The notes below the pieces were generated by a model, which made no database searches, was not told the origin of the DNA, and saw only the letters and a list, made by a program, of their open reading frames with translations. The position numbers and the translations under genes are program-made. Source: Caproiciproducens faecalis (GTDB taxonomy: Bacteria; Bacillota; Clostridia; Oscillospirales; Acutalibacteraceae). From it: a DNA stretch of 64,000 nt. Location of the stretch: the NCBI RefSeq assembly GCF_019448085.1, contig NZ_JAGFNZ010000001.1, positions 620,001 through 684,000 of the forward strand. The letters are read 5' to 3'. Of this stretch, positions 1 through 64,000 are shown piece by piece (position 1 is the first letter of the stretch; each line of letters opens with the position of its first letter).

Positions 1-916
<916 letters not shown>

Positions 917-949
917 TCAGTATTTCGAAATATCGGGTAATTCCCGGTC

Positions 950-1042
950 TTATTTTCTGTTACAACGGCAGGAGGCGCACATTCGCTCATGCAGAAAGAG
1001 GGGACGGTTCTGGTTGTTTAAACGGTACTTTTTTGTTTTCAT
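950..1042 (-). CDS. Cys-rich leader peptide ORF (30 aa) upstream of metY
   Basis: ATG at 1042 is preceded by GGAGGAG at ideal spacing and the 30-codon frame closes with TAA at 950. The peptide begins MKTKKYRLNNQNR, continues PLFLHERM and ends CASCRCNRK, so three cysteines fall within six residues near the end. It lies alone between the promoter at 1102-1130 and metY, about 60 bp from the metY start. A Cys codon cluster at the end of a leader in front of a sulfur-assimilation gene suggests cysteine-responsive translational control. No T-tailed terminator lies between leader and metY, so a translation-coupling mechanism is more likely than transcription attenuation. The function is inferred; a small metal- or thiol-binding peptide is possible. 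Confidence 0.6.
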   Translation of the reverse strand: MKTKKYRLNNQNRPLFLHERMCASCRCNRK

Positions 1043-1101
1043 AGGGCTCCTCCTTTTTGTTAATATTACAATACATATAATATTAGTAATATATTGTTGA
1101 C

Positions 1102-1130
1102 ATAGTACTACGATAAAGAAGAAATGTCAA
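1102..1130 (-). promoter_or_regulatory. Sigma-A promoter of leader-metY, with possible operator
   Basis: On the minus strand TTGACA (1125-1130) and TACTAT (1102-1107) are 17 bp apart. Just downstream is a 7-bp inverted repeat, atattac at 1063-1069 and gtaatat at 1086-1092, in a very AT-rich stretch. It lies near the transcription start and could be a repressor site. The rest of 890-1199 holds the leader ORF and the rlmI terminator. Confidence 0.75.
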
Positions 1131-1141
1131 GAGCTTTTCTT

Positions 1142-1189
1142 AAAAAGCGACCCGGAGCACAGGCATAAAAATTTCTGCGCTCCGGGTCG
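1142..1189 (-). terminator. Rho-independent terminator after rlmI
   Basis: The 11-bp arms cgacccggagc (1148-1158) and gctccgggtcg (1179-1189) are followed on the minus strand by a T-tract (1142-1146). It closes the ldh-rlmI unit. Confidence 0.85.
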
Positions 1190-1199
1190 TATGAAAGTT

Positions 1200-2429
1200 T
1201 CAGGTAATCTGGAAAATGTAAAATTTAAGGTAATTCGTTTCGGGTACGCTCCATAGAATGGGGTGGTCGGGGGACTGCTGGCGCGCTTCGATCTGACTGA
1301 GCGACACCTGAGCGTCGAACGCCGCACTGCGCAGCATACTGCGGAAAAGCTCCTCCGTCATAAAGTGGGAGCAGGAGCAGGTCGCGAGGTAGCCGCCGCG
1401 GGGCAGCAGCTTCATAGCGCGCAGATTGATCTCCTTGTACCCCTTCATCGCGTGGTCAACGGTCTGACGCGACTTGGTGAAGGCCGGCGGGTCGAGAACG
1501 ATTAAGTCGTAACCGTCTTTTTTGCCCATTGGCATCTGCGGAAGCAGGTCGAACACGTTGGCGGTCTGGAAGCTCATTTTTTCCTGCAGCTGGTTGCGTT
1601 TGGCGTTTTCCTCCGCCATGGCGACCGCGTCGGCGGAAATGTCCACCGCGTGAACGTGTTCCGCGCCGCCCTTCGCCGCGTTCAGCGCAAAGGAGCCGGT
1701 GTGGGTAAAGCAGTCCAGCACGCGCTTGCCGCGGCTGATTTTTGCGACCGCCTGCCGGTTGTATTTTTGGTCAAGGAAAAATCCGGTCTTCTGGCCGTTT
1801 TCAAAATCCACGGCGTATTCAATTCCGTTTTCCGTAATGGTTGTCTGCGTGGTCTGCGGCGTTTCCAACCCGGCAATGGGGAAGAAGCTTTTATTTTGCT
1901 GCATTCCTTCCAGTTCGCGGATGGCAACGTCGTTTCGCTCATAAACGCCGTTTATGTTCTGGCCGTCCTCCTTCAGAATCTTGCACAGCAGGGGGAAGAG
2001 AACCGGTTTCAGCTTTTCCATGCCGAGGGAAAGTGTCTGCGCGACCAGAATATTGTTGAAGCGGTCGACCGTGAGCCCGGGAAAAAGGTCTGCTTCACCG
2101 AAAATGATCCGGCAGCAGGAGACATCGTCCCCCATCACGGTTTTGCGGTATTCCCACGCGTGGCGCAGGCGGCGTTCGAAGAAGGCTTCGTCAAAGACGT
2201 CGTTCGCGCTGCGGGAAATCAGCCGGATTCTGATTTTAGAATGGTCGTTGATAAAACCGGTGCCAAGGTATTTTTCGCGAATGCTGAACACATCGACCAA
2301 TGCGCCGTTTTCATAGGCACCCTCGATCTTGAGAATTTCCGTGTTGTAAACCCACGGGTGACCGGATTGAATGCTGTTTTCTGCCTTGCGGGTTAAAATG
2401 ATCTTAGGGTAAGTTCTGTTTTGCTTCAT
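1200..2429 (-). CDS. rlmI: Class I rRNA methyltransferase, RlmI family
   Basis: SAM-dependent 23S rRNA m5C methyltransferase family (RlmI, position 1962 in E. coli). The protein has 409 residues, the usual length. An N-terminal PUA-like region runs to about residue 75, with SGHPWVYNTEI typical of the family. The middle has KTGFFLDQKYNR and the Rossmann SAM site VLDCFTHTGSFALNAAKGGA. The catalytic region LIVLDPPAFTKSR follows, then CSCSHFMTEE with the conserved cysteine. The start ATG has AGGAAA upstream. It follows ldh by 26 bp on the same strand, so the two are probably cotranscribed. The exact rRNA target in this organism is not shown by sequence. Confidence 0.9.
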   Translation of the reverse strand: MKQNRTYPKIILTRKAENSIQSGHPWVYNTEILKIEGAYENGALVDVFSIREKYLGTGFINDHSKIRIRLISRSANDVFDEAFFERRLRHAWEYRKTVMGDDVSCCRIIFGEADLFPGLTVDRFNNILVAQTLSLGMEKLKPVLFPLLCKILKEDGQNINGVYERNDVAIRELEGMQQNKSFFPIAGLETPQTTQTTITENGIEYAVDFENGQKTGFFLDQKYNRQAVAKISRGKRVLDCFTHTGSFALNAAKGGAEHVHAVDISADAVAMAEENAKRNQLQEKMSFQTANVFDLLPQMPMGKKDGYDLIVLDPPAFTKSRQTVDHAMKGYKEINLRAMKLLPRGGYLATCSCSHFMTEELFRSMLRSAAFDAQVSLSQIEARQQSPDHPILWSVPETNYLKFYIFQIT

Positions 2430-2455
2430 GAATTTTCCTCACAACCTGATTATTT

Positions 2456-3400
2456 TTACAGTTGACTGCTGAATTCCCGGATGACCGCCACGGATTTTTT
2501 GAACGTAAGCAGCTCCTCGTCGGTCATACGCACCTCAACAACCTCTTTTACACCGTTTCTTCCCAATACAGCCGGAACACCCGCAAAAACGCCGTTTTCT
2601 CCGTACTCGCCGCACAGCAGCGTGGAAACAGGGATAATCCTGCTTTCATTGTAAAGAATCGTTTTGATGATTCCGGCGGTTGTAGTGGCGATTCCGTAAT
2701 TGGTGTTGCCCTTGCGGTGCAGGATTTCCCACCCTGCGTTGGCGGTTTCGTGAACCATCTGCTTCAGGTCAGCACCTTTCAGCCGATCCTGATTGTCGGC
2801 GACAATATTGAAAAAATCTTTTCCGCCAACGGTTACGCGGCTCCACGGCACCATTTGGGAATCGCCGTGCTCGCCCATGACCGTACAGTGTACGCTTCTG
2901 GGGTCTACGTCGATCTTCTGGGCAATCAGGCATTTCAGCCGGGCGGTGTCCAGTGCGGTACCCGTACCGATGACCTGATTTTTCGGCAGGCCGGACAGCT
3001 GGTAGATATAGTAGGAGATAATGTCCACCGGATTGGATATTACGATGAAAATGCCGTCAAAGCCGCTCTTCATAATGGGGCCGACCATGCTGTCAATGAT
3101 CTTCTTGGTTGTCCCCAGCATATCCAGACGGTTCTGCCCCGGAACATAGGGGGCGGAGGCGGTAATCACAACAATATCGGCATCGCCGCAGTCTTCATAG
3201 GTACCGGCGCTTACCCGGACATTGCGGTTCAGGTACTCAATGCAGTGCCGCAGATCCATTGCCTCGCCGACCGCTTTGCCCTGATTGATGTCTGTCAGGA
3301 CTACGTCGTCGCAGATCCCCTGCGTTACCAGGCTGAACGCGGTGGAGGAACCTACGGCTCCCGCGCCGACAATGACAACTTTACTTTTATTGATAATCAT
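2456..3400 (-). CDS. ldh: L-lactate dehydrogenase
   Basis: NAD-dependent reduction of pyruvate to L-lactate in the cytosol. The Rossmann motif VVIVGAGAVGSSTAF is at the N-terminus, then NRLDML (catalytic Arg loop), VISNPVDIISYY, GTGTALDTARL with the substrate-binding Arg, and VMGEHGDSQMVPWS with the catalytic His. The length of 314 residues fits the family. I chose ATG 3400 (MIINKSKVV) because AAAGGA lies upstream of it. The ATG seven codons earlier has no ribosome binding site. It is transcribed from the promoter at 3442-3469 and probably continues into rlmI. Loop residues PGQNR rather than PGETR leave a related 2-hydroxyacid dehydrogenase as an alternative. Confidence 0.88.
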   Translation of the reverse strand: MIINKSKVVIVGAGAVGSSTAFSLVTQGICDDVVLTDINQGKAVGEAMDLRHCIEYLNRNVRVSAGTYEDCGDADIVVITASAPYVPGQNRLDMLGTTKKIIDSMVGPIMKSGFDGIFIVISNPVDIISYYIYQLSGLPKNQVIGTGTALDTARLKCLIAQKIDVDPRSVHCTVMGEHGDSQMVPWSRVTVGGKDFFNIVADNQDRLKGADLKQMVHETANAGWEILHRKGNTNYGIATTTAGIIKTILYNESRIIPVSTLLCGEYGENGVFAGVPAVLGRNGVKEVVEVRMTDEELLTFKKSVAVIREFSSQL

Positions 3401-3441
3401 AAAAAGGGCCGTTCCTTTCATAAGGATGCAATTATGGATTT

Positions 3442-3469
3442 ATTATAACACGAATTTGCTCTCTTACAA
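3442..3469 (-). promoter_or_regulatory. Sigma-A promoter of ldh
   Basis: On the minus strand TTGTAA (3464-3469) and TATAAT (3442-3447) are 16 bp apart, 40 bp upstream of the ldh start. I see no clear Rex operator beside it. Confidence 0.7.
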
Positions 3470-3584
3470 GTAAGCCGCGCGGCTTTAATTTCCGTTCTTT
3501 CCGTTCGAAAAAATACAGATTTATTATTTTTTGCAGCCGTGGTTTACAGTTTTGTAGCAACCACTTACAGATCTGTTGCTTTTC

Positions 3585-3613
3585 TTGATTTCACGGTCGG
3601 CGGGTACTATGAT
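3585..3613 (+). promoter_or_regulatory. Sigma-A promoter of the lipoprotein gene
   Basis: TTGATT (3585-3590) and TATGAT (3608-3613) have a 17-bp spacer, followed by the GGGGAGGAA ribosome binding site before ATG 3652. Confidence 0.7.
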
Positions 3614-3651
3614 AAATTTGTAAAGTGAAACTGAATAGGGGAGGAATTTCA

Positions 3652-4038
3652 ATGAAAATGAGGAAGTTTGCGTCGGCTGTTGTCTTAGTGGTTTTATTGA
3701 CAATTCTGACCGCCTGTTCAAAAGCCGGACCGGCTCTGAACAGTAAACCGGAAATTTTTCAGCCCACACAGTCGGTACAGAATATTGACCGCAGCGAAGC
3801 GGTAAACGTCATCAAAAACATGATCCGCATGGATTATACCAAATACAAGGTTGACCTCATCGACAGCAATTTTGAGTATAAAGGGAACCAGTACTATCAG
3901 TTCCTGATTTCCGACAGGAACGCATCCATCGAGCCGTCCATTATTGTCAGCAAGCACAACGGAACAATTCTTTGCTATTACCCTGACAACACGGTGACAG
4001 AGGTCTATCAGGACGGAGTGTTTAAGTCCAAATGTTAA
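3652..4038 (+). CDS. Small predicted lipoprotein of unknown function
   Basis: The protein has 128 residues. A signal peptide with two basic residues and a hydrophobic stretch ends in a lipobox (LLTILTAC, cysteine at about residue 22), so the mature protein should be lipid-anchored outside the membrane. The rest is soluble, about 105 residues, with SEAVNVIKNMIRMDY and a C-terminal beta-rich part (YYQFLISDRN, GTILCYYPDNTV) that resembles small PepSY-like folds, though I do not recognise a named family. ATG 3652 is chosen for its GGGGAGGAA site; an upstream in-frame ATG at 3625 lacks one. It is monocistronic, with its own promoter and terminator. Confidence 0.75.
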   Translation: MKMRKFASAVVLVVLLTILTACSKAGPALNSKPEIFQPTQSVQNIDRSEAVNVIKNMIRMDYTKYKVDLIDSNFEYKGNQYYQFLISDRNASIEPSIIVSKHNGTILCYYPDNTVTEVYQDGVFKSKC

Positions 4039-4121
4039 GTAGCCCTGCATTCGAACAAGCGCGTTGCTTTTTGATCCATGAACCGTCTTGCCGGGCAGAG
4101 GAAAACAAAGTGGAAAAGATG

Positions 4122-4159
4122 AAAAGGCCGCTGCCGAAATTTTTTGGCAGCGGCCTTTT
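4122..4159. terminator. Bidirectional terminator between convergent genes
   Basis: The 14-bp arms aaaaggccgctgcc (4122-4135) and ggcagcggcctttt (4146-4159) carry A/T tails both ways. It serves the lipoprotein gene and the DUF554 gene. Confidence 0.85.
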
Positions 4160-4172
4160 ATGGTACACTGAT

Positions 4173-4865
4173 TTATGCAATTCCGACTACCCGTTTGATA
4201 AAATAGTACAAAAAAGGAACCAGAATGGCCGGCAGCATATTGCCGACCTTAATTTTTTTAATCTTCAGCATGTTGAGCCCGATTGCCATAATCAGCACGC
4301 CCCCGACTGAGGAGATTTCCCGAATCATTTCGTCGGTCATCAGGGCCTTGAGTGAAGAAGCCAGCAGCGTGATGGTTCCCTGGTAAAGAAAGACGGCAAC
4401 AGCAGAAAAAAACACGCCGAAACCCATGGTGGAGCTGAGGAAGATGGACACAATGCCGTCCAGTACCGACTTTGCGAACAGTGTCTGGTGGTTGCCGGTA
4501 AGCCCACTCTCAATGGAGCCTACAATCGCCATGGAACCAACACAGAAAAGAAGGCTGGCTGTTACAAAGGCTTTTGCCACGCTGCCGTCCGTGCTGGAAG
4601 TCCTGCTTTCAATCAGCTGTCCCAGTCCGGCAAGCCTGTCTTCAATTTTCAGCGCTTCTCCGACAATGCTGCCAATGACAAGGCTGAAAATCAGCAGCAG
4701 AAGGTCGTTCGTTTTGATAGCGCCCATTACCCCGATGAGCAGGACGGACAAGGCGACCCCGTCCATAATCGTCTCGCGGTAGTTGCTGCGAATACCGCTT
4801 TTCAAGATCAGCCCCAGCCCCGTGCCCAGCACAATGGCCAGCGCGTTGACAATCGTTCCCAACAT
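4173..4865 (-). CDS. DUF554 family membrane protein
   Basis: The protein has 230 residues and six to seven hydrophobic segments. The N-terminus LGTIVNALAIVLGTGLGLIL and internal repeats (VLLIGVMGAIKT, LVIGSIVGEALKIEDRL, GVLIMAIGLNMLKIKKIKVGN) are typical of DUF554 (YdfK/YqgA-like) integral membrane proteins. Their function is unknown; some are described as possible transporters. Charged loop residues such as GEALKIEDRL are conserved in the family. The gene is alone, diverging from pglX across 128 bp. Confidence 0.85.
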   Translation of the reverse strand: MLGTIVNALAIVLGTGLGLILKSGIRSNYRETIMDGVALSVLLIGVMGAIKTNDLLLLIFSLVIGSIVGEALKIEDRLAGLGQLIESRTSSTDGSVAKAFVTASLLFCVGSMAIVGSIESGLTGNHQTLFAKSVLDGIVSIFLSSTMGFGVFFSAVAVFLYQGTITLLASSLKALMTDEMIREISSVGGVLIMAIGLNMLKIKKIKVGNMLPAILVPFLYYFIKRVVGIA

Positions 4866-4934
4866 GATTCAGCACTTCCCATTTCTTCATATAGCATTAA
4901 TCATATATCATTTTGGGAATCCGTGTCAATAAGA

Positions 4935-4963
4935 TTAACTTTTTGATGAAGATATGGTATGAT
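4935..4963 (+). promoter_or_regulatory. Promoter of pglX
   Basis: TTAACT (4935-4940) and TATGAT (4958-4963) are 17 bp apart, directly before the AAGGAAGGGGA ribosome binding site at 4976-4986. Transcription from here excludes the in-frame ATG at 4913 as the start. Confidence 0.6.
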
Positions 4964-4993
4964 AGACTCATTCAAAAGGAAGGGGATGGGAAG

Positions 4994-7900
4994 GTGAATA
5001 AGGCGGCAATTAAGGCCTTTGCGGTTGACGCGAGGGAAAAACTGATCGCATCCGTTTCCCGCCGTGCCATTGAACTGACGGCACAGAAAGAAAACCCGTT
5101 TCCTGACCTGACACAGGACATTGAGACCATCGGGTTTAAGGATGTGGTGGAGGAGGTCGCCTACACCTGGTTTATCCGTTTGATCGGTGTTCGGTTTATG
5201 GAGGTCAACGGCTATCTCCCGGGCGGGGTGCGTGTTCTCTCCTCTGAAACGCCCGGACGGAACATTCCGGACATCCTGGCACCCGAACCGCAGAGCAACC
5301 AAACAGACGAGCGCTTTACCGCGGTGTTTTTCTCTGTCTGCCGCTCGCTTACGAAAATCCTGCCCGAATATTTCGGGAGCGACTGCGGTTATTTGGAACC
5401 GCTTTTGCAGCTTTCCTTTTCCCAAGAGGGAGGAATTGTCCGCAGCCTGGTGGACGGAATCTCGGAAGAGGACTTTCGGGAAGCGGTCGAAATTATCGGC
5501 TGGCTGTATCAGTATTATAACGACGCCCGTCGGAGCGAGGTTATCAGCCTTTACGGCGGCAGGGTGAAAAAAGAGGATGTTCCGGCGGCTACGCAGTTTT
5601 TCACCACCGACTGGGTCGTGCGCAGCATGGTGGACAATTCTCTGGGCCAGTACTGGCTGGAGCGGAATCCGGGCAGCGCGCTCAGAAAAAAGCTGGAGTT
5701 TTATCTGGGTGCGGAAAGTGCTTCTGTTCAGGAGCAGATGCCGCCGCAGGAGCTGAAAATTCTTGACCCCTGCATGGGCAGCGGCCACATTCTGGTTTAC
5801 GCGTTTGACCTGCTGATCGAGATTTACGGGGAATGCGGGATTAGCCCGCGTGACGCTGCGGAGCTGATTCTTCGACGCAACCTCTGCGGCTTTGACATTG
5901 ACCGGCGTTCCTGGCAGCTCGCCTGCTTTGCTTTACTGATGAAAGCGCGTCGGTACAATGAAGAGATCCTGAATCTGGGCATTCCTCTCAACCTTTATGT
6001 GATCCGGGAAGGCACCGGCATCGGAGAAAATTTGCTCTCTTATGTGGCGGACGGTGACGACCAGCTCGGGGATGACCTGCACAATATTCTTTCAGCCCTT
6101 CACGGTGCCGCGGAGTACGGCAGTCTGCTCCGCGTCGAGCCGGCTGATTTTGACCGGATCTTCCGGCGGCTGGAGGCAATCCGGCAGGAACCGTGCGACA
6201 ATCTGTTCAGCATTGCCTATCGGGAGGATACCCTTAAAAAACTTCTGCCGATTCTGCGGCAGGCCCGGGCCATGGCGGAGAAATACACGGTTGTGGCAAC
6301 CAATCCGCCCTATCTGAACAGAATGAACAAGAAGCTGAAATCCTATATCAACCAGCATTACCGTGACTATTCGGGAGACCTGTTCTCCGTGTTTATATAC
6401 CGCAATTTTGATTTTTGTACGCCGGACGGCTACTGCGCGTTTATGTCACCGTTTGTCTGGATGTTTATTAAATCGTATCAGAAATTAAGGGAATATATTA
6501 TTCAGAATAAATCTATCTCTTCACTGATTCAGCTGGAGTACTCCGCCTTTGACGAAGCTACCGTGCCGATCTGTACCTTTGTGCTGAAAAACGGGCCGGA
6601 AAACAGGCCGGGGGTATACCTAAAGCTTTCCGATTTCCGCGGCGGAATGGAAGTTCAGAAACAGAAGGTGATGGAAGCGGTGCGCGACCCGCGCTGTGCC
6701 TATCGCTTTGAGACTTCAGCAAAGCAGTTTGCCCGGATTCCCGGGATGCCGATTGCCTACTGGGCGGGTGAAAAGCTGGGGGAGATCTTTTCCTCCGTCC
6801 AGCCCCTTGCCGAAAACGCGACGGTTACGAACGGTCTTTTTACCTGTGACAACAAGCGCTTTTTGCGATTTTGGTATGAAGTTGACCCCGAAAGCATTCA
6901 TTTTCACTGTACTGACCGTGCCGACTGCCTGCAGGGCAAAAGAAAATGGTACCCTTATAACAAGGGCGGAGACTTCCGTAAATGGTACGGCAATCAGGAA
7001 TATGTCGTGAATTTTCAGAATTTCGGGCGTGAAATCAGCGAGTATCGCGTCAAATCGGGACAGTCTGCTTCCTTTCCCGGTCAGAATTTTTATTTTGAAC
7101 CAAGCGTATCCTGGTCGTTCGTCAGCTCTTCCAAATTCGGGGTGCGGTATTACCCGCAAGGCTTTGTGTTTGATATCGCCGGGTCTTCCGTTTTTCCCAA
7201 TCGGGAGGAGGACTTGTATTATATCCTTGGATTTTTGTCCAGCAGCTGTGCTTTTGCCATGCTGAACCTGATTAACCCCACACTGAATTATCAGGCGGGC
7301 AATATCGCCAGACTTCCGCTGCAGATGGAGGAGAGCATAAAACAGCGGGTAAGCCGGCTTGTTGCTGAAAATATTGCCATTTCCAAAGAGGACTGGGATT
7401 CCTTTGAAACCAGCTGGAATTTTGATGTCCATCCGCTGATTCACTTCAGAGCGGAAAGGGAGAGCAGCAGAATTTCGGACGCCTTTGCGGCGTGGAAGAA
7501 TTTTACAGATCTGCGCTTCAGCCGGATGAAGGAAAACGAAGAAGAGCTCAACCGGACTTTTATTGAACTTTACGGCCTGCAAAACGAGCTGTCGCCGCGG
7601 GTGGAGGACGGGGACGTTACCGTCCGCAGGGCGGATCTTGCCCGTGACATCCGCAGTTTTCTCAGCTTTGCGGTTGGCTGTCTGTTTGGGCGGTATACCG
7701 TGCCCGGCTTTGACGCGCGGGGCGGCACGGATGTTCTCCCGGTTACTCCGTATCTGGAAAACGACCTTGCCGGACGGGTGGTCTCCTTTGTAAAGCTCGT
7801 GTTCGGTGAGGAAACGCTGGACGAAAATCTGGCCTTTATCGCTTCCGCGCTCGGCGGGAGCGGGAGTGCAAAAGAAGTCATCCGCAGCTATTACCAAAAT

Positions 7901-8254
7901 GAGTTTTACCGGGAACATATCCGTATTTATAAAAAGAGGCCGATTTACTGGCTGCTGGACGGCGGCGCTTTTCAGGCGCTCTGCTATCAGCATCATTACG
8001 ATGAAAACACCCTTGACCATGCGCTGAGTTTCCTGGAAAAAGCGGAGTCCGGTTTGGAACAATATGTACAGAAGGAGGCGTTCACCCCAAAGCAGAAGGA
8101 GAAACTGGCAGCACAGCTTACTGGGCTGCGGGATTTTGGCAATCGGCTGGAAATTGTGGCCAAAAAGAAAATCCGTATTGATTTAGACGACGGTGTGCTG
8201 ATGAATTACACGAAAGTACAGGGCGGGGAAACACTCTTCCCACCAATCAAATGA
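4994..8254 (+). CDS. pglX: PglX-like adenine-specific DNA methyltransferase (BREX-type), solitary
   Basis: The protein has 1086 residues. The N-terminus (VNKAAIKAFAVDAREKLI) is that of BREX PglX proteins, which open with the same Lys-Xaa-Phe-Ala-Ala/Arg pattern. The SAM-binding motif I is LDPCMGSGHILVYAF (about residue 260) and catalytic motif IV is NPPYLNRMNKKLKSY (about residue 440). A long target-recognition and C-terminal helical region follows. GTG 4994 is chosen because AAGGAAGGGGA lies ten bases upstream and the promoter lies just before it. In BREX, PglX methylates adenine in a 6-7 bp site to mark host DNA. None of the other BREX genes (brxA, brxB, brxC, pglZ, brxL) are beside it, so it may act alone as a methylase or be a type IIG-like enzyme. 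No PD-(D/E)XK nuclease motif is obvious at the N-terminus. Confidence 0.85.
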   Translation: MNKAAIKAFAVDAREKLIASVSRRAIELTAQKENPFPDLTQDIETIGFKDVVEEVAYTWFIRLIGVRFMEVNGYLPGGVRVLSSETPGRNIPDILAPEPQSNQTDERFTAVFFSVCRSLTKILPEYFGSDCGYLEPLLQLSFSQEGGIVRSLVDGISEEDFREAVEIIGWLYQYYNDARRSEVISLYGGRVKKEDVPAATQFFTTDWVVRSMVDNSLGQYWLERNPGSALRKKLEFYLGAESASVQEQMPPQELKILDPCMGSGHILVYAFDLLIEIYGECGISPRDAAELILRRNLCGFDIDRRSWQLACFALLMKARRYNEEILNLGIPLNLYVIREGTGIGENLLSYVADGDDQLGDDLHNILSALHGAAEYGSLLRVEPADFDRIFRRLEAIRQEPCDNLFSIAYREDTLKKLLPILRQARAMAEKYTVVATNPPYLNRMNKKLKSYINQHYRDYSGDLFSVFIYRNFDFCTPDGYCAFMSPFVWMFIKSYQKLREYIIQNKSISSLIQLEYSAFDEATVPICTFVLKNGPENRPGVYLKLSDFRGGMEVQKQKVMEAVRDPRCAYRFETSAKQFARIPGMPIAYWAGEKLGEIFSSVQPLAENATVTNGLFTCDNKRFLRFWYEVDPESIHFHCTDRADCLQGKRKWYPYNKGGDFRKWYGNQEYVVNFQNFGREISEYRVKSGQSASFPGQNFYFEPSVSWSFVSSSKFGVRYYPQGFVFDIAGSSVFPNREEDLYYILGFLSSSCAFAMLNLINPTLNYQAGNIARLPLQMEESIKQRVSRLVAENIAISKEDWDSFETSWNFDVHPLIHFRAERESSRISDAFAAWKNFTDLRFSRMKENEEELNRTFIELYGLQNELSPRVEDGDVTVRRADLARDIRSFLSFAVGCLFGRYTVPGFDARGGTDVLPVTPYLENDLAGRVVSFVKLVFGEETLDENLAFIASALGGSGSAKEVIRSYYQNEFYREHIRIYKKRPIYWLLDGGAFQALCYQHHYDENTLDHALSFLEKAESGLEQYVQKEAFTPKQKEKLAAQLTGLRDFGNRLEIVAKKKIRIDLDDGVLMNYTKVQGGETLFPPIK

Positions 8255-8270
8255 TAAGTGAGGTTTCTAC

Positions 8271-8924
8271 ATGATAAAAGCAGTGGTACTGGATATGGAC
8301 GGAACAATGTTCGACACCGAGCGCCTTTGCGCCGAAGGGTGGAAAAAGGCCGGGGAAGTGCTTGGCTGCGGCAATGTGATGGAATTGATTGAACAGGCCA
8401 TGGGAGTCAGCGCCGCCGCCGAAAGAGAATTGTTTCTTACGAAATACGGGCCGGATTTTCCGTTTGATGAATTCAGAAAAATCAGTGCGGACTACAGTAA
8501 GGACTATATTCAAAAGAATGGCGTCCCCGTCAAGGAAGGCCTAACTGAACTGTTGGACTATTTAAAGCGGGAGGGTTACAAAATCGCGGTCGCAACCTCC
8601 TCTTCGCGCAGCAGCACCATGAGCCATTTTGAAAGAACAAAACTCACCGGATACTTCGATCAGATCATCTGCGGGGACATGCTTGAAAAAAGCAAGCCCG
8701 ATCCCGATATTTATCTGAAAGCGGCACAGGCTCTGCAGGTTTCGCCGCAGGAATGCATGGCGCTGGAGGATTCCCCAAATGGCATTTTCTCCGCTTACCG
8801 CGCGGGGATGAAGACTGTTATGATTCCGGATACGGTGCCGTCCAATCCGGAGCTGGAAAAAATGCTCTTCGCTTGTGTACCCACTCTTCACGGGGTAATT
8901 CAGCTTCTGAAAAACTGGGAATAA
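8271..8924 (+). CDS. HAD-superfamily phosphatase, beta-phosphoglucomutase-like
   Basis: HAD subfamily IA hydrolase of 217 residues. Motif I is LDMDGTMFDTE with both catalytic aspartates, motif II is VATSSSRSST, motif III is KSKPDPDIYLKAA and motif IV is ALEDSPNG. The helical cap lies at about residues 15-80. Such proteins dephosphorylate small sugar phosphates or related metabolites, or act as phosphoglucomutases; the substrate cannot be read from sequence. It starts 17 bp after pglX and has a weak ribosome binding site (GTGAGG), so it is probably cotranscribed with pglX without a clear functional link. Confidence 0.85.
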   Translation: MIKAVVLDMDGTMFDTERLCAEGWKKAGEVLGCGNVMELIEQAMGVSAAAERELFLTKYGPDFPFDEFRKISADYSKDYIQKNGVPVKEGLTELLDYLKREGYKIAVATSSSRSSTMSHFERTKLTGYFDQIICGDMLEKSKPDPDIYLKAAQALQVSPQECMALEDSPNGIFSAYRAGMKTVMIPDTVPSNPELEKMLFACVPTLHGVIQLLKNWE

Positions 8925-8932
8925 GGCAAAGA

Positions 8933-8962
8933 AAAAAGCTGTCGTTTTTACGGCAGCTTTTT
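8933..8962. terminator. Bidirectional terminator
   Basis: The arms aaaaagctgtcg (8933-8944) and cggcagcttttt (8951-8962) form a stem with one G-T pair and A/T tails. It separates the HAD gene from the convergent lipoprotein gene. Confidence 0.75.
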
Positions 8963-8968
8963 GCATAT

Positions 8969-9742
8969 TCAGTTTAACCGTTCAATTTTGGTTACCGTTA
9001 CAGCCCTTGTGCTGTTGCCGTCTATTGCGCCTTCATAGTAGATTCTCAGCCTTTTCCCCAGCTGCAGTCCGCTGCCGGAGCTGTCAAAATCGCCGCCTTC
9101 CTTTAAGAAGGTAATCGAGCGGCCGTCGTCCGTTTTAATGGTAATGGTCTGGGTCATGACTTCTTCCAGGGTGCCGTCCACAGTGGCAATGCCGCCGGAG
9201 GAAGCATCCGCGCCCAAAATCTGGAACCGGTTCAGAACGTCGCTGTCCGGCAGAACCATACTGTTGTAAAGATCCGACTTTGCTCCCACTTCATACGGGG
9301 AGTTTTTCGGCAGAGTAAAACAGTAGACGATGTCCTCTTTGGTTCCCAGATAGGTGGGCTTGGGGTCAAGTGTTTCGCCCTTCGTTTTTTCCCACCAGTC
9401 TTTTGATACAATCAGAATCGTAAGCAGTGAGCACTCTTTGTCATCCTGAAAAAGGAAATCCACTTTTGTATATTTTGTGCCGTCGTCCGACATGGTTTCA
9501 GTTGTAACCGCCGGGGTGTAATTTTTATCCTCCCAGCTGTCGGGAACCGCAAATGAAAAACTCAGCTTGTCGTTTGTATAAAACTTTTGAATGGCACTGC
9601 TTTTTGCGCTGCTTTTGGCTCTGATTTCGGACGGAGCGGCTTTGGCGAGCATGACGGCGGGCGCTTCTGCTTTTGACGCGCATGCAGTCAGCAAAACCAG
9701 CAGAGCCGATAGAAACAGCAATAAAAGCTTTGGTTTCCTCAT
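8969..9742 (-). CDS. Predicted lipoprotein with PsbP-like middle region
   Basis: The protein has 257 residues. The signal peptide ends in a lipobox LLVLLTAC (cysteine near residue 21), so it should be anchored on the outer membrane face. The middle (FYTNDKLSFSFAVPDSWEDK) resembles the start of PsbP/DUF1795-like domains found in secreted Firmicute proteins. The C-terminal 75 residues (TVDGTLEEVMTQTITIKTDD, LRIYYEGAIDG) look like a small beta-barrel add-on. No catalytic motif is seen. ATG 9742 is chosen for GGAGGAG six bases upstream; the ATG seven codons earlier would precede that site. It has its own promoter (9778-9806). Confidence 0.75.
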   Translation of the reverse strand: MRKPKLLLLFLSALLVLLTACASKAEAPAVMLAKAAPSEIRAKSSAKSSAIQKFYTNDKLSFSFAVPDSWEDKNYTPAVTTETMSDDGTKYTKVDFLFQDDKECSLLTILIVSKDWWEKTKGETLDPKPTYLGTKEDIVYCFTLPKNSPYEVGAKSDLYNSMVLPDSDVLNRFQILGADASSGGIATVDGTLEEVMTQTITIKTDDGRSITFLKEGGDFDSSGSGLQLGKRLRIYYEGAIDGNSTRAVTVTKIERLN

Positions 9743-9777
9743 AAATCTCCTCCATTCGGGCATAACTTTACAGCTAC

Positions 9778-9806
9778 ATCATATTCCGTGGCTTTGTAAA
9801 AGTCAA
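9778..9806 (-). promoter_or_regulatory. Sigma-A promoter of the lipoprotein gene
   Basis: On the minus strand TTGACT (9801-9806) and TATGAT (9778-9783) are 17 bp apart. A 23-bp palindrome lies just upstream (9819-9841). Confidence 0.7.
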
Positions 9807-9818
9807 TTATGGTATAAC

Positions 9819-9841
9819 AATTGTAATAAATCATTACAATT
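9819..9841. promoter_or_regulatory. 23-bp palindrome between divergent genes, possible operator
   Basis: The perfect 9-bp arms aattgtaat (9819-9827) and attacaatt (9833-9841) enclose aaatc. The site lies 13 bp upstream of the -35 of the lipoprotein gene and about 75 bp before the yaiI-family gene. It has no T-tail, so it is unlikely to be a terminator. Confidence 0.5.
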
Positions 9842-9922
9842 CTGTTATATTTTAAAATCAGCCATCCACAGAGAATTCGTGATATAATAAAGCTGGAAAA
9901 TTATTGAAGGCGGCGGTTGCTG

Positions 9923-10360
9923 ATGAACATTCTGGTGGATGCCGATGCCTGCCCGGTCAAAGAGATTATTGTCCGGCTGGCAAAAAAGCAAAAAGTACCC
10001 GTGACCATGCTGACAGATACCAGCCATCTTCTGGATGACGGGTACAGCAGGGTAATTACGGTGGATAAGGGTCGGGACAGTGCGGATATCCGTCTGGTTA
10101 ATCTGGTAGAGGACGGGGACATTGTTGTCACCCAGGACTTTGGCGTGGCGGCCATGGCGCTTGCCAAAGGCGCAAAAGTTCTGAACCAGAACGGTATGGT
10201 CTACGACAATTCCAATATGGACCGCCTGCTGTTTGAACGCGCGCTCGGCCAGGAAATGCGCCGTGCGGGAGTAAGAAGCGGAAAGATCAAAAAGAGAACA
10301 AAACTGGACGATGAATCGTTTGAACGGGCGTTTGTACGCATGATTAACGAAACTATTTGA
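9923..10360 (+). CDS. YaiI/YqxD family protein (DUF188)
   Basis: The protein has 145 residues and belongs to the UPF0178/DUF188 family, a PIN/NYN-like fold thought to act on RNA, though no activity is established. MNILVDADACPVKEII with acidic residues opens the protein; TDTSHLLDDG, VDKGRDSADIRLVN and VVTQDFGVAAMALAKG follow in family order. The aspartates in DADACP, DSAD and TQD would form the metal site. ATG 9923 aligns with family starts. A TTG six bases earlier is better spaced from GAAGG (9906-9910), so the true start may be 9917. An extended -10 (TGATATAAT) precedes the gene at about 9880. Confidence 0.9.
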   Translation: MNILVDADACPVKEIIVRLAKKQKVPVTMLTDTSHLLDDGYSRVITVDKGRDSADIRLVNLVEDGDIVVTQDFGVAAMALAKGAKVLNQNGMVYDNSNMDRLLFERALGQEMRRAGVRSGKIKKRTKLDDESFERAFVRMINETI

Positions 10361-10384
10361 CAAACTAAAATTATATGATATAAT
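10357..10384 (+). promoter_or_regulatory. Strong sigma-A promoter overlapping the end of the YaiI-family gene
   Basis: TTGACA (10357-10362) overlaps the TGA stop of the upstream gene; TATAAT (10379-10384) follows after 16 bp. It drives the flavoprotein gene starting at 10458. Confidence 0.8.
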
Positions 10385-10457
10385 ACCATTGTTTTGCCTG
10401 CAGCACAAAAATCCTATTTGGAAAATTGCTAGAAACAGGAAGCGTGAGGTTACAAAT

Positions 10458-11879
10458 ATGTACGATTATGATTTGATTGTGATTGGTGCCGGCCCTGCCG
10501 GCATTTTTACGGCTCTGGAAATGGACAAGCTTGCACCCGAAAAAAAGGTGCTGGTTGTGGACAGCGGCAGCACGATTGACCGGCGTACCTGCCCGGCCAG
10601 AACCTCCGGGCAGTGCGCCCACTGCAAGACCTGCAACATTATGAACGGCTGGGCCGGTGCCGGTGCTTTTTCGGACGGAAAGCTTTCCCTCTCCGAGGAA
10701 GTGGGCGGTAATATTACAGACTATATGACGGTGGAAAAAGCGCGTGAACTGATTCACTACGCCGACGACGTCTACCTGCACTTCGGCGCGCCGGACAAGG
10801 TTTTCGGAAAAAGCGACAAGTTTGCGGAGAAGGTGTCCTATGAAGCGCGCAGGGAAAACATTCAACTGATTCCCTGTCCGGTTCGCCACATGGGCACCGA
10901 GTATTCCTTTGAAGTACTCAGAGGAATGTACCGCTACCTTTCCGAAAGACCGAATTTTGAGTTTCGGGAGTACACCACAGCGGATTCCATTTTTGTGGAA
11001 AACGAGAAAGCGGAGGGCGTTTGGCTGGTAAACCGCGCCGGGGAGCGCACCCTTGTCCGCGCGCCCTATGTGATAGCCGCACCGGGACGCGGCGGCGCCG
11101 AGTGGCTGGCCCGCATTGCCCAGGAAAACAAGCTCGCCACTACCAATAATGAAGTGGACATCGGTGTGCGTGTGGAAGTGCCCAACGCCGTGATGGACCA
11201 TCTGACCAAAAATCTGTATGAAGCCAAGCTGGTTTACTATTCGGATACGTTTGAGAATAAAGTGCGTACGTTCTGCATGAACCCCGGCGGCATTGTCAGT
11301 GAAGAACATTACGACGGCGGCATCGACGGCGGAATTGCGGTTGTGAACGGCCATTCCTATGCCGATGAGGACAAGCACAGCGAAAACACCAATTTTGCCA
11401 TGCTGGTTTCCACCCGGTTTACGGAGCCGTTCAATCAGCCGATCGAATACGGCCGATATATTGCGCAGCTCGGAAACATGCTTACCGGCGGCGGAATCAT
11501 GGTACAGCGCTTGGGCGACCTGCTACTGGGCAGACGTACGGACTACACAAGGCTGAAAAAATCCACCACGGTGCCGACCTTGAAAAACGCGGTGCCGGGC
11601 GATTTATCCTTTGTACTGCCGCACCGCCACCTGACCAGCATTGTGGAGTCGCTCCGCGCGTTTGACAAACTGGCCCCGGGTCTTTACTCCAAAAACACCC
11701 TCCTTTACGGGGTGGAAGTCAAATTCTATTCCTCCAAGGTATCGGTCAAAAAGAATTTTGAAACGGAAATTGAAAACCTTTACACAATCGGCGACGGAGC
11801 GGGCATTACCCGCGGGCTGATGCAGGCTTCCGTAACCGGCGTAGTGGTTGCGAGAGATATTGCGAAAAAGCTGAGCTGA
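10458..11879 (+). CDS. FAD-dependent dehydrogenase, COG2509 type, with four-Cys cluster
   Basis: The protein has 473 residues. The dinucleotide-binding motif IVIGAGPAGIFTALEM opens it, and later YTIGDGAGITRGLMQASVTG forms the C-terminal FAD contact. GWAGAGAFSDGKLSLSEEVG is the signature shared with COG2509 flavoproteins. Just before it is a cysteine cluster, CPARTSGQCAHCKTC, spaced C-x7-C-x2-C-x2-C, which could bind an Fe-S cluster or zinc. The paralogue at 40264 lacks these cysteines. ATG 10458 is chosen for GTGAGGT upstream and the family N-terminus. The protein is soluble and its physiological substrate is unknown. Confidence 0.85.
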   Translation: MYDYDLIVIGAGPAGIFTALEMDKLAPEKKVLVVDSGSTIDRRTCPARTSGQCAHCKTCNIMNGWAGAGAFSDGKLSLSEEVGGNITDYMTVEKARELIHYADDVYLHFGAPDKVFGKSDKFAEKVSYEARRENIQLIPCPVRHMGTEYSFEVLRGMYRYLSERPNFEFREYTTADSIFVENEKAEGVWLVNRAGERTLVRAPYVIAAPGRGGAEWLARIAQENKLATTNNEVDIGVRVEVPNAVMDHLTKNLYEAKLVYYSDTFENKVRTFCMNPGGIVSEEHYDGGIDGGIAVVNGHSYADEDKHSENTNFAMLVSTRFTEPFNQPIEYGRYIAQLGNMLTGGGIMVQRLGDLLLGRRTDYTRLKKSTTVPTLKNAVPGDLSFVLPHRHLTSIVESLRAFDKLAPGLYSKNTLLYGVEVKFYSSKVSVKKNFETEIENLYTIGDGAGITRGLMQASVTGVVVARDIAKKLS

Positions 11880-11900
11880 ATTATTTTGAAAGTCTGAAAA

Positions 11901-11935
11901 GCGGCAAACCCGTTGGAACTGGGTTTGCCGCTTTT
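11901..11935 (+). terminator. Terminator after the COG2509 gene
   Basis: The 11-bp arms gcggcaaaccc (11901-11911) and gggtttgccgc (11921-11931) are followed by TTTT. The ATG at 11936 sits at its foot and is not a start. Confidence 0.85.
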
Positions 11936-11998
11936 ATGCATGTCTTAAGAATCCCGTCATATAATGTGATAAACAATCAATGGGGGGAGGACGAATCT

Positions 11999-13018
11999 TT
12001 GCCGGATTTTTCTTTAAATTATTTTATTGGGTCAAACAGTTCAAGAGGGTATGTCAGCTTTTTTCAATCGAATTTCGGCCGTCTGAAAACGGTTGTTCGC
12101 CTCAGCGGCTATCCGTCCATTATCGTGTCGGACATCGTGAGCAACTTGTGTTCCGCCGCGCGCGACAGCGGCTGTCACGCGCAATTAATACATAACTGTC
12201 TGGACAATTCCATGGAAGGGGTTATTATTCCGGAAAAAAACGCGGGAGTGATTAATTTTCCGTTTTACAGCGAAGAGGAATACCCGGTTGCGGCAATTCT
12301 CAATGACGATAATTTGAGCCAGACCCACGTCTGTCTGGCGTCCGCAGGGCGGCATTTCGCTGCCGCGCGGGAAATTCATGACAAATGGGAACAGATTTAT
12401 ATTGCCAATATGGATTTTGACGCCGCCAACCGGCTGGCCGCCCAGACGATTGAAAAAGTGGTCGGCGGTAAAACACTGGGGAAAAAGGGTGCACAGATTC
12501 ACCGCTATTTCGGTGCGGCAACCGTAAACGGCGCCTATGATTATATTGACAACCTGACGGAAGATCTTGAAAAACGGTATTTTATCAAAGGCCGGCCCGG
12601 TACCGGGAAATCGACTTTTCTAAAAAAAATTGCGGAATATGCCACCGCGGCGGGTTTCAACACGGAAATTTATCACTGCGCGTTTGACCCGAACAGCCTT
12701 GATATGGTGATTCTGCGGGAGCTGAGCGTGGCGCTGTTTGACAGCACCTCTCCGCATGAGTATTTTCCTTCCCGCCCGGACGACGAGGTGATTGATATCT
12801 ATAAGGCCGCGGTTACAGATAAAACAGACGAAAAATATCGCACGGAAATTACGGCCATTATGGTGGATTATAAGGCGGAAATCGGGAAAGCGACGAAGCA
12901 GCTTGCCCGCGCAAAACGATACTACGACGATGTGCAGAGGATTTTTCTCTCCAAACTCAGCGCCGAAGCACTCGGCATTGCGGAAGAAAGAATTCGCGAT
13001 ACTGTCTTTGGCAGTTAA
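11999..13018 (+). CDS. PRK06851-like P-loop ATPase with degenerate first nucleotide site
   Basis: The protein has 339 residues. The start is TTG 11999 because GGGGGGAGGA (11982-11991) lies seven bases upstream. The in-frame ATG at 11936 is in a terminator, before the -10 TATAAT at 11960. One intact Walker A, FIKGRPGTGKSTFLKKIA, lies near residue 195, with a following helical region. PRK06851 proteins carry two P-loop halves. Here the first half (RGYVSFFQSNFGRLKTVVRL) keeps the lead-in but has SGYPSIIVSD where a GGPGTGKST would be, so it should not bind nucleotide. C-terminal helices are charged (YKAEIGKATKQLARAKRYY). Function is not established. Confidence 0.75.
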   Translation: MPDFSLNYFIGSNSSRGYVSFFQSNFGRLKTVVRLSGYPSIIVSDIVSNLCSAARDSGCHAQLIHNCLDNSMEGVIIPEKNAGVINFPFYSEEEYPVAAILNDDNLSQTHVCLASAGRHFAAAREIHDKWEQIYIANMDFDAANRLAAQTIEKVVGGKTLGKKGAQIHRYFGAATVNGAYDYIDNLTEDLEKRYFIKGRPGTGKSTFLKKIAEYATAAGFNTEIYHCAFDPNSLDMVILRELSVALFDSTSPHEYFPSRPDDEVIDIYKAAVTDKTDEKYRTEITAIMVDYKAEIGKATKQLARAKRYYDDVQRIFLSKLSAEALGIAEERIRDTVFGS

Positions 13019-13020
13019 AA

Positions 13021-13050
13021 AAGAACCGGCGGAAATTTCCGCCGGTTCTT
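13021..13050. terminator. Bidirectional terminator
   Basis: A perfect 30-nt inverted repeat centred on aattt, with aagaaccggcgg (13021-13032) pairing ccgccggttctt (13039-13050). It touches the stop codon of the convergent SGNH hydrolase gene. Confidence 0.85.
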
Positions 13051-13733
13051 TATGCGTTGGCAATCGCGTAGCGTTCAATGGTTTCTCCAATCAGCCGGTG
13101 CCCGTTTTCATTGGGATGAATTCCGTCTTCACAGATCAGCTTCTGGTAGTTCCCGGTTTTCAGGAATGCGCTGCTGATGTCGATCAGCGGGACGTTGTGC
13201 AGGATTGCGAGCCGGTTGACGGCAAGATTATACATTTCGTGCCAGCGGTAGATAAACTCCACATCGCCGAGCCAGCGCAGGATGTTTTCCGGATTCAGCC
13301 CGCGTGAGATCCACGCAAAGTACCGTTTCGCGTCAATCGGAGGAAGGGAAAGCAGGACGGGTCGGCCGCCACACGCCCTGACCTCATCGATCATCCGGGA
13401 GTAGTATTCTTCAAACACGGAAACCGGGGTGTTCGGAACATGGTCGCTCTCAGGGGAAGCCGAAATCTCCGACCAGTTAAAATCACAGTCGTTGCCGCCG
13501 AATTCCAGTACCGTGTAGTCATAGCGGTTCAGTTCGGTTTTGTGTCTGTCCAGTACCTCGCCGCCTTTTGTGACGGTGCAGCCGAATTTGGAAAAATTCC
13601 GAATCGCGATATGATTGCTTTTTTCAATCCTGCTGACAAAACTGTCCTTCAAAAGAATATATTTTTTAAGGACACTGTCAAAAACAATGCCCTTGGCTAC
13701 GGAATCGCCGAAAACACAGACAGATTGAATCAC
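13050..13733 (-). CDS. SGNH/GDSL-family hydrolase
   Basis: The protein has 227 residues. Block I is VFGDSVAKG with the nucleophile Ser, the oxyanion residues are in EFGGNDCDFNW, and block V is DGIHPNENGH with the catalytic Asp and His. Such enzymes are esterases or lipases acting on acyl or acetyl esters. No signal peptide or membrane segment is seen, so it is cytosolic. The start is GTG 13733 with AAGGGAG eight bases upstream. Its promoter overlaps a 43-bp palindrome, which suggests tight repression by an unlinked regulator. The true substrate cannot be read from the sequence. Confidence 0.85.
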   Translation of the reverse strand: MIQSVCVFGDSVAKGIVFDSVLKKYILLKDSFVSRIEKSNHIAIRNFSKFGCTVTKGGEVLDRHKTELNRYDYTVLEFGGNDCDFNWSEISASPESDHVPNTPVSVFEEYYSRMIDEVRACGGRPVLLSLPPIDAKRYFAWISRGLNPENILRWLGDVEFIYRWHEMYNLAVNRLAILHNVPLIDISSAFLKTGNYQKLICEDGIHPNENGHRLIGETIERYAIANA

Positions 13734-13758
13734 AACAGCACTCCCTTCGTAATTGTAA

Positions 13759-13801
13759 TAAATGTGTTATATAGTATTAAATACTATATAACACATTTAT
13801 A
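13759..13801. promoter_or_regulatory. 43-bp near-perfect palindrome over the SGNH hydrolase promoter
   Basis: 21-bp arms around a single central base at 13780: left arm begins ataaatgtgttatatag, right arm ends ctatataacacatttat. It covers the minus-strand -10 and start region of the gene at 13733. No T-tail and no GC pairs at the core, so an operator is more likely than a terminator. Confidence 0.7.
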
Positions 13802-13812
13802 AGAATGTCAAT
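13784..13812 (-). promoter_or_regulatory. Sigma-A promoter of the SGNH hydrolase gene
   Basis: On the minus strand TTGACA (13807-13812) and TATAGT (13784-13789) are 17 bp apart. The -10 lies inside the long palindrome. Confidence 0.75.
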
Positions 13813-13837
13813 ATTATAACGCAAAGAGTGCGAAATA

Positions 13838-14833
13838 TTATGTTAGGCTGATTTCCCCTACAAAATTGGTGGCAAAAACCCGCTTTACCTCTTCGGATTT
13901 TTCTGTTTGCCCCAAAGCCCACATCAGCTTGGTGACCGCTGCCTCCGTCGTCATGTCAAAGCCCTGGACAACGCCGCTCTGCAGCGCTTTCTGTCCGGCC
14001 TGATAAATGGTGAAGTCGCTCCGTTCGTACAGGCACTGGCTGCAAACCACTACGGAAATACCGTATTCCACGATTTTCTGCAGCTGAGCGATCAAATCAC
14101 GGCGGATAAAATTCAGCCCGCCCGCGCCGAACGCTTCAATCACAATTCCTTTATAATTCATTTTTAAAAGCATGTCGAATATTTCCGGGTTAAGGCCGGG
14201 AATGAGCTTCATCAGGAAAACGTCGGTGCAGAGCCGGTCTTCCAGAACGAATCCCCCCTCCATTTTCGGGAGGATGCTTTCATTGAACTTTAATCCGCCC
14301 GCGTCTACCACAGCGGCGGGAGGACAGTTGACGCTTTCAAAGGCGTCAAAGCCCGTGGTGCGCACCTTTACCGCGCGGGTACCCAAAATGACCTTGCGGT
14401 CAAACGCAAGATAGACGCCCGGCTTTTTGGAGCAGGCCATTGCGAAAGCGCAGCGCAGGTTTTCCACACCATCCGTCAGCGGGTGCCGGATCGGCAGCTG
14501 GGAACCGGTGATGACCACCGGAATGGGAACGTTGCGCAGCATAAAAGACAGGACTGCGGCGGTGTACGCCATGGTGTCCGTACCGTGGGTCAGCACAATT
14601 CCGTCGTAGTTCGGATATTCACGGGCAATGGTACGCGCAATGCACTGCCACTCTTCCGGCTGAATGTTGGAGCTGTCAAGCTGAAATAAATCTTCAACTT
14701 CCACGTCATATTCTGCAGTCAGCCCGCCGATAAAATCGGCCAGCTGCTGGCTGCTCAGCGACGGTGCAAGCCCTTCATCCGTCTGTTCGGAGGCAATGGT
14801 TCCGCCGGTGGTAATCAGCAGTAATTTATTCAT
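13838..14833 (-). CDS. ansA: L-asparaginase, type I
   Basis: Hydrolyses L-asparagine to aspartate and ammonia. The protein has 331 residues, and the absence of a signal peptide points to the cytosolic type I enzyme. The first catalytic threonine is in LLITTGGTIAS, the second in GIVLTHGTDTMAYTA with the Thr-Asp pair; SSNIQPEEW and ITGSQLPIRHPLTDG are also typical. A putative promoter lies about 55 bp upstream (TTTACT, 17 bp, TAGTAT on the minus strand). Start ATG 14833 has GGGGTG upstream. It is a single gene next to the divergent Bce-type regulator. Confidence 0.92.
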   Translation of the reverse strand: MNKLLLITTGGTIASEQTDEGLAPSLSSQQLADFIGGLTAEYDVEVEDLFQLDSSNIQPEEWQCIARTIAREYPNYDGIVLTHGTDTMAYTAAVLSFMLRNVPIPVVITGSQLPIRHPLTDGVENLRCAFAMACSKKPGVYLAFDRKVILGTRAVKVRTTGFDAFESVNCPPAAVVDAGGLKFNESILPKMEGGFVLEDRLCTDVFLMKLIPGLNPEIFDMLLKMNYKGIVIEAFGAGGLNFIRRDLIAQLQKIVEYGISVVVCSQCLYERSDFTIYQAGQKALQSGVVQGFDMTTEAAVTKLMWALGQTEKSEEVKRVFATNFVGEISLT

Positions 14834-14967
14834 GGTAACACCCCGATTATTATGATGAATAGGATTTACAATATACTATCATTAATAGAAACGAAAGTAA
14901 ATGAAGCGATCTCTAAAATCAAGAAAATTCCAAAGCCTTTTTCGCGCAGCTCCTACAAAAGCGCCGA

Positions 14968-14996
14968 TTGCTTCTCAGGGCGGAATCCTCTATAAT
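14968..14996 (+). promoter_or_regulatory. Sigma-A promoter of the Bce-type two-component genes
   Basis: TTGCTT (14968-14973) and TATAAT (14991-14996) have a 17-bp spacer. Transcription should begin near 15003, which excludes upstream in-frame starts for the response regulator. Confidence 0.75.
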
Positions 14997-15047
14997 GGGA
15001 ACCAGGCAAAAGCAGTCAATCATATTTACTGGAAAGGGCGGATTTGT

Positions 15048-15713
15048 TTGTCCTCTGTTTTTATAGTGGAAGATGATGAAAAAATCAGAAGGGAACTGAC
15101 AAGGCTTCTTGAAAAATACGGATATACCTGTGCTTCTTCGGGAGATTTTGCCCATATGCCGGAAGTAATCCTGCGGGAAAACCCTCAGCTGGTTCTGCTG
15201 GACATCAATCTGCCGGTTTACGATGGGTACCATATCTGCCGGGAAATCCGGCGCAGCTCCCAGCTCCCCATTATCATCGTAACCAGCCGCGACAGCGATG
15301 TGGACGAGCTGATGAGCATGAGTCTGGGCGCGGACGATTTTATCACCAAGCCTTACAATACGCAGATCCTGCTTGCGCGGATTGCGTCCGTTCTAAAGCG
15401 CGCTTATCCTGCGGAACCGGCCAGCGTGCTGGCTCACCGCGGGCTGGAGCTTGACCTTTCACGCGGAACCGCTCGGTTTGGGAGCAAGGAAACGGAACTT
15501 TCGAAAAATGAGCTTCATATCCTGCATTTGCTTTTGCGCAACCGGGGTCGGATTGTTTCCCGCGACGAGATGATGAACGACCTGTGGCAGTCCGAAGAAT
15601 TTGTGGATGACAACACGCTTACGGTCAACATTAACCGGCTGCGCAAGAAGCTGGAAGGAATCGGCGTACACGATTATCTGACGACCAAACGGGGACTGGG
15701 GTATCTGGTATGA
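15048..15713 (+). CDS. OmpR-family response regulator, BceR-like
   Basis: The protein has 221 residues. The receiver domain runs to about residue 115, with the acidic pocket in VFIVEDDEKIRREL, the phosphoacceptor in LVLLDINLPVYDG and the conserved Lys in FITKPYN. The C-terminal winged helix has LSKNELHILHLLLRNRGRIV and DNTLTVNINRLRKKLE. The start is TTG 15048: GGAAAGGG lies nine bases upstream and the promoter is at 14968-14996. It overlaps the kinase gene by 4 bp. With the kinase and ABC pair it should form a bacitracin/lantibiotic-type sensing and resistance module, and the BceR-like site at 16723 is its likely target. Confidence 0.9.
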   Translation: MSSVFIVEDDEKIRRELTRLLEKYGYTCASSGDFAHMPEVILRENPQLVLLDINLPVYDGYHICREIRRSSQLPIIIVTSRDSDVDELMSMSLGADDFITKPYNTQILLARIASVLKRAYPAEPASVLAHRGLELDLSRGTARFGSKETELSKNELHILHLLLRNRGRIVSRDEMMNDLWQSEEFVDDNTLTVNINRLRKKLEGIGVHDYLTTKRGLGYLV

Positions 15714-16714
15714 GCCTGAAAAATTTTTTAGCCGACAAAGTCTATCATTTGATTTTTGTGCTGCTTACGGCTTCCTTTGCGGCTGTGTTACTGGCTGTTC
15801 TGGGGGTAGGAATCTACGCCGCCGTATTTGTCCCCCTGCTGTTTCTGGCGGGGGAAGCGGCTGCGCTGACACTGGAATTTCTGAGGAAACGGGCGTTTTA
15901 TAACGAACTGCTCCGGAACCTTGAAAAGCTGGATAAAAAATATCTGATCTCCGAAATGCTGGACGAGCCGTCTTTCTGCGAGGGAAAGCTCCTGTGCGAA
16001 TGCGTGAAAACGGCCTGCAAGGCTATGAATGATGAGATAGCCGGGTATCGCCACGCTTCTCAGGAGTACCGCGAATATATTGAAACCTGGGTGCACGAGG
16101 TGAAAACGCCGATTTCGTCCAGCAAATTGATGATAGAAAACAATAAAAATGAAGTGACCCTCAGTTTAAATGAGGAACTGACGAAAATAGAAAATTATGT
16201 GGAACAGGCGCTTTTTTATTCCCGCAGCAACCATGTGGAAAAAGATTACGTCATTAAGACCACAACCCTAAAAGCGCTCGTCGGTTCGGCGCTTAAAAAG
16301 TATTCCGCCGCGCTCATAGAGGGAAGAATCCGCGTGGAAACCTCCGCTTTGGATAAAACGGTGTATACCGACCTGAAGTGGACGGATTTCATCATCGGCC
16401 AGATTCTGATGAACTCTGTAAAGTACAGGAGCGGGGAGCCGGAAATCAAGATCTATGGACTGCAAAATCAGAACAGTGTGACACTGATGATTGCCGACAA
16501 CGGTGTCGGAATTCCAAAAAAAGATCTGGGCAGGGTGTTCGAAAAGGGCTTTACCGGCGAAAATGGAAGAACCTCTGCCAAATCAACGGGAATCGGGCTT
16601 TACCTCTGTAAGAAGCTCTGTGATAAACTCAATCTCGGCATCTCCATTGCTTCCACAGAAGGGAAGGGAACCCTTGTCTCCATTGTTTTTCCCAAAAGCA
16701 ATATGTTTGAGTAG
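15710..16714 (+). CDS. Intramembrane-sensing histidine kinase, BceS-like
   Basis: The protein has 334 residues. Two membrane helices (about residues 13-35 and 38-58) are separated by almost no loop, as in BceS-type kinases that sense through their partner transporter. The dimerisation motif is ETWVHEVKTPISSSK with the phosphorylated His near residue 130. The ATPase domain has N-box DFIIGQILMNSVKY, ADNGVGIPKKDLGRVFEKGF and STGIGLYLCKKL. It overlaps the regulator gene by 4 bp, which implies translational coupling. Confidence 0.9.
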   Translation: MSLKNFLADKVYHLIFVLLTASFAAVLLAVLGVGIYAAVFVPLLFLAGEAAALTLEFLRKRAFYNELLRNLEKLDKKYLISEMLDEPSFCEGKLLCECVKTACKAMNDEIAGYRHASQEYREYIETWVHEVKTPISSSKLMIENNKNEVTLSLNEELTKIENYVEQALFYSRSNHVEKDYVIKTTTLKALVGSALKKYSAALIEGRIRVETSALDKTVYTDLKWTDFIIGQILMNSVKYRSGEPEIKIYGLQNQNSVTLMIADNGVGIPKKDLGRVFEKGFTGENGRTSAKSTGIGLYLCKKLCDKLNLGISIASTEGKGTLVSIVFPKSNMFE

Positions 16715-16722
16715 CGGAAACC

Positions 16723-16736
16723 TTACAAAACTGTAA
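16723..16736 (+). promoter_or_regulatory. BceR-type operator upstream of the ABC transporter genes
   Basis: TTACA (16723-16727), four bases, TGTAA (16732-16736) exactly fits the TnACA-N4-TGTAA consensus described for BceR-like regulators. A -10-like TATACT is at 16781-16786, and no good -35 is seen, as expected for an activator-dependent promoter. Confidence 0.7.
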
Positions 16737-16816
16737 GCTTGCCGTAAGATAAATCAATGGTTCATACCGCAAAATTGTATTATACTGTTAATACAATTTG
16801 AAAAGGAGAAAATGAA

Positions 16817-17584
16817 ATGCAAAAAATTCTGACGGTTGAGCACGTTGAAAAATATTACGGCAATAAAGGCAATCTGACCAAAGCGGTAGACGACATCAGC
16901 TTTGAGGTGGAGAAAGGGGAATTCGTCGGCATCATGGGCGCGTCCGGCAGCGGAAAAACAACGCTTCTGAACTGCATTTCCACTATCGATTCCGCAACGG
17001 CGGGGCATATTGTCATCGACGGGATGGACATCACAAAGCTGAATTCCAGAAAGCTTTCCAAATTCCGCCGGGAGCAGCTTGGTTTTATCTTCCAGGATTT
17101 CAACCTGCTGGATACGCTGACCGCGTTCGAAAATATTGCGCTTGCGCTGACAATTGTAAAAACTCCGGTTGGGGAAATCGATGTCCGGGTGCATCAGGTG
17201 GCAAAAGAACTGGAAATTGAGGATGTGCTGAAAAAGTACCCCTATCAGATGTCGGGCGGGCAAAAGCAGCGTGTCGCCTCGGCCCGCGCCATCGTGACCC
17301 GCCCCGCCCTGATTCTGGCGGACGAACCGACGGGCGCGCTCGACTCAAAATCCTCCCGGATGCTGCTGGAAAGCTTTGAAACGCTTAACAGCAATCTGCA
17401 GGCGACCATCCTGATGGTGACGCACGATGCGTTTACCGCCAGCTACTGCCACAGGATTCTGTTTATCAAGGACGGCCGGATTTTCAATGAACTGGTGCGC
17501 GGCGAAGATACCCGCAGGCAGTTCTTTAATAAGATCATTGAAGTGGTGACCCTGCTCGGAGGTGACAATTCCAATGTTCTTTAA
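16817..17584 (+). CDS. ABC transporter ATP-binding protein, BceA-like
   Basis: The protein has 255 residues of the MacB/LolD-type ATPase family. Walker A is GASGSGKTTLLNCIS, the Q-loop FIFQDFNLLDTLTAFENIAL, the signature YQMSGGQKQRVASARAI and Walker B LILADEPTGALDSKS, with the H-loop MVTHDAFTASYC. It pairs with the following FtsX-type permease, whose gene begins inside its last codons. The two should remove or release cell-wall-active peptide antibiotics from their lipid targets and signal to the kinase. AAAAGGAG precedes the ATG. Confidence 0.92.
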   Translation: MQKILTVEHVEKYYGNKGNLTKAVDDISFEVEKGEFVGIMGASGSGKTTLLNCISTIDSATAGHIVIDGMDITKLNSRKLSKFRREQLGFIFQDFNLLDTLTAFENIALALTIVKTPVGEIDVRVHQVAKELEIEDVLKKYPYQMSGGQKQRVASARAIVTRPALILADEPTGALDSKSSRMLLESFETLNSNLQATILMVTHDAFTASYCHRILFIKDGRIFNELVRGEDTRRQFFNKIIEVVTLLGGDNSNVL

Positions 17585-19616
17585 ACTGGCTTTAAAAAAT
17601 GTTACCAAAAGCATCAGGGATTACACCATCTACTTTTTAACCATGACGTTCGGGGTATGCCTGTTCTATATGTTCAACTCCATCGACTCCCAGAAAGCCA
17701 TGCTCAATATCAGTGCCGTTCAGAATAAGTCGATGGAAATGCTGACCCAGTCTATCGGCTATGTTTCCATTTTCATTTCGGTCATTCTGGGCTTTTTAAT
17801 TGTGTACGCCAACCGCTTTTTAATTCGGAGGCGCAAAAAAGAACTCGGCATTTACATGACGCTTGGTATGGAAAAGGGTAAAATTTCGCGCATTGTCGTT
17901 CTGGAAACCTTTTTCATCGGCGTGTTTGCCCTTGCCATGGGTTTGGTGGTCGGCATTTTTGCTTCGCAGTGGCTCAGCGTTGTTACCGCCAAAATGTTTG
18001 AAGTCAGCATGAAGGCGTTTCAATTTACCTTTTCTTTCAATGCGTTTTATAAAACGCTGCTTTATTTTGGCATTATCTTTCTGATCGTTATGATTTTCAA
18101 TACCATTTCCATTTCCAAACTAAAGCTGATTGATTTACTGACAGACGGCAAAAAGAATGAAAAACTGAAAATTAAAAGGCTGTGGATTTCCGTCGTTCTG
18201 TTCCTTGTTTCCGTTGTCTGCCTTGGCGCGGCCTATTATTTCATTAATAAAAACGGAATGCTGGAAGTAAACGGAATGTTTACCGCATCGATTGTGTTGG
18301 GCTGCGTTGGCACGCTGCTGTTCTTTCTGTCGCTTTCGGGCTTTCTGCTGCGGGTGGTGCAGGCCAACAAACGCCTGTACTATAAAAATATGAATATGTT
18401 TATTCTGCGGCAGATCAACAGCAAGATCAATACGACTTTTGTTTCCATGTCGGTCATCTGCATCATGCTGCTGGTCACCATCGGAACCCTGTCAACCGGC
18501 ATGGGGCTGGCGGATGTTTTAACAAAGGGTGTGAAGGAATCCACGCCTTATGACCTCACTTTTTCCTATGAATACCAAAGGGATAACACAAAAACACCGA
18601 TCAACGATATCGCAAAGAAAATGGAGGATGACAAAATAGACCTCGGCCGTTACGCAAGGGAATACGCGCAGTTAAATTATTATTCTTCCGACCTGAAGTA
18701 CGGTGATTTTCACTTTGACGATTCACTGCTCCGGCAGTATTTTGGTTACGACCAGATCAAGTTGGTCAACAAGTACCCAATGCCGATTATTTCGCTGACC
18801 GACTATAACCGCGCCGCCAAAATGCAGGGCAAACCGGAGATTTCTCTCAAAGACGATGAATTTGCCGTAAACTGCACGCTTTACCAATTTCAGCCTGCGA
18901 TTGAGTCTTTCCTGAAAAACAGCGGCAAGATCGTTTTGAATGGCAAGCAGCTTACAACTGCGGGAAAAACTGCCTACCGCACCGCCCTGCAGACATCCAT
19001 GTCCCAGACAGATTCCGGTACGCTGATTGTGCCGGACGCGATGATAAACAGCCTTTCGCTTCAAACTGAAGTCCTCAACGTGAATTATAAAGTCGGTGTG
19101 AACGAGCAGGAGCTGCTGCAAAAGCTGGAAACAGTGTACAGCGAAGATGCTGTGGAAAGCGGAAAGATTGTGCGGCCCTATGATATGGAACTTTCCAGAG
19201 CTCTCATTTTTGAACAGGGGGCCGGATTAAAAACGGTAGTTTCCTATCTCGCGATTTATATTGGGCTGGTCTTTCTGATTACTAGCGCGGCGGTTCTTGC
19301 CCTGCAGCAGCTTTCAGAGGCTTCGGACAACGCGGAGCGCTATGGGCTGTTACAAAAGCTGGGCGCGGAGGAGAGCATGGTCAACCGCGCGCTGTTCAGC
19401 CAAATCGCCATTTATTTCTTCATTCCCCTTTCGCTGGCCATCGTCCACTCCTATGTGGGAATCAGGGTTGCGAACAATGTGGTACAGATGCTGGGGCATC
19501 TGGATATCATGGGCAATACCCTGTTTACCGCCATGATTTTCCTTGTGATTTACGGCGGATATTTTCTCGCAACTTATTTCGGCAGCAGGAGCATGATTCA
19601 TCAAAGGCAGAACTGA
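17574..19616 (+). CDS. ABC transporter permease, BceB-like (FtsX fold)
   Basis: The protein has 680 residues with about ten membrane helices. Four lie in the first 200 residues, followed by pairs around residues 205-265 and 285-320, and three near the C-terminus. A large extracellular domain of roughly 210 residues (about 325-535) is the family hallmark thought to contact the peptide antibiotic or its lipid target. ATG 17574 is chosen because GGAGGTGA lies eight bases upstream inside the ATPase gene; overlap is 11 bp. FFKLALKNVTKSIRDYTIYF is the typical N-terminus. The drug specificity cannot be read from the sequence. Confidence 0.9.
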   Translation: MFFKLALKNVTKSIRDYTIYFLTMTFGVCLFYMFNSIDSQKAMLNISAVQNKSMEMLTQSIGYVSIFISVILGFLIVYANRFLIRRRKKELGIYMTLGMEKGKISRIVVLETFFIGVFALAMGLVVGIFASQWLSVVTAKMFEVSMKAFQFTFSFNAFYKTLLYFGIIFLIVMIFNTISISKLKLIDLLTDGKKNEKLKIKRLWISVVLFLVSVVCLGAAYYFINKNGMLEVNGMFTASIVLGCVGTLLFFLSLSGFLLRVVQANKRLYYKNMNMFILRQINSKINTTFVSMSVICIMLLVTIGTLSTGMGLADVLTKGVKESTPYDLTFSYEYQRDNTKTPINDIAKKMEDDKIDLGRYAREYAQLNYYSSDLKYGDFHFDDSLLRQYFGYDQIKLVNKYPMPIISLTDYNRAAKMQGKPEISLKDDEFAVNCTLYQFQPAIESFLKNSGKIVLNGKQLTTAGKTAYRTALQTSMSQTDSGTLIVPDAMINSLSLQTEVLNVNYKVGVNEQELLQKLETVYSEDAVESGKIVRPYDMELSRALIFEQGAGLKTVVSYLAIYIGLVFLITSAAVLALQQLSEASDNAERYGLLQKLGAEESMVNRALFSQIAIYFFIPLSLAIVHSYVGIRVANNVVQMLGHLDIMGNTLFTAMIFLVIYGGYFLATYFGSRSMIHQRQN

Positions 19617-19697
19617 TATGATTATTATTTTATTTATCAAACTGCTGCTGATGTATTTTCTTTCCTGGTGTGGAAGATTATTTTAAGCCTTTCTTTT

Positions 19698-19733
19698 CAG
19701 CCGCCGGCTATTTTGCCGGCGGCTGTTGTCTTT
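19698..19733 (+). terminator. Terminator of the Bce-type operon
   Basis: The 11-bp arms cagccgccggc (19698-19708) and gccggcggctg (19715-19725) are followed by a T-rich tail. Confidence 0.8.
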
Positions 19734-19785
19734 GTCCACAAAAGAATATATAATAAAATTACTAAATTTTGACTGAGGAAACACT

Positions 19786-20499
19786 ATGCTGAATGATTTT
19801 GTATACACCGATTATCCTTCTCTTGCCCGGCACCTGCAGTCGCTGGCCGACGAGCCATACCGCAAAATGCAGTATAAAATTGTCCCCGGGGTGGAGCATA
19901 TCCTTGGCGTGCGCGTGCCCAAACTGCGTGCGCTGGCCAAACAGATTGTGAAAGGCGGTTGGCGCGCCTGCCTTGCCGACCTGCGGGACGCCTCCATGGA
20001 AGAAATCATGCTGCGCGGGTTTATTATCGGCTACGCTAAAATGGAGCAGGACGAACTTTTTGCTTTGATTGCGGACTTTGTACCGAGAATTAACTGCTGG
20101 GCGGTGTGCGACGGCTTTTGCTCCACTCTGAAAGCGGCCGCGCAGGACCGGGAAAGGCTCTTCGCCTTTTTGCAGCCGTATCTGCAAAGCAGCAGGGAAT
20201 ACGAGCTGCGCTTTGCCGTGATTATGCTGATGGACTATTTTATCACCGATGATTCTATCGATGCGGTTTTGAAAATTTACTACAGGGTGCGTCATGACGG
20301 ATATTATGTTAAAATGGGCGTGGCGTGGGCGCTGTCCGTCTGCTTTGTAAAATATCCCGAACAGACCATGGATTGCCTGAAAACGGGCGGTCTGGACGAC
20401 TGGACATACAACAAAACGCTGCAGAAAATCGTGGAATCCTTCCGTGTGGACGACGAAACCAAGGCGGTCGTCCGGGGGATGAAACGCAGGGCGAAATAA
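19786..20499 (+). CDS. AlkD-like DNA alkylation repair / HEAT-repeat protein
   Basis: The protein has 237 residues, nearly all helical HEAT-like repeats. MQYKIVPGVEHILGVRVPKLR, EEIMLRGFIIGYAK, and NCWAVCDGFCSTLK match the AlkC/AlkD family, in which Trp and Asp residues in these positions contact DNA holding a positively charged alkylated base. Enzymes of the family are DNA glycosylases for N3/N7-alkylpurines. This clostridial subgroup is less studied, so glycosylase activity is inferred. TGAGGA precedes the ATG. The next gene starts directly after the stop. Confidence 0.85.
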   Translation: MLNDFVYTDYPSLARHLQSLADEPYRKMQYKIVPGVEHILGVRVPKLRALAKQIVKGGWRACLADLRDASMEEIMLRGFIIGYAKMEQDELFALIADFVPRINCWAVCDGFCSTLKAAAQDRERLFAFLQPYLQSSREYELRFAVIMLMDYFITDDSIDAVLKIYYRVRHDGYYVKMGVAWALSVCFVKYPEQTMDCLKTGGLDDWTYNKTLQKIVESFRVDDETKAVVRGMKRRAK

Positions 20500-21165
20500 A
20501 TGGAATATCAGCTGACCCGTTCCCGGCGCAAAACCATTGCCATCTGTATTGACCGGGACGGCAACGTAACCGTTCGTGCCCCGCTAAAGGCCGGCGGGGC
20601 ATTCATCGATCGCTTTATCACCGAAAAACAGGCATGGATCGAAGAAAAATCCGCACAGATGGCGGCAAACGCGCAGTCCCGGCGGGAATTCAGCGTTTCC
20701 CCCGGTTCGACACTTCCTCTGATGGGGAAGGAGTATCCGGTGCTGTCCGGTGAACGCGTCGCCTTTGACGGTGTATCCTTCTACCTGCCGGAAGAAGCTT
20801 TTGATACCCTGAAACCGAAGCTGATCTGCCTGTACCAGTCGATTGCGCGGGATTTCCTTTCCCGCAGGACGGATTTTTTTGCAAAGCAAACCGGCTTTCA
20901 GCCGACCGGTGTGCGGATTGGCTCAGCCCGTACCAGCTGGGGTTCCTGTTCCGGGAAAAACCATCTGAGCTATTCGTGGAAGCTGATTCTGGTACCTCCG
21001 GAGCAGATCGACTATGTGATTGTCCACGAGCTGGCGCATACCGTCGAGCATAATCATTCGCCGCGCTTTTGGGCGCTGGTAGGGCAGATACTGCCGGATT
21101 ATCAGCTGCGGCGAAAACAGCTGAAGCTGTCCGCACTGGAACTGCAGAAACAGGGTTGGGATTAA
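20500..21165 (+). CDS. YgjP-like metallopeptidase-fold protein (DUF45)
   Basis: The protein has 221 residues. A zinc-peptidase motif VIVHELAHTVEHNHSPRFW (HExxH plus a later His) lies near residue 175. RIGSARTSWGSCSGKNHLSYSW before it is the family signature. The N-terminal part (YQLTRSRRKTIAICIDRDG) is the usual beta-rich cap. Members are described as M48-like or SprT-related metallopeptidases and are often cytosolic; the substrate is unknown. It starts on the base after the alkD-like stop, so the two are translationally linked. Confidence 0.88.
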   Translation: MEYQLTRSRRKTIAICIDRDGNVTVRAPLKAGGAFIDRFITEKQAWIEEKSAQMAANAQSRREFSVSPGSTLPLMGKEYPVLSGERVAFDGVSFYLPEEAFDTLKPKLICLYQSIARDFLSRRTDFFAKQTGFQPTGVRIGSARTSWGSCSGKNHLSYSWKLILVPPEQIDYVIVHELAHTVEHNHSPRFWALVGQILPDYQLRRKQLKLSALELQKQGWD

Positions 21166-21238
21166 CGCAGCCCGTTGATTTCGCATAAACCGCTTTGTAA
21201 GGGGAACATTGAACATTAAAAAGAATAGAGGGTATTTT

Positions 21239-22474
21239 ATGATTAAAGAGGAAATCTTGCGTAAATATGCGCGTCTGGCGGTCTGCATGGGGGTTGCTGT
21301 GCAGCCGGGGCAGCTGCTGGTTCTTACGTCATCTGTCGAGTGCGCGTATTTTACCAGGCTGTGCGTAGAGGAAGCGTACAAAGCAGGCGCCGGGGAAGTG
21401 CTCGTCCTTTGGAACGATGAGGCTGTCACGAAACTTGCGTTCCAGAATGAAAGCACCGAAACACTGTCCCGCATTGCCCCGTGGAAAATTGAACAGAAGA
21501 AGAACTGCATCGACCAAAAATGCTGTTTCCTGTACGTCGAGTCGGCGACTCCCGGTCTTCTGGCAGAAATCGACGGAAAGAAGCTTCAAACAGTCCGCAT
21601 GGCGAAAGAAACCGCGTTTGAACCGTTTGAGTATTATACGGTGGCGAACTATGGTCAATGGTCCATTGTTGCAATCCCCACCGTTCCGTGGGCGAAAAAG
21701 GTCTTTCCGGAGCTCAGCGATGAAAAGGCTCTGGAAGCTTTGTGGAACGCGGTTCTTACCAGTGTCCGGGTTTCGCAGGACAACGACCCGGTCACCGAGT
21801 GGCAGCGGCACAATGAAGAGCTGCAGCATCACTGCGACTTAATGAACGGATTCCGCTTTCAATCCCTTCATTTTAAAAACGGACTGGGAACGGATCTGAC
21901 GGTCGGGTTAATCAAAGACCATATCTGGGCCGGCGGCTGCGACAAGGCGAAAAACGGCGCGGTTTTCAATCCGAATATGCCGACCGAGGAAGTCTTTACC
22001 ATGCCGGATAAATATCGGGTGGACGGCCGCGTATACGCCACAAAGCCGCTCAGCTATCAAGGGAAACTGATAGAAAATTTCTATCTTGATTTTCAGGATG
22101 GAAAGGTTGTGAGTTTTCACGCGGAAAAAGAGGAAGATACCTTGAAAAACCTTGTTGGGTTTGACGAGGGCAGCAGCTACCTTGGAGAGGTGGCGCTGAT
22201 TCCGCATGATTCGCCGATTTCACGTCTGGGGATTCTTTTTTTGAACACACTCTTTGACGAAAACGCTTCCTGCCATCTGGCATTGGGGGCGTCTTACCCG
22301 GACAACTTGAAAAACGGTACGGAGCTGAAGCGGGAGGAACTGGACAGGCTTGGTTCCAATTATTCCAAAATCCACTGCGATTTTATGTTTGGCAGCGCGG
22401 ACATGGAGATTACCGGCACCACATGGGACGGCAAACAGGTCGGCGTATTTCACAGCGGAAATTTTGTTCTATAA
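21239..22474 (+). CDS. M29-family aminopeptidase (AmpS/PepS type)
   Basis: The protein has 411 residues. Family features are the N-terminal KEEILRKYARLAVCMGVAVQPGQ, then VAIPTVPWAKKVFP and the metal ligands in MPTEEVFTMPDKYRVDG, YLGEVALIPHDSPIS, LGASYPDN and HCDFMFGSADMEITG. It releases N-terminal amino acids from peptides in the cytosol using two divalent metal ions. ATG 21239 is chosen for AGAGGG six bases upstream over an in-frame ATG ten codons earlier. It is followed by a terminator and precedes the first feo operon. Confidence 0.9.
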   Translation: MIKEEILRKYARLAVCMGVAVQPGQLLVLTSSVECAYFTRLCVEEAYKAGAGEVLVLWNDEAVTKLAFQNESTETLSRIAPWKIEQKKNCIDQKCCFLYVESATPGLLAEIDGKKLQTVRMAKETAFEPFEYYTVANYGQWSIVAIPTVPWAKKVFPELSDEKALEALWNAVLTSVRVSQDNDPVTEWQRHNEELQHHCDLMNGFRFQSLHFKNGLGTDLTVGLIKDHIWAGGCDKAKNGAVFNPNMPTEEVFTMPDKYRVDGRVYATKPLSYQGKLIENFYLDFQDGKVVSFHAEKEEDTLKNLVGFDEGSSYLGEVALIPHDSPISRLGILFLNTLFDENASCHLALGASYPDNLKNGTELKREELDRLGSNYSKIHCDFMFGSADMEITGTTWDGKQVGVFHSGNFVL

Positions 22475-22487
22475 CAGATGAGAAAAG

Positions 22488-22515
22488 GCGGCTCGCTTTT
22501 GCGGCCGCTTTTTTT
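22488..22515 (+). terminator. Terminator after the M29 aminopeptidase gene
   Basis: The stem gcggc (22488-22492) with gccgc (22504-22508) is short but followed by seven T. Confidence 0.6.
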
Positions 22516-22592
22516 ACGGTTGAGAGAAAAAATCAGAAAAAGAATTTTAAAAGCGGCGTTCAAAAAATATTTGACAATTAGTCACGGCTTAC

Positions 22593-22621
22593 TTGACAAA
22601 GCCTGCCGGGTAGACTAAAAT
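22593..22621 (+). promoter_or_regulatory. Sigma-A promoter of the first feoAB operon
   Basis: TTGACA (22593-22598) and TAAAAT (22616-22621) have a 17-bp spacer. Another TTGACA at 22571 has no partner. The start point should fall inside the palindrome at 22622-22651. Confidence 0.65.
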
Positions 22622-22651
22622 ATAATGTGTTAGCAGAGGCTAACACATTAT
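22622..22651. promoter_or_regulatory. 30-bp palindrome at the feoAB transcription start, likely metalloregulator operator
   Basis: The perfect 13-bp arms ataatgtgttagc (22622-22634) and gctaacacattat (22639-22651) enclose agag. The inner GTTAGC/GCTAAC halves resemble DtxR/IdeR-type sites more than a Fur box. Its place over the start point fits iron-dependent repression. The regulator is not in the window. Confidence 0.6.
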
Positions 22652-22699
22652 GCTTGAGGTGTATGATAACGAAATAAAAATCAGATGATGGAGGCTCTT

Positions 22700-22933
22700 A
22701 TGACCTTAGATGAACTGAAAATCGGCCATAAATCAAAGATTATTGAAGTGGGAGGCGAGGGCGCACTGCGGCGCAGACTGCTGGATATGGGATTAACTCC
22801 CCACACAGAAGTTATGGTACGAAAGGTTGCACCGATGGGGGATCCGATTGAAATCCATCTTCGGGGCTACGAACTGACCATTCGAATTGACGATGCAAAA
22901 AAGATTGAAGTGGAAGGGACGTTAGACCGATGA
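22700..22933 (+). CDS. feoA: FeoA ferrous iron transport accessory protein
   Basis: The protein has 77 residues with an SH3-like fold. LDELKIGHKSKIIEVGGEG, RRRLLDMGLTPHTEVMVRKV and IEIHLRGYELTIRIDDAKKI are the family pattern. FeoA is a small cytosolic partner thought to regulate FeoB. ATG 22700 is chosen because ATGGAGG lies just upstream; the ATG codons at 22685-22688 would precede that site. The stop overlaps the feoB start by 4 bp (22930-22933). Confidence 0.93.
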   Translation: MTLDELKIGHKSKIIEVGGEGALRRRLLDMGLTPHTEVMVRKVAPMGDPIEIHLRGYELTIRIDDAKKIEVEGTLDR

Positions 22934-24936
22934 TTTTTGCGCTTGCCGGCAATCAGAACTGCGGAAAAACAACGCTGTTCAACCAGCTCACCGGTTCCAA
23001 CCAGCATGTGGGCAATTTTCCGGGGGTAACGGTTGAGCGAAAGGACGGGGTGATCCGCGGCCACCACGACGTAACGGTGGTGGATCTTCCGGGTATCTAT
23101 TCCCTTTCCCCCTATACCAGTGAAGAGATTGTCACCCGTGATTTTTTACTGAACAATCATCCCGACGGGATTATCAATATTGTGGACGCTACAAACATAG
23201 AACGAAATCTTTATCTTAGTATGCAGCTGATTGAGCTGAACCTTCCGATGGTTATTGCTTTGAACATGATGGATGAGGTCCGCGCCAATGACGGGACCAT
23301 TATTATAGAGAAATTCCAAAAAGAACTGGGCGTGCCGGTCGTTCCCATTTCCGCAAGCAAAAATGAGGGGATTGACGAATTGATCGAAACGGCAATCAGC
23401 ACTGCCGGAGCAAAACAAAAACCCAAACGCCAGGACTTTTGCACCGGCGCAGTACATAGGGCCATTCATTCCGTTGCCCATCTGGTGGAGGATCACGCGG
23501 AGCGGATTGGTGTGCCGCCGCGATTCGCGGCAACAAAGCTGGTCGAGGGCGACGCCCCCATGATGAATGCGCTTAGCCTATCGGAAAACGAAAAAGACAT
23601 GGTGGGTCACAGCGTGACGGAAATGGAGAGCGAGCTTGGTACCGACCGGGAAGCAGCCCTTGCGGATATGCGCTACACATTTATCGAGGGGCTGTGTAAG
23701 GATACCGTTGTGAAAATGGGGGAATCCAAAGAACACCGGCGAAGTGTTGCCATTGACAACATTCTCACTCATAAGTATTTAGCAATACCGATTTTTCTTG
23801 CCATTATGATGCTGGTTTTTTATCTGACCTTCGGGGTGATCGGCAGTGCGTTGAGCGATCTTCTTTCTTTCGTAATTGACTTTGTCACCGGAGCGGCCAG
23901 TGCAGGTCTGACCGCGTACGGTATTAACCCGGTCGTACATTCCCTGCTGATCGACGGGGTGTTTGCCGGTGTGGGAAGCGTACTTTCGTTTTTACCCATC
24001 ATTGTGGTGCTGTTCTTTTTCCTCTCTATTCTGGAGGACAGCGGTTACATGGCCAGGGTGGCCTTTGTCATGGATAAGCTCCTGCGTAAAATCGGACTTT
24101 CCGGCCGCAGCTTTGTGCCGATGCTGATCGGCTTCGGCTGTTCCGTCCCGGCCATCATGGCGACCCGTACTCTTTCCAGTGAGCGTGACCGCAAGATGAC
24201 CATCCTGTTAACGCCGTTCATGAGCTGCAGCGCCAAGCTCCCGATTTACGCAATGTTTACCGTTGCCTTTTTCCCCAAGCATCGCGCGCTGGTGATGATC
24301 GCGCTTTATGTAACCGGAATTGTAATTGGAATTATCAGCGGACTGATTCTGAAAAGCACGATTTTCCACGGAAAACCGGTGCCCTTCGTTATGGAACTGC
24401 CCAATTATCGCTTCCCCAGTGCGAAAAGCGTAGCGCTTTTGATGTGGGATAAAGCCAAAGATTTTCTGATGCGCGCATTTACCGTGATTTTTGTGGCAAC
24501 CATTATCATCTGGTTTCTTCAGACTTTTGACACGCGCTTCAACGTGGTGGCCACGAGTGCCGACAGTATGCTCGCCGGAATCGGTAAGTTGATTGCGCCG
24601 CTGTTTGCTCCGCTGGGTTTTACCGACTGGCGTGTTTCCACCGCTCTTATCACCGGATTTACCGCAAAGGAAGCGGTCGTCAGCACACTGGCGGTTCTGA
24701 CCGGAACCAGCGTTTCCAATCTGCCGGCCGCGCTGGCTCAGCTTTTTACTCCGCTGACCGCGTGGTCATATCTGACGTTTACTCTGCTTTATACGCCCTG
24801 TGTGGCGGCAATCAGCGCCGTCCGGCGTGAAATGAACAGTACCAAAAATGCGGTGGCCATGGTGTTTTATCAGACAGGCGTTGCCTGGATCGTAGCATTT
24901 TTGGTTTATCATATTGGCCTTTTGATTTTCCATTAA
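22930..24936 (+). CDS. feoB: FeoB ferrous iron transporter (first copy)
   Basis: Fe(II) uptake across the membrane with an N-terminal GTPase domain. The protein has 668 residues. The G motifs are GNQNCGKTTLFNQLTGS (G1), VTVERKDG (switch I), DLPGIYSLSPYTSEE (G3) and NMMD (G4). The helical G-domain region runs to about residue 270. The membrane part carries two Gate segments with LIGFGCSVPAIMATRTL and TAKEAVVSTLAVL, including the conserved cysteine. It overlaps feoA and is followed by a Cys-rich FeoB partner, so this is a full Feo unit under the operator-like palindrome at 22622. Confidence 0.95.
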   Translation: MIFALAGNQNCGKTTLFNQLTGSNQHVGNFPGVTVERKDGVIRGHHDVTVVDLPGIYSLSPYTSEEIVTRDFLLNNHPDGIINIVDATNIERNLYLSMQLIELNLPMVIALNMMDEVRANDGTIIIEKFQKELGVPVVPISASKNEGIDELIETAISTAGAKQKPKRQDFCTGAVHRAIHSVAHLVEDHAERIGVPPRFAATKLVEGDAPMMNALSLSENEKDMVGHSVTEMESELGTDREAALADMRYTFIEGLCKDTVVKMGESKEHRRSVAIDNILTHKYLAIPIFLAIMMLVFYLTFGVIGSALSDLLSFVIDFVTGAASAGLTAYGINPVVHSLLIDGVFAGVGSVLSFLPIIVVLFFFLSILEDSGYMARVAFVMDKLLRKIGLSGRSFVPMLIGFGCSVPAIMATRTLSSERDRKMTILLTPFMSCSAKLPIYAMFTVAFFPKHRALVMIALYVTGIVIGIISGLILKSTIFHGKPVPFVMELPNYRFPSAKSVALLMWDKAKDFLMRAFTVIFVATIIIWFLQTFDTRFNVVATSADSMLAGIGKLIAPLFAPLGFTDWRVSTALITGFTAKEAVVSTLAVLTGTSVSNLPAALAQLFTPLTAWSYLTFTLLYTPCVAAISAVRREMNSTKNAVAMVFYQTGVAWIVAFLVYHIGLLIFH

Positions 24937-24952
24937 CGGGGAAAGGAGCTTT

Positions 24953-25102
24953 ATGCAGCCGATTGATTATGGGATCCTTGTGGTGGTTGTAATCCTGCTG
25001 GTGCTTGCTGTCCGGTATGCTTACCGGCACAGAAACGAATGTTGCGGAAATTGCAGCGGCTGTTCTTCCTGTCACGCATGCAGCAAAAAGAATAAGAAAT
25101 AG
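24953..25102 (+). CDS. FeoB-associated Cys-rich membrane protein
   Basis: The protein has 49 residues. One membrane helix (ILVVVVILLVLAVRYAY) is followed by a cytosolic tail with seven cysteines (ECCGNCSGCSSCHACSKK). Small proteins of this shape are found right after feoB in Clostridia and are thought to bind or pass iron, by analogy to FeoC. AAGGAG precedes ATG 24953, 17 bp after feoB. Confidence 0.85.
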   Translation: MQPIDYGILVVVVILLVLAVRYAYRHRNECCGNCSGCSSCHACSKKNKK

Positions 25103-25108
25103 GGATTC

Positions 25109-25147
25109 ATCTCTCTTGTGTCTTACGGCAGAAGAGAGATTTTTCTT
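25109..25147 (+). terminator. Terminator of the first feo operon
   Basis: The arms atctctctt (25109-25117) and aagagagat (25132-25140) are followed by TTTT and further T residues. Confidence 0.7.
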
Positions 25148-25235
25148 TCTAAGATACTATTCAAATGCGGCGCGCTGTGATAGAATAGAAACGCTGCAAA
25201 ATGGCAGGCAAAAATGTATGGGGAGATAATAATAT

Positions 25236-26591
25236 ATGGAACAGACAAGGCACCATTACGGGCTATTCACTACGGTTACCATGATTATCGGTATTTGTAT
25301 CGGCTCCGGAATTTTCTTTAAGAGCGACAATATTCTGAAAGCTACCGGGGGAAGCGTTCCGCTTGGTGTGCTTGTCTTCGTGCTGGGTGCAACCAGCATC
25401 ATTTTCGGCGGACTCTGTATCAGCGAGCTGGCCTCCCGAACAGACCGCCCAGGCGGAATTATCACCTATGTGGAAGAGTTCGCGAGCGAAAAGCTTGCCT
25501 GCGGAATGGGATGGTTCCAGATCTTTGTGTATTTCCCCACCATTGCCGCGGTTGTTTCCTGGGTGGTAGGCATTTATATCTGTCTGCTGTTCGGATGGGA
25601 AGGAAGTCTGGAAAATCAAATGCTGATCGGGTTTCTTTTTTACACCCTCACCTTTGTAATGAACTCCCTGTCCGCCAGACTGGGCGGCGGGTTCCAGAAT
25701 TTTTCCACCATCAGCAAAATGATTCCTCTGGCGATTATCGCGGTTTGCGGCCTGTTTTTCGGGAATCCCGCGAAAGGCTTCCAAAGCATTTCTCCCAGTA
25801 CGCTGGGAGGTGCGGCGTGGCTGTCCGCTATTGGGCCGATTGCCTATTCCTTTGACGGCTGGTCCATTTCCACTTCCATTGCGCCGGAAATCCGCGATTC
25901 CAAAAAGAATCTACCGCGTGCGCTGATTATTGCGCCGATCATTATATTGATTACTTATGTCGCGTATTTTATCGGTGTTTCCAGCCTGCTTGACCCTCAG
26001 AAAATCATAGAACTGCAGGATGCTCATGTTTATATCGTTGCCCAAAACCTGTTCGGCGGTTTTGGCGCGCAGATCATTTTAATCTTCGTCATTCTTGCGG
26101 TAATGGGTACTGCAAACGGCATTGTTCTGGGATATATCCGTCTTCCTTATTCCATGGCCATTCGCGGACAGGGAATGTTCCCGTTTGCCGAAAAGCTGTC
26201 CAAACAGGATGATAAAAACGGGATGCCGGTAAACTCCGCAATTTTCTGTTATGCCATTACCACTTTCTGGGCGGCGATTCATTTTATTACCGTCAAATTC
26301 GGACTGCTCCCCAATTCTGATGTTTCTGAAATTTCCATCGTCATGAGCTATATTTTCTATATCATCCTTTACTACAAGGTTTTTACACTCTATCGCGCGG
26401 GGGAGATCAAAAGTGCTTATAGAGGAGTCGCGGTTCCTGTTTTGGCGACACTCGGATCCCTCTTTATTCTTTCGGGAGGACTGCAGAGCAAGCTGTTTTT
26501 CCTGTACGCCGCGTTCTGCATTCTGGTGGTGCTGTTGGCTCTGTTCTACTACAGGAAGCACCACGCCGATATGTCAGTTGGTACGAAATAA
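25236..26591 (+). CDS. APC-family amino acid permease
   Basis: The protein has 451 residues and about twelve membrane helices. The APC signature of the first helix is IIGICIGSGIFFKSDNIL, followed by FGGLCISELASRTDRPGGIITYVEEF. FDGWSISTSIAPEIRDSKKNLPRAL is the conserved loop after helix 6. It belongs to the LAT-like serine/threonine exchanger branch (SteT-like), which exchanges or imports neutral amino acids. The substrate is an inference. ATG 25236 has GGGGAGA upstream. The gene stands alone between two terminators. Confidence 0.88.
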   Translation: MEQTRHHYGLFTTVTMIIGICIGSGIFFKSDNILKATGGSVPLGVLVFVLGATSIIFGGLCISELASRTDRPGGIITYVEEFASEKLACGMGWFQIFVYFPTIAAVVSWVVGIYICLLFGWEGSLENQMLIGFLFYTLTFVMNSLSARLGGGFQNFSTISKMIPLAIIAVCGLFFGNPAKGFQSISPSTLGGAAWLSAIGPIAYSFDGWSISTSIAPEIRDSKKNLPRALIIAPIIILITYVAYFIGVSSLLDPQKIIELQDAHVYIVAQNLFGGFGAQIILIFVILAVMGTANGIVLGYIRLPYSMAIRGQGMFPFAEKLSKQDDKNGMPVNSAIFCYAITTFWAAIHFITVKFGLLPNSDVSEISIVMSYIFYIILYYKVFTLYRAGEIKSAYRGVAVPVLATLGSLFILSGGLQSKLFFLYAAFCILVVLLALFYYRKHHADMSVGTK

Positions 26592-26637
26592 TTGAGTATG
26601 TCCGGTGAGTACAGCGGGTTATTCATTGTTAAAACAT

Positions 26638-26686
26638 AAAACATGCGCGTTGATTGGGCTTTAGCCCATGTCAATGCGCATGTTTT
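26638..26686. terminator. Long bidirectional terminator between permease and second feoB
   Basis: The arms at 26638-26660 and 26663-26686 (core tgggct / agccca, outer aaaacatgcgc / gcgcatgtttt) form a long stem with A/T ends for both convergent genes. Confidence 0.85.
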
Positions 26687-26741
26687 TATTGTAGGAGATT
26701 ATATGCAAATTGTTTCTTAAACTCATATCAACAGATTTTTG

Positions 26742-28883
26742 CTAAATCAGCCCCAAAAGCCTGACGAAGCTTGCAAAGAGGAAACAGATCACCATGCCGG
26801 TAACGGTGGGAACCGCAAATGAAACAGCCGTCCATTTCCAGCTTTGCGTTTCCTTTCGGATTGTCAGGCAGGTTGTAGAGCACGGCCAGTGCATTAAGGA
26901 GAACAGCATCGTGCATACGGCGGTCATCCAGGTCCACCCGTTATTGAGAAGAAGGGTTTTGAGTTCTTCCAGACTGCTGAACTCCATAATACTGCCCGTG
27001 GACATATACGCCATAATGATAATGGGTACCACAATTTCATTGGCGGGGAATCCCAGGATAAATGCGAGCAGGATCACTCCGTCCAACCCCAGAAGATGTG
27101 CGAACGGGTCAAGAAATGTGGAGCAGCGGAGCAGCAGGCTGATTCCTCCCACATGGATATTTGCCATCAGCCAGATTATCAGTCCGGCAGGTGCGGCCAC
27201 AGCGACCGCCCTGCCCAGAACAAACAGGGTACGGTCGCAGATGGAACGGACGATGACCTTTCCAATCTGCGGCCTGCGGTAGGGGGGGAGTTCCAGCGTA
27301 AAGGAGGAGGGAATTCCTTTCAGAATCGTGACGGACAGAAACTTTGAGATGGCAAATGTCATGAATATGCCCAGAATGATCGTTCCGGTCAGCAGACAGG
27401 TGGAAAAAAAGGACTGAAACGGAGCGGATACGGTCCCGACAAAGAACATGGTAATAATCGCAATCAGGGTGGGGAAACGCCCGTTGCAGGGAACGAAGCT
27501 GTTGGTAATAATGGCAATCAGCCGTTCGCGCGGGGAGTCGATAATCCGGCACCCGGCCACTCCGCAGGCGTTGCACCCGAATCCCATACACATTGTTAAG
27601 GCCTGTTTGCCGCAGGTATGGGCCTTTTTGAAATATTTATCCAGATTGAAAGCAATCCGGGGCAGGTAGCCTAAATCCTCCAGCAGGGTAAACAGCGGGA
27701 AGAAGATTGCCATAGGGGGCAGCATTACCGACACGACCCAGGCAAGTACGCGGTAAATACCCATGACCAGCATGCCGGTAACCCACTCCGGCGCCCCGAT
27801 TTGCTTGAAAAATACGAGCAGAATATCCTGAAAGCGGAACAGAATATCCGAAAGCAATGAGGATGGGTAGTTTGCGCCGGTAATGGTAATGTAAAAAATC
27901 AGCATCAAGAGGAGAATCATGAGCGGATATCCGCTCCATTTGCTGGTTAGAATCCGGTCGATTTTTCTGTCCCTTTCGTTGTAGGTACTGGATTCAAACG
28001 ATACCGCGTCAGCGCAGATTCCTTCCGCGGTAATAATCAGGCAGGACACGATCTGGTCGCGCAGCACCTCGCCGCTCAGCCCATTTTCTTTAAGGAATTG
28101 TCTGGCCTTCCGGATTTTCAGCGCGATGCTCTCTTCCTCCGCTAAGTTAAAGCCCAGATAGTCACTCATGCTTTTTAAAAGGCTTTCGTCACAGTCGATC
28201 AGCTTTAAGGCTGCCCAGCGGGCATTCAGTTTGTCTCCCAGACACGCTTTTACCGCAGGCTCCACAATGGAGATGGCTTCTTCAATCGGCGCGGTGTATT
28301 TCAGCCGGATTGGATTGATGAAATTTTCCGTTTTCAGGCTGCCGACTGTTTCCATCAGCTTTCCCAGTTTTTTTCCGCTCCTGGCCGTAACACCGACTAC
28401 CGGAACGCCCAAATCCTTTTGCAGGCTGCCAAAATCAATATGAATATGCTTCTTTTTGGCTTCATCCATCAAATTGATACAGACCACTACATGATCGGTG
28501 ATTTCAATGGTCTGCAGTACCAGATTCATGTTCCTTTCCAAACAGGTTGCGTCACAGACGACAATGACCGCGTCCGGATTTCCAAAGCAGATGAAGTCCC
28601 GCGCTACCTCTTCTTCGGCGGAATGCGCCATCAGAGAGTATGTACCGGGAATGTCGACCATGATATAATTGGTACCGTCAAAGGAGCATTTTCCCTGCGC
28701 GTTCGTTACGGTTTTTCCAGGCCAGTTGCCTGTGTGCTGGTTCATGCCGGTCAGTGCGTTGAAAACGGTGCTTTTACCTACGTTGGGATTTCCGGCCAGC
28801 GCGATGACTCTGTCATCGGGATTATTTTTGTTTATGGTAAGGCCGGAGTCAATCCACTTGATTCCGGTCGGTTTTGCAGCCAA
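26742..28883 (-). CDS. feoB: FeoB-like ferrous iron transporter (second copy)
   Basis: The protein has 713 residues and forms a distinct branch from the copy at 22930. G1 is GNPNVGKSTVFNALTGMNQH, G3 DIPGTYSLMAHSAEEE and G4 NLMDE. The membrane region has MCMGFGCNACGVAGCRII, with three cysteines in the first Gate instead of one, and GFPANEIVVPIIIMAYM in the second. Start is TTG 28883 because GAAGGAG lies eight bases upstream; an in-frame ATG 13 codons earlier has no site. It lies 91 bp after its own feoA on the minus strand. Transport of another divalent metal is possible. Confidence 0.88.
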   Translation of the reverse strand: MAAKPTGIKWIDSGLTINKNNPDDRVIALAGNPNVGKSTVFNALTGMNQHTGNWPGKTVTNAQGKCSFDGTNYIMVDIPGTYSLMAHSAEEEVARDFICFGNPDAVIVVCDATCLERNMNLVLQTIEITDHVVVCINLMDEAKKKHIHIDFGSLQKDLGVPVVGVTARSGKKLGKLMETVGSLKTENFINPIRLKYTAPIEEAISIVEPAVKACLGDKLNARWAALKLIDCDESLLKSMSDYLGFNLAEEESIALKIRKARQFLKENGLSGEVLRDQIVSCLIITAEGICADAVSFESSTYNERDRKIDRILTSKWSGYPLMILLLMLIFYITITGANYPSSLLSDILFRFQDILLVFFKQIGAPEWVTGMLVMGIYRVLAWVVSVMLPPMAIFFPLFTLLEDLGYLPRIAFNLDKYFKKAHTCGKQALTMCMGFGCNACGVAGCRIIDSPRERLIAIITNSFVPCNGRFPTLIAIITMFFVGTVSAPFQSFFSTCLLTGTIILGIFMTFAISKFLSVTILKGIPSSFTLELPPYRRPQIGKVIVRSICDRTLFVLGRAVAVAAPAGLIIWLMANIHVGGISLLLRCSTFLDPFAHLLGLDGVILLAFILGFPANEIVVPIIIMAYMSTGSIMEFSSLEELKTLLLNNGWTWMTAVCTMLFSLMHWPCSTTCLTIRKETQSWKWTAVSFAVPTVTGMVICFLFASFVRLLGLI

Positions 28884-28974
28884 TCCAATCACTCCTTCAT
28901 GATATTGTTTATGGAAAAGCAATTCTGCAAATGCAAATTTTCAATTGTATTCACAGAATTGCATTTAGTCCGGA

Positions 28975-29211
28975 TTAATTGGCACTAATCATCACGTTTC
29001 TGCTGTCTTCCTGTCTGAGCGCAATTACCGCGCCGCGGATTAAATAGGCAATGGGGTCGCCCGAAGGACTTTTTTGAAGGCATTCGACCTGTGTCCCTTC
29101 AATTAATCCAATATCTTGAAGCCGGCGTCTCATGCTTCCGGTTGAGCTCAGCTTTTTCACAGTGGCGGTTTGACCGACGCTTAGGCTGTTTAACGTACTG
29201 ATTTCATTCAA
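28975..29211 (-). CDS. feoA: FeoA-like protein (second copy)
   Basis: The protein has 78 residues of the FeoA SH3-like family: NSLSVGQTATVKKLSSTG, MRRRLQDIGLIEGTQVECL and DPIAYLIRGAVIALRQED. The start is TTG 29211 with AAGGAGG eight bases upstream. It probably forms an operon with the feoB at 26742. A -10-like TATTAT lies about 45 bp upstream, but no operator like the one at 22622 is seen, so this pair may respond to a different signal. Confidence 0.88.
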   Translation of the reverse strand: MNEISTLNSLSVGQTATVKKLSSTGSMRRRLQDIGLIEGTQVECLQKSPSGDPIAYLIRGAVIALRQEDSRNVMISAN

Positions 29212-29319
29212 TTCAGAAGCCTCCTTGCATTTTGAATGTTTTCTTTCCTCTTACACTATAATATTGGTGAAAATGATTTTTGTACCATTCAAAAGCCGAA
29301 TATTCGTCATGAAACGAAA

Positions 29320-29359
29320 GAAGCAGGGCAGGCAGCCGACCGGCTGCCTGCCCTGCTTC
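29320..29359 (-). terminator. Strong terminator after the Dabb gene
   Basis: The 19-bp arms gaagcagggcaggcagccg (29320-29338) and its complement (29341-29359) enclose only two bases and are followed on the minus strand by a T-rich tail. Confidence 0.8.
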
Positions 29360-29377
29360 TTATTAAGAATGAATCTG

Positions 29378-29671
29378 TTAAATTTCGTAGTCGACGCAGT
29401 CTCTGCCGCAAACGTGTGAGTGGACAATTTGTTTGATGGCAACATGCGCGGGGTGGTTCTGGTACTTATCCTGTGCTTCCTTTGTTGTGAATTCACAGTA
29501 TAAAATCAAGTCAAAAGTACCGCCGTTGTAATTGCGGCCGACTTCAATCCCGGTCAGTCCGTCCACCACGCCCAGCAGTGCTTTGAATCTTTTCTGAAGA
29601 TCATCTGCAACCGCGTCAATGTTTTTCTTGGCTTCTTCTGTCAGTGTCCATAGAACAATGTGTTTTACCAT
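29378..29671 (-). CDS. Dabb (stress-responsive A/B barrel) domain protein
   Basis: The protein has 97 residues forming one ferredoxin-like Dabb domain: MVKHIVLWTLTEEAKKN, LLGVVDGLTGIEVGRNYNGG, DLILYCEFTTKEAQDKYQNH and PAHVAIKQIVHSHVCGRDCVDYE. Members are small cytosolic dimers whose roles range from stress response to small-molecule cyclases; no function can be assigned. It lies 50 bp after the PPC-domain gene on the same strand and could be cotranscribed with the clpB operon. Confidence 0.88.
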   Translation of the reverse strand: MVKHIVLWTLTEEAKKNIDAVADDLQKRFKALLGVVDGLTGIEVGRNYNGGTFDLILYCEFTTKEAQDKYQNHPAHVAIKQIVHSHVCGRDCVDYEI

Positions 29672-29721
29672 CGTAATTCTCCTTATTTGTTATTAGATAA
29701 TATAAAATTAGTTGCTGTGAT

Positions 29722-30141
29722 TTACAGATCAAATAAGTTTAGTCCGGTAACCTCATCCGGTTTCCGTCCCACGGAACCCTTTAAAGTGTGGATAAACATT
29801 TCGCAGGTACCGCTGATTACGGCCTCACTCAGATGGCCGCCAAACGCACGCCCTTTTTCGTCGGCAAAGCTGGCGTGCAGGTGCAGATAACTCTCTCCGT
29901 CTTTTTCGGTTACGTTGCCGACCAATGCGGTCATTTCCATTTCCCCGTCAAAGGTGTTGCTGCAATATTTTTTTTCCTCCACACGGTAAAGGCCCACGAC
30001 CACATGATCCACCGCGCCCAGAGCGGAGATACTGGCGAGTTTTACGTTTTCCTTTTCACAGATAGTTTTGATACTTTGAACAATTTCCTCACCGCGGTCG
30101 ATCCGGGCAACGATTGTGTCCCCAAAAGTCCTGTACATCAT
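29722..30141 (-). CDS. PPC/DUF296 domain protein
   Basis: The protein has 139 residues, one PPC (plant and prokaryote conserved, DUF296) domain. FGDTIVARIDRGEEIVQSIK, ASISALGAVDHVVVGLYRVE, YLHLHASFADEKGRAFGGHL and SGTCEMFIHTL are typical; the His residues in LHLH and GGHL form the family's metal site. In plants the domain joins AT-hook DNA binding, while bacterial single-domain members are trimers of unknown role. Its ATG overlaps the clpB stop by 4 bp, so it is translated with clpB. Confidence 0.85.
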   Translation of the reverse strand: MMYRTFGDTIVARIDRGEEIVQSIKTICEKENVKLASISALGAVDHVVVGLYRVEEKKYCSNTFDGEMEMTALVGNVTEKDGESYLHLHASFADEKGRAFGGHLSEAVISGTCEMFIHTLKGSVGRKPDEVTGLNLFDL

Positions 30142-32762
30142 GATGGCAAATTCCCCGTTTCATTTTCTTTTACCATAAGCTTACCGCCATCATAGTCAAT
30201 TGTCAACGTTGTTTTGGGCTTTAAGTCATGAGAGAGGATGGACTTTGCAATCAAAGTTTCCACCTTGCTCTGAATCAGTCTCTTGAGGGGCCTTGCGCCG
30301 TAGACCGGGTCGTAGCCCTGATCGGCAACATATTCTTTGGCCGCCGGGGTCAGGATAACGTTCAGCTGTTTTTCTTCCAGGCGTTTTTGCAGATCGGCGA
30401 TTAACAGATCCACAATTCGGTCGATTTCCGGTCTTGTCAGCGGTTTGTAAAACACGATTTCGTCCAGACGGTTTAAGAATTCCGGCCGGAACTGCTGCCG
30501 GAGCATGGCTTCAACCTGTGCCTTTGCTTCTTCACTGATCTGGCCGTCCGGCTGAATTCCTTCCAGAATACTGCTGGAACCCAGATTAGAGGTAAGAATG
30601 ATGATGGTATTTTTGAAGTCCACCGTTCTGCCCTGAGAATCCGTGATTCTGCCGTCGTCCAGAACCTGCAGCAGAATGTTGAATACGTCGGGGTGTGCCT
30701 TTTCCACTTCATCGAACAGCACGACGGAGTAGGGGTGACGCCGAACCGATTCGGTCAGCTGGCCGCCTTCCTCGTAGCCGACGTAGCCGGGAGGTGCTCC
30801 GATCAGGCGGGACACGGAGTATTTTTCCATGTATTCGGTCATATCAATGCGCACCATGTTATGCTCGTCGTCGAACAGTGCCTGTGCCAGTGCTTTGGCC
30901 AGCTCTGTCTTGCCTACGCCGGTGGGGCCGAGGAACAGGAACGAACCGATCGGCCGGTTTGGGTCCTGAATACCGGCACGCGAACGGAGAATGGCTTCCG
31001 TCACTTTTTCCACGGCTTCGTCCTGCCCAATCACTCTTTCGTGCAGAATGTCATCCAGCCTGAGGAGTTTTTCGCGTTCGCCTTCCATCAGCTTGGAAAC
31101 CGGAATGCCGGTCCAGCGGCCGATGATTTTCGCAATTTCTTCGTCGGTGACTCTGTCGCGCAGCAGAGAATCGGAAGCCTGCGCCTTTTCCGCAATTTGC
31201 TCCTCCGCTTCCAGCTGCTTGGTCAGCTCGGGAAGCTTGCCGTATTTATATTCAGCGGCTTTGTTCAGGTCATAGCTGCGCTCCGCCTTTTCGATTTCCG
31301 CGTTGACTTTTTCGATTTCCTCACGCAGCCTCTGCACCTTGGAAATGGCCTGTTTTTCGTTTTCCCACTTTGCTTTCATTTCCTTGAATTGTGCGCGCAG
31401 GTCGGCCAGTTCCTTCTGAATTTCTTTCAGATGTTCCTGAGAAAGAGAGTCCGTTTCTTTTTTCAGCGCCGCTTCTTCAATTTCCTGCTGCATGATTTTC
31501 CGGGAAATTTCATCGAGTTCCGTCGGCATGGAGTCGATTTCCGTGCGCACCATTGCGCAGGCCTCATCTACCAGATCAATTGCCTTGTCCGGCAGGAACC
31601 GGTCGGAGATGTAGCGGTTAGACAGGACTGCGGCTGCAATCAGCGCCTGATCCTGAATTTTAACGCCGTGGAAAACCTCGTATCTTTCCTTCAATCCGCG
31701 CAGGATGGAGATGGTGTCCGCAACGCTGGGTTCTTCCACCATGACCGGCTGAAAGCGGCGTTCCAGAGCGGCGTCTTTTTCAATATATTGATGGTATTCG
31801 TTCAGCGTAGTCGCGCCGATACAGTGCAGCTCGCCGCGTGCAAGCATCGGTTTCAAAAGATTGCCCGCGTCCATGGAGCCTTCGGTTTTTCCCGCACCCA
31901 CAATGGTATGCAGCTCGTCAATAAAGAGGATGATTTTACCCTCGCTCTTTTTAACTTCATTCAGGACGGCTTTGAGCCGTTCCTCAAACTCGCCGCGGAA
32001 CTTTGCCCCGGCAATCAGCGCGCCCATGTCCAGAGAAAACAGCTTGCGCTCCTTCAGGTTGTTCGGTACATCGCCGCGCACAATCCGGATGGCAAGGCCT
32101 TCCGCTATGGCGGTTTTGCCCACGCCGGGTTCGCCGATCAGTACAGGGTTGTTTTTAGTCTTGCGGGATAGAATGCGGATGACATTCCGGATTTCGGAAT
32201 CCCTTCCGATGACCGGGTCCAGCTTGTGGTTTTTCGCGAGCTCCACCAGGTCCTGACCGTATTTTGACAGAGAATCATAGGTTTCTTCCGGGCTGTCGCT
32301 TGTCACACGAGTATTGCCGCGCACGGTGGACAGTGCGGTGAGGAAATTGTTCTTATTGATGCCGAAGGTGTTAAAGACAGACTGCACCCCGGAGTTTGGA
32401 TGGTTCAGGATTTCCAGCAGAATATGTTCTACCGAGACATATTCGTCCTTCATGCGTTCGGCTTCCTTTTCCGCGCCGACCAGCGCCGCGTCAACATCCG
32501 CCGAAACGTAGACCTTTCCCGGTTCGCGTCCCGGCCCGGTCACCCCGGGCAGCTTCGCAACCTGCTGCTCTACATTGCGCAGAACCGCTTCCGGCTGAAT
32601 ATCCATCTTTTTGAAAAGCTGGGGGATCAGGCCGTTTTCCTGCGTTAAAAGCGCCTGCAGCAGATGCTCTTCTTCAATCTGCATATTGTTGTGTTCTATT
32701 GCGATGTTTTGCGCTTCCTGGATTGCTTCCAGTGATTTTTGGGTAAATTTTTGAGCGTTCAT
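30138..32762 (-). CDS. clpB: ClpB disaggregase
   Basis: Hexameric Hsp100 ATPase that, with DnaK, pulls apart protein aggregates. The protein has 874 residues, the usual length. Two Clp_N repeats lie in residues 1-145. AAA1 has Walker [16 protein letters not shown] near residue 211 and Walker [11 protein letters not shown]. The coiled-coil M-domain spans about 405-530, which separates ClpB from ClpC/E. AAA2 has [15 protein letters not shown] near 605 and [27 protein letters not shown] precedes the ATG. No CIRCE element is present. It follows an RHH-domain gene by 30 bp, so heat control here may depend on that protein instead of HrcA or CtsR. Confidence 0.95.
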
Positions 32763-32792
32763 AAAAGGATACCTCCTTGCTCATCTTTTGTG

Positions 32793-33467
32793 TCAGATGA
32801 TAACACTGCTTTTGATATATTGGATGTATTTCTTTTCAAGTGCCGCCAGCGCGTTCCCCGGTTCGTCCAGATGGGAGAAATACAGCTTCATACAGGTGTC
32901 GAAAACATGAATGTAATCCGAAATCGCGGCCGCGATGGCCTCGTTCGTGTGCCGGGCGCTGTCCTGCGGCAGAAGGAACTGCCGGGCGCACCGTCCGGGT
33001 GTAATTTCACAGAAAACCTTTCCGTGGGGGAACAGGGAACCAATGTACTTATTTTCCAGCGTAAACCAGAAATCAAAGAAATCGTTTAAAATCGCGATCA
33101 GTTGGCTGCTCTGTGTCCTCATGGAAACGCGCAGCTCTCCGACAGTTGGTTCGCACGTTCGGTACAGCTCCAACATATAACGGATAGTGGGCTTGTATCG
33201 GTATCTCAGTGCGCTGCGGATAGAAATCATTGCGTCGCTGGGCTGGAGCTGTACCTGAAAGCTTTCCCAGTCGGACATTGTTTGCTCCACACTTTCAAAA
33301 ATATCCCGCATGCGCATTTCCGGGGTGGAGTACGAGCAATATTCTGCCAGAATCTGGTTAATCAGGTTGCTGCGGCTTGTTTTCTTTTCATATGCAATTT
33401 TATCGATCGCGTCTACAACTTCATCAATCAGTACCAGACTGTATACACTTCGTTCCATGAAATTCAT
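32793..33467 (-). CDS. Ribbon-helix-helix N-terminal protein upstream of clpB
   Basis: The protein has 224 residues. The first 45 (SVYSLVLIDEVVDAIDKIAY then KKTSRSNLINQILAEY) look like a ribbon-helix-helix DNA-binding domain: a beta strand, two helices and the turn TSRSN. The remaining 180 residues are mostly helical with many aromatics (NDFFDFWFTLENKYIG, CMKLYFSHLDEPG) and match no family I recognise. ATG 33467 or 33458 may be the start. It opens an operon with clpB and the PPC gene. A repeat around its own promoter suggests autoregulation. Role as a stress regulator of clpB is inferred. Confidence 0.6.
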   Translation of the reverse strand: MNFMERSVYSLVLIDEVVDAIDKIAYEKKTSRSNLINQILAEYCSYSTPEMRMRDIFESVEQTMSDWESFQVQLQPSDAMISIRSALRYRYKPTIRYMLELYRTCEPTVGELRVSMRTQSSQLIAILNDFFDFWFTLENKYIGSLFPHGKVFCEITPGRCARQFLLPQDSARHTNEAIAAAISDYIHVFDTCMKLYFSHLDEPGNALAALEKKYIQYIKSSVII

Positions 33468-33499
33468 TCCAATCTAACATTGTCGATACTTTAATTAAA

Positions 33500-33527
33500 A
33501 TTATATACAGATTATATAATTTGTCAA
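33500..33527 (-). promoter_or_regulatory. Sigma-A promoter of the RHH-clpB-PPC operon
   Basis: On the minus strand TTGACA (33522-33527) and TATAAT (33500-33505) have a 16-bp spacer. It is a near-consensus promoter, so strong repression would be needed to keep clpB low. Confidence 0.8.
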
Positions 33528-33541
33528 TACAATTATATAAT
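33511..33541. promoter_or_regulatory. Inverted repeat around the -35 of the clpB operon, possible operator
   Basis: The perfect 11-bp arms attatataatt (33511-33521) and aattatataat (33531-33541) flank the -35. A further aattatata copy lies at the -10 (33499-33507). Repeated short half-sites are typical for RHH regulators. Confidence 0.5.
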
Positions 33542-33590
33542 ATTAATTGCAAATATTAAAAGCGAAAAATTTTCGATTTCGGAATTTGCA

Positions 33591-33619
33591 TTGTAATTTG
33601 ACGTATTTTGTAGTATTCT
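33591..33619 (+). promoter_or_regulatory. Promoter of the EAL-domain gene
   Basis: TTGTAA (33591-33596) and TATTCT (33614-33619) have a 17-bp spacer, 50 bp before the proposed TTG start. Confidence 0.5.
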
Positions 33620-33668
33620 AAAAGAAACTCATTAATTTTCCATCCTACTGTTGATAGGCGGTGCACGA

Positions 33669-35231
33669 TTGAAAAAACAATTCAGAAAGTATTATTCAAA
33701 ATCGCTGTTTGTGGCCGCTGTTTCCATTATTTTTGTCTGTCTCACTGCGGCCGCCAATGAAATGAACCTTTATCATATACTCAATGTTTCCAATCAGCCG
33801 TATCTTCAAGAAATAACTCATCAGATTATTGCCCGCGACGCGGTGATCTCTGCCGCGGCGGTGCTGGTTTACTGCGGGCTCCTTTTCTATATCTGCCACA
33901 GCCGCAGGCAAAATGAGAGCAATCTGGAAAAGATGGCCTATTACGATAGTCTTACCGGCCTTTCCAATATTTATAAATTCGAGATGGACGTGGGGGAGAA
34001 GCTCGCTAAGAATCCCGCGGGCATGTATTGCATCTTCGTCTGCGATCTCAATAATATGGCGGTAATGAACGATCTTTACGGCCACCAGGCCGTGGATCAG
34101 CTTCTCTGCCGACTTGCACGGGCAATGACGGATGTTCTCAAGGAAGGCGGACTGTGCGCAAGAAATAAGGACGGCTCGTTTCTGGTGTTTCTACAGTGTA
34201 AAAACGATCAGGAAGCCATTGAATTCCTTCACTGCTTTTCCGCAAGGGCACACCAGATCAGCAACGTTAACTTTTTTGAAAAACAGGCGTTTTCATTTGG
34301 AATTTACCGTATTCGCGACAAAAGCATACCGGTTCGGAAAATGATCGACAGGGCCAGCCTTGCGCGCGAAACCACCAGCCTAAACAGCAACTACGCCTTT
34401 TTCGATGAAGCGATGCGCATGGAAATGAAGCGGAATCGGGAAATGGAAGATCAGATGGAGGAAGCGCTCAAAGAAAACCAGTTTACGGTGTATTATCAGC
34501 CGAAATACAGGCTGCCGGAAAGCACCGTCTGCGCGGCAGAAGCGCTGGTGCGCTGGAACAGCCCGAAATACGGCATGCTGCAGCCGAGCGAATTTATTCC
34601 GATTTTTGAAAAAAACGGGTCGATTATTGATCTGGATCTGAATGTTCTCAGCCAGGTTTGCCGTCAGCTGCGGGAATGGCTGGATAAGGGACTGACCCCT
34701 CCGCCGATTTCCATCAATATTTCAAGAATGGATTTATACCGATCGAATTTCGTGGACAGCATCTGTCGTCCGCTGAATCAGTATGAAATTCCGCCGAACA
34801 TGATAGAACTTGAATTGACAGAAAGCGCCGTTTTCAGCAATATCCGGCTTTTTGTCACCCTGACGGAGGAACTGCACCGGATTGGCTTCCGCCTTTCCAT
34901 GGACGATTTCGGGACGGGGTACTCCTCGCTGAATACCCTGAAGTGTCTGAGGCTGGACACACTCAAACTGGACCGCGGATTTTTCGTTGTCTGTGACGAA
35001 GAGGAACAGCGGCGGTCTGAAATTATCGTCAATCAGATGATTGGAATGGCAAAACAGCTGAACATTACCACTGTGTCTGAGGGGATTGAAACGGAGCAGC
35101 AGGTCGAATTCCTGAAAAAAGCGGGATGCGACCAGATTCAGGGCTTCTACTTCGCAAAGCCGATGCCGGTTGAAAATTATGAGAAATTGGTTTGGCAGCA
35201 GGAATATCACAACGGAAGGGTCGGTGCTTAA
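33669..35231 (+). CDS. Membrane GGDEF-EAL protein, likely c-di-GMP phosphodiesterase
   Basis: The protein has 520 residues. Two membrane helices (about residues 12-32 and 55-76) bracket a short outer loop. The GGDEF domain (about 85-250) is degenerate: the signature position reads RNKDGSFLVFLQC, so cyclase activity is unlikely. The EAL domain (about 265-510) looks active: AAEALVRWNSPKYG, INISRMDL, ELELTESAVF, SMDDFGTGYSSLN, LKLDRGF and SEGIETEQQ. It should hydrolyse c-di-GMP, controlling motility or attachment. The start is TTG 33669 because AGGCGGTG lies five bases upstream; the TTG six codons earlier overlaps that site. Confidence 0.85.
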   Translation: MKKQFRKYYSKSLFVAAVSIIFVCLTAAANEMNLYHILNVSNQPYLQEITHQIIARDAVISAAAVLVYCGLLFYICHSRRQNESNLEKMAYYDSLTGLSNIYKFEMDVGEKLAKNPAGMYCIFVCDLNNMAVMNDLYGHQAVDQLLCRLARAMTDVLKEGGLCARNKDGSFLVFLQCKNDQEAIEFLHCFSARAHQISNVNFFEKQAFSFGIYRIRDKSIPVRKMIDRASLARETTSLNSNYAFFDEAMRMEMKRNREMEDQMEEALKENQFTVYYQPKYRLPESTVCAAEALVRWNSPKYGMLQPSEFIPIFEKNGSIIDLDLNVLSQVCRQLREWLDKGLTPPPISINISRMDLYRSNFVDSICRPLNQYEIPPNMIELELTESAVFSNIRLFVTLTEELHRIGFRLSMDDFGTGYSSLNTLKCLRLDTLKLDRGFFVVCDEEEQRRSEIIVNQMIGMAKQLNITTVSEGIETEQQVEFLKKAGCDQIQGFYFAKPMPVENYEKLVWQQEYHNGRVGA

Positions 35232-35250
35232 GCACCGACCCTTCCAATTT
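35214..35250 (+). terminator. Terminator overlapping the end of the EAL gene
   Basis: The 15-bp arms ggaagggtcggtgct (35214-35228) and agcaccgacccttcc (35231-35245) are followed by AATTTTCT. The left arm encodes the last five residues, with the stop codon in the loop. Confidence 0.8.
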
Positions 35251-35261
35251 TCTCTTCCGTT

Positions 35262-35612
35262 TTAGTATAGCTCTTTTTCGGCGAGTTTTTCCGTCCACAA
35301 CTCGTACAGAGTGTCGAGATCCATTTCAAACTCCGCCTGCGTCTGGGTTTCCTTTTTTGTGAGTTCTTCCAGAATCTCAAAATGAAAAGCGTTGATTCCG
35401 TATTTTTTCCAATCGTCCCGCAGCTTCAAATTCACGCAGCTGCCCGTTTGCCGGGAAAAGGAAAAACGGTTTTTACTGCCCTGTAAATCATAAGAGGACT
35501 GAAGCAGCATTTTACCCGTTTCTTCGTTTACAATCGCATACACGCCGCCGGTTATTTTTCGCTCCTTGTACGCTGCCGCCAGTTCTTTTTTGTTTTGCTT
35601 ATCCATTGTCAA
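35262..35612 (-). CDS. GIY-YIG-like domain protein
   Basis: The protein has 116 residues. GGVYAIVNEETGKMLLQSS matches the GIY-YIG core, but the second triplet (YIG) reads LLQ, as in the LuxR-associated GIY-YIG subgroup. NRFSFSRQTGSCVNLKLRDDW supplies the conserved Arg and KYGINAFHFEILEEL the final strand with Glu. Nuclease activity is doubtful given the lost Tyr-Gly. The start overlaps the stop of the DUF6530 gene by 4 bp, so the two are one translational unit. Confidence 0.75.
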   Translation of the reverse strand: MTMDKQNKKELAAAYKERKITGGVYAIVNEETGKMLLQSSYDLQGSKNRFSFSRQTGSCVNLKLRDDWKKYGINAFHFEILEELTKKETQTQAEFEMDLDTLYELWTEKLAEKELY

Positions 35613-36088
35613 TACCCCATATCCTTCAAAATGCGGGCCAGTGTTTTCAGCCGCTCACTTAAAAATTCATCGTTATTGCTGAGAGCCTGTGAGAAAAGCC
35701 GGATGTCTTCGTCTATCATCGGGTTGTCCGTACAGACGGAAACGGTCATGGCGTCACCCTGCAGGCCAATGCGGTCGATCGTGGTGTGTTCCGGGTCGTA
35801 CAGCTTTTCAAAGCGGTACGCTTCGGAAAAATACTGCTTTGCCCGGCAGACAAGAATGGCGAGGTCAATTACGCGGTGAAGCGGCAGCTCTTCCGACTGA
35901 CGCGACCATTTCTCGCCTGTGTACCGCCACACCTTAGCAGAAATATCCACCTTGCCCCGGTCGTTCCACTGTGCAAGACCCAAAGAAAGCCCCTTGGTGT
36001 CGGAATGGTACGCGTTGTGCCCGTCAATGTTTTCGTAGTTTTCAGAGACGATGACGGGTTTGTGCTTTAATGTTGCGGGAATTTTCAT
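35609..36088 (-). CDS. DUF6530-like protein of unknown function
   Basis: The protein has 159 residues. KIPATLKHKPVIVSENYENI, then HNAYHSDTKGLSLGLAQWND, resembles a small uncharacterised clostridial family (DUF6530). KVWRYTGEKWSRQSEELPLH and VIDLAILVCRAKQYF follow, with an acidic C-terminal helix region. No catalytic motif or membrane segment is seen. It is paired with the GIY-YIG-like gene by a 4-bp overlap and transcribed from a strong promoter with a palindrome at the start point. Whether the two proteins interact is not known. Confidence 0.65.
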   Translation of the reverse strand: MKIPATLKHKPVIVSENYENIDGHNAYHSDTKGLSLGLAQWNDRGKVDISAKVWRYTGEKWSRQSEELPLHRVIDLAILVCRAKQYFSEAYRFEKLYDPEHTTIDRIGLQGDAMTVSVCTDNPMIDEDIRLFSQALSNNDEFLSERLKTLARILKDMGY

Positions 36089-36114
36089 AACCTCACCCCA
36101 AATATTATTTAGTA

Positions 36115-36133
36115 AATTAGTAAATTACTAATT
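36115..36133. promoter_or_regulatory. 19-bp palindrome at the start of the DUF6530/GIY-YIG unit, possible operator
   Basis: The perfect 9-bp arms aattagtaa (36115-36123) and ttactaatt (36125-36133) surround one base, just downstream of the -10. A partial copy (tttagtaaa) lies beside it at 36108-36116. The site would block transcription initiation if bound. Confidence 0.6.
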
Positions 36134-36134
36134 C

Positions 36135-36163
36135 ATAATAGATCAAACCAATAAAAATGTCAA
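36135..36163 (-). promoter_or_regulatory. Sigma-A promoter of the DUF6530/GIY-YIG unit
   Basis: On the minus strand TTGACA (36158-36163) and TATTAT (36135-36140) have a 17-bp spacer. The -35 abuts the T-tract of the preceding terminator. Confidence 0.8.
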
Positions 36164-36196
36164 ATAAAAAAGCGAAACGGGGTGCCCCGTTTCGCT
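36164..36196 (-). terminator. Terminator of the YitT-family gene
   Basis: The 12-bp arms agcgaaacgggg (36171-36182) and ccccgtttcgct (36185-36196) are followed on the minus strand by seven T (36164-36170). Confidence 0.85.
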
Positions 36197-36212
36197 TAGA
36201 TAGCCTTTTGCG

Positions 36213-37058
36213 TCAACCGTGAAAGCCTTTGCCGATAATTTCGCTGGTGTTGGAAATCAGGATAAAGGCGTCCGGTTCCACGGTTTTGATATATCTTCTC
36301 AGCTGTACCGCCTGCGGACGGCGCATGGCGGTAAAAATAATATATTTGTGTTTATGGGAAAAGGCTCCCTCCGCGTCGCAGACGGTGGCGCTCCGTTTCA
36401 GTTCGTTTACAATATAGTGGCAGATGATTTCCGGGTTGGAACAGACCACATTGAAATACTTCGCAAGGTTAATGCTTTCAATTACGTTGTCAATGGCAAG
36501 CGATTTTGCCAGCAGGCCAAAAGCGGAGAACAGCGCAGTCTTGATGTCAAAAACCAAAAAGGCGGACAACGTTATCAGCACGTCGCTGTAAAACAAAGCG
36601 TGGCCAATGTCAAAGGTCGTGTATTTCTGCATAATCAGTGCGGCAATATCCGTTCCGCCACTGGAAGCATCCATGTTGAACAGCAGCGCGGAGCCAAAAG
36701 CCGGCAGCGCGACCGCAAACACCAGTTCCAGCATCGGCTGGTCGGTCAGCGGTTTGCTCATCGGGTAATAATGCTCCAGCCCTGACAGGCACAGCGAAAG
36801 TAAAAGGCTGGAATAGACCGTCTTGATTGCGAATTTTTTTCCTAAGAAGAGAAAACCCAGAATCAGGAGCACCACGTTCATAATCAGGTTGACGTTACTG
36901 GGGGATATGGGCGTGACCCTGCCAAGAACGACCGAAAGGCCGGTAACGCCGCCAAAAGTAAAATTGTTTGGGAATTTAAAAAAATAGACTCCCACTACAA
37001 TCAAAAGTGTGCTGATCGTGATTGCAAAATATTCCTTTATCGTTGTTGCGTATTTCAT
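36213..37058 (-). CDS. YitT family membrane protein (DUF161-DUF2179)
   Basis: The protein has 281 residues. Five to six membrane helices fill the first 190 residues (LLIVVGVYFFKFPNNFTFGG, FGSALLFNMDASSGGTDIAALI). The soluble DUF2179 domain follows (YIIFTAMRRPQAVQLRRYIK, PDAFILISNTSEIIGKGF). YitT proteins are widespread in Firmicutes and of unknown function; the C-terminal domain resembles small regulatory ACT-like folds. A promoter is visible about 40 bp upstream on the minus strand (TTGATT, 16 bp, TACAAT). Confidence 0.9.
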   Translation of the reverse strand: MKYATTIKEYFAITISTLLIVVGVYFFKFPNNFTFGGVTGLSVVLGRVTPISPSNVNLIMNVVLLILGFLFLGKKFAIKTVYSSLLLSLCLSGLEHYYPMSKPLTDQPMLELVFAVALPAFGSALLFNMDASSGGTDIAALIMQKYTTFDIGHALFYSDVLITLSAFLVFDIKTALFSAFGLLAKSLAIDNVIESINLAKYFNVVCSNPEIICHYIVNELKRSATVCDAEGAFSHKHKYIIFTAMRRPQAVQLRRYIKTVEPDAFILISNTSEIIGKGFHG

Positions 37059-37188
37059 AATATCCTCTTTATCTGTCCCACTTTTTTCAGTCCATGCTTA
37101 TTGTATCAAAAAACAATGATAAATCAACCGATAATCTAAGTTTGGGAATAAAGTTTTTCAATAATTCAGAATTTTTTTCAGAAACCCC

Positions 37189-37217
37189 TTTACAACCCCA
37201 AAAGGGTGTGCTAATAT
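37189..37217 (+). promoter_or_regulatory. Sigma-A promoter of perR-reverse rubrerythrin
   Basis: TTTACA (37189-37194) and TAATAT (37212-37217) have a 17-bp spacer, followed by the PerR-box-like site at 37230. Confidence 0.65.
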
Positions 37218-37229
37218 ATAAAACAAGAA

Positions 37230-37244
37230 CAGTAATCATTATTA
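37230..37244 (+). promoter_or_regulatory. PerR-box-like site
   Basis: CAGTAATcATTATTA matches 10 of 14 positions of the 7-1-7 PerR box TTATAATnATTATAA. Its place just downstream of the promoter fits autorepression. Confidence 0.5.
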
Positions 37245-37259
37245 ATTATGGAGAGCGAT

Positions 37260-37667
37260 ATGGAAAAGAAACAAAATTTCAGCCGAAAGCGCGAAGCGAT
37301 TTTAAACGCAGTCAAAAATACGTCCATTCATCCCACTGCGGAGTGGGTTTACCAGACATTGAAGCCTGTTTATCCTGATTTAAGCCTTGGCACTGTTTAC
37401 CGGAATCTGGCTCAGTTTAAAAATGACGGCGTAATCGTAAGCGTGGGAACGGTGAACGGGCAGGAAAGATTTGACGGCAACACGCAGCCGCATACGCATT
37501 TTATCTGTTCGTCCTGCGGGGCTGTGATCGATATTCCCGGCGAACCGGTATCTCTCAAATCCACAGATGAAATTGTTCGAAAATATCATATCGTGGTCGA
37601 TTCCATAGACGTTCAGCTGCACGGATTGTGTGAAGAGTGCTTACAAAGGCAGACGCCTTTAAAATAA
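37260..37667 (+). CDS. Fur-family regulator, PerR-like
   Basis: The protein has 135 residues. The winged-helix domain has [20 protein letters not shown] and [18 protein letters not shown]. The metal-sensing domain has [24 protein letters not shown] and ends [10 protein letters not shown]; the CxxC pairs bind structural zinc, while His and Asp residues form the regulatory site. ATG 37260 is chosen because GGAGAG lies upstream, over ATG 37248. It heads an operon with reverse rubrerythrin, the usual peroxide-response target in Clostridia, so PerR is favoured over Fur or Zur. Confidence 0.85.
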
Positions 37668-37699
37668 TTTATAAATTCAATGATATGGAGGAAATGAAA

Positions 37700-38242
37700 A
37701 TGAAAAAATTTGTATGTTCAGTATGTGGTTATGTTTACGAGGGCGAAGAAGCCCCTGATTTTTGCCCTCAGTGCAAAGCTCCCAAAGAGAAGTTTGTAGA
37801 GCAGACCGCCGACGCTCCTTTTGCCTGTGAGCATGAAGTCGGTATTGCAAAGGGGATCGACAAAGAAGTGTATGATGGTCTGGTTGCAAACTTCAACGGC
37901 GAATGCTGCGAAGTCGGTATGTACCTTGCCATGTCCCGTCAGGCTGACCGCGAAGGTTATCCCGAGGTTGCCGAAGCGTTTAAGAGATATGCTCTGGAAG
38001 AGGCCAATCATGCTTCCCGGTTTGCGGAGCTGCTCGGTGAAGTCGTAACCAACAGCACCAAGAAAAATCTTCAGATGCGTGCGGACGCAGAGGCCGGCGC
38101 ATGCTCCGGAAAGCTTGACCTCGCAAAGAGGGCCAAAGAACTGAATTACGACGCAATCCACGATACTGTACATGAGATGGCAAAGGATGAAGCCCGCCAC
38201 GGCGCCGGTTTCAAAGGTTTGCTCGCAAGATATTTCGCATAA
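37700..38242 (+). CDS. Reverse rubrerythrin
   Basis: The protein has 180 residues. The rubredoxin domain lies at the N-terminus ([20 protein letters not shown] then QCKAPKEKF, two CxxC pairs), and the ferritin-like diiron domain follows ([55 protein letters not shown]). This order is the reverse of classic rubrerythrin and defines clostridial reverse rubrerythrins, which reduce hydrogen peroxide and oxygen with electrons from NADH via rubredoxin partners. ATG 37700 has GGAGG nine bases upstream. It lies 32 bp after the PerR-like gene. Confidence 0.92.
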
Positions 38243-38274
38243 GCCATCGTTATCTCCTTTCCTTTTTCTCTCGG

Positions 38275-38308
38275 CCGGCACAGCTCATTTGAGCTGTGCC
38301 GGTTTTCT
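38275..38308 (+). terminator. Terminator of the perR-reverse rubrerythrin operon
   Basis: The 13-bp arms ccggcacagctca (38275-38287) and tgagctgtgccgg (38290-38302) are followed by TTTTCT. Confidence 0.85.
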
Positions 38309-38436
38309 GTGTTTTGTTCATGAAAAATTCACCGGATTCTTGAGGACTTTTCAGAATGAAATGTTACCATTCATAACGTCAGTAGAAATTGGCAGGATGA
38401 TTAAAGGTTCCTGAGACAAGTGATTTTGAAAACCGC

Positions 38437-38466
38437 TTGCCATTTGCTTGTGAAATGCCTTATACT
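38437..38466 (+). promoter_or_regulatory. Sigma-A promoter of the small exporter gene
   Basis: TTGCCA (38437-38442) and TATACT (38461-38466) have an 18-bp spacer. Confidence 0.6.
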
Positions 38467-38493
38467 GTAAATAATAAGCCGAAGGAGAATCAG

Positions 38494-38988
38494 ATGGATC
38501 AAATTGTAAAAAATGTTGTAGAAGGATTAGGCACGTCGTCTTCCAGCGAACTGATTATTTTTGTCGTGTCTATGCTGCCCGTTTTAGAGTTAAGGGGCGG
38601 AATTCTGGCTGCCGGAATGCTGAACGTCGATATGGTTCGGGCGCTTATTATCTGCATGGCAGGAACGCTGCTGCCAATCCCGTTTATTCTTCTTTTTATA
38701 CGCCAGATTCTGGACTGGATGCGCAACACCCGGTTCGTAAAACTGGTGCATCGTCTGGAAGAAAAAGCGGAACAAAAAAGCCAATCCATAGAAAAATACA
38801 AGACCTTCGGCCTGTTCGTTTTTGTGGCAATTCCGCTCCCGGGCACCGGCGCGTGGACCGGCGCGCTGATAGCCGCGCTGATGGGAATGCGTTTTCGCCA
38901 TGCCATGTTCTCGATTATTGCGGGGACATTGACGGCGGGAATTATCATGTGTTTCATCTCATATGGGATGCTGGGACGGATTTGGTAA
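38494..38988 (+). CDS. Small multidrug export protein family (COG2426)
   Basis: The protein has 164 residues and about four membrane helices. SELIIFVVSMLPVLELRGGI, PIPFILLFIRQILDWM and VFVAIPLPGTGAWTGALIAA are the family pattern, with conserved Glu-Arg-Gly-Gly and Pro-x-Pro-Gly-Thr-Gly. The family name suggests drug export but experimental support is thin. ATG 38494 has GAAGGAG upstream; the open frame before it includes promoter DNA. It is followed 14 bp later by the BaiN-like gene, so the two and the next gene probably form an operon. Confidence 0.85.
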   Translation: MDQIVKNVVEGLGTSSSSELIIFVVSMLPVLELRGGILAAGMLNVDMVRALIICMAGTLLPIPFILLFIRQILDWMRNTRFVKLVHRLEEKAEQKSQSIEKYKTFGLFVFVAIPLPGTGAWTGALIAALMGMRFRHAMFSIIAGTLTAGIIMCFISYGMLGRIW

Positions 38989-39002
38989 CTCGGGAGGGTA
39001 AC

Positions 39003-40253
39003 ATGAATTCTTATGATCTTGCGGTCATCGGCGGGGGAGCATCCGGGCTGATGGCGGCCGTGACTGCGGCGGAAGAATGCGCCAAAAACCGGATTTCCGC
39101 GAAAATAGCAGTGCTGGAAGCCAATCCGCGCGTTGGGAAAAAACTGCTGGCTACCGGAAACGGACGCTGTAATTTAACAAACAGATATGCCGATGTCACC
39201 CGGTTTCACGGCGATGCCGGTCTTGCGGCACCCATGATCGAAAACCATACGCCGCAGAAGCTGATCGAGCGCTTTCTGTCATTTGGACTGCTTTGCAAAG
39301 AGTTGGACGAGGGTCGGGTATACCCAAACAGTCTGCAGGCTTCCGCCGTGCTCGATGCTCTGCGCCTCCAGATGGAACGGCTGAAAGTGGAAACCATCTG
39401 CGATTTTCCCGTGACCGCGGTTAAAAAGTCCGGTTCCGGGTTTGATATTTCTTCCTCTTCCGGGCAGATCCGCGCAAAGCGGGTCATTCTTGCATGTGGG
39501 GGAAAAGCCTATCCGCAGCTGGGCTCCGACGGAAGCGGATATCAGTTGGCGTCGTCTCTGGGTCACAGCGTCACGGAGCTTTTTCCGGCTCTTGTTCAGG
39601 TGAAAACCGACCCCCGCCGCGCCAAACCGCTGAAGGGGGCGCGAAGCGCCGCCAGTGCAACGTTGTTCTTAAAAGGGAAACCGGTTAAGACAGTCAGCGG
39701 GGAGGTTCAGTTTACGGAAAACGGGCTGTCCGGAATTTGTATTTTTGAGCTTTCCCGCCAAATTGGACAGGCCGGTGCCGCCGGAAGACCGGAAATATCC
39801 CTTGACCTGCTGGCGGAGTATTCCGTTGAGCAGATTGTTCCCATGCTCACAACCAGAAAAGAAGCGCTGGGCGACCTGCCGGCGGCTGATCTGCTGAACG
39901 GCTGTGTCAACAAATTGGTGGGACGCGAGGTGGTTCGCGCCGCGCTCTTCCGGGTGCCGGAGCATGCCGCGTATTTGAAGAGGGAGGAGCTTTCCGCCGT
40001 TGCCGAAAGGGTAAAGGATTTCCGTTTCGATGTGCTGGGGACGCTGTCCTGGAAAGATGCCCAGATTACGGCGGGCGGAATTCCGCTGCGGGAAACGGAC
40101 GAAAATCTGCAGTCTATACTGTGCTCAGGACTGTATTTTGCAGGGGAATTGTTAAACATAGACGGGGACTGCGGCGGTTTCAACCTTCACTGGGCGTGGA
40201 GCTCAGGGATTACCGCGGGAAGTGCCGCCGCTCTCTCATTACGAAAGAAATAA
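39003..40253 (+). CDS. HI0933/BaiN-like flavoprotein
   Basis: The protein has 416 residues. The FAD motif LAVIGGGASGLMAAVTAA opens it, followed by EANPRVGKKLLATGNGRCNL, GKAYPQLGSDGSGYQLA and, at the C-terminus, GLYFAGELLNIDGDCGGFNL, all typical of the HI0933/YhiN/BaiN family. Members bind FAD and act on unknown substrates, though BaiN of gut Clostridia takes part in bile acid dehydroxylation. ATG 39003 is chosen for GGGAGGG upstream. It ends 10 bp before another flavoprotein gene. Confidence 0.88.
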   Translation: MNSYDLAVIGGGASGLMAAVTAAEECAKNRISAKIAVLEANPRVGKKLLATGNGRCNLTNRYADVTRFHGDAGLAAPMIENHTPQKLIERFLSFGLLCKELDEGRVYPNSLQASAVLDALRLQMERLKVETICDFPVTAVKKSGSGFDISSSSGQIRAKRVILACGGKAYPQLGSDGSGYQLASSLGHSVTELFPALVQVKTDPRRAKPLKGARSAASATLFLKGKPVKTVSGEVQFTENGLSGICIFELSRQIGQAGAAGRPEISLDLLAEYSVEQIVPMLTTRKEALGDLPAADLLNGCVNKLVGREVVRAALFRVPEHAAYLKREELSAVAERVKDFRFDVLGTLSWKDAQITAGGIPLRETDENLQSILCSGLYFAGELLNIDGDCGGFNLHWAWSSGITAGSAAALSLRKK

Positions 40254-40263
40254 AGGGGATACC

Positions 40264-41841
40264 ATGTACCGAATCTCTGAAATCAGTATAAAGCTGGACG
40301 GAACCGAAGAAGATCTGAAGCGGGAAGCCGCGGCTCGTCTGAAGGTTTCCCCCAGTCAGATAAAATCTTTGAAGCTGTATAAAAAATCCGTAGATGCCCG
40401 TAAAAAGAACGATGTGCATTTCATCTGTACGGTGGACGTGGAATGCGCTCAAAACGGCAATCCGAAAGACCGGAAAATAACGGAGACTGAGCCGTATCAA
40501 TATCGACTTCCCGTCGGAAAACCGCGTGAAACCCGCCCCGTTGTCGTGGGCTTTGGCCCGGCGGGGCTTTTTGCCGCGCTGATTCTGGCGCAGGCGGGAC
40601 TGCGGCCGATGGTATTTGAACGCGGAAGCGACGTGGACCGCAGAAAAGAGCAGGTCGAGTCCTTCTGGCAAACAGGACGACTGGACTCAGAAAGCAACGT
40701 CCAGTTTGGAGAAGGCGGAGCCGGGACTTTTTCAGACGGAAAGCTCAACACCGGAACCAAGGATTCCCGTGCCCGCAAGGTGCTGGAGGAATTTGTCGCT
40801 GCGGGTGCTCCGCAGGAAATTCTGTACCTCGCAAAGCCGCATATCGGTACGGACAGGCTTCCCGGCGCGGTCAAAAATATCCGTGAGCAGATTCTTGCGC
40901 TCGGTGGGGAGGTGCACTTTGATACCTGCCTGCAAAATATCATCATAAAAGACGGCAGAGTGGCCGGTGTGGCGGTAAAGCCGCACGGCGCCTCTGCTTA
41001 TACCGTGGATACAGACTGTGTGATTCTGGCCGTCGGCCACAGTGCCCGGGATACCTTTGAAATGCTGTATTCTTTAAAAATACCGATGGAACAGAAGCCC
41101 TTTTCCGTGGGCGCCAGAATTGAGCATCCACAGGAACTGGTTAACCGCTCCCAGTATGGCGGATTTGCGGGTCATCCCGGTCTTGGCGCGGCGGATTATA
41201 AGCTGGCAGTACACCTGAAAAACGGCCGTGGCGTTTATACGTTCTGCATGTGCCCGGGCGGTCAGGTGGTCGCCGCCGCAAGCGAAGAAAATCGCCTAGT
41301 AACGAACGGAATGAGCAATTTTGCCCGTGACGGAAAAAATGCAAACTCTGCTCTGCTCGTCAGCGTAGGGCCTGAGGATTTCGGCAGCGAACATCCGCTG
41401 GCCGGCGTGGAGTTTCAGCGCAGGCTCGAAGAAAAAGCGTTTCAGCTTGGGGGCGGAGGCTACCGCGCTCCGGTTCAGCGGGTCGGGGATTTTCTGAGAC
41501 GCGTGCCGTCTAAAACGACCGGCAGCTTTCAGCCCACCTATCAGCCCGAGGTGACCCCCTGCAGCCTGGACGACTGTCTGCCGGACTTTGCCGCCGATTC
41601 CATGCGGCAGGGTATTCTAATGATGGATCAAAAGCTGAAAGGGTTTTCGTACCCGGACGCACTGTTAACAGCGGTAGAAACCCGCAGCTCGTCGCCCGTG
41701 CGGGTATTGCGCGGAAATTCCATGCAGTCCATAGGTGTGGAAGGCCTTTATCCGTGCGGTGAGGGGGCGGGGTACGCCGGGGGGATTATTTCCGCCGCGG
41801 TGGATGGAATCAAATGCGCGGAGCAGATCATTACAGGATGA
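40264..41841 (+). CDS. FAD-dependent dehydrogenase, COG2509 type
   Basis: The protein has 525 residues. A small N-terminal domain (residues 1-80, MYRISEISIKLDGTEEDLKR) precedes the FAD site VVVGFGPAGLFAALILAQAG. The COG2509 signature is NVQFGEGGAGTFSDGKLNTG, and GLYPCGEGAGYAGGIISAAV closes the FAD fold. FCMCPGGQVVAA is also shared with the paralogue at 10458. That paralogue has a four-Cys cluster and no N-terminal domain. ATG 40264 has AAGGGGAT upstream. The reaction is unknown. Confidence 0.88.
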   Translation: MYRISEISIKLDGTEEDLKREAAARLKVSPSQIKSLKLYKKSVDARKKNDVHFICTVDVECAQNGNPKDRKITETEPYQYRLPVGKPRETRPVVVGFGPAGLFAALILAQAGLRPMVFERGSDVDRRKEQVESFWQTGRLDSESNVQFGEGGAGTFSDGKLNTGTKDSRARKVLEEFVAAGAPQEILYLAKPHIGTDRLPGAVKNIREQILALGGEVHFDTCLQNIIIKDGRVAGVAVKPHGASAYTVDTDCVILAVGHSARDTFEMLYSLKIPMEQKPFSVGARIEHPQELVNRSQYGGFAGHPGLGAADYKLAVHLKNGRGVYTFCMCPGGQVVAAASEENRLVTNGMSNFARDGKNANSALLVSVGPEDFGSEHPLAGVEFQRRLEEKAFQLGGGGYRAPVQRVGDFLRRVPSKTTGSFQPTYQPEVTPCSLDDCLPDFAADSMRQGILMMDQKLKGFSYPDALLTAVETRSSSPVRVLRGNSMQSIGVEGLYPCGEGAGYAGGIISAAVDGIKCAEQIITG

Positions 41842-41860
41842 CTCCCCAATAACACAAGGT

Positions 41861-41894
41861 GCCCGTTGGATTCATTTCCAACGGGCTTTTTTTA
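41861..41894 (+). terminator. Terminator after the flavoprotein operon
   Basis: The arms gcccgttgg (41861-41869) and ccaacgggc (41878-41886) are followed by seven T. Confidence 0.85.
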
Positions 41895-41969
41895 TTCGAG
41901 TGGCAATAGAAGAAGCAATCGACTTCATCTGCTAATCAATATGAATCATTTTTTGATAAGTTAAGCAAA

Positions 41970-42004
41970 CAAAAAAGCCGCATGAACGTAGCGTTCATGC
42001 GGCT
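41970..42004 (-). terminator. Terminator of the tRNA-Ser pair
   Basis: The 13-bp arms agccgcatgaacg (41976-41988) and cgttcatgcggct (41992-42004) are followed on the minus strand by T residues (41970-41975). Confidence 0.85.
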
Positions 42005-42008
42005 TTGG

Positions 42009-42095
42009 CGGAGAAGAAGGGATTTGAACCCTTGCGCCAGTTACCCGACCTACTCCCTTAGCAGGGGAGCCCCTTCACCACTTGGGTACTTCTCC
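42009..42095 (-). tRNA. tRNA-Ser (GCU anticodon)
   Basis: On the minus strand the 5' arm GGAGAAG pairs CTTCTCC at the 3' end; the anticodon loop reads CTGCTAA, giving GCT. A long variable arm (GTAGGTCGGGTAACTGGC) and the T-loop GGTTCAAATCC identify a class II serine tRNA. CCA is encoded (42006-42008). Confidence 0.95.
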
Positions 42096-42139
42096 TTATT
42101 GGTGAAAACAAAGCAAAATATGAAGTTTCTTTTAATTGG

Positions 42140-42225
42140 CGGAGAGGAAGAGATTCGAACTCTTGGTCCCTTGCGGGATCACTAGTTTTCAAGACTAGCT
42201 CCTTAAACCACTCGGACACCTCTCC
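42140..42225 (-). tRNA. tRNA-Ser (UGA anticodon)
   Basis: On the minus strand the acceptor arm is GGAGAGG/CCTCTCC, the anticodon loop reads CTTGAAA (TGA), the variable arm is long (GATCCCGCAAGGGACC) and the T-loop reads AGTTCGAATCT. CCA is encoded (42137-42139). It lies 44 bp upstream of the tRNA-Ser(GCU) gene in the direction of transcription. Confidence 0.95.
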
Positions 42226-42302
42226 ATCACAAGTGCGAGAATAATAATATCATATTTAAGGGCATTATGTCAATGCATTCCATGAAAATTCTTAAACAAA
42301 TA

Positions 42303-42331
42303 TCCGCCTCCGTTAATTGTAAGGAGGCGGA
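42303..42331 (-). terminator. Probable terminator after the CmpB-like gene
   Basis: The arms tccgcctcc (42303-42311) and ggaggcgga (42323-42331) enclose 11 bases. The minus-strand tail is T-rich but broken (ATATTTGTTT). Confidence 0.6.
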
Positions 42332-42338
42332 TGCATTG

Positions 42339-42725
42339 CTATTCAGCAAGAAAAGGGGCCTTTTCACACAGTCCGCAGAGCCCCATTGCGGGAAGGGTAG
42401 CCACAAACCACAGCAGGGAAAACGGTACGCAGATTTGCCCCATAATGTTCATTGGCAGCGCGGAATAATCCCACACGTTCATTTTCAGCGCAACATTGAC
42501 CAAAAGCCCGGTAGCGAATTCCACTGTAGTGATGATTCCCGAACCGATTAAACATTTTGCGGAAATCGGGCTGCTTTTCATACGGTGGTTGCAGACGCGG
42601 TCAATCAGGCATAAACACAGTCCGCCTGCCGCGGCCATGGAAATGTCGGTCCTTCCGCGGCAGATAATTTCCAGAGCCGGATATACGGTTCCACCCGTTA
42701 AAAATAAAAACGCATTTTTCTTCAT
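42339..42725 (-). CDS. CmpB-like putative ABC transporter type IV membrane protein
   Basis: The protein has 128 residues and four hydrophobic segments. TTVEFATGLLVNVALKMNVW then DYSALPMNIMGQICVPFSLL with a following Trp matches the PF06541 (ABC_trans_CmpB) membrane family. Despite its name, no ATPase partner is nearby and transport is unproven. A GGGGTGAT site lies five bases before the ATG. The gene is alone between the tRNA genes and the Cache-GGDEF-EAL gene. Confidence 0.75.
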   Translation of the reverse strand: MKKNAFLFLTGGTVYPALEIICRGRTDISMAAAGGLCLCLIDRVCNHRMKSSPISAKCLIGSGIITTVEFATGLLVNVALKMNVWDYSALPMNIMGQICVPFSLLWFVATLPAMGLCGLCEKAPFLAE

Positions 42726-42940
42726 CCTCTATCACCCCACTTTGCGTCCACTGAAATTGTTTGCAGGGTAAACAATTTTATTCGTACCGGCTTAAATTTG
42801 GAAAATAATGTCCGATATATTATTATCACATAATTTCTGAATGTTTTTATGCTAGACTTTTCATCTGAGACAGACACACATTTTAGTAATATCAGAAATA
42901 TGATTCAATATTGCGAAATTTGTCGAAAATGGGTGAATAA

Positions 42941-45187
42941 ATGAAGTACCAGAGGAATAAGATCATTCTGATTATTGCCGTTGTGGTCGCGGTTTTAATG
43001 ATACTTGGGCTTGGGTTTGTGATGGGTGTGCGCGGGATTCTGACGAGAAGTACACAGACCTCTCTTCAGAAAATTTCCGAACAGGGTGCCAACGCGGTAC
43101 ATGTTGCAATTGAAGGAAATCTTGATGTACTCAGTGCCCTTTCAGAACAGAACGGGCTTACAGAGGGCAAGCAGGAACAAATGAGGATCCTTTCTGATGA
43201 AGCCAGAAGAAAAAATTTTGTGCGGGTGGCTTTTGTCGACAGATCCGGCCATGCAATTACCAGTGACGGCAAGGAAATCAGGATCAACGAAAGGGACTAT
43301 TTTAAAAAAGCGATTGCCGGCTACGCCAATATTTCCGGTGAGCTGTACGACCTGTTTGCACCTCATAACAAGATCATTGCGTATGCGGTGCCCGTTATTC
43401 GTTCCCGAAAAGTGGTAGGCGCGCTGGTTGCCACCACGCCGGACGATGAAGACCTGAATATCATGGATCACATTGCCGTTGATTCGGATTATTCGATCTA
43501 CATTATTTCCAATACCGGACAGATGATTTCCAACCGGAACGGCCAGGAGCGATTTGGAAACTTCTTTCAGTATATCGGGCCTCAGTCGTCCCAGCGGGAA
43601 ATCAGCGCAATGAGAAGAGATTTTCTGTCGATGCGTTCCGGAAAAGGAGCCTGCACTGTCAACGGAACCGCTAAGTTGGTTGGGTACAGTAGTATCCCCC
43701 AAACGGACGACTGGATGTTTGCTGTGCTGGTGGCAGAAAGTAAAATCATGGCACCCGGCTATCAGATCATGGTCATGAGCGCAGTTTTGCTGGGACTGCT
43801 GATCTTGGAATTCATTATTGCCGCCATCGGCTTTTTCAAGTTCAAAAAAAGCAGCTACGAAGCAAATGTGCGGCGAAAAGAAGATATCAGCTACTACACC
43901 TATACCGATCCGCTGACCAATCTGCCGAACCGCAAGGGAATAGAAAAAAATATATCCGAATGGATTAAGTTCTCCCGGGCGAATGGAAAAAACGGGGCTG
44001 CATTTTTTCTGGACATCGACAACTTTCAGTCGGTCAACAATACTTTCGGCATTGAAATCGGGGATTCGTTTCTTGCTTCCGCGGCTGCCCGCCTGGCTTC
44101 CGTAGAAGGGGAAAATATCATGCTCGGAAGAATCGGCGGAGATGAATTTGTCCTGCTGATTTCCAATGTAAATACTTCGGAAGAGCTTGAAAAATACGCA
44201 AAAGATATTTTGAATTTGTTTAAGGAACCCTTTTTGATCCACGGCAATGTCATTCAGCTGTCCTGCAGCGTTGGCGCCATCCTCTTTAATTACCGTGAAA
44301 ATATGAAGAATAATGGATTCGACGAAATTATCAACCGGGGCGAATTTGTTCTGCATGAGGCAAAGAGTAAGTCAAAGGGCAGCTACGCTCTGTTCAACGA
44401 CGATTTCGGGATTACGATTGACCGTCAGCATCAGATGGAACGCGAACTCAAGCTGTCCATCCACAATAACGAGCTCTGCTGCTATTTTCAGCCGCAGTAC
44501 GACTATGAAAAGAAGTCCATTGTGGGATTCGAATCTCTGGCTCGCTGGCACAGCGCCAAATTTGGAATGGTATCGCCGGTAACGTTTATCTCCATGGCGG
44601 AAAACACTGGCTTTATCAAGGAACTGGGGCGCTTTGTCGTTGACCAGACCTTTGCTTTCGCAAAAACCATTCAGGGCCGCGGGATTCGCGTGTCTTTTAA
44701 CGCTTCCCCGGTGGAGCTTTTGCAGGCTGACTATGTTAATTATGTAATAGAACGCTTCTGCTACTATGGGCTGACTCCCGGCAGTGTTGCGATTGAGGTT
44801 ACGGAATCCTCGCTGATTGAATCGTTTGATGAGGTCATTAAAAAATTTAAAATATTGAGCGGCTATGGGATTTATGTATATCTGGACGATTTCGGAACGG
44901 GATTTTCTTCGCTCACTTATCTGAAAAATCTTCCCATCCATTCCGTGAAAATCGATAAAAGCTTTATCGATGAGGTGGTGACCGACCGGGTGGGACGCGA
45001 TATTGTGGACATGATTGTCCGTCTGGCGAAAAGGCTGAATCTAGAAGTCATTGCGGAGGGCGTGGAAACTCAGGCACAGATCGAGTGCATCTACGACTGT
45101 GGATGCAGAATGATTCAGGGCTATTTCATCAGCCCGCCGGTGCCTTGGGAAAGAGCGTTATCTTTGTTGGATGTAATGCATAAATAA
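42941..45187 (+). CDS. Cache-GGDEF-EAL signalling protein
   Basis: The protein has 748 residues. A first membrane helix (about 8-28) and a second (about 278-300) enclose a periplasmic-type dCache sensor (RVAFVDRSGHAITSDGKEIR, ERDYFKKAIAGYANISGELY). The GGDEF domain is intact in GRIGGDEFVLLIS, preceded by YTDPLTNLPNRKGIEKN. The EAL domain has VGFESLARWHSAKFG, SFNASPVELLQ, IEVTESSLIESF, LDDFGTGFSSLTYLKN, KIDKSFIDE and AEGVETQAQ. The EAL triad reads ESL, which keeps the catalytic Glu. It could both make and break c-di-GMP in response to an extracellular small molecule. The upstream 215 bp show a possible -10 near 42850 and no riboswitch I recognise. Confidence 0.88.
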   Translation: MKYQRNKIILIIAVVVAVLMILGLGFVMGVRGILTRSTQTSLQKISEQGANAVHVAIEGNLDVLSALSEQNGLTEGKQEQMRILSDEARRKNFVRVAFVDRSGHAITSDGKEIRINERDYFKKAIAGYANISGELYDLFAPHNKIIAYAVPVIRSRKVVGALVATTPDDEDLNIMDHIAVDSDYSIYIISNTGQMISNRNGQERFGNFFQYIGPQSSQREISAMRRDFLSMRSGKGACTVNGTAKLVGYSSIPQTDDWMFAVLVAESKIMAPGYQIMVMSAVLLGLLILEFIIAAIGFFKFKKSSYEANVRRKEDISYYTYTDPLTNLPNRKGIEKNISEWIKFSRANGKNGAAFFLDIDNFQSVNNTFGIEIGDSFLASAAARLASVEGENIMLGRIGGDEFVLLISNVNTSEELEKYAKDILNLFKEPFLIHGNVIQLSCSVGAILFNYRENMKNNGFDEIINRGEFVLHEAKSKSKGSYALFNDDFGITIDRQHQMERELKLSIHNNELCCYFQPQYDYEKKSIVGFESLARWHSAKFGMVSPVTFISMAENTGFIKELGRFVVDQTFAFAKTIQGRGIRVSFNASPVELLQADYVNYVIERFCYYGLTPGSVAIEVTESSLIESFDEVIKKFKILSGYGIYVYLDDFGTGFSSLTYLKNLPIHSVKIDKSFIDEVVTDRVGRDIVDMIVRLAKRLNLEVIAEGVETQAQIECIYDCGCRMIQGYFISPPVPWERALSLLDVMHK

Positions 45188-45245
45188 TGGACATACTGCG
45201 GGGTGAGATTGATTGATTTTGCCCCGTAGTTTTTTTTGCTTTTTG

Positions 45246-45254
45246 TGCTATAAT
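45246..45254 (+). promoter_or_regulatory. Extended -10 promoter of nagB
   Basis: TGCTATAAT (45246-45254) is an extended -10, preceded by CTTTTTG. No -35 of note. The same stretch, TTTTTGTGCTATAAT, occurs before pepV. Confidence 0.6.
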
Positions 45255-45346
45255 TTGATTTAGAAAAGAAATTTTCATAGTTTTACGCTACAAATAAAAA
45301 TAATTTTTATTTGGGAGCTTAACCGGGATATGAAAGGAAGAGTCAT

Positions 45347-46099
45347 ATGAAAATCATCAGCGCACCGGATTATCAGAGCATGAGCCGAAAAGCGGCCAAC
45401 ATTATCTCTGCACAGGTCATTCTGTTTCCCAATTCGGTTTTGGGTCTTGCCACCGGTTCCACACCGCTCGGCGTATATCAGCAGCTGATAGAATGGTATA
45501 AAAAGGACGACATTGATTTTTCAAAGGTTCACAGTGTTAATCTCGACGAATATTGCGGTCTGTCCGGCGAGCATGAACAAAGCTACCGTTACTACATGAA
45601 TACAAACTTTTTCAATCATGTAAACCTTCCGATTGAAAACACCAATGTGCCTAACGGACTGGCAAAGGACATTGACGCGGAGTGCAAGCGATACGATAAT
45701 GTTATCACCAGTCTGGGCGGCATTGATCTGCAGCTTCTGGGCATCGGCCATACCGGCCACATCGGGTTTAACGAACCGGACGATGATTTTGACAAAACGA
45801 CGCATTGCGTGAAACTCAATCAGAAAACCATAGAGGCCAATGCGCGCTTCTTTGAAAACGCGGCGGAGGTTCCGCAGCATGCTCTTACCATGGGAATCAA
45901 GGCAATTATGCAGGCGAAAAAGCTGCTGCTGGTTGCCAACGGCTCCAGCAAGGCGGAAGTTCTCTGCCGTTCCCTCTTCGGGCCGATTACCCCGGAGGTT
46001 CCGGCGTCCATCCTTCAATTGCACAACGATCTGACGGTTGTTGCGGACGCAGAGGCGCTTGCGGTGATCCGTCAGCAGTACCCTTCTGCAATCGGCTAA
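45347..46099 (+). CDS. nagB: Glucosamine-6-phosphate deaminase
   Basis: Converts glucosamine 6-phosphate to fructose 6-phosphate and ammonia, feeding amino sugars into glycolysis. The protein has 250 residues. LGLATGSTPLGVYQQLIEWY binds phosphate, SVNLDEYCGL carries the catalytic Asp and GIGHTGHIGFNEP the catalytic His region, with TMGIKAIMQAKKLLLVANG near the end. AAAGGAAG precedes the ATG. No nagA lies beside it, so it may act on glucosamine 6-phosphate produced elsewhere. Confidence 0.95.
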   Translation: MKIISAPDYQSMSRKAANIISAQVILFPNSVLGLATGSTPLGVYQQLIEWYKKDDIDFSKVHSVNLDEYCGLSGEHEQSYRYYMNTNFFNHVNLPIENTNVPNGLAKDIDAECKRYDNVITSLGGIDLQLLGIGHTGHIGFNEPDDDFDKTTHCVKLNQKTIEANARFFENAAEVPQHALTMGIKAIMQAKKLLLVANGSSKAEVLCRSLFGPITPEVPASILQLHNDLTVVADAEALAVIRQQYPSAIG

Positions 46100-46118
46100 A
46101 ATTTAATCCGGATTTTAC

Positions 46119-46148
46119 AGGGTGGACTGAGGTTCACCCTTATTTTTT
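46119..46148 (+). terminator. Terminator of nagB
   Basis: The 9-bp stem agggtggac (46119-46127) and gttcaccct (46132-46140), one G-T pair, is followed by TATTTTTT. Confidence 0.75.
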
Positions 46149-46159
46149 GGCATTTTTTG

Positions 46160-46168
46160 TGCTATAAT
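46160..46168 (+). promoter_or_regulatory. Extended -10 promoter of pepV
   Basis: TGCTATAAT (46160-46168), preceded by a T-run, is 33 bp before GTG 46201. Confidence 0.6.
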
Positions 46169-46200
46169 AAGTGCGACATAACAGGAAAGGAAGAATATCC

Positions 46201-47580
46201 GTGAGTTTTGGAAGTAAGATTTTAAAGTATCAGGAAGAGATCATACATGATTTGGCGGAACTGGTCACCATTCCGTCCGTACGCAGTGAAGCCAAAGAGG
46301 GAATGCCGTTTGGGGAAGAACCCGCAAGGGCGTTGAACCGCATCCTCGAGATGGCCGCTAACATGGGCTTTGCCACGAAGAATGTTGACAATTACGCCGG
46401 CCACGCTGAATACGGCGAAGGCAGCGAGGTCGCCGCGGTGGTTGCCCATATGGATATCGTACCGGCAGGAGAAGGCTGGGACACCGATCCGTTTACTCTC
46501 ACAAAAAAGGGAAACCTTTACTATGGCCGCGGCACGGCGGACGACAAGGGAGCCGCGGTGGTCGCTCTCTATTGTTTAAAGGCTCTGAAGGATGAAAATA
46601 TACAGCCGAAGCGCCGTCTGCGCGCTATTTTCGGCGCCGGCGAGGAAACCGCCAGCAACGACCTTGAAATGTACCTGCAGTCGGAGCAGATGCCCGTAAT
46701 GGCGTTTACCCCGGATTCGGAGTACGGAATCTGCAACCGTGAAAAAGGAATTCTGCGTCTGACCGTTTCTTCGAAGGAACACACTTCGGCGGTGGTTCGT
46801 CAATTTTCCGCCGGTACCGTAGTCAATGCTGTTCCCGCAAAGGCAAAGGCGGTTGTCATGTGTACGGAGGAAGTGTTGGCAAAGTTGCAGAGTGCCGCTG
46901 ATCGGGTGGAAGGCGAATTCCACTTTGAAAAAACGGAGGATGGAACGGAGATTACCTCAATCGGCACAGCCTCCCACGCCATGCAGCCGCAGGAAGGCTT
47001 TAACGCCGCAACGCATCTGATGAAACTTCTGGGCGAGGTCTTCTCTGAAGAAGAGCTTGGCGGACTCATCAGCTTTGTCAACAGAAGCATCGGCACCGAG
47101 CTGCACGGCGAATCGCTCGGCGTTAATGTCAGCGACAAGGAATCCGGCCCCCTGACCCTGAATGTGGGACTTGTCGGGATTTATGATGACACCGAATCCA
47201 TCGGTATTGATATCCGCTACCCGGTTACCGCAAAAGGAAAGGATGTTTTTTCCTCTATTGCGGCAAGCGCGCTGCAGTACGGGCTGGAAACCACGCTGAA
47301 TCAGGAAAACAAGCCCCTTTTCCTTCCGGAAAGCAGTCCGTTTATCACTCTGCTGCAGGATTCCTTTGCCGCGGTGACCGGCAAACCGGCGGAGGTCTAC
47401 GCCACCGGAGGCGGCACCTATGCCCGTGCGTTTGAGGGCCGTGCCGTTGCGTTTGGTCCGTTTTTCCCGGATGAACCCGACCGCCGTCTGCACAATACCA
47501 ATGAAAATATTGACATTGACCGCTTTATGGTTCACGCACAGGTGTGTTTGGAAGCGATGTATCGCATGCTGACACAGTAA
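46201..47580 (+). CDS. M20-family dipeptidase, PepV-like
   Basis: The protein has 459 residues. Zinc ligands are in AAVVAHMDIVPAGEGWDTDP and RGTADDKGAAVVALYCLK; FGAGEETASNDLEMY has the catalytic Glu, and TPDSEYGICNREKGIL is characteristic of PepV/PepD. YATGGGTYARAFEGRAVAFG near the end lies in the substrate site. It cleaves dipeptides in the cytosol. Start is GTG 46201 with AAAGGAAG ten bases upstream; the frame before it runs through the promoter. The next gene follows after 11 bp. Confidence 0.9.
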   Translation: MSFGSKILKYQEEIIHDLAELVTIPSVRSEAKEGMPFGEEPARALNRILEMAANMGFATKNVDNYAGHAEYGEGSEVAAVVAHMDIVPAGEGWDTDPFTLTKKGNLYYGRGTADDKGAAVVALYCLKALKDENIQPKRRLRAIFGAGEETASNDLEMYLQSEQMPVMAFTPDSEYGICNREKGILRLTVSSKEHTSAVVRQFSAGTVVNAVPAKAKAVVMCTEEVLAKLQSAADRVEGEFHFEKTEDGTEITSIGTASHAMQPQEGFNAATHLMKLLGEVFSEEELGGLISFVNRSIGTELHGESLGVNVSDKESGPLTLNVGLVGIYDDTESIGIDIRYPVTAKGKDVFSSIAASALQYGLETTLNQENKPLFLPESSPFITLLQDSFAAVTGKPAEVYATGGGTYARAFEGRAVAFGPFFPDEPDRRLHNTNENIDIDRFMVHAQVCLEAMYRMLTQ

Positions 47581-47591
47581 ACGGAGTATCA

Positions 47592-48266
47592 ATGGGAAAT
47601 TATAATCACGTCACGATAGAGGACATTTTAAAGAATGAAGAAATTAATGCGTATATTACCAATGGCAACGAGAATTTGGGGGTAATCGGTTTCACCGAGC
47701 ACGGCTTTGCCCACGCAAAGCGCTCTTCCAATTACGCAAGCTATATTTTACGGACGCTTCATTACGACGACCGAACCTGTGAACTGGCGGCCATCGCGGG
47801 TTACATGCACGATATCGGCAATGTGGTCAACCGTGTTGACCACGCCCAGAGCGGTGCGCTGATGGCGTTTCAAATTCTGAACCGGCTTGGAATGCCGCCG
47901 GCCGAAATTGCGCTGGTCGTTGCTGCCATCGGTAATCACGACGAAGGAACCGCTGCCGCCGTTAACCCGATTGCCGCGGCGCTGATCCTTTCCGATAAAG
48001 GGGATGTACGCCGTACCCGCGTCCGCGACAAAGAAACAGTCAGCGCGGATATTCACGACCGTGTCAATTACGCGGTGGAGCGCGCGACTACAGAGGTGGA
48101 TGCCGAGCAGAAGACGGCCACGCTCAACATTACGATTGATACGCAAATCTGCCCCGTTATGGAATATTTTGAAATCTTCATGACCCGTATGGTGCTTTGC
48201 CGTCAGGCGGCCATGTTCCTTGGGCTGCAATTTGAGCTGATTATCAACGATACCCGGCTTCTGTAG
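47592..48266 (+). CDS. HD-domain phosphohydrolase-like protein
   Basis: The protein has 224 residues. The HD motif sits in AGYMHDIGNVVNRVDHAQSG, with an earlier His in FTEHGFAHAKRSS and a later VAAIGNHDEG. These are metal ligands of the HD superfamily, which dephosphorylates nucleotides or cleaves cyclic or signalling nucleotides. The C-terminal 70 residues (AEQKTATLNITIDTQICPVM) form an extra beta-rich part. ATG 47592 has CGGAG upstream, 11 bp after pepV, so cotranscription is likely. The substrate is unknown. Confidence 0.85.
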   Translation: MGNYNHVTIEDILKNEEINAYITNGNENLGVIGFTEHGFAHAKRSSNYASYILRTLHYDDRTCELAAIAGYMHDIGNVVNRVDHAQSGALMAFQILNRLGMPPAEIALVVAAIGNHDEGTAAAVNPIAAALILSDKGDVRRTRVRDKETVSADIHDRVNYAVERATTEVDAEQKTATLNITIDTQICPVMEYFEIFMTRMVLCRQAAMFLGLQFELIINDTRLL

Positions 48267-48297
48267 CCGGATTGGTAGCAAAACGCAACACAAAAAG

Positions 48298-48340
48298 AGA
48301 CCCGGACAGGCGTTTCCAAACGCTTCTCCGGGTCTTTTCT
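48298..48340. terminator. Bidirectional terminator
   Basis: Outer arms agacccgga (48298-48306) and tccgggtct (48327-48335) enclose an inner hairpin gcgttt/aaacgc. It separates two convergent HD-domain genes. Confidence 0.8.
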
Positions 48341-48370
48341 TTTTCTTATTTATCATGCAGGGTAGATGTT

Positions 48371-48844
48371 TCAACGGGAAATCAATGCGGGGTAGATTCT
48401 CAAGATTTCAATAAGGGAACAGAATTTATCCGAAAGGCTGACGATCAGCGCCTCTTTGCATTTCGGCGGAGTGATGGTCAGCGGCCACATGTGCTTCACG
48501 ATGATTTCCTTCTCACAATCGTTGAGCGTAAAATGCGCCTCGGCGTTTTCAAGCGCGGTCAGGGGATGTTTGAAACCGTGAAGCCCCTTTGGGTTCTTGG
48601 TCACATGCCAGTCGTACAGAAAGAAATCATGCAGCAGTGCGCCCCGGATAATGCTGCGGCAGTCGGCGTTCAGATTCAGTTTTCTGCACAGGCAGTAGCT
48701 GTAATAAGCCACAGAAATACTGTGGTCCAGACACGAAATGTTCGCGTGCTGAATATAAGTCCCCATCTGCTGAACGAACTCCGATTTCAGCAGCTCCAGG
48801 GAGCAGTCGGTAAAATATTGTCTTTCCTGCTGGGATAATTTCAT
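48371..48844 (-). CDS. Small HD-domain protein
   Basis: The protein has 157 residues, an all-helical HD domain: CLDHSISVAYYSYCLCRKL, IIRGALLHDFFLYDWHVTKN with the His-Asp pair, GFKHPLTALENAEAHF and IVKHMWPLTITPPKCKEALI. The last motif lists the further His and Asp ligands, followed by SLSDKFCSLIEI. It is an HD-superfamily phosphohydrolase whose substrate is unknown; uncharacterised homologues are widespread in Clostridia. It stands alone. Confidence 0.82.
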   Translation of the reverse strand: MKLSQQERQYFTDCSLELLKSEFVQQMGTYIQHANISCLDHSISVAYYSYCLCRKLNLNADCRSIIRGALLHDFFLYDWHVTKNPKGLHGFKHPLTALENAEAHFTLNDCEKEIIVKHMWPLTITPPKCKEALIVSLSDKFCSLIEILRIYPALISR

Positions 48845-48958
48845 TTTGCCATCTCCGCTTTAATATGGAATATCCTTATCATAATTCTTTTTTTCGTTCC
48901 TATCAAGCGAAAATTAAAAAAACAGCCGCCCCGCAGCGCGGAGCGACTGTTTTTGCTG

Positions 48959-49213
48959 TTATTCTTCCAGTCTGTTTGCGATTTTTTTCATGCATTCGTG
49001 GCAGACATTATGGCCTTTAAACGTGGCAACGTCATTCATGCTGTTGCAAAAAATGCAGGCAGGCTCATATTTTTTTAGAATGATTTTGCCATCCTCATCA
49101 ACAAAAATCTCCAGAGGATCCTTTTCGTTTATGTTAAGGGTTATTCTGAGCTCCTTCGGCAACACAATTCTCCCTAATTCGTCCACTTTCCGTACAATAC
49201 CGGTAGACTTCAT
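48959..49213 (-). CDS. AbrB/SpoVT-family regulator with zinc-ribbon tail
   Basis: The protein has 84 residues. The swapped-hairpin AbrB domain is KSTGIVRKVDELGRIVLPKE then LRITLNINEKDPLEIFVDED. The tail has two CxxC pairs (ACIFCNSMNDVATFKGHNVC then HECMKKI), likely a zinc ribbon as in clostridial AbrB-like transition-state regulators. AbrB-family proteins hold back post-exponential and sporulation genes. ATG 49213 is chosen because AAAGGTGA lies nine bases upstream; earlier ATG/GTG codons overlap that site. Confidence 0.88.
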   Translation of the reverse strand: MKSTGIVRKVDELGRIVLPKELRITLNINEKDPLEIFVDEDGKIILKKYEPACIFCNSMNDVATFKGHNVCHECMKKIANRLEE

Positions 49214-49358
49214 TTTCTTCATCACCTTTCACTTTAATATGGGCTCTCAACTATTCGCTTTAACGACAAAATTATAGTATATTTTTCCAAAAATGTCAAT
49301 TAAATGCATGTTTGTTAAGAGAAAAAATATGTGATAAGCTTAAAAACTCGTGAATACA

Positions 49359-49364
49359 TATAAT
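49359..49364 (+). promoter_or_regulatory. -10 element before spmA
   Basis: TATAAT at 49359-49364 in the context CATATAATACGGG. There is no good -35 (aagctt at 17 bp). The CATATAAT form also resembles sporulation sigma-E/G -10 elements, which would fit the spm genes. Confidence 0.45.
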
Positions 49365-49397
49365 ACGGGAACAACCCAGAAAGGGGTGAGCGCACTG

Positions 49398-49973
49398 CTG
49401 AATTATATTTGGGCGGGCCTGATTTTGCTGAGCGTTATCTGTGCTGCCGTGACAGGACGGATGCCGCAGCTGTCCGCCGGGGTGATGAGCGGGGCGGCCG
49501 GCGCGGTGGAACTGGTTCTTGCCATGATGGGCATGATGTGCGCCTGGACCGGTCTGATGAAAATCGCGGATGCCGGCGGGATTACGCTGATGCTGTCCAA
49601 GCTGTTTGACCCGCTGATGCGGCGGCTTTTTCCTTCCTGCAAGAAGGGTAGCCCCGCCGCGAAGGCAATCTGCATGAACGTTACCGCAAACCTGCTGGGA
49701 CTTGGCAATGCCGCTACGCCGATGGGAATTGCCGCCATGAAAGAAATGGCAAAGCTGAATCCGACACAGACCGCGGACAATTCCATGGTGATGTTTGTGG
49801 TCATCAATTCCGCGTCCATCCAGCTGATTCCCACCTTTATGGGAACCCTGCGGGCACAGTACGGCTCTCCGGCTCCGTTTGACATTCTGCCGGCGGTGTG
49901 GCTTACTTCCGTTTGCGCACTCGGCGCGGGGATTACGGCCGCAAAGCTTCTGGAGGGAAGGAAACGTGGATAA
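49398..49973 (+). CDS. spmA: Spore maturation protein A
   Basis: The protein has 191 residues with four or five membrane helices and the nucleoside-recognition (Gate) fold: LNYIWAGLILLSVICAAVTG, MMGMMCAWTGLMKIADAGGI, VTANLLGLGNAATPMGIAAM. SpmA/SpmB are needed for full core dehydration of spores in Bacillus. The start appears to be CTG 49398: AAGGGGTGA (49381-49389) is eight bases upstream and family members begin with Met-Leu-Asn-Tyr-Ile-Trp. GTG 49386 lies inside that site and GTG 49350 lies before the -10. It overlaps spmB by 8 bp. Confidence 0.85.
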   Translation: MNYIWAGLILLSVICAAVTGRMPQLSAGVMSGAAGAVELVLAMMGMMCAWTGLMKIADAGGITLMLSKLFDPLMRRLFPSCKKGSPAAKAICMNVTANLLGLGNAATPMGIAAMKEMAKLNPTQTADNSMVMFVVINSASIQLIPTFMGTLRAQYGSPAPFDILPAVWLTSVCALGAGITAAKLLEGRKRG

Positions 49974-50487
49974 GCTGGGCGTGTACGCCATTCCCACTGT
50001 GGTTTTCCTGATTGTTGTATTTGGGCTGATGCGGGGGGTACCTCTGTTTGATACCTTTGTCGCCGGGGCGAAGGAGGGCTTCTCTTCGTCCATTTCCATC
50101 CTGCCGTCCCTTGTTGGGCTGATGATGGCGGTGGCGATGCTGAACGCCTCCGGCGCTCTGGATATTCTTTCTTCACTTTTGGCGCCTGTTGCCCATTTTC
50201 TGGGGCTGCCGTCAGAGGTGATGCCGCTTGCGCTTATCAAGCCGGTGTCCGGCAGCGGCGCAACGGCGGTTCTGGCACAGATTTTTAAGAATAACGGCAC
50301 CGAAAGCTTTGCCGGGCGTGTCGCTTCGGTCATGTCCGGCTCTACGGAAACGACCTTTTATGCCATCGCCGTTTATTTCGGCGCGGTCGGCATCAAAAAA
50401 ACACGCCATACGATTCCCGCGGCGGTGACTGCCGATCTGACCGCTTTTATCGTATCGGCGCTGACCGTCAGACTGTTTTTTCATTAA
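49966..50487 (+). CDS. spmB: Spore maturation protein B
   Basis: The protein has 173 residues with four membrane helices of the Gate fold: KLGVYAIPTVVFLIVVFGLM, GLMMAVAMLNASGALDILS, ALIKPVSGSGATAVLAQIF and VMSGSTETTFYAIAVYFG are family motifs. It acts with SpmA in the developing spore. GTG 49966 has GGAAGGAAA upstream and lies within the spmA end. The feoB gene at 50497 follows after 9 bp. Confidence 0.9.
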   Translation: MDKLGVYAIPTVVFLIVVFGLMRGVPLFDTFVAGAKEGFSSSISILPSLVGLMMAVAMLNASGALDILSSLLAPVAHFLGLPSEVMPLALIKPVSGSGATAVLAQIFKNNGTESFAGRVASVMSGSTETTFYAIAVYFGAVGIKKTRHTIPAAVTADLTAFIVSALTVRLFFH

Positions 50488-50496
50488 GGGCTGACT

Positions 50497-52350
50497 ATGA
50501 AAAATCGTAAACAAGCAAATCACTATACCGTCGCGCTGGCGGGAAATCCCAATTGCGGGAAAACGACTCTGTTCAATTCCCTGACCGGTTCCACAGCTTA
50601 TGTGGGAAACTGGCCCGGCGTAACCGTGGAAAAAAAGAGCGGCAGCGCCCGTTTTGGCAGCGATACGCTGGAAATTGTAGACCTGCCGGGGATTTATTCG
50701 CTTGTGCCGTACTCGCCGGAGGAGGCGATTGCCGGAAGGTTTCTTGAACAGGAAAAGCCGGATTTAATCATCAATATTGTTGATGCGTCCAACATTGAGC
50801 GGAACCTTTACCTTACGACACAGCTGATGGAGCTGAATATTCCGCTCGTGATCGCGATGAATATGATGGATGTGGTGAAAAAACGCGGGGATTCGGTTGA
50901 CTGCGGGCTTTTGTCCGAACTGACCGGAATTGCGGTCGTACCGATTTCGGCGTCAAAAGGGGAGGGGCTGTCCGAGCTTTTGAAAGCGGCGGACAGCGCG
51001 GCAAAACAGCCGGCCGCCTACCATCATATTCCCAGACCGGGAGCCGGCTCTAAAGATCCGGACACAGCGCTGGCCGACGCGCGGTACCATTACATAGGGG
51101 CAATTACGCGAAGAACCGTAAAAAAGCACAGCGCGTCGGTCAAGAGCGCCTCGGAAAAAATTGATCTGATTGCAACCAACCGCTTTCTGGCGATTCCGGT
51201 GTTCTTGCTGCTGATTGTTTTTATTTTCTACATCACCTTTGGATCCGTAGGATCCTATCTGGTGCATGGCGTTGAATTTTTTATCTCAAACTGTCTTTCC
51301 CCGCGCGCGGATGCCGCACTCGCGTCCGCCGGCGCTTCGCCCTGGGCGCGCAGCCTGGTTGTGGACGGAATGATAGCGGGAGTGGGGGCGGTGCTGAAAT
51401 TTCTGCCGCAGATCCTGCTGCTTTTCCTGCTGCTCTCCTTGTTGGAAGACAGCGGCTACATGGCCCGTGCCGCCTTTATCATGGATGCGCCGATGCGCCG
51501 CATCGGCTTGTCGGGACGCGCGTTTGTCCCGCTGCTGATGGGCTTTGGCTGTACCGTTCCGGCGGTGATGGGTACGCGGATTTTGGAAAGCGAAAAGGAT
51601 AAGCGGCTGACGATTCTGATTACGCCGTTTATGTCGTGCAGTGCGAAAACGCCGGTTTATTCCCTGTTCATTGCAGCGTTTTTCGTCGGAAACCGGCCGC
51701 TTGCCATGTTTTTGATTTATTCCTTCGGCATCCTCGTCGGCCTTTTGTCCGCACTGCTGTTTAAAAACAGCATTTTAAAAGGAGATCCCGCGCCGTTCGT
51801 CATGGAGCTGCCGGATTACCGGCTGCCTACGGCACGAACCATCTGGCTCCATGTCCGGCGCCGGGTGGGCGATTTTCTGCAGAAAGCCGGTACCACCGTG
51901 TTTATTGCGACGGTGGCGGTTTGGCTTCTTCAGTCCTTTACCGTTGGGCTGCAAATGACAAACGACAGCTCCAACAGCATCATTGCCACGGTTGGCAAAG
52001 CGGTTGCTCCCGTTTTTACGCTCTGCGGCTTTGGCTCCTGGAAGCCGGTTGTTGCGCTTCTGACCGGGTTAGTCGCCAAAGAGTCCGTTATCAGTACCAT
52101 GAGCGTATTGTATTCGGGCAGCCTGACAGACGCTCTGCACGCGAACTTTACCACGCTGAGCGCGTGCTCCTATTTAATTTTCGTACTGCTCTATACGCCC
52201 TGTGTCGCGGCGCTGTCCGCCGTACGCCGGGAGATGGGCAGCCTGAAATGGACGGCTGTTACAGCCGTTTACCAGCTGGTCACCGCGTGGTACTGGTCCG
52301 CAATGTTTTATCAGTGCGCTGTTCTGATTCAGAATTTATTCCGTAAATAA
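50497..52350 (+). CDS. feoB: FeoB-like ferrous iron transporter (third copy), in spmAB operon
   Basis: The protein has 617 residues, shorter than the other two copies. G motifs: GNPNCGKTTLFNSLTGS, VTVEKKSGS, DLPGIYSLVPYSPEEA and NMMD. The membrane Gate segments have LMGFGCTVPAVMGTRILESE and VAKESVISTMSVLYSG, close to the copy at 22930. There is no FeoA gene or Cys-rich partner. It begins 9 bp after spmB with AAGGG upstream, so it is probably expressed with spmAB. A role in iron supply during sporulation would be an inference from position alone. Confidence 0.88.
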   Translation: MKNRKQANHYTVALAGNPNCGKTTLFNSLTGSTAYVGNWPGVTVEKKSGSARFGSDTLEIVDLPGIYSLVPYSPEEAIAGRFLEQEKPDLIINIVDASNIERNLYLTTQLMELNIPLVIAMNMMDVVKKRGDSVDCGLLSELTGIAVVPISASKGEGLSELLKAADSAAKQPAAYHHIPRPGAGSKDPDTALADARYHYIGAITRRTVKKHSASVKSASEKIDLIATNRFLAIPVFLLLIVFIFYITFGSVGSYLVHGVEFFISNCLSPRADAALASAGASPWARSLVVDGMIAGVGAVLKFLPQILLLFLLLSLLEDSGYMARAAFIMDAPMRRIGLSGRAFVPLLMGFGCTVPAVMGTRILESEKDKRLTILITPFMSCSAKTPVYSLFIAAFFVGNRPLAMFLIYSFGILVGLLSALLFKNSILKGDPAPFVMELPDYRLPTARTIWLHVRRRVGDFLQKAGTTVFIATVAVWLLQSFTVGLQMTNDSSNSIIATVGKAVAPVFTLCGFGSWKPVVALLTGLVAKESVISTMSVLYSGSLTDALHANFTTLSACSYLIFVLLYTPCVAALSAVRREMGSLKWTAVTAVYQLVTAWYWSAMFYQCAVLIQNLFRK

Positions 52351-52500
52351 GCCCCGTCATAACCCGAGGCATTTTTTATGTTATTAGGTCGGTTTCCCAT
52401 ATCGTCTGGAAAAACACAATGAGATAAAAATCACACAAATTAGATTATACAGGGAAAAAATTCCTTTTGCAATAGCCGTTAAATAATTATCAAATTAGCA

Positions 52501-52529
52501 TTGCATCTTAAAAAAAACCTTGGTATAAT
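52501..52529 (+). promoter_or_regulatory. Sigma-A promoter of coaX
   Basis: TTGCAT (52501-52506) and TATAAT (52524-52529) have a 17-bp spacer rich in A. Confidence 0.75.
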
Positions 52530-52561
52530 TTGAGAATGTGAAAAAGATAGGGAGTACGAGT

Positions 52562-53326
52562 ATGATTCTGACTTTGGATATTGGCAATACGAATATAACA
52601 ATCGGTGTTTACGACGAAGAAAAGCTCCTGTTTGTTTCCCGCATGGCGACCGACTGCTCCCGCATGGAGGATCAGTATGCCATTGAGCTGCGGGATATTC
52701 TGGATATCCACGGCGTTTCACTTTCTGATATTACGGGCGCGGCGATCAGTTCCGTCGTTCCGCCGCTCACCGCGTACATCATGCGGGCCATCCGCTATCT
52801 GACCGGGGTGGATCCCATCAGTGTAGGGCCGAACACCAAAACCGGAATCAAGAGCAAGATTGAACACCCGGAGCTGACCGGTGCGGACATCGTTGTCGGC
52901 TGTGTCGCCGCCGGTAAAATGTTTGACGGGCCGTGTATTGTTCTGGACATGGGGACAGCGACCACCTTTGAAGTGATGGACAGGGATAAAAACATGCTTG
53001 GCGGTGCGATCATTCCCGGCGTGGGGATTTCACTGGACGCCCTGACTCACCGTACCGCGCAGCTGCCGCGCATCAGTCTGGAACCGCCGAAAAGCGTCAT
53101 TGGGAACAATACGATTGAAAGTATGCGTTCCGGCATCCTTCTGGGAACCGCCTGCATGATCGACGGCATGATCGAACGTATGGAAGCGGCCCTTGGGGAA
53201 AAATGCGAAGTAGTCGCCACCGGAGGCCTATCGCGTGAAATTGTACCCCTTTGCAAACGCAGCATCCATTTCTGTGACACGCTGCTGCTCGAGGGGCTCA
53301 GAATGATTTATGAGGATAATAAATAG
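52562..53326 (+). CDS. coaX: Type III pantothenate kinase
   Basis: Phosphorylates pantothenate, the first step of coenzyme A synthesis, in the cytosol. The protein has 254 residues. The N-terminal phosphate loop is LTLDIGNTNITIGVYDEEK; GPNTKTGIKSKIEHPELTGA holds the pantothenate site with the catalytic Asp that follows; CIVLDMGTATTFEVMDRDKN and GAIIPGVGISLDALTHRTAQ are family motifs. ATG 52562 is chosen for GGGAG eight bases upstream over GTG 52538. Type III kinases are feedback-insensitive and use a monovalent cation. Confidence 0.95.
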   Translation: MILTLDIGNTNITIGVYDEEKLLFVSRMATDCSRMEDQYAIELRDILDIHGVSLSDITGAAISSVVPPLTAYIMRAIRYLTGVDPISVGPNTKTGIKSKIEHPELTGADIVVGCVAAGKMFDGPCIVLDMGTATTFEVMDRDKNMLGGAIIPGVGISLDALTHRTAQLPRISLEPPKSVIGNNTIESMRSGILLGTACMIDGMIERMEAALGEKCEVVATGGLSREIVPLCKRSIHFCDTLLLEGLRMIYEDNK

Positions 53327-53335
53327 GAATCCAAA

Positions 53336-53378
53336 AAAGAAGCGGGGCTGTGCAGCGTTACACAGCTCCGCTTCTTTG
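53336..53378. terminator. Bidirectional terminator after coaX
   Basis: The 14-bp stem gaagcggggctgtg (53339-53352) and cacagctccgcttc (53361-53374) has one G-T pair and A/T tails. A second small hairpin (ggaatgc/gcattcc, 53436-53455) lies nearer the aminotransferase stop. Confidence 0.8.
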
Positions 53379-53464
53379 TGCCGGGTCGCTTCAGAACCGC
53401 CCGGCTTCCATTAGGTATGATTGCAGGATCGCGCGGAATGCATGAGAGCATTCCTAAGGATCGC

Positions 53465-54643
53465 TTATTTGTGGTAGGTTTCTACGATATCTTTCACAGC
53501 GTCGATGACATACTGAACTTCCTCATCCGTCATGGTTGGGTAAAGCGGCAGGGAGATCAGGCGGTCAAAGTGCTTTTCGGCGTTCGGAAAATCTCCCTCT
53601 TTGTAGCCATAGCGATTCGTGAAGGCGCTCATATAGGTTACCGGAATGAAATGAACGCTGGTTCCTACGTTGCGCTCGTTCAGCTCAACAATGAACTGGT
53701 CGCGGTCTATAGTCAGCAGTTCGGGGACAATGCGCACGACATACAAATGCCAGCAGTGTGTGGTGTAATCGGGAACATACGGCGGGTCCATCGCGTCAAT
53801 TTTGCCGAATGCCTCCTGGTATTTCGCAGCGATCTTCAGACGCGCCGCCTGCATTTCCTCCAGACGGGCCAATTGCTTTAAACCAAGGGCAGCCTGAATA
53901 TCAAACATGTTGTACTTGAAGCCGGGCTCGCAGATGTCGTATTTCCAGGTGCCGCCCTTGGCGTAGCGGTTCCACGCATTTTTGCTCATTCCCTGTCCTG
54001 CGAAAATGCGCGCTTTCCGGTCGATTTCATCGTCGTCCGTGACCAGCATGCCGCCGTCGCCCGTGCACAGGTTCTTCGTAGCGTAAAAGCTGTAGGAAGC
54101 AGCACCCTGCAGCTTGCTGCCGATCAGCCTGCCTTTGTAGCGGCTCCAAAGGGCGTGCGCCGCGTCTTCAGAGACAAAAAGGCCGTGTTTGTCGGCAATT
54201 TCATAAATACGGTCAAGGTCGCAGACCTGTCCGCTGTAATGTACCGGAACAATCGCCTTGGTTTTCGGTGTGATTTTCTTTTCAATCTCGTCCGGGTCAA
54301 TGCAGGCGGTTTTGAAATCCACATCCGCGAAAACGGGGGTTGCTCCCGTATGGATAATCGTGTTTGCGGTGGACGCAAAGGTCATCGGGGTGGTGATGAC
54401 TTCATCGCCGGGGCCGATGTCTTTTGTCAGCAGCGCCACATGGAGTGCCGCCGTGCAGGAGTTCATGGCGATTGCGTGCTTCGCGCCAAGGTACTCTGCG
54501 AATTCCTTTTCAAATTCGTTGGTGCGGGGGCCTTTCGCCACCCATCCGGATTTCAGGGTGTCAACCACTTCGTTGATTTCCTGATCGGTGATGTTTGGCA
54601 GATTGTATGGAATGAATTTTTCTCTTTTCACGAACTGACTCAT
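53465..54643 (-). CDS. DegT/DnrJ/EryC1/StrS sugar aminotransferase (ArnB/PseC-like)
   Basis: PLP-dependent transfer of an amino group to a keto-sugar nucleotide. The protein has 392 residues. MNSCTAALHVALLTKDIGPG, TPMTFASTANTIIHTGATPV, SEDAAHALWSRYKG and the PLP lysine in SFYATKNLCTGDGG are visible; GFKYNMFDIQAALGLKQLAR and THCWHLYVVRI follow. It is closer to ArnB/PseC-type than to the WbpE-type enzyme at 55598. ATG 54643 is chosen because AGAGGATG lies upstream; ATG 54652 is inside that site. It diverges from the sugar-nucleotide operon, so it may make a second amino sugar for the same glycan. Confidence 0.85.
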   Translation of the reverse strand: MSQFVKREKFIPYNLPNITDQEINEVVDTLKSGWVAKGPRTNEFEKEFAEYLGAKHAIAMNSCTAALHVALLTKDIGPGDEVITTPMTFASTANTIIHTGATPVFADVDFKTACIDPDEIEKKITPKTKAIVPVHYSGQVCDLDRIYEIADKHGLFVSEDAAHALWSRYKGRLIGSKLQGAASYSFYATKNLCTGDGGMLVTDDDEIDRKARIFAGQGMSKNAWNRYAKGGTWKYDICEPGFKYNMFDIQAALGLKQLARLEEMQAARLKIAAKYQEAFGKIDAMDPPYVPDYTTHCWHLYVVRIVPELLTIDRDQFIVELNERNVGTSVHFIPVTYMSAFTNRYGYKEGDFPNAEKHFDRLISLPLYPTMTDEEVQYVIDAVKDIVETYHK

Positions 54644-54660
54644 GATTTTCATCCTCTTTT

Positions 54661-54753
54661 TTAATCGTACTTTTCTTTAAAGTCTGGCAGTTTGTCATAG
54701 CGTGCTTCCAACAGGGAAAAATCCTTTTCTCTCTTCGGCAAGCGGGAAAACAT
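54661..54753 (-). CDS. Possible small ORF (30 aa) in the aminotransferase leader
   Basis: On the minus strand an ATG at 54753 opens a 30-codon frame ending KLPDFKEKYD, 17 bp before the aminotransferase start. The peptide is highly charged (MFSRLPKREKDFSLLEARYD). The ribosome binding site is weak. It lies in a long leader (about 165 nt) after the promoter at 54817-54845. It may be a real small gene, the tail of a lost gene, or chance; evidence is weak. The rest of the 54644-54966 intergenic stretch holds two divergent promoters. Confidence 0.2.
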   Translation of the reverse strand: MFSRLPKREKDFSLLEARYDKLPDFKEKYD

Positions 54754-54816
54754 CTTCGTTTTCCGCAAAGAACAGAAACTGCCGCAGTAATCAGTTTGAC
54801 CAATAAATCAAAGTAA

Positions 54817-54845
54817 ATGATAATACGATTGATAGTTAATGTCAA
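54817..54845 (-). promoter_or_regulatory. Sigma-A promoter of the divergent aminotransferase gene
   Basis: On the minus strand TTGACA (54840-54845) and TATCAT (54817-54822) have a 17-bp spacer. A small inverted repeat, atagtt/aactat (54832-54849), is centred on the -35. Confidence 0.7.
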
Positions 54846-54865
54846 CTATATTGCTTCGTGAAATA

Positions 54866-54894
54866 TTGACTAAAAGCCCGGTTGGTTATATAAT
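54866..54894 (+). promoter_or_regulatory. Sigma-A promoter of the sugar-nucleotide operon
   Basis: TTGACT (54866-54871) and TATAAT (54889-54894) have a 17-bp spacer. It faces away from the promoter at 54817-54845, only 20 bp apart. Confidence 0.8.
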
Positions 54895-54966
54895 GTACAA
54901 GTTATAGCAGAATAATTTTTAATTGCGGCGAATGGGCGGATCAGGCAAAATCAGGAGGAAAAAATT

Positions 54967-55014
54967 TTGCCTATCCATAAGATTTTACCGCAGTTTGGTA
55001 AAGAATGGTGTTAA
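54967..55014 (+). CDS. Possible 15-codon leader ORF before the acetyltransferase gene
   Basis: TTG 54967 has a perfect AGGAGG (54953-54958) eight bases upstream, and the frame ends at TAA 55012-55014, one base before GTG 55016 of the acetyltransferase gene. The peptide would be MPIHKILPQFGKEWC. The acetyltransferase GTG itself has only a weak site, so the leader could deliver ribosomes by reinitiation. Confidence 0.4.
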   Translation: MPIHKILPQFGKEWC

Positions 55015-55015
55015 T

Positions 55016-55597
55016 GTGAACAGCAAGGAAGATTTTTTTGTACATCCCAGCGCGTGTGTGGATGACGGCGCAGAAATTGGAAACGGTACAAAAGTATGGC
55101 ATTTCTGTCACATCGGCGGCGGTTCCCACATCGGTGAAAACTGCTCCATCGGGCAGAACGTATTTGTGGCCCCGGGAGTAAAAATCGGCAGTTTTTGCAA
55201 AATACAGAACAATGTATCCATCTATGAGGGCGTGGAACTGAGCGACTACGTTTTCTGCGGGCCCTCTATGGTGTTTACCAATGTTCAGCGCCCGCGGTGC
55301 AAATATCCCCAGCGCGGCGCGGCTTTTTATGCCCACACCCCCATTGGGGAGGGCGCCAGCATCGGTGCGAACGCCACCATCGTCTGCGGCCACAGAATCG
55401 GCAGGGACGCGTTTATCGCGGCCGGCAGTGTTGTGACCAAGGATGTTCCGGACCATGCGATCATGATGGGCAATCCCGCCCGTCAGCACGGATGGGCCTG
55501 TGAATGCGGGGAAAAGCTCCCTGATAATTTAGTCTGCCCCAAATGCGGGAAAACGTATGTGCAGGCCGAAAACGGCCTTCAGGAGGAAACAAAATAA
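55016..55597 (+). CDS. UDP-amino-sugar N-acetyltransferase, WbpD-like, with zinc-ribbon tail
   Basis: The protein has 193 residues. Left-handed beta-helix hexapeptide repeats fill residues 8-150 (VDDGAEIGNGTKVWHFCHIG, GENCSIGQNVFVAPGVKIG, GASIGANATIVCGHRIGRDA), as in WbpD, which acetylates the 3-amino group of UDP-GlcNAc(3NH2)A using acetyl-CoA. The C-terminus adds ACECGEKLPDNLVCPKCGKT, a CxC/CxxC zinc-ribbon-like tail. The proposed start is GTG 55016; the AGGAGG upstream serves another frame. First gene of a six-gene operon. Confidence 0.85.
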   Translation: MNSKEDFFVHPSACVDDGAEIGNGTKVWHFCHIGGGSHIGENCSIGQNVFVAPGVKIGSFCKIQNNVSIYEGVELSDYVFCGPSMVFTNVQRPRCKYPQRGAAFYAHTPIGEGASIGANATIVCGHRIGRDAFIAAGSVVTKDVPDHAIMMGNPARQHGWACECGEKLPDNLVCPKCGKTYVQAENGLQEETK

Positions 55598-56725
55598 ATG
55601 GAAAAGATTGCTTTTAATGACCTTGGCGCGCAATACCGCCATTTAAAGGACGAAATTGATAAAGGCATTGCCGACGTAATCAGCGACTGCCATTTTATTT
55701 CCGGCCCGCAGACGGAAGAGCTTGAAAAAGAGCTCTGCAGCTACACAGGGCGCAAGTACTGCGTAAGCACCAGCAACGGTACCGACGCTCTTCTGATGCC
55801 TCTGATGGCAAAGGGGATCGGTGCGGGCGACGCTGTTTTCGTACCGGCGTTTACCTTTTTCGCCACGGCGGAAGTAGCCAGCTTTTTAGGAGCGACCCCC
55901 GTTTTCTGCGATGTGGATGAAGATACTTTCAATATGAACCCCAAATCTCTTGAAAAGCAGATTAAAAAAGTGCTGGAAGAGGGCAAACTAAAGCCAAAGG
56001 CCGTCATTGCGGTTGATCTGTTCGGCCAGCCGGCTGACTTTACGGAAATTGAGCCTCTTTGCAAAAAATACGGCCTTTTCCTGATGGAGGACGCGGCACA
56101 GGGCTTCGGCGGGGCAATCGGCTCCCGGAAAGCCTGCAGCTTCGGCGATGTTTCCGCAACAAGCTTTTTCCCGGCCAAGGCGCTTGGCTGCTACGGCGAC
56201 GGCGGCGCGATTTTTACGGACGACGAAGAAATCTATCGGCTGCTCGTCTCTATCCGTGTACACGGCAAGGGATCTTTTAAATATGAAAATGTGCGTATCG
56301 GTTTGAACGCAAGGCTGGACACTCTGCAGGCGGCCATACTGCTGCCGAAGCTTCATGAGTTTGACAAAGAGACACAGCACCGCAACTGGGCTGCTTCCCG
56401 CTACGCCGAGCTTTTGAAGGACAAGTACCGGGTGCCGGTTTTGAAGGACGGATTTTTCTCCAGCTATGGATATTATACGCTGAAAGCGGAAAGCGAAGAG
56501 CAGCGCTCAAAAATCATGGACGCTCTGAAGGCGGCGGGAGTTCCCACCATGATTTATTATCCTCTGCCTTTGCATCTGCAGAAGGTTTATGCGCCGCTCG
56601 GCTACCGAGAGGGCGATCTGCCAGTGAGCGAAAAGCTCAGCAAAACGGTTTTCAGTCTGCCGATGCATGGCTATATCACAGAAGATGTTATCAATTATAT
56701 TTGCGCGACGCTGCAAAATATCTGA
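55598..56725 (+). CDS. DegT-family aminotransferase, WbpE-like
   Basis: The protein has 375 residues. PLP-dependent transfer of an amino group to C3 of the UDP-3-keto-GlcNAcA sugar is the WbpE role. FNDLGAQYRHLKDEIDKGIA opens it; TGRKYCVSTSNGTDALLMPL, PAFTFFATAEVASFLGATPV and MEDAAQGFGGAIGSRKACS follow, and the PLP lysine is in SFFPAKALGCYGDGGA. RIGLNARLDTLQAAILLPKL is the usual subunit-contact region. It starts on the base after the acetyltransferase stop, so the two are translationally linked. Confidence 0.9.
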   Translation: MEKIAFNDLGAQYRHLKDEIDKGIADVISDCHFISGPQTEELEKELCSYTGRKYCVSTSNGTDALLMPLMAKGIGAGDAVFVPAFTFFATAEVASFLGATPVFCDVDEDTFNMNPKSLEKQIKKVLEEGKLKPKAVIAVDLFGQPADFTEIEPLCKKYGLFLMEDAAQGFGGAIGSRKACSFGDVSATSFFPAKALGCYGDGGAIFTDDEEIYRLLVSIRVHGKGSFKYENVRIGLNARLDTLQAAILLPKLHEFDKETQHRNWAASRYAELLKDKYRVPVLKDGFFSSYGYYTLKAESEEQRSKIMDALKAAGVPTMIYYPLPLHLQKVYAPLGYREGDLPVSEKLSKTVFSLPMHGYITEDVINYICATLQNI

Positions 56726-56743
56726 TTTATGAGGAGAATACAA

Positions 56744-58063
56744 ATGTCAAACGTGAAAACTGAGTTATTGAATAAAATTCAGGACAAGTCCGCTGTGGTC
56801 GGCATTGTCGGCCTTGGGTATGTCGGACTTCCCCTCGCCGTTGAATTTGCAAAGGCCGGTTACCGGACCATCGGCTTTGATGTTCAGTCCCAAAAGGTTG
56901 ATTCCGTCAACGCGGGCCAGAACTATATCGGCGACATTGTGGGCGATACGCTGAAGCATGTGGTGGAGAGCGGAGCTCTTTCCGCAACCAGCGACTTTTC
57001 TTTCATCAAGGATGTGGACGCGGTGGCCATCGCCGTCCCTACTCCGCTGGACAAGTATCAGCAGCCGGACATCAGCTATGTAAAGGGTTCTACGGAATCC
57101 GTTGCGAAATACATGCACAGCGGGATGGTAATCATTCTGGAGTCCACTACCTACCCCGGAACGACCGAAGAGCTTTTGAAGCCAATCCTTGAGGCCAGCG
57201 GTCTGAAATGCGGCGAGGATTTCTACCTTGCCTTCTCGCCGGAGCGTGTGGATCCGGGAAACAAGCAGTATAAAACCAAAAACACCCCGAAGGTTGTCGG
57301 CGGCGTCGGCAAAGACGGCACAGAGGTTGCCGCGGCGCTGTACCGCAATGTGCTGGAGGGCGGCGTATACGAAGTTTCCTCCCCCGCTGTTGCTGAAATG
57401 GAAAAGCTTCTGGAAAACACTTACCGCAACATCAACATCGGCCTTGCAAACGAAATGGCGATTATCTGCAACCGCATGGGCATCAATGTATGGGATGTCA
57501 TCGACGCGGCGAAAACAAAGCCGTACGGTTTTCAGGCGTTTTATCCGGGACCGGGACTCGGCGGTCACTGCATTCCGCTCGACCCGTTCTACCTTTCCTG
57601 GAAAGCCCGCGAGTTCGACTACCATACCCGCCTGATAGAGACCTCCGGTGAAATTAATACCAGCATGCCGGAGTACGTTGTGGACCGCGCGATGAAGGTT
57701 CTGAACCGCAACAAAACAGCGATGAACGGCGCGAAGGTTCTTGTGCTCGGCGTAGCCTATAAATCGGATATCGACGATTACCGCGAAAGCCCGGCGTTGA
57801 ATGTAATCGATCACCTGATCGAAGAGGGCGCGGACACGACTTACTTTGATCCTTATATTTCGGAATATAAGCATAAGGGCGTTATCCATACCGGCGCAAA
57901 AGAACTGACGGACGATCTGCTGAAGAGCGCGGATATCGTCATCATCTGTACGGCGCACGCCTGCTTTGACTATGACCGGATTCAAGAGCTCTCTAAAGAA
58001 GTTTTTGATACCAGAAACGCCATGAAGGACGTAAAAGACCGTTCCAATATTGAGCTTTTATAA
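56744..58063 (+). CDS. UDP-GlcNAc C6 dehydrogenase, WbpA-like
   Basis: The protein has 439 residues of the UDP-glucose/GDP-mannose dehydrogenase family, which oxidises C6 of UDP-GlcNAc to the uronic acid with two NAD. The NAD site is GIVGLGYVGLPLAVEFAKAG; VAIPTPLDKYQQPDISYV and SPERVDPGNKQYKTKNTPKV are typical; the catalytic cysteine is in GPGLGGHCIPLDPFYL; the C-terminal NAD/UDP region has VLGVAYKSDIDDYRESPAL. ATG 56744 has AGGAG upstream. Confidence 0.9.
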   Translation: MSNVKTELLNKIQDKSAVVGIVGLGYVGLPLAVEFAKAGYRTIGFDVQSQKVDSVNAGQNYIGDIVGDTLKHVVESGALSATSDFSFIKDVDAVAIAVPTPLDKYQQPDISYVKGSTESVAKYMHSGMVIILESTTYPGTTEELLKPILEASGLKCGEDFYLAFSPERVDPGNKQYKTKNTPKVVGGVGKDGTEVAAALYRNVLEGGVYEVSSPAVAEMEKLLENTYRNINIGLANEMAIICNRMGINVWDVIDAAKTKPYGFQAFYPGPGLGGHCIPLDPFYLSWKAREFDYHTRLIETSGEINTSMPEYVVDRAMKVLNRNKTAMNGAKVLVLGVAYKSDIDDYRESPALNVIDHLIEEGADTTYFDPYISEYKHKGVIHTGAKELTDDLLKSADIVIICTAHACFDYDRIQELSKEVFDTRNAMKDVKDRSNIELL

Positions 58064-58068
58064 AATAT

Positions 58069-58103
58069 TTCCCCCGTTTCCGAAAAGTGACGGGGGAATT
58101 TTG
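58069..58103 (+). terminator. Hairpin between the WbpA-like and WbpB-like genes
   Basis: The arms ttcccccgt (58069-58077) and acgggggaa (58090-58098) are followed by TTTTGCG. The T-run is short, so it may only partly stop transcription inside the operon. Confidence 0.55.
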
Positions 58104-58155
58104 CGTGGAATAAACAGAGACGTTTTGGAAAATAATGTAATAAAGGGGAATGAAG

Positions 58156-59256
58156 ATGAAGAAACTTCGTTTTGCATTGATCGGCTGCGGCCGCATTTCA
58201 AAAAATCATATTGCAGCGGCGGTTGCAAATGCCGAGACCATGGAGCTTGCCGTCGTTTGTGACCCAGTGCTGGAAAACGCCGAGAAGAAAGCCAACGATT
58301 ATTTAGAAGCGACCGGCGTCAAACCGGTTGTTTACGCCGATTATAAAAAGGCCCTGAGCGAGCAGGAAATTGACTGCTGCGCGATTGCGACAGAGAGCGG
58401 TTACCACGCGGAAATCGCGCTGTACTGCATCCGTCTGGGCAAAAGTGTCCTGATTGAAAAACCGATGGCACTGAGCACCGCCGACGCGGAGCAGATGATC
58501 CGTGAGGCAAAGGAAAAGGGCGTGGCCCTCGGTGTCTGCCACCAGAACCGTTTCAACGCGCCGATTCAGGAGCTTCACAAAGCGATTGATGACGGCCGTT
58601 TCGGCAAGCTGGTCAGCGGAACCGCGTGTGTTTTCTGGAACCGCGGCATGCCCTACTATGAGCAGGCTCCCTGGCGCGGAACGTGGGCGCAGGACGGCGG
58701 TACCCTTATGAACCAGTGCATCCACGATATTGATCTTCTCCAGTGGAACCTGGGTGGCGAGCCGGAAACCGTGATGGCGATGACCGGAAACTACCTGCGT
58801 GATATTGAGGCCGAGGACTTCGGAGCAATCCTGATCCGCTTTAAAAACGGCGCGATCGGTATTGTGGAAGGCACCGCCTGTGTATACCCCAAAAATCTTG
58901 AGGAGACCCTTACAATTTTGGGCGGAACCGGTACCGCGGTCATTGGCGGAATTGCCGTCAACCGTGTGGAGACCTGGAACTTTGAAACCCCGGCGGAGCA
59001 GGATTCCCGCATTGCCGCGCTGGCCGGAACGGACCCGAAAGATGTTTACGGCAGCGGCCACAATCTGCTGTATGCCAATTATATTCACGCAGTCAATACC
59101 CACACCGATCCGTTGGTAAGCGGCGAAGAGGGAATTAAGGCCATGAAGATCATTCTGGCCGCCTACAAGTCCCAGAAAACGGGCAAAGCGGTTCCGTTTG
59201 AGGGCCTCAGCTTCTCCACGCTCGACATGGACGATTCCGACGTCCGCTGCCGCTGA
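58156..59256 (+). CDS. Gfo/Idh/MocA oxidoreductase, WbpB-like
   Basis: The protein has 366 residues. The NAD site is RFALIGCGRISKNHIAAAVA; IEKPMALSTADAEQMIREAK with its Lys and CHQNRFNAPIQELHKAI are family motifs, and GGTLMNQCIHDIDLLQWNLG holds the catalytic His region. In the WbpB role it oxidises C3 of UDP-GlcNAcA, giving the keto sugar for the aminotransferase. ATG 58156 is chosen because AAAGGGGA lies seven bases upstream; ATG 58150 touches that site. Confidence 0.88.
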   Translation: MKKLRFALIGCGRISKNHIAAAVANAETMELAVVCDPVLENAEKKANDYLEATGVKPVVYADYKKALSEQEIDCCAIATESGYHAEIALYCIRLGKSVLIEKPMALSTADAEQMIREAKEKGVALGVCHQNRFNAPIQELHKAIDDGRFGKLVSGTACVFWNRGMPYYEQAPWRGTWAQDGGTLMNQCIHDIDLLQWNLGGEPETVMAMTGNYLRDIEAEDFGAILIRFKNGAIGIVEGTACVYPKNLEETLTILGGTGTAVIGGIAVNRVETWNFETPAEQDSRIAALAGTDPKDVYGSGHNLLYANYIHAVNTHTDPLVSGEEGIKAMKIILAAYKSQKTGKAVPFEGLSFSTLDMDDSDVRCR

Positions 59257-59272
59257 GCCGGGGGAACGGATG

Positions 59273-60367
59273 ATGAAAATTGTAACCGTAGTCGGCGCCA
59301 GACCCCAGTTTGTAAAGGCGTCGGTAGTGTCGGCGGCACTCAAGCCGGTTTGCACAGAGGTTCTTGTCCATACCGGCCAGCACTATGACCGTAATATGTC
59401 GGACGTGTTTTTTGAGGAGCTTGCCATTCCCAGACCCGCCTACAATCTGGGTGTCGGTTCCGGTTCCCACGGACATCAAACCGGCGAGATGCTGATGAAA
59501 ATCGAGGATGTAATTCTGGAGGAAAAACCGGATGTCATGCTCGTTTACGGCGATACCAATTCTACGCTGGCGGGCGCTTTGGCCGCTTCCAAGCTGCACA
59601 TTCCGGTCGCCCATGTAGAGGCCGGACTGCGCTCTTACAATATGCGCATGCCGGAGGAGCAGAATCGCGTGCTGACCGACCATATTTCCAAATGGCTTTT
59701 CTGCCCGACACAGACCGCGGCGGACAACCTGAAAAAAGAGGGCGTCACCGCCGGCGTTTCCGTTTGCGGGGACGTAATGCTGGATTCCGTACTGCATTTT
59801 CTGCAGGTCGCGAAGAGCAACCCTTCCAAAACCGATGTTTTTGCCCAGCTCGGCATCGAGCCGAAAAACTACCGCCTTGCCACTCTGCACCGCGCGGAAA
59901 CGACCGACGGCGGGATTGACGCAATCATTGCCATCTTTCAGGCCTTTGAGCAGCTTCCACAGCTTGTCGTGCTGCCGATTCACCCCAGGACACGGCCGCT
60001 GGCGGAAAAGGCGATTGTACAATGCGGTTTCCGGAACATCAAGCTGATCGATCCGGTCGGCTATCTGGAAATGCTGCTTCTGACCTCCAATGCCTGTCAG
60101 GTTATGACGGACTCGGGCGGCCTGCAAAAAGAGGCATGGTTTATGAAGGTGCCGTGCATTACGCTGCGCGGCGAAACCGAATGGGTGGAGACGCTCAAGG
60201 GCAACTGGAATGTTCTGTCTGCGCTGACCACGGAGGATATTTACAATAAGGCAATGCACACAGTGGTAGACGAGGCCGCCCATGAGCAGATGCCCTTCGG
60301 GGACGGAAACGCGTCGCAGAAAATCGCGGATGTCCTGTCGCGCGAAATGGGCGCTGTCCGTCCGTAG
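59273..60367 (+). CDS. UDP-sugar 2-epimerase, WbpI/WecB-like
   Basis: The protein has 364 residues. KIVTVVGARPQFVKASVVSA, VHTGQHYDRNMSDVFFEELA, VYGDTNSTLAGALAASKLHI, AHVEAGLRSYNMRMPEEQNR and MTDSGGLQKEAWFMKVPCIT are the non-hydrolysing UDP-GlcNAc 2-epimerase pattern. Given the neighbours, the substrate is probably UDP-GlcNAc(3NAc)A, converted to the mannuronate form as in WbpI, not plain UDP-GlcNAc. The ATG at 59273 follows GGGGGA at seven bases; ATG 59270 is an alternative. Confidence 0.9.
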   Translation: MKIVTVVGARPQFVKASVVSAALKPVCTEVLVHTGQHYDRNMSDVFFEELAIPRPAYNLGVGSGSHGHQTGEMLMKIEDVILEEKPDVMLVYGDTNSTLAGALAASKLHIPVAHVEAGLRSYNMRMPEEQNRVLTDHISKWLFCPTQTAADNLKKEGVTAGVSVCGDVMLDSVLHFLQVAKSNPSKTDVFAQLGIEPKNYRLATLHRAETTDGGIDAIIAIFQAFEQLPQLVVLPIHPRTRPLAEKAIVQCGFRNIKLIDPVGYLEMLLLTSNACQVMTDSGGLQKEAWFMKVPCITLRGETEWVETLKGNWNVLSALTTEDIYNKAMHTVVDEAAHEQMPFGDGNASQKIADVLSREMGAVRP

Positions 60368-60405
60368 ACCAAACGCAATTCCTGTAAAAGGTTAAGAGGT
60401 AATTT

Positions 60406-61662
60406 ATGAATATCATTTACATCAATCACTACGCCGGTTCCGACCGGCACGGCATGGAGTTTCGCCCGTACTTTATGGCGAAGCGCTGGGCCGCCGCCGG
60501 GCACAATGTGACGATGGTCGCCAGTTCCTACTCCCATCTGCGCACCGTGAATCCGGATCTGCAGGGAAAAAAGACAATGGAGGAAACGCTGGACGGCGTC
60601 CGCTATTTCTGGATTGAGGGACCCGAGTATCACGGCAACGGCATGGGGCGTATTCGGAATATGCTTTCTTTCCTGCACGGACTGTATCAGTATGCCGACC
60701 AGATCGCCGCACAGGGAAAGCCCGATGCAATCATTGCGTCTTCCACTTATCCGCTGGACATCTATCCCGCGCACCGGCTGGCAAAAAAATTCAATGCAAT
60801 GCTGATTTATGAGGTGCATGACCTGTGGCCGCTCAGCCCAATCGAGCTCGGCGGAATGAGTCCGCACCATCCCTACATCATGCTGATGCAGGCTGCGGAG
60901 GATTATTGCTACAAGCACAGCGATTACGTTGTTTCCCTTCTGCCAAACGCAAAGGAGCACATGGTGGAACACGGGCTGAAGCCGGAAAAATATATCTGTA
61001 TCCCTAACGGAATTGTCAAGAGCGACTGGGAAAAGCCGATGGCGGACCCGCCGGTTTATTATGAGCTCTTAAAGCAGTTCCATGACGAAGGCTATTTCCT
61101 GATCGGCTACACCGGCGCGCACGGAATTGCCAATGCGCTGGACAGCTTTGTGGAGGCGGGGGAGAAGCTTCGCGGCAAGAAAATCAAGCTGATTATGGTC
61201 GGTCCGGGCCCCGAGCGCGAGCGGCTCGCACAGCGGGTGGTCGACATGAACCTGCGCGATGTTGTCGAAATGCTGCAGCCGGTCAAACGCGACCAGATCC
61301 CCGAACTGCTCAGCCAGATGGACGCTTTATACGTTGGCCTTCAGCGTCAGCCGCTGTTCCGTTTCGGAGTCAGCCCTAACAAGCTGATGGACTATATGAT
61401 GGCCGGAAAACCGGTGATTTTCGCGATTGAAGCCGGGAACGATATGGTAAAAGACGCCAAATGCGGGATTTCCATTCCCCCGGAGGACAGCTCCGCCATT
61501 GCAAAGGCCGCCAAAAAGCTTGCTGGTCTTTCCAAAGCGGAACTGAACGCTATGGGTCAGCACGGCAGGGAGTACATTCTGAATAACAATGAATACGACG
61601 TTCTTTCACAGAAATTCCTGGATGTATTTTCTATGCCTTATGAACCGAAACAAAAGAGCTGA
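60406..61662 (+). CDS. GT4-family glycosyltransferase, WbuB-like
   Basis: The protein has 418 residues in two Rossmann-like halves. The acceptor half has NIIYINHYAGSDRHGMEFRP and LIYEVHDLWPLSPIELGGMS; the donor half has YTGAHGIANALDSFVEAGEK, IMVGPGPERERLAQRVVDMN and FGVSPNKLMDYMMAGKPVIF, with the acidic residue of the E-x7-E motif replaced by a looser pattern. WbuB-like enzymes transfer N-acetyl amino sugars to lipid or glycan acceptors. It is the last gene of the operon and may use the diacetamido-uronic acid made by the preceding genes. No flippase or polymerase is in the window. Confidence 0.88.
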   Translation: MNIIYINHYAGSDRHGMEFRPYFMAKRWAAAGHNVTMVASSYSHLRTVNPDLQGKKTMEETLDGVRYFWIEGPEYHGNGMGRIRNMLSFLHGLYQYADQIAAQGKPDAIIASSTYPLDIYPAHRLAKKFNAMLIYEVHDLWPLSPIELGGMSPHHPYIMLMQAAEDYCYKHSDYVVSLLPNAKEHMVEHGLKPEKYICIPNGIVKSDWEKPMADPPVYYELLKQFHDEGYFLIGYTGAHGIANALDSFVEAGEKLRGKKIKLIMVGPGPERERLAQRVVDMNLRDVVEMLQPVKRDQIPELLSQMDALYVGLQRQPLFRFGVSPNKLMDYMMAGKPVIFAIEAGNDMVKDAKCGISIPPEDSSAIAKAAKKLAGLSKAELNAMGQHGREYILNNNEYDVLSQKFLDVFSMPYEPKQKS

Positions 61663-61677
61663 TTGCTTTTTATAAAC

Positions 61678-61706
61678 AAATGGCAGCCTGTCGGCTGCCA
61701 TTTTTC
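61678..61706. terminator. Bidirectional terminator after the sugar-nucleotide operon
   Basis: The stem tggcagcc (61681-61688) and ggctgcca (61693-61700) is extended by A-T pairs and followed by TTTTT; the udg gene stops at its other side. Confidence 0.8.
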
Positions 61707-62282
61707 TTATAGATCAAGTTCTTTTATTTTGTCACGCAGTTTGATAAAATCGTCAAACGCTTCAGGCTTGTTGTTGGGATTGCGCAGAAGTGCGGCGGGG
61801 TGGAGCGTAGCCATCATCAGAACGCCGCTGCGCTCAAAGAAAATGCCGTGCTCCTTTGTAATTTTGATGTCCGGCTTAATGATTTTCATAGCGGCGATAC
61901 GGCCAAGGCACACAATGATTTTCGGTCGGATCAGCGCCACCTGATTACGCAGCCAGTCAATGCACATCTCCTGCTCTTCAGGCAGCGGGTCGCGGTTTTT
62001 CGGCGGCCTGCACTTGACAATATTCGCAATATAAATGTTTTTATGCCGGTCAAGATCAACGGCGTCCAGCATTTTGTCAAGCAGCTGCCCGCTCCTTCCC
62101 ACAAAAGGCTCTCCCTGTAAATCCTCGTTTTCCCCGGGGCCTTCACCAATAAACAGGACCCCTGCTTTTTCGTTTCCAACACCGAACACAACATTGGTCC
62201 GTCCGTTGCAAAGGCCGCATTTGCGGCATTCCAGACAAGCGGATTTCAATTCATCCCAGTTATCAAACAATGCGGTATCCAC
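61707..62282 (-). CDS. Type 4 uracil-DNA glycosylase (Fe-S)
   Basis: Removes uracil from DNA in base excision repair. The protein has 191 residues. The Fe-S cysteines are in CLECRKCGLCNGRTNVVFG (pair) and NIVKCRPPKNRDPLPEEQEM then C. Motif A is FIGEGPGENEDLQGEPFVGR, with the catalytic loop, and motif B is MMATLHPAALLRNPNNKPEA. The length and spacing fit the thermophile-type family 4 that is common in Clostridia. It has its own short promoter region upstream. Confidence 0.9.
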   Translation of the reverse strand: MDTALFDNWDELKSACLECRKCGLCNGRTNVVFGVGNEKAGVLFIGEGPGENEDLQGEPFVGRSGQLLDKMLDAVDLDRHKNIYIANIVKCRPPKNRDPLPEEQEMCIDWLRNQVALIRPKIIVCLGRIAAMKIIKPDIKITKEHGIFFERSGVLMMATLHPAALLRNPNNKPEAFDDFIKLRDKIKELDL

Positions 62283-62432
62283 CTTCCTATTTGAATCCCT
62301 TTTATTATAACATGATTATCGTAGAATCGATATTGTATAATGCTTTTTTGTATAGAAAATTTGAATATTTTGCGTTACAATGTTGAAGTGACTATTGAAA
62401 AATGAGTAAATTAAGGACTGGAGATGTTCATC

Positions 62433-62999
62433 TTGAAAATGATCGTAGAAACGTCGGCGCGTCACATTCATCTGACACAGGAAGATCTGGAAACCCTGTT
62501 TGGCAGCGATGTTCAGCTGACTCCCAAAAAAGCACTGTCACAGGTCGGGCAGTTTGCCTGCGCCGAAAAAGTAGAGGTTGTCGGCCCCAAAGGTTCCCTG
62601 AAAATGTCCATACTCGGGCCGGTTCGCCCTGAAACGCAGATTGAAGTTGCCAAAACGGACGCCCGTACGCTCGGAATTGACGCCCCTATCCGTATGTCCG
62701 CCGATCTGGAAGGAACCCCCGGATGCAAAGTGATCGGGCCGAAGGGCGAAATTACTATTGACCGCGGTGTGATCGTTGCAAAGCGCCACGCTCATTTTAC
62801 CCCGGATCAGGCTGTGGAATTCGGAGTAAAAGACGGACAGAACATTCAGATCAAACTGAGTTATAACGACCGTTCCCTGATTTTCGGTGATGTCATTGCC
62901 AGAGTCAGTAAAACGGCGGGACTTGCAGTCCATATTGACACCGATGAAGCCAACGCGGCGGGACTTCCCGGCACGGTAGACGGCGAAGTCATTCTTTAA
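62433..62999 (+). CDS. pduL: PduL-family phosphate propanoyltransferase/phosphotransacetylase
   Basis: The protein has 188 residues, two PduL beta-barrel halves. Zinc ligands lie in TSARHIHLTQEDLETLFG and IVAKRHAHFTPDQAVEFGVK; LKMSILGPVRPETQIEVAKT and RMSADLEGTPGCKVIGPKGE are typical. It converts an acyl-CoA and phosphate to acyl phosphate and CoA. There is no microcompartment gene near it, so it likely serves general acetate or propionate metabolism. TTG 62433 has GGAG nine bases upstream; ATG 62424 touches that site, and ATG 62439 is also possible. Confidence 0.88.
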   Translation: MKMIVETSARHIHLTQEDLETLFGSDVQLTPKKALSQVGQFACAEKVEVVGPKGSLKMSILGPVRPETQIEVAKTDARTLGIDAPIRMSADLEGTPGCKVIGPKGEITIDRGVIVAKRHAHFTPDQAVEFGVKDGQNIQIKLSYNDRSLIFGDVIARVSKTAGLAVHIDTDEANAAGLPGTVDGEVIL

Positions 63000-63011
63000 T
63001 TTTTATAAAAA

Positions 63012-63042
63012 CAAAGGCCGGAGCATTGCTCCGGCCTTTGTT
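63012..63042. terminator. Bidirectional terminator after pduL
   Basis: The 13-bp arms caaaggccggagc (63012-63024) and gctccggcctttg (63028-63040) have A/T tails. Confidence 0.85.
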
Positions 63043-63078
63043 GACATCTGTGAGCCTTCAATTTTTGGGGAAACTTCA

Positions 63079-63879
63079 TTAGGCTTTCAATGCCTGTGAA
63101 TACGGTACCTCTTTGGGAAATTCCGGCTTCATCCTGAGAATCAGGAACAGCGCGGCAAGCGCTATTGCGAAGGCAAACCCTTCTCCGGCCCAGACGTTTA
63201 CAGATCTCGTAAGTGCGACTGAACCGAAATCAAGCACCGCGTGAGCGGCAATGGCAAAGAAGTAATACCGGACTTTCTTTTCGTTTACCCCTTTGAAGAT
63301 CAGCACGCTGGCGAAAATATGGAAAGTGACCGCGAACACGCGTTCCAGAATTCCCACATAGATCAACGGGGGTGTTGCCGATGTCATAGCGGACAGAAGC
63401 TGCTGAGCCGTGGCAGAGGGAAGCTTTGCAGCTATGGTACTGAAACTGCCGTTGTTAATCATTACTGTATAGATGATGTTGTTGATCTGAGCCATTCCGG
63501 TTAATAAAATGACCTCACAAAAACCGTGCCCCAGTCCAAACGCGAGCGCGTCACGAAAAGCGCGCTGCTTTTTCAGAAAGCAGCCCGCACAAAGGTATCG
63601 CGCACTTTCTTCAAAAAGCCCCGCGGTAATGGAGAGCATAACCAAGTACGGGACAGTGTTCAGTGCAAAGGATTGGAACCAGCTCTGCGTTCCTGCAGCC
63701 TGCAGCAGCGGGATCCTCAGGCAGATCTGAGACACGAAAAAAGCCGCCGCACCCAGAAACATGGGCTTGGGAGATATGATTTTTTTCACGCAGAGAATCA
63801 GTAGAAGAACGACCGGAAGCAGCAGCTCGGCGGCCGCCGCAATCAGAAAGGCGGCAAAAACAGAGGATGAAATTGTCAT
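63079..63879 (-). CDS. YhfC-family intramembrane protease-like protein
   Basis: The protein has 266 residues and seven or eight membrane helices. AGLFEESARYLCAGCFLKKQ, FGLGHGFCEVILL and AIAAHAVLDFGSVALT are conserved and place Glu-Glu, His and Glu/His-Asp residues in the membrane, as in the CPBP/YhfC families of glutamic-type intramembrane peptidases. Substrates are unknown. The gene ends at 63079 and a short tail of another gene lies upstream at 63935. Confidence 0.85.
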   Translation of the reverse strand: MTISSSVFAAFLIAAAAELLLPVVLLLILCVKKIISPKPMFLGAAAFFVSQICLRIPLLQAAGTQSWFQSFALNTVPYLVMLSITAGLFEESARYLCAGCFLKKQRAFRDALAFGLGHGFCEVILLTGMAQINNIIYTVMINNGSFSTIAAKLPSATAQQLLSAMTSATPPLIYVGILERVFAVTFHIFASVLIFKGVNEKKVRYYFFAIAAHAVLDFGSVALTRSVNVWAGEGFAFAIALAALFLILRMKPEFPKEVPYSQALKA

Positions 63880-63934
63880 AAAAACATCTCCATTTATAGA
63901 AATTATTGATTTCCTAAAAAACGGGAACCGTGCT

Positions 63935-64000
63935 TCAGTTTTTCTCTTTTCGGAAAAGACAGTAGGAATATATTGCCGGAATCACGCTCAGCAGAAGAAT
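63935..64000 (-). CDS. C-terminal end of a gene cut by the window edge
   Basis: The minus-strand frame reads ILLLSVIPAIYSYCLFRKEK, then Asn and a TGA at 63935-63937. It looks like the last hydrophobic segment and basic tail of a membrane protein. The gap to the YhfC-like gene is 55 bp, so they may be cotranscribed. Too short to identify. Confidence 0.4.
   Translation of the reverse strand: MLLLSVIPAIYSYCLFRKEKN

What the first reader, a model, noticed from the sequence alone, without database searches (positions are those of the whole stretch)
950..1130. Cys-rich leader ORF in front of O-acetylhomoserine sulfhydrylase: candidate cysteine-sensing leader
Seen: a near-consensus promoter, then a 30-codon ORF with an excellent ribosome binding site whose last ten residues hold three Cys (CASCRCNRK), ending 60 bp before a sulfur-assimilation gene. 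Known: ribosome stalling at rare-amino-acid codons in leader peptides controls biosynthetic genes, and cysteine leaders are described in Actinobacteria. Inferred: stalling at the Cys codons alters metY translation. No intrinsic terminator is visible between them; a small hairpin (cgggtaattcccg, 934-946) and a palindrome (tatttcgaaata, 921-932) could control the metY start.
Basis: partly seen in the sequence, partly recalled or inferred. Interest (0 to 1): 0.75.

Follow-up and report, generated by a model that had tools for sequence, protein, structure and literature searches.

The report
Sulfur-gene leader peptide with R-M stop
A tiny gene in front of a homocysteine-making enzyme gene belongs to a widespread and apparently undescribed family of leader peptides in Clostridia; a ribosome pausing at its fixed Arg-Met codons is predicted to uncover the start of the enzyme gene, so that the cell makes more of it when sulfur amino acids run short.

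Summary
In detail: on the - strand a promoter, a 30-codon ORF (1042-950) and metY (start 889). The ORF is not isolated. Equivalents stand before metY in six of six readable genus relatives and at least 59 of 92 family metY loci, and before metY, MetN, MetQ/NlpA and SsuA/C-like transporter genes across class Clostridia (176 distinct leaders). What is conserved is not the cysteines but L-[LIV]-R-x-N-[FY]-R-x-G-R-M, usually with 16 codons before the Arg. That Arg is always CGA (59/59, 55/55, 77/77), although other conserved Arg use all six codons. After Met comes a cysteine-rich tail (about 3/4, frame-specific) or a stop, usually UGA (about 1/4). Leader sequence just around Arg-Met pairs with the downstream gene's ribosome-binding site: in the window 13 bp, -19 kcal/mol. 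A ribosome modelled at Arg-Met frees that site (mean -2.9 versus -0.5 kcal/mol for swapped cores, p about 1e-16). Best reading: translational attenuation in which a pause at CGA-AUG(-UGY) during Met/Cys shortage switches metY on. Cysteine-only sensing is not supported. Sign and sensed molecule are inferred; up to three relatives with terminators predict the opposite sign. No Pfam, NCBIfam, Rfam or literature match was found.

The parts
1102..1130 (-). sigma-70-type promoter TTGACA-17-TACTAT
   Evidence: sequence; similar TTGACA promoters before genus and family leaders
1080..1092 (-). ATATTACTAATAT palindrome near the transcription start, conserved in the genus; possible operator
1049..1054 (-). 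Shine-Dalgarno AGGAGG of the leader ORF
950..1042 (-). leader ORF, 30 codons, MKTKKYRLNNQNRPLFLHERMCASCRCNRK
988..1000 (-). anti-SD segment CTCTTTCTGCATG in the leader codons just before CGA
   Evidence: 13 bp with 910-898, -19.0 kcal/mol; helix in the MFE and mostly in the centroid fold
980..985 (-). invariant CGA-AUG (Arg-Met), predicted pause site
953..979 (-). cysteine-rich tail CASCRCNRK; 975-968 (CCTCCTGC) can also pair with the leader SD or the metY SD
898..910 (-). metY SD region TATGCAGAAGGAG, sequestered by 1000-988
2..889 (-). metY, O-acetylhomoserine sulfhydrylase (first 296 codons in the window)
   Evidence: NCBIfam best hit homocysteine synthase PRK08248, E 1e-144

Best explanation
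The ORF is a regulatory leader peptide of a clostridial sulfur-amino-acid family. By default the leader mRNA just around the Arg-Met codons pairs with the metY ribosome-binding site and keeps metY translation low. When charged Met-tRNA (AUG) or, in leaders with a cysteine tail, charged Cys-tRNA (UGY) is scarce, the ribosome pauses with CGA or AUG in its P site, helped by the slow CGA codon and the conserved nascent chain RxNFRxGRM. Its footprint melts the anti-SD helix, the metY SD is freed, and homocysteine synthase is made. Shown by comparison: family, peptide-level selection, CGA invariance, cysteine tail, target genes, matched anti-SD. Shown in silico only: opening of the SD by a ribosome at RM. 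Inferred: that the ribosome stalls there, that Met/Cys shortage is the signal, and that the outcome is ON.
For: Conserved leader in 6/6 genus and at least 59/92 family metY loci. Synonymous variation at R(-7), R(-3), L and G against CGA in every leader at R0, while CGA is 4.4% of Arg codons in the window. Targets metY, MetN, NlpA/MetQ, SsuA/C-like. In-frame-only Cys enrichment, absent past the stop of RM* leaders. Complementarity to the own downstream SD peaks only at -16..0 and +4..+24 around CGA against GC-matched swaps. Modelled footprint relief is greatest at P site 0..+6, -2.9 against -0.5 kcal/mol for swapped cores, Wilcoxon p 1.3e-16. Window: 13-bp anti-SD; cost of opening the metY SD 10.1 kcal/mol with a ribosome initiating on the leader, 3.0 with one at RM; 10-14 bp helices in all six genus relatives. 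CGA gives strong stalling in the Salmonella his leader (PMC4046918).
Against: No expression or stalling data. Eight leaders carry intrinsic terminators (0.6 expected); in L198 and L281, and weakly in L341, a ribosome at RM would favour the terminator, the opposite sign. Only 31% of leaders have an own anti-SD stronger than 95% of swaps, so some may work otherwise. Covariation inside the genus alone is not significant. A pure starvation sensor does not explain why the upstream residues R.NFR.G are conserved.
Confidence: 0.62

Rival explanations
1. Classic cysteine-starvation attenuation: stalling at the Cys codons alone controls metY.
For: Strong in-frame Cys enrichment in tails; MetY and the linked transporters serve sulfur supply.
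Against: 41 of 176 leaders stop right after Met and others have no Cys at that codon; the invariant part is upstream of the Cys codons; G004 keeps a single Cys in its tail.
Confidence: 0.18
2. Ligand-sensing arrest peptide (TnaC-like): the chain RxNFRxGRM binds a sulfur metabolite (Met, Cys or SAM) and arrests in sulfur excess, giving repression in terminator-type leaders.
For: Peptide-level conservation of 8-10 residues next to the peptidyl transferase centre and UGA preferred to UAA right after Met; terminator leaders L198 and L281 give stall = OFF. TnaC arrests at its UGA (PMC8429421).
Against: In most leaders the anti-SD geometry makes a stall activating, the wrong sign for arrest in excess; no ligand known.
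Confidence: 0.14
3. Control is purely transcriptional (operator at the promoter); the ORF is a bystander.
For: An ACCTA-N9-TAGGT inverted repeat overlaps -35 in 19 of 155 leaders and a palindrome follows the window promoter.
Against: Does not explain peptide, codon and anti-SD conservation.
Confidence: 0.04
4. The ORF makes a small cysteine-rich protein acting in trans, for example metal binding.
For: ORF with a strong SD, conserved and Cys-rich in most members.
Against: RM-stop forms lack the cysteines; the tail varies; nearly always next to sulfur genes and matched to their SD.
Confidence: 0.02

Closest known systems
erm/cat-type translational attenuation leaders
   Same: A short leader ORF; a stalled ribosome opens a hairpin that hides the downstream SD
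   Different: Those respond to antibiotics; here sulfur genes, an invariant CGA-AUG and a clade-wide conserved peptide
TnaC tryptophan-sensing arrest peptide (PMC8429421)
   Same: Short leader with conserved residues near the peptidyl transferase centre, UGA after the last residue in about a quarter
   Different: No sequence similarity seen; TnaC uses Rho; ligand unknown here
Mycobacterial polycysteine leaderless uORFs, cysteine-responsive attenuators (Canestrari 2020, cited in PMC13236596)
   Same: Cys codons in a short ORF before the controlled genes
   Different: Those are leaderless and cysteine-defined; here SD-led, RM-defined, and Cys can be absent
his/trp/leu amino-acid attenuator leaders
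   Same: Codons for the end-product amino acid placed where a pause changes RNA pairing
   Different: Mostly no terminator here; the nascent sequence and the codon CGA are conserved
SAM riboswitches / T-boxes (usual control of metY and met transporters in Firmicutes)
   Same: Same target genes
   Different: No Rfam match in these leaders

Membership tests
translational attenuation leader (erm/cat-like) | translated short ORF upstream with its own SD | tested here: met
   conserved in frame with SD; translation itself not measured
translational attenuation leader (erm/cat-like) | downstream SD sequestered by leader RNA | tested here: met
   in silico
translational attenuation leader (erm/cat-like) | stalled ribosome footprint opens the SD | tested here: met
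   in silico
translational attenuation leader (erm/cat-like) | experimentally inducible stall | not testable with these tools
   needs toeprinting or profiling
TnaC-type arrest peptide | conserved nascent-chain residues | tested here: met
   codon analysis
TnaC-type arrest peptide | free ligand sensed in the tunnel | not testable with these tools
   no experiment
cysteine-responsive polycysteine uORF | Cys codons always present | tested here: not met
   RM-stop leaders
cysteine-responsive polycysteine uORF | leaderless translation | tested here: not met
   SD AGGAGG in the window, about 50 nt of 5' UTR
transcription attenuator with intrinsic terminator | terminator between leader ORF and gene | tested here: not met
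   none in the window; 8 of 170 relatives
SAM riboswitch / T-box | Rfam covariance match | tested here: not met
known small-protein family | Pfam or NCBIfam match | tested here: not met

The most novel reading that the evidence does not exclude
A class-wide leader-peptide sensor of sulfur amino acids in Clostridia that stands in for riboswitches and T-boxes, in which a specific codon (CGA, probably read by an inosine tRNA) plus a nascent motif RxNFRxGRM forms a new kind of programmed arrest, coupled to a sliding set of anti-SD elements.
Probability: 0.4. Interest if true: 0.85.

Novelty: new variant of a known kind. Interest (0 to 1): 0.74.

Why it matters
Homocysteine synthesis and methionine uptake in many gut Clostridia (Oscillospiraceae/Ruminococcaceae and relatives) appear to be controlled by an undescribed leader peptide rather than by the riboswitches and T-boxes expected there. 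An Arg codon invariant in every one of the 176 leaders found makes a codon-specific arrest directly testable, and the conserved ten-residue motif is a compact new candidate arrest peptide.

Tried and rejected
Rfam scans of the window, of 20 leader loci and of 20 loci first scored as lacking the leader: no riboswitch or T-box. Own-genome search for other copies of the operator palindrome: only the window site is exact. The first pairing idea, post-RM sequence with the leader's own SD, is strong in some loci but not significant overall (z -1.5). The simple swapped-partner test for pairing with the gene SD was not specific, because the upstream-coding control also scored z -10.5; it was replaced by the GC-matched position scan and core swaps. 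Phylum-wide search outside the class: four weak hits, none next to metY, taken as chance. Class hits L358 and L359 (AGG codon, no sulfur gene) and pattern hits L228 and L255 were excluded as chance. Genus-only covariation not significant. Literature searches for the peptide motif and for related leaders found no description.

Full report
Observation. On the - strand a promoter TTGACA-17-TACTAT is followed by a strong SD and a 30-codon ORF, MKTKKYRLNNQNRPLFLHERMCASCRCNRK (1042-950), then 60 nt to metY (start 889; NCBIfam homocysteine synthase, E 1e-144). There is no terminator between them and no Rfam match.

Conservation in the genus. Of 11 genus genomes, 7 carry the orthologous metY; six have readable upstream DNA and all six have the leader, with invariant core L..RMC. 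The more distant MetY paralogues (about 50% identity) show no such leader in the upstream DNA printed.

Conservation beyond the genus. In the family, 59 of 92 metY upstream regions have an in-frame CGAATGT leader; in 38 of them the start codon lies exactly 48 nt before CGA. Five more appear when the base after ATG is left free. A 40-peptide profile finds 63 of 295 genomes of the order at E 0.05 (best 3e-11) and 33 of 341 of the class at E 0.01. In a phylum-wide sample of 349 genomes only four weak hits lie outside the class, none next to metY, which also sets the chance rate at about 1% of genomes at E 0.01. A DNA pattern in GTDB genomes gave at least 80 loci, mostly Oscillospiraceae, Ruminococcaceae and Lachnospiraceae MAGs, plus Christensenella and Erysipelatoclostridium records. 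Downstream genes are mostly metY; the others include MetN (ABC plus NIL domains), NlpA/MetQ lipoproteins (one fused to a polar-amino-acid SBP), an NMT1-type SBP and a BPD permease of the sulfonate type. This looks like a sulfur-amino-acid regulon.

What is under selection. Consensus M...F..L[LIV]RxN[FY]RxGRM. The Arg at -3 and -7 use all six codons and Gly all four, so the upstream part is selected as peptide. The Arg before Met is CGA in 59/59 (family; DNA pattern, with a check for other Arg codons), 55/55 (found by peptide profile, all Arg codons allowed) and 77/77 (pattern, CGA fixed by the search); the other conserved Arg show CGA in 6-14%, and in the window CGA is 4.4% of Arg codons. One doubtful family locus (L110, no NFRxG) has CGG. 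The codon after Met is UGC/UGU in most, UGA in about a quarter, and UGG, UAC, UAA, CAA, CGC, CUC or others rarely. In open tails Cys is 27.5% of the next five codons in frame against 2.8% and 1.6% in the other frames, and 4.9% past the stop in RM-stop leaders: the cysteines are selected as translated codons, but they are optional.

RNA mechanism. Sixteen-nt windows of each leader were tested for pairing with its own gene's initiation region against GC-matched foreign ones. Only two places stand out, -16..0 and +4..+24 relative to CGA (-1.2 and -1.5 kcal/mol, 5-6 standard errors), both inside or at the edge of the footprint of a ribosome at Arg-Met. Masking a 30-nt footprint along the leader lowers the cost of opening the downstream SD most when the P site is at 0 to +6 (mean -2.9 kcal/mol, 54% of leaders by 2 or more); with cores swapped from GC-matched leaders it is -0.5 (Wilcoxon p 1.3e-16). 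In the window 1000-988 (CTCTTTCTGCATG) pairs with 910-898 (TATGCAGAAGGAG), 13 bp, -19.0 kcal/mol, and the helix is in the MFE structure and, nearly whole, in the centroid. All six genus members have such a helix (-14 to -22 kcal/mol); one shows a two-sided change (C-G to U-A) and 91% of cells pair, but six close sequences cannot prove covariation. In the window the SD costs 10.1 kcal/mol to open while a ribosome initiates on the leader and 3.0 with a ribosome at Arg-Met.

Interpretation. A ribosome pausing at CGA-AUG, or at the following UGY, frees metY. For a biosynthetic and uptake regulon this is the sign expected of Met or Cys starvation. AUG is common to all leaders, UGY to most, which suggests sensing of Met, with Cys added in most. 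CGA is a slow codon when placed in the Salmonella his leader (PMC4046918), and the conserved nascent chain suggests an arrest-prone peptide. The stall itself, its trigger and its effect are inferred.

Against. Eight of 170 leaders have intrinsic terminators (0.6 expected). In L198 and L281, and less clearly in L341, the post-RM sequence is the antiterminator arm, so a ribosome at RM would terminate transcription. This opposite sign is unexplained and leaves room for an arrest in sulfur excess in those lineages.

Novelty. No Pfam, NCBIfam or Rfam family and no text match in the open library. Translational attenuation and arrest leaders are known kinds; this family, its codon constraint and its targets appear not to have been described, within the limits of an open-access library.

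Noticed in passing
L106, L115, L118, L121, L122 and others; 19 of 155 leaders: An inverted repeat ACCTA-N9-TAGGT overlaps the -35 box of these promoters (0 expected in shuffles), sometimes with a second copy after -10: probably the operator of an unidentified repressor of the same regulon.
   Followed up: partly
window 1080-1092 (-): ATATTACTAATAT palindrome after the promoter, kept in the genus as TATTACTAAT..GATATG; the only exact site in the whole genome.
   Followed up: partly
L198, L202, L218, L281, L350: Clear intrinsic terminators between the leader ORF and metN or metY, with a matching antiterminator arm right after the RM codons in L198 and L281.
   Followed up: partly
L273 (record titled Treponema MAG): A full leader MKFFFEKLVRENFRNGRMCLCC stands before a URO-D-type (corrinoid methyltransferase-like) gene: gene transfer or misbinned contig.
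   Followed up: no
L259: A polar-amino-acid SBP (SBP_bac_3) fused to an NlpA/MetQ lipoprotein in one protein behind this leader.
   Followed up: no
window 1143-1186 (-): Terminator-like hairpin CGACCCGGAGC..GCTCCGGGTCG plus T-run closes the upstream methyltransferase-like gene just before the metY promoter.
   Followed up: no
window 42009-42225 (-): Two tRNA genes in tandem, the only Rfam hits of the window.
   Followed up: no
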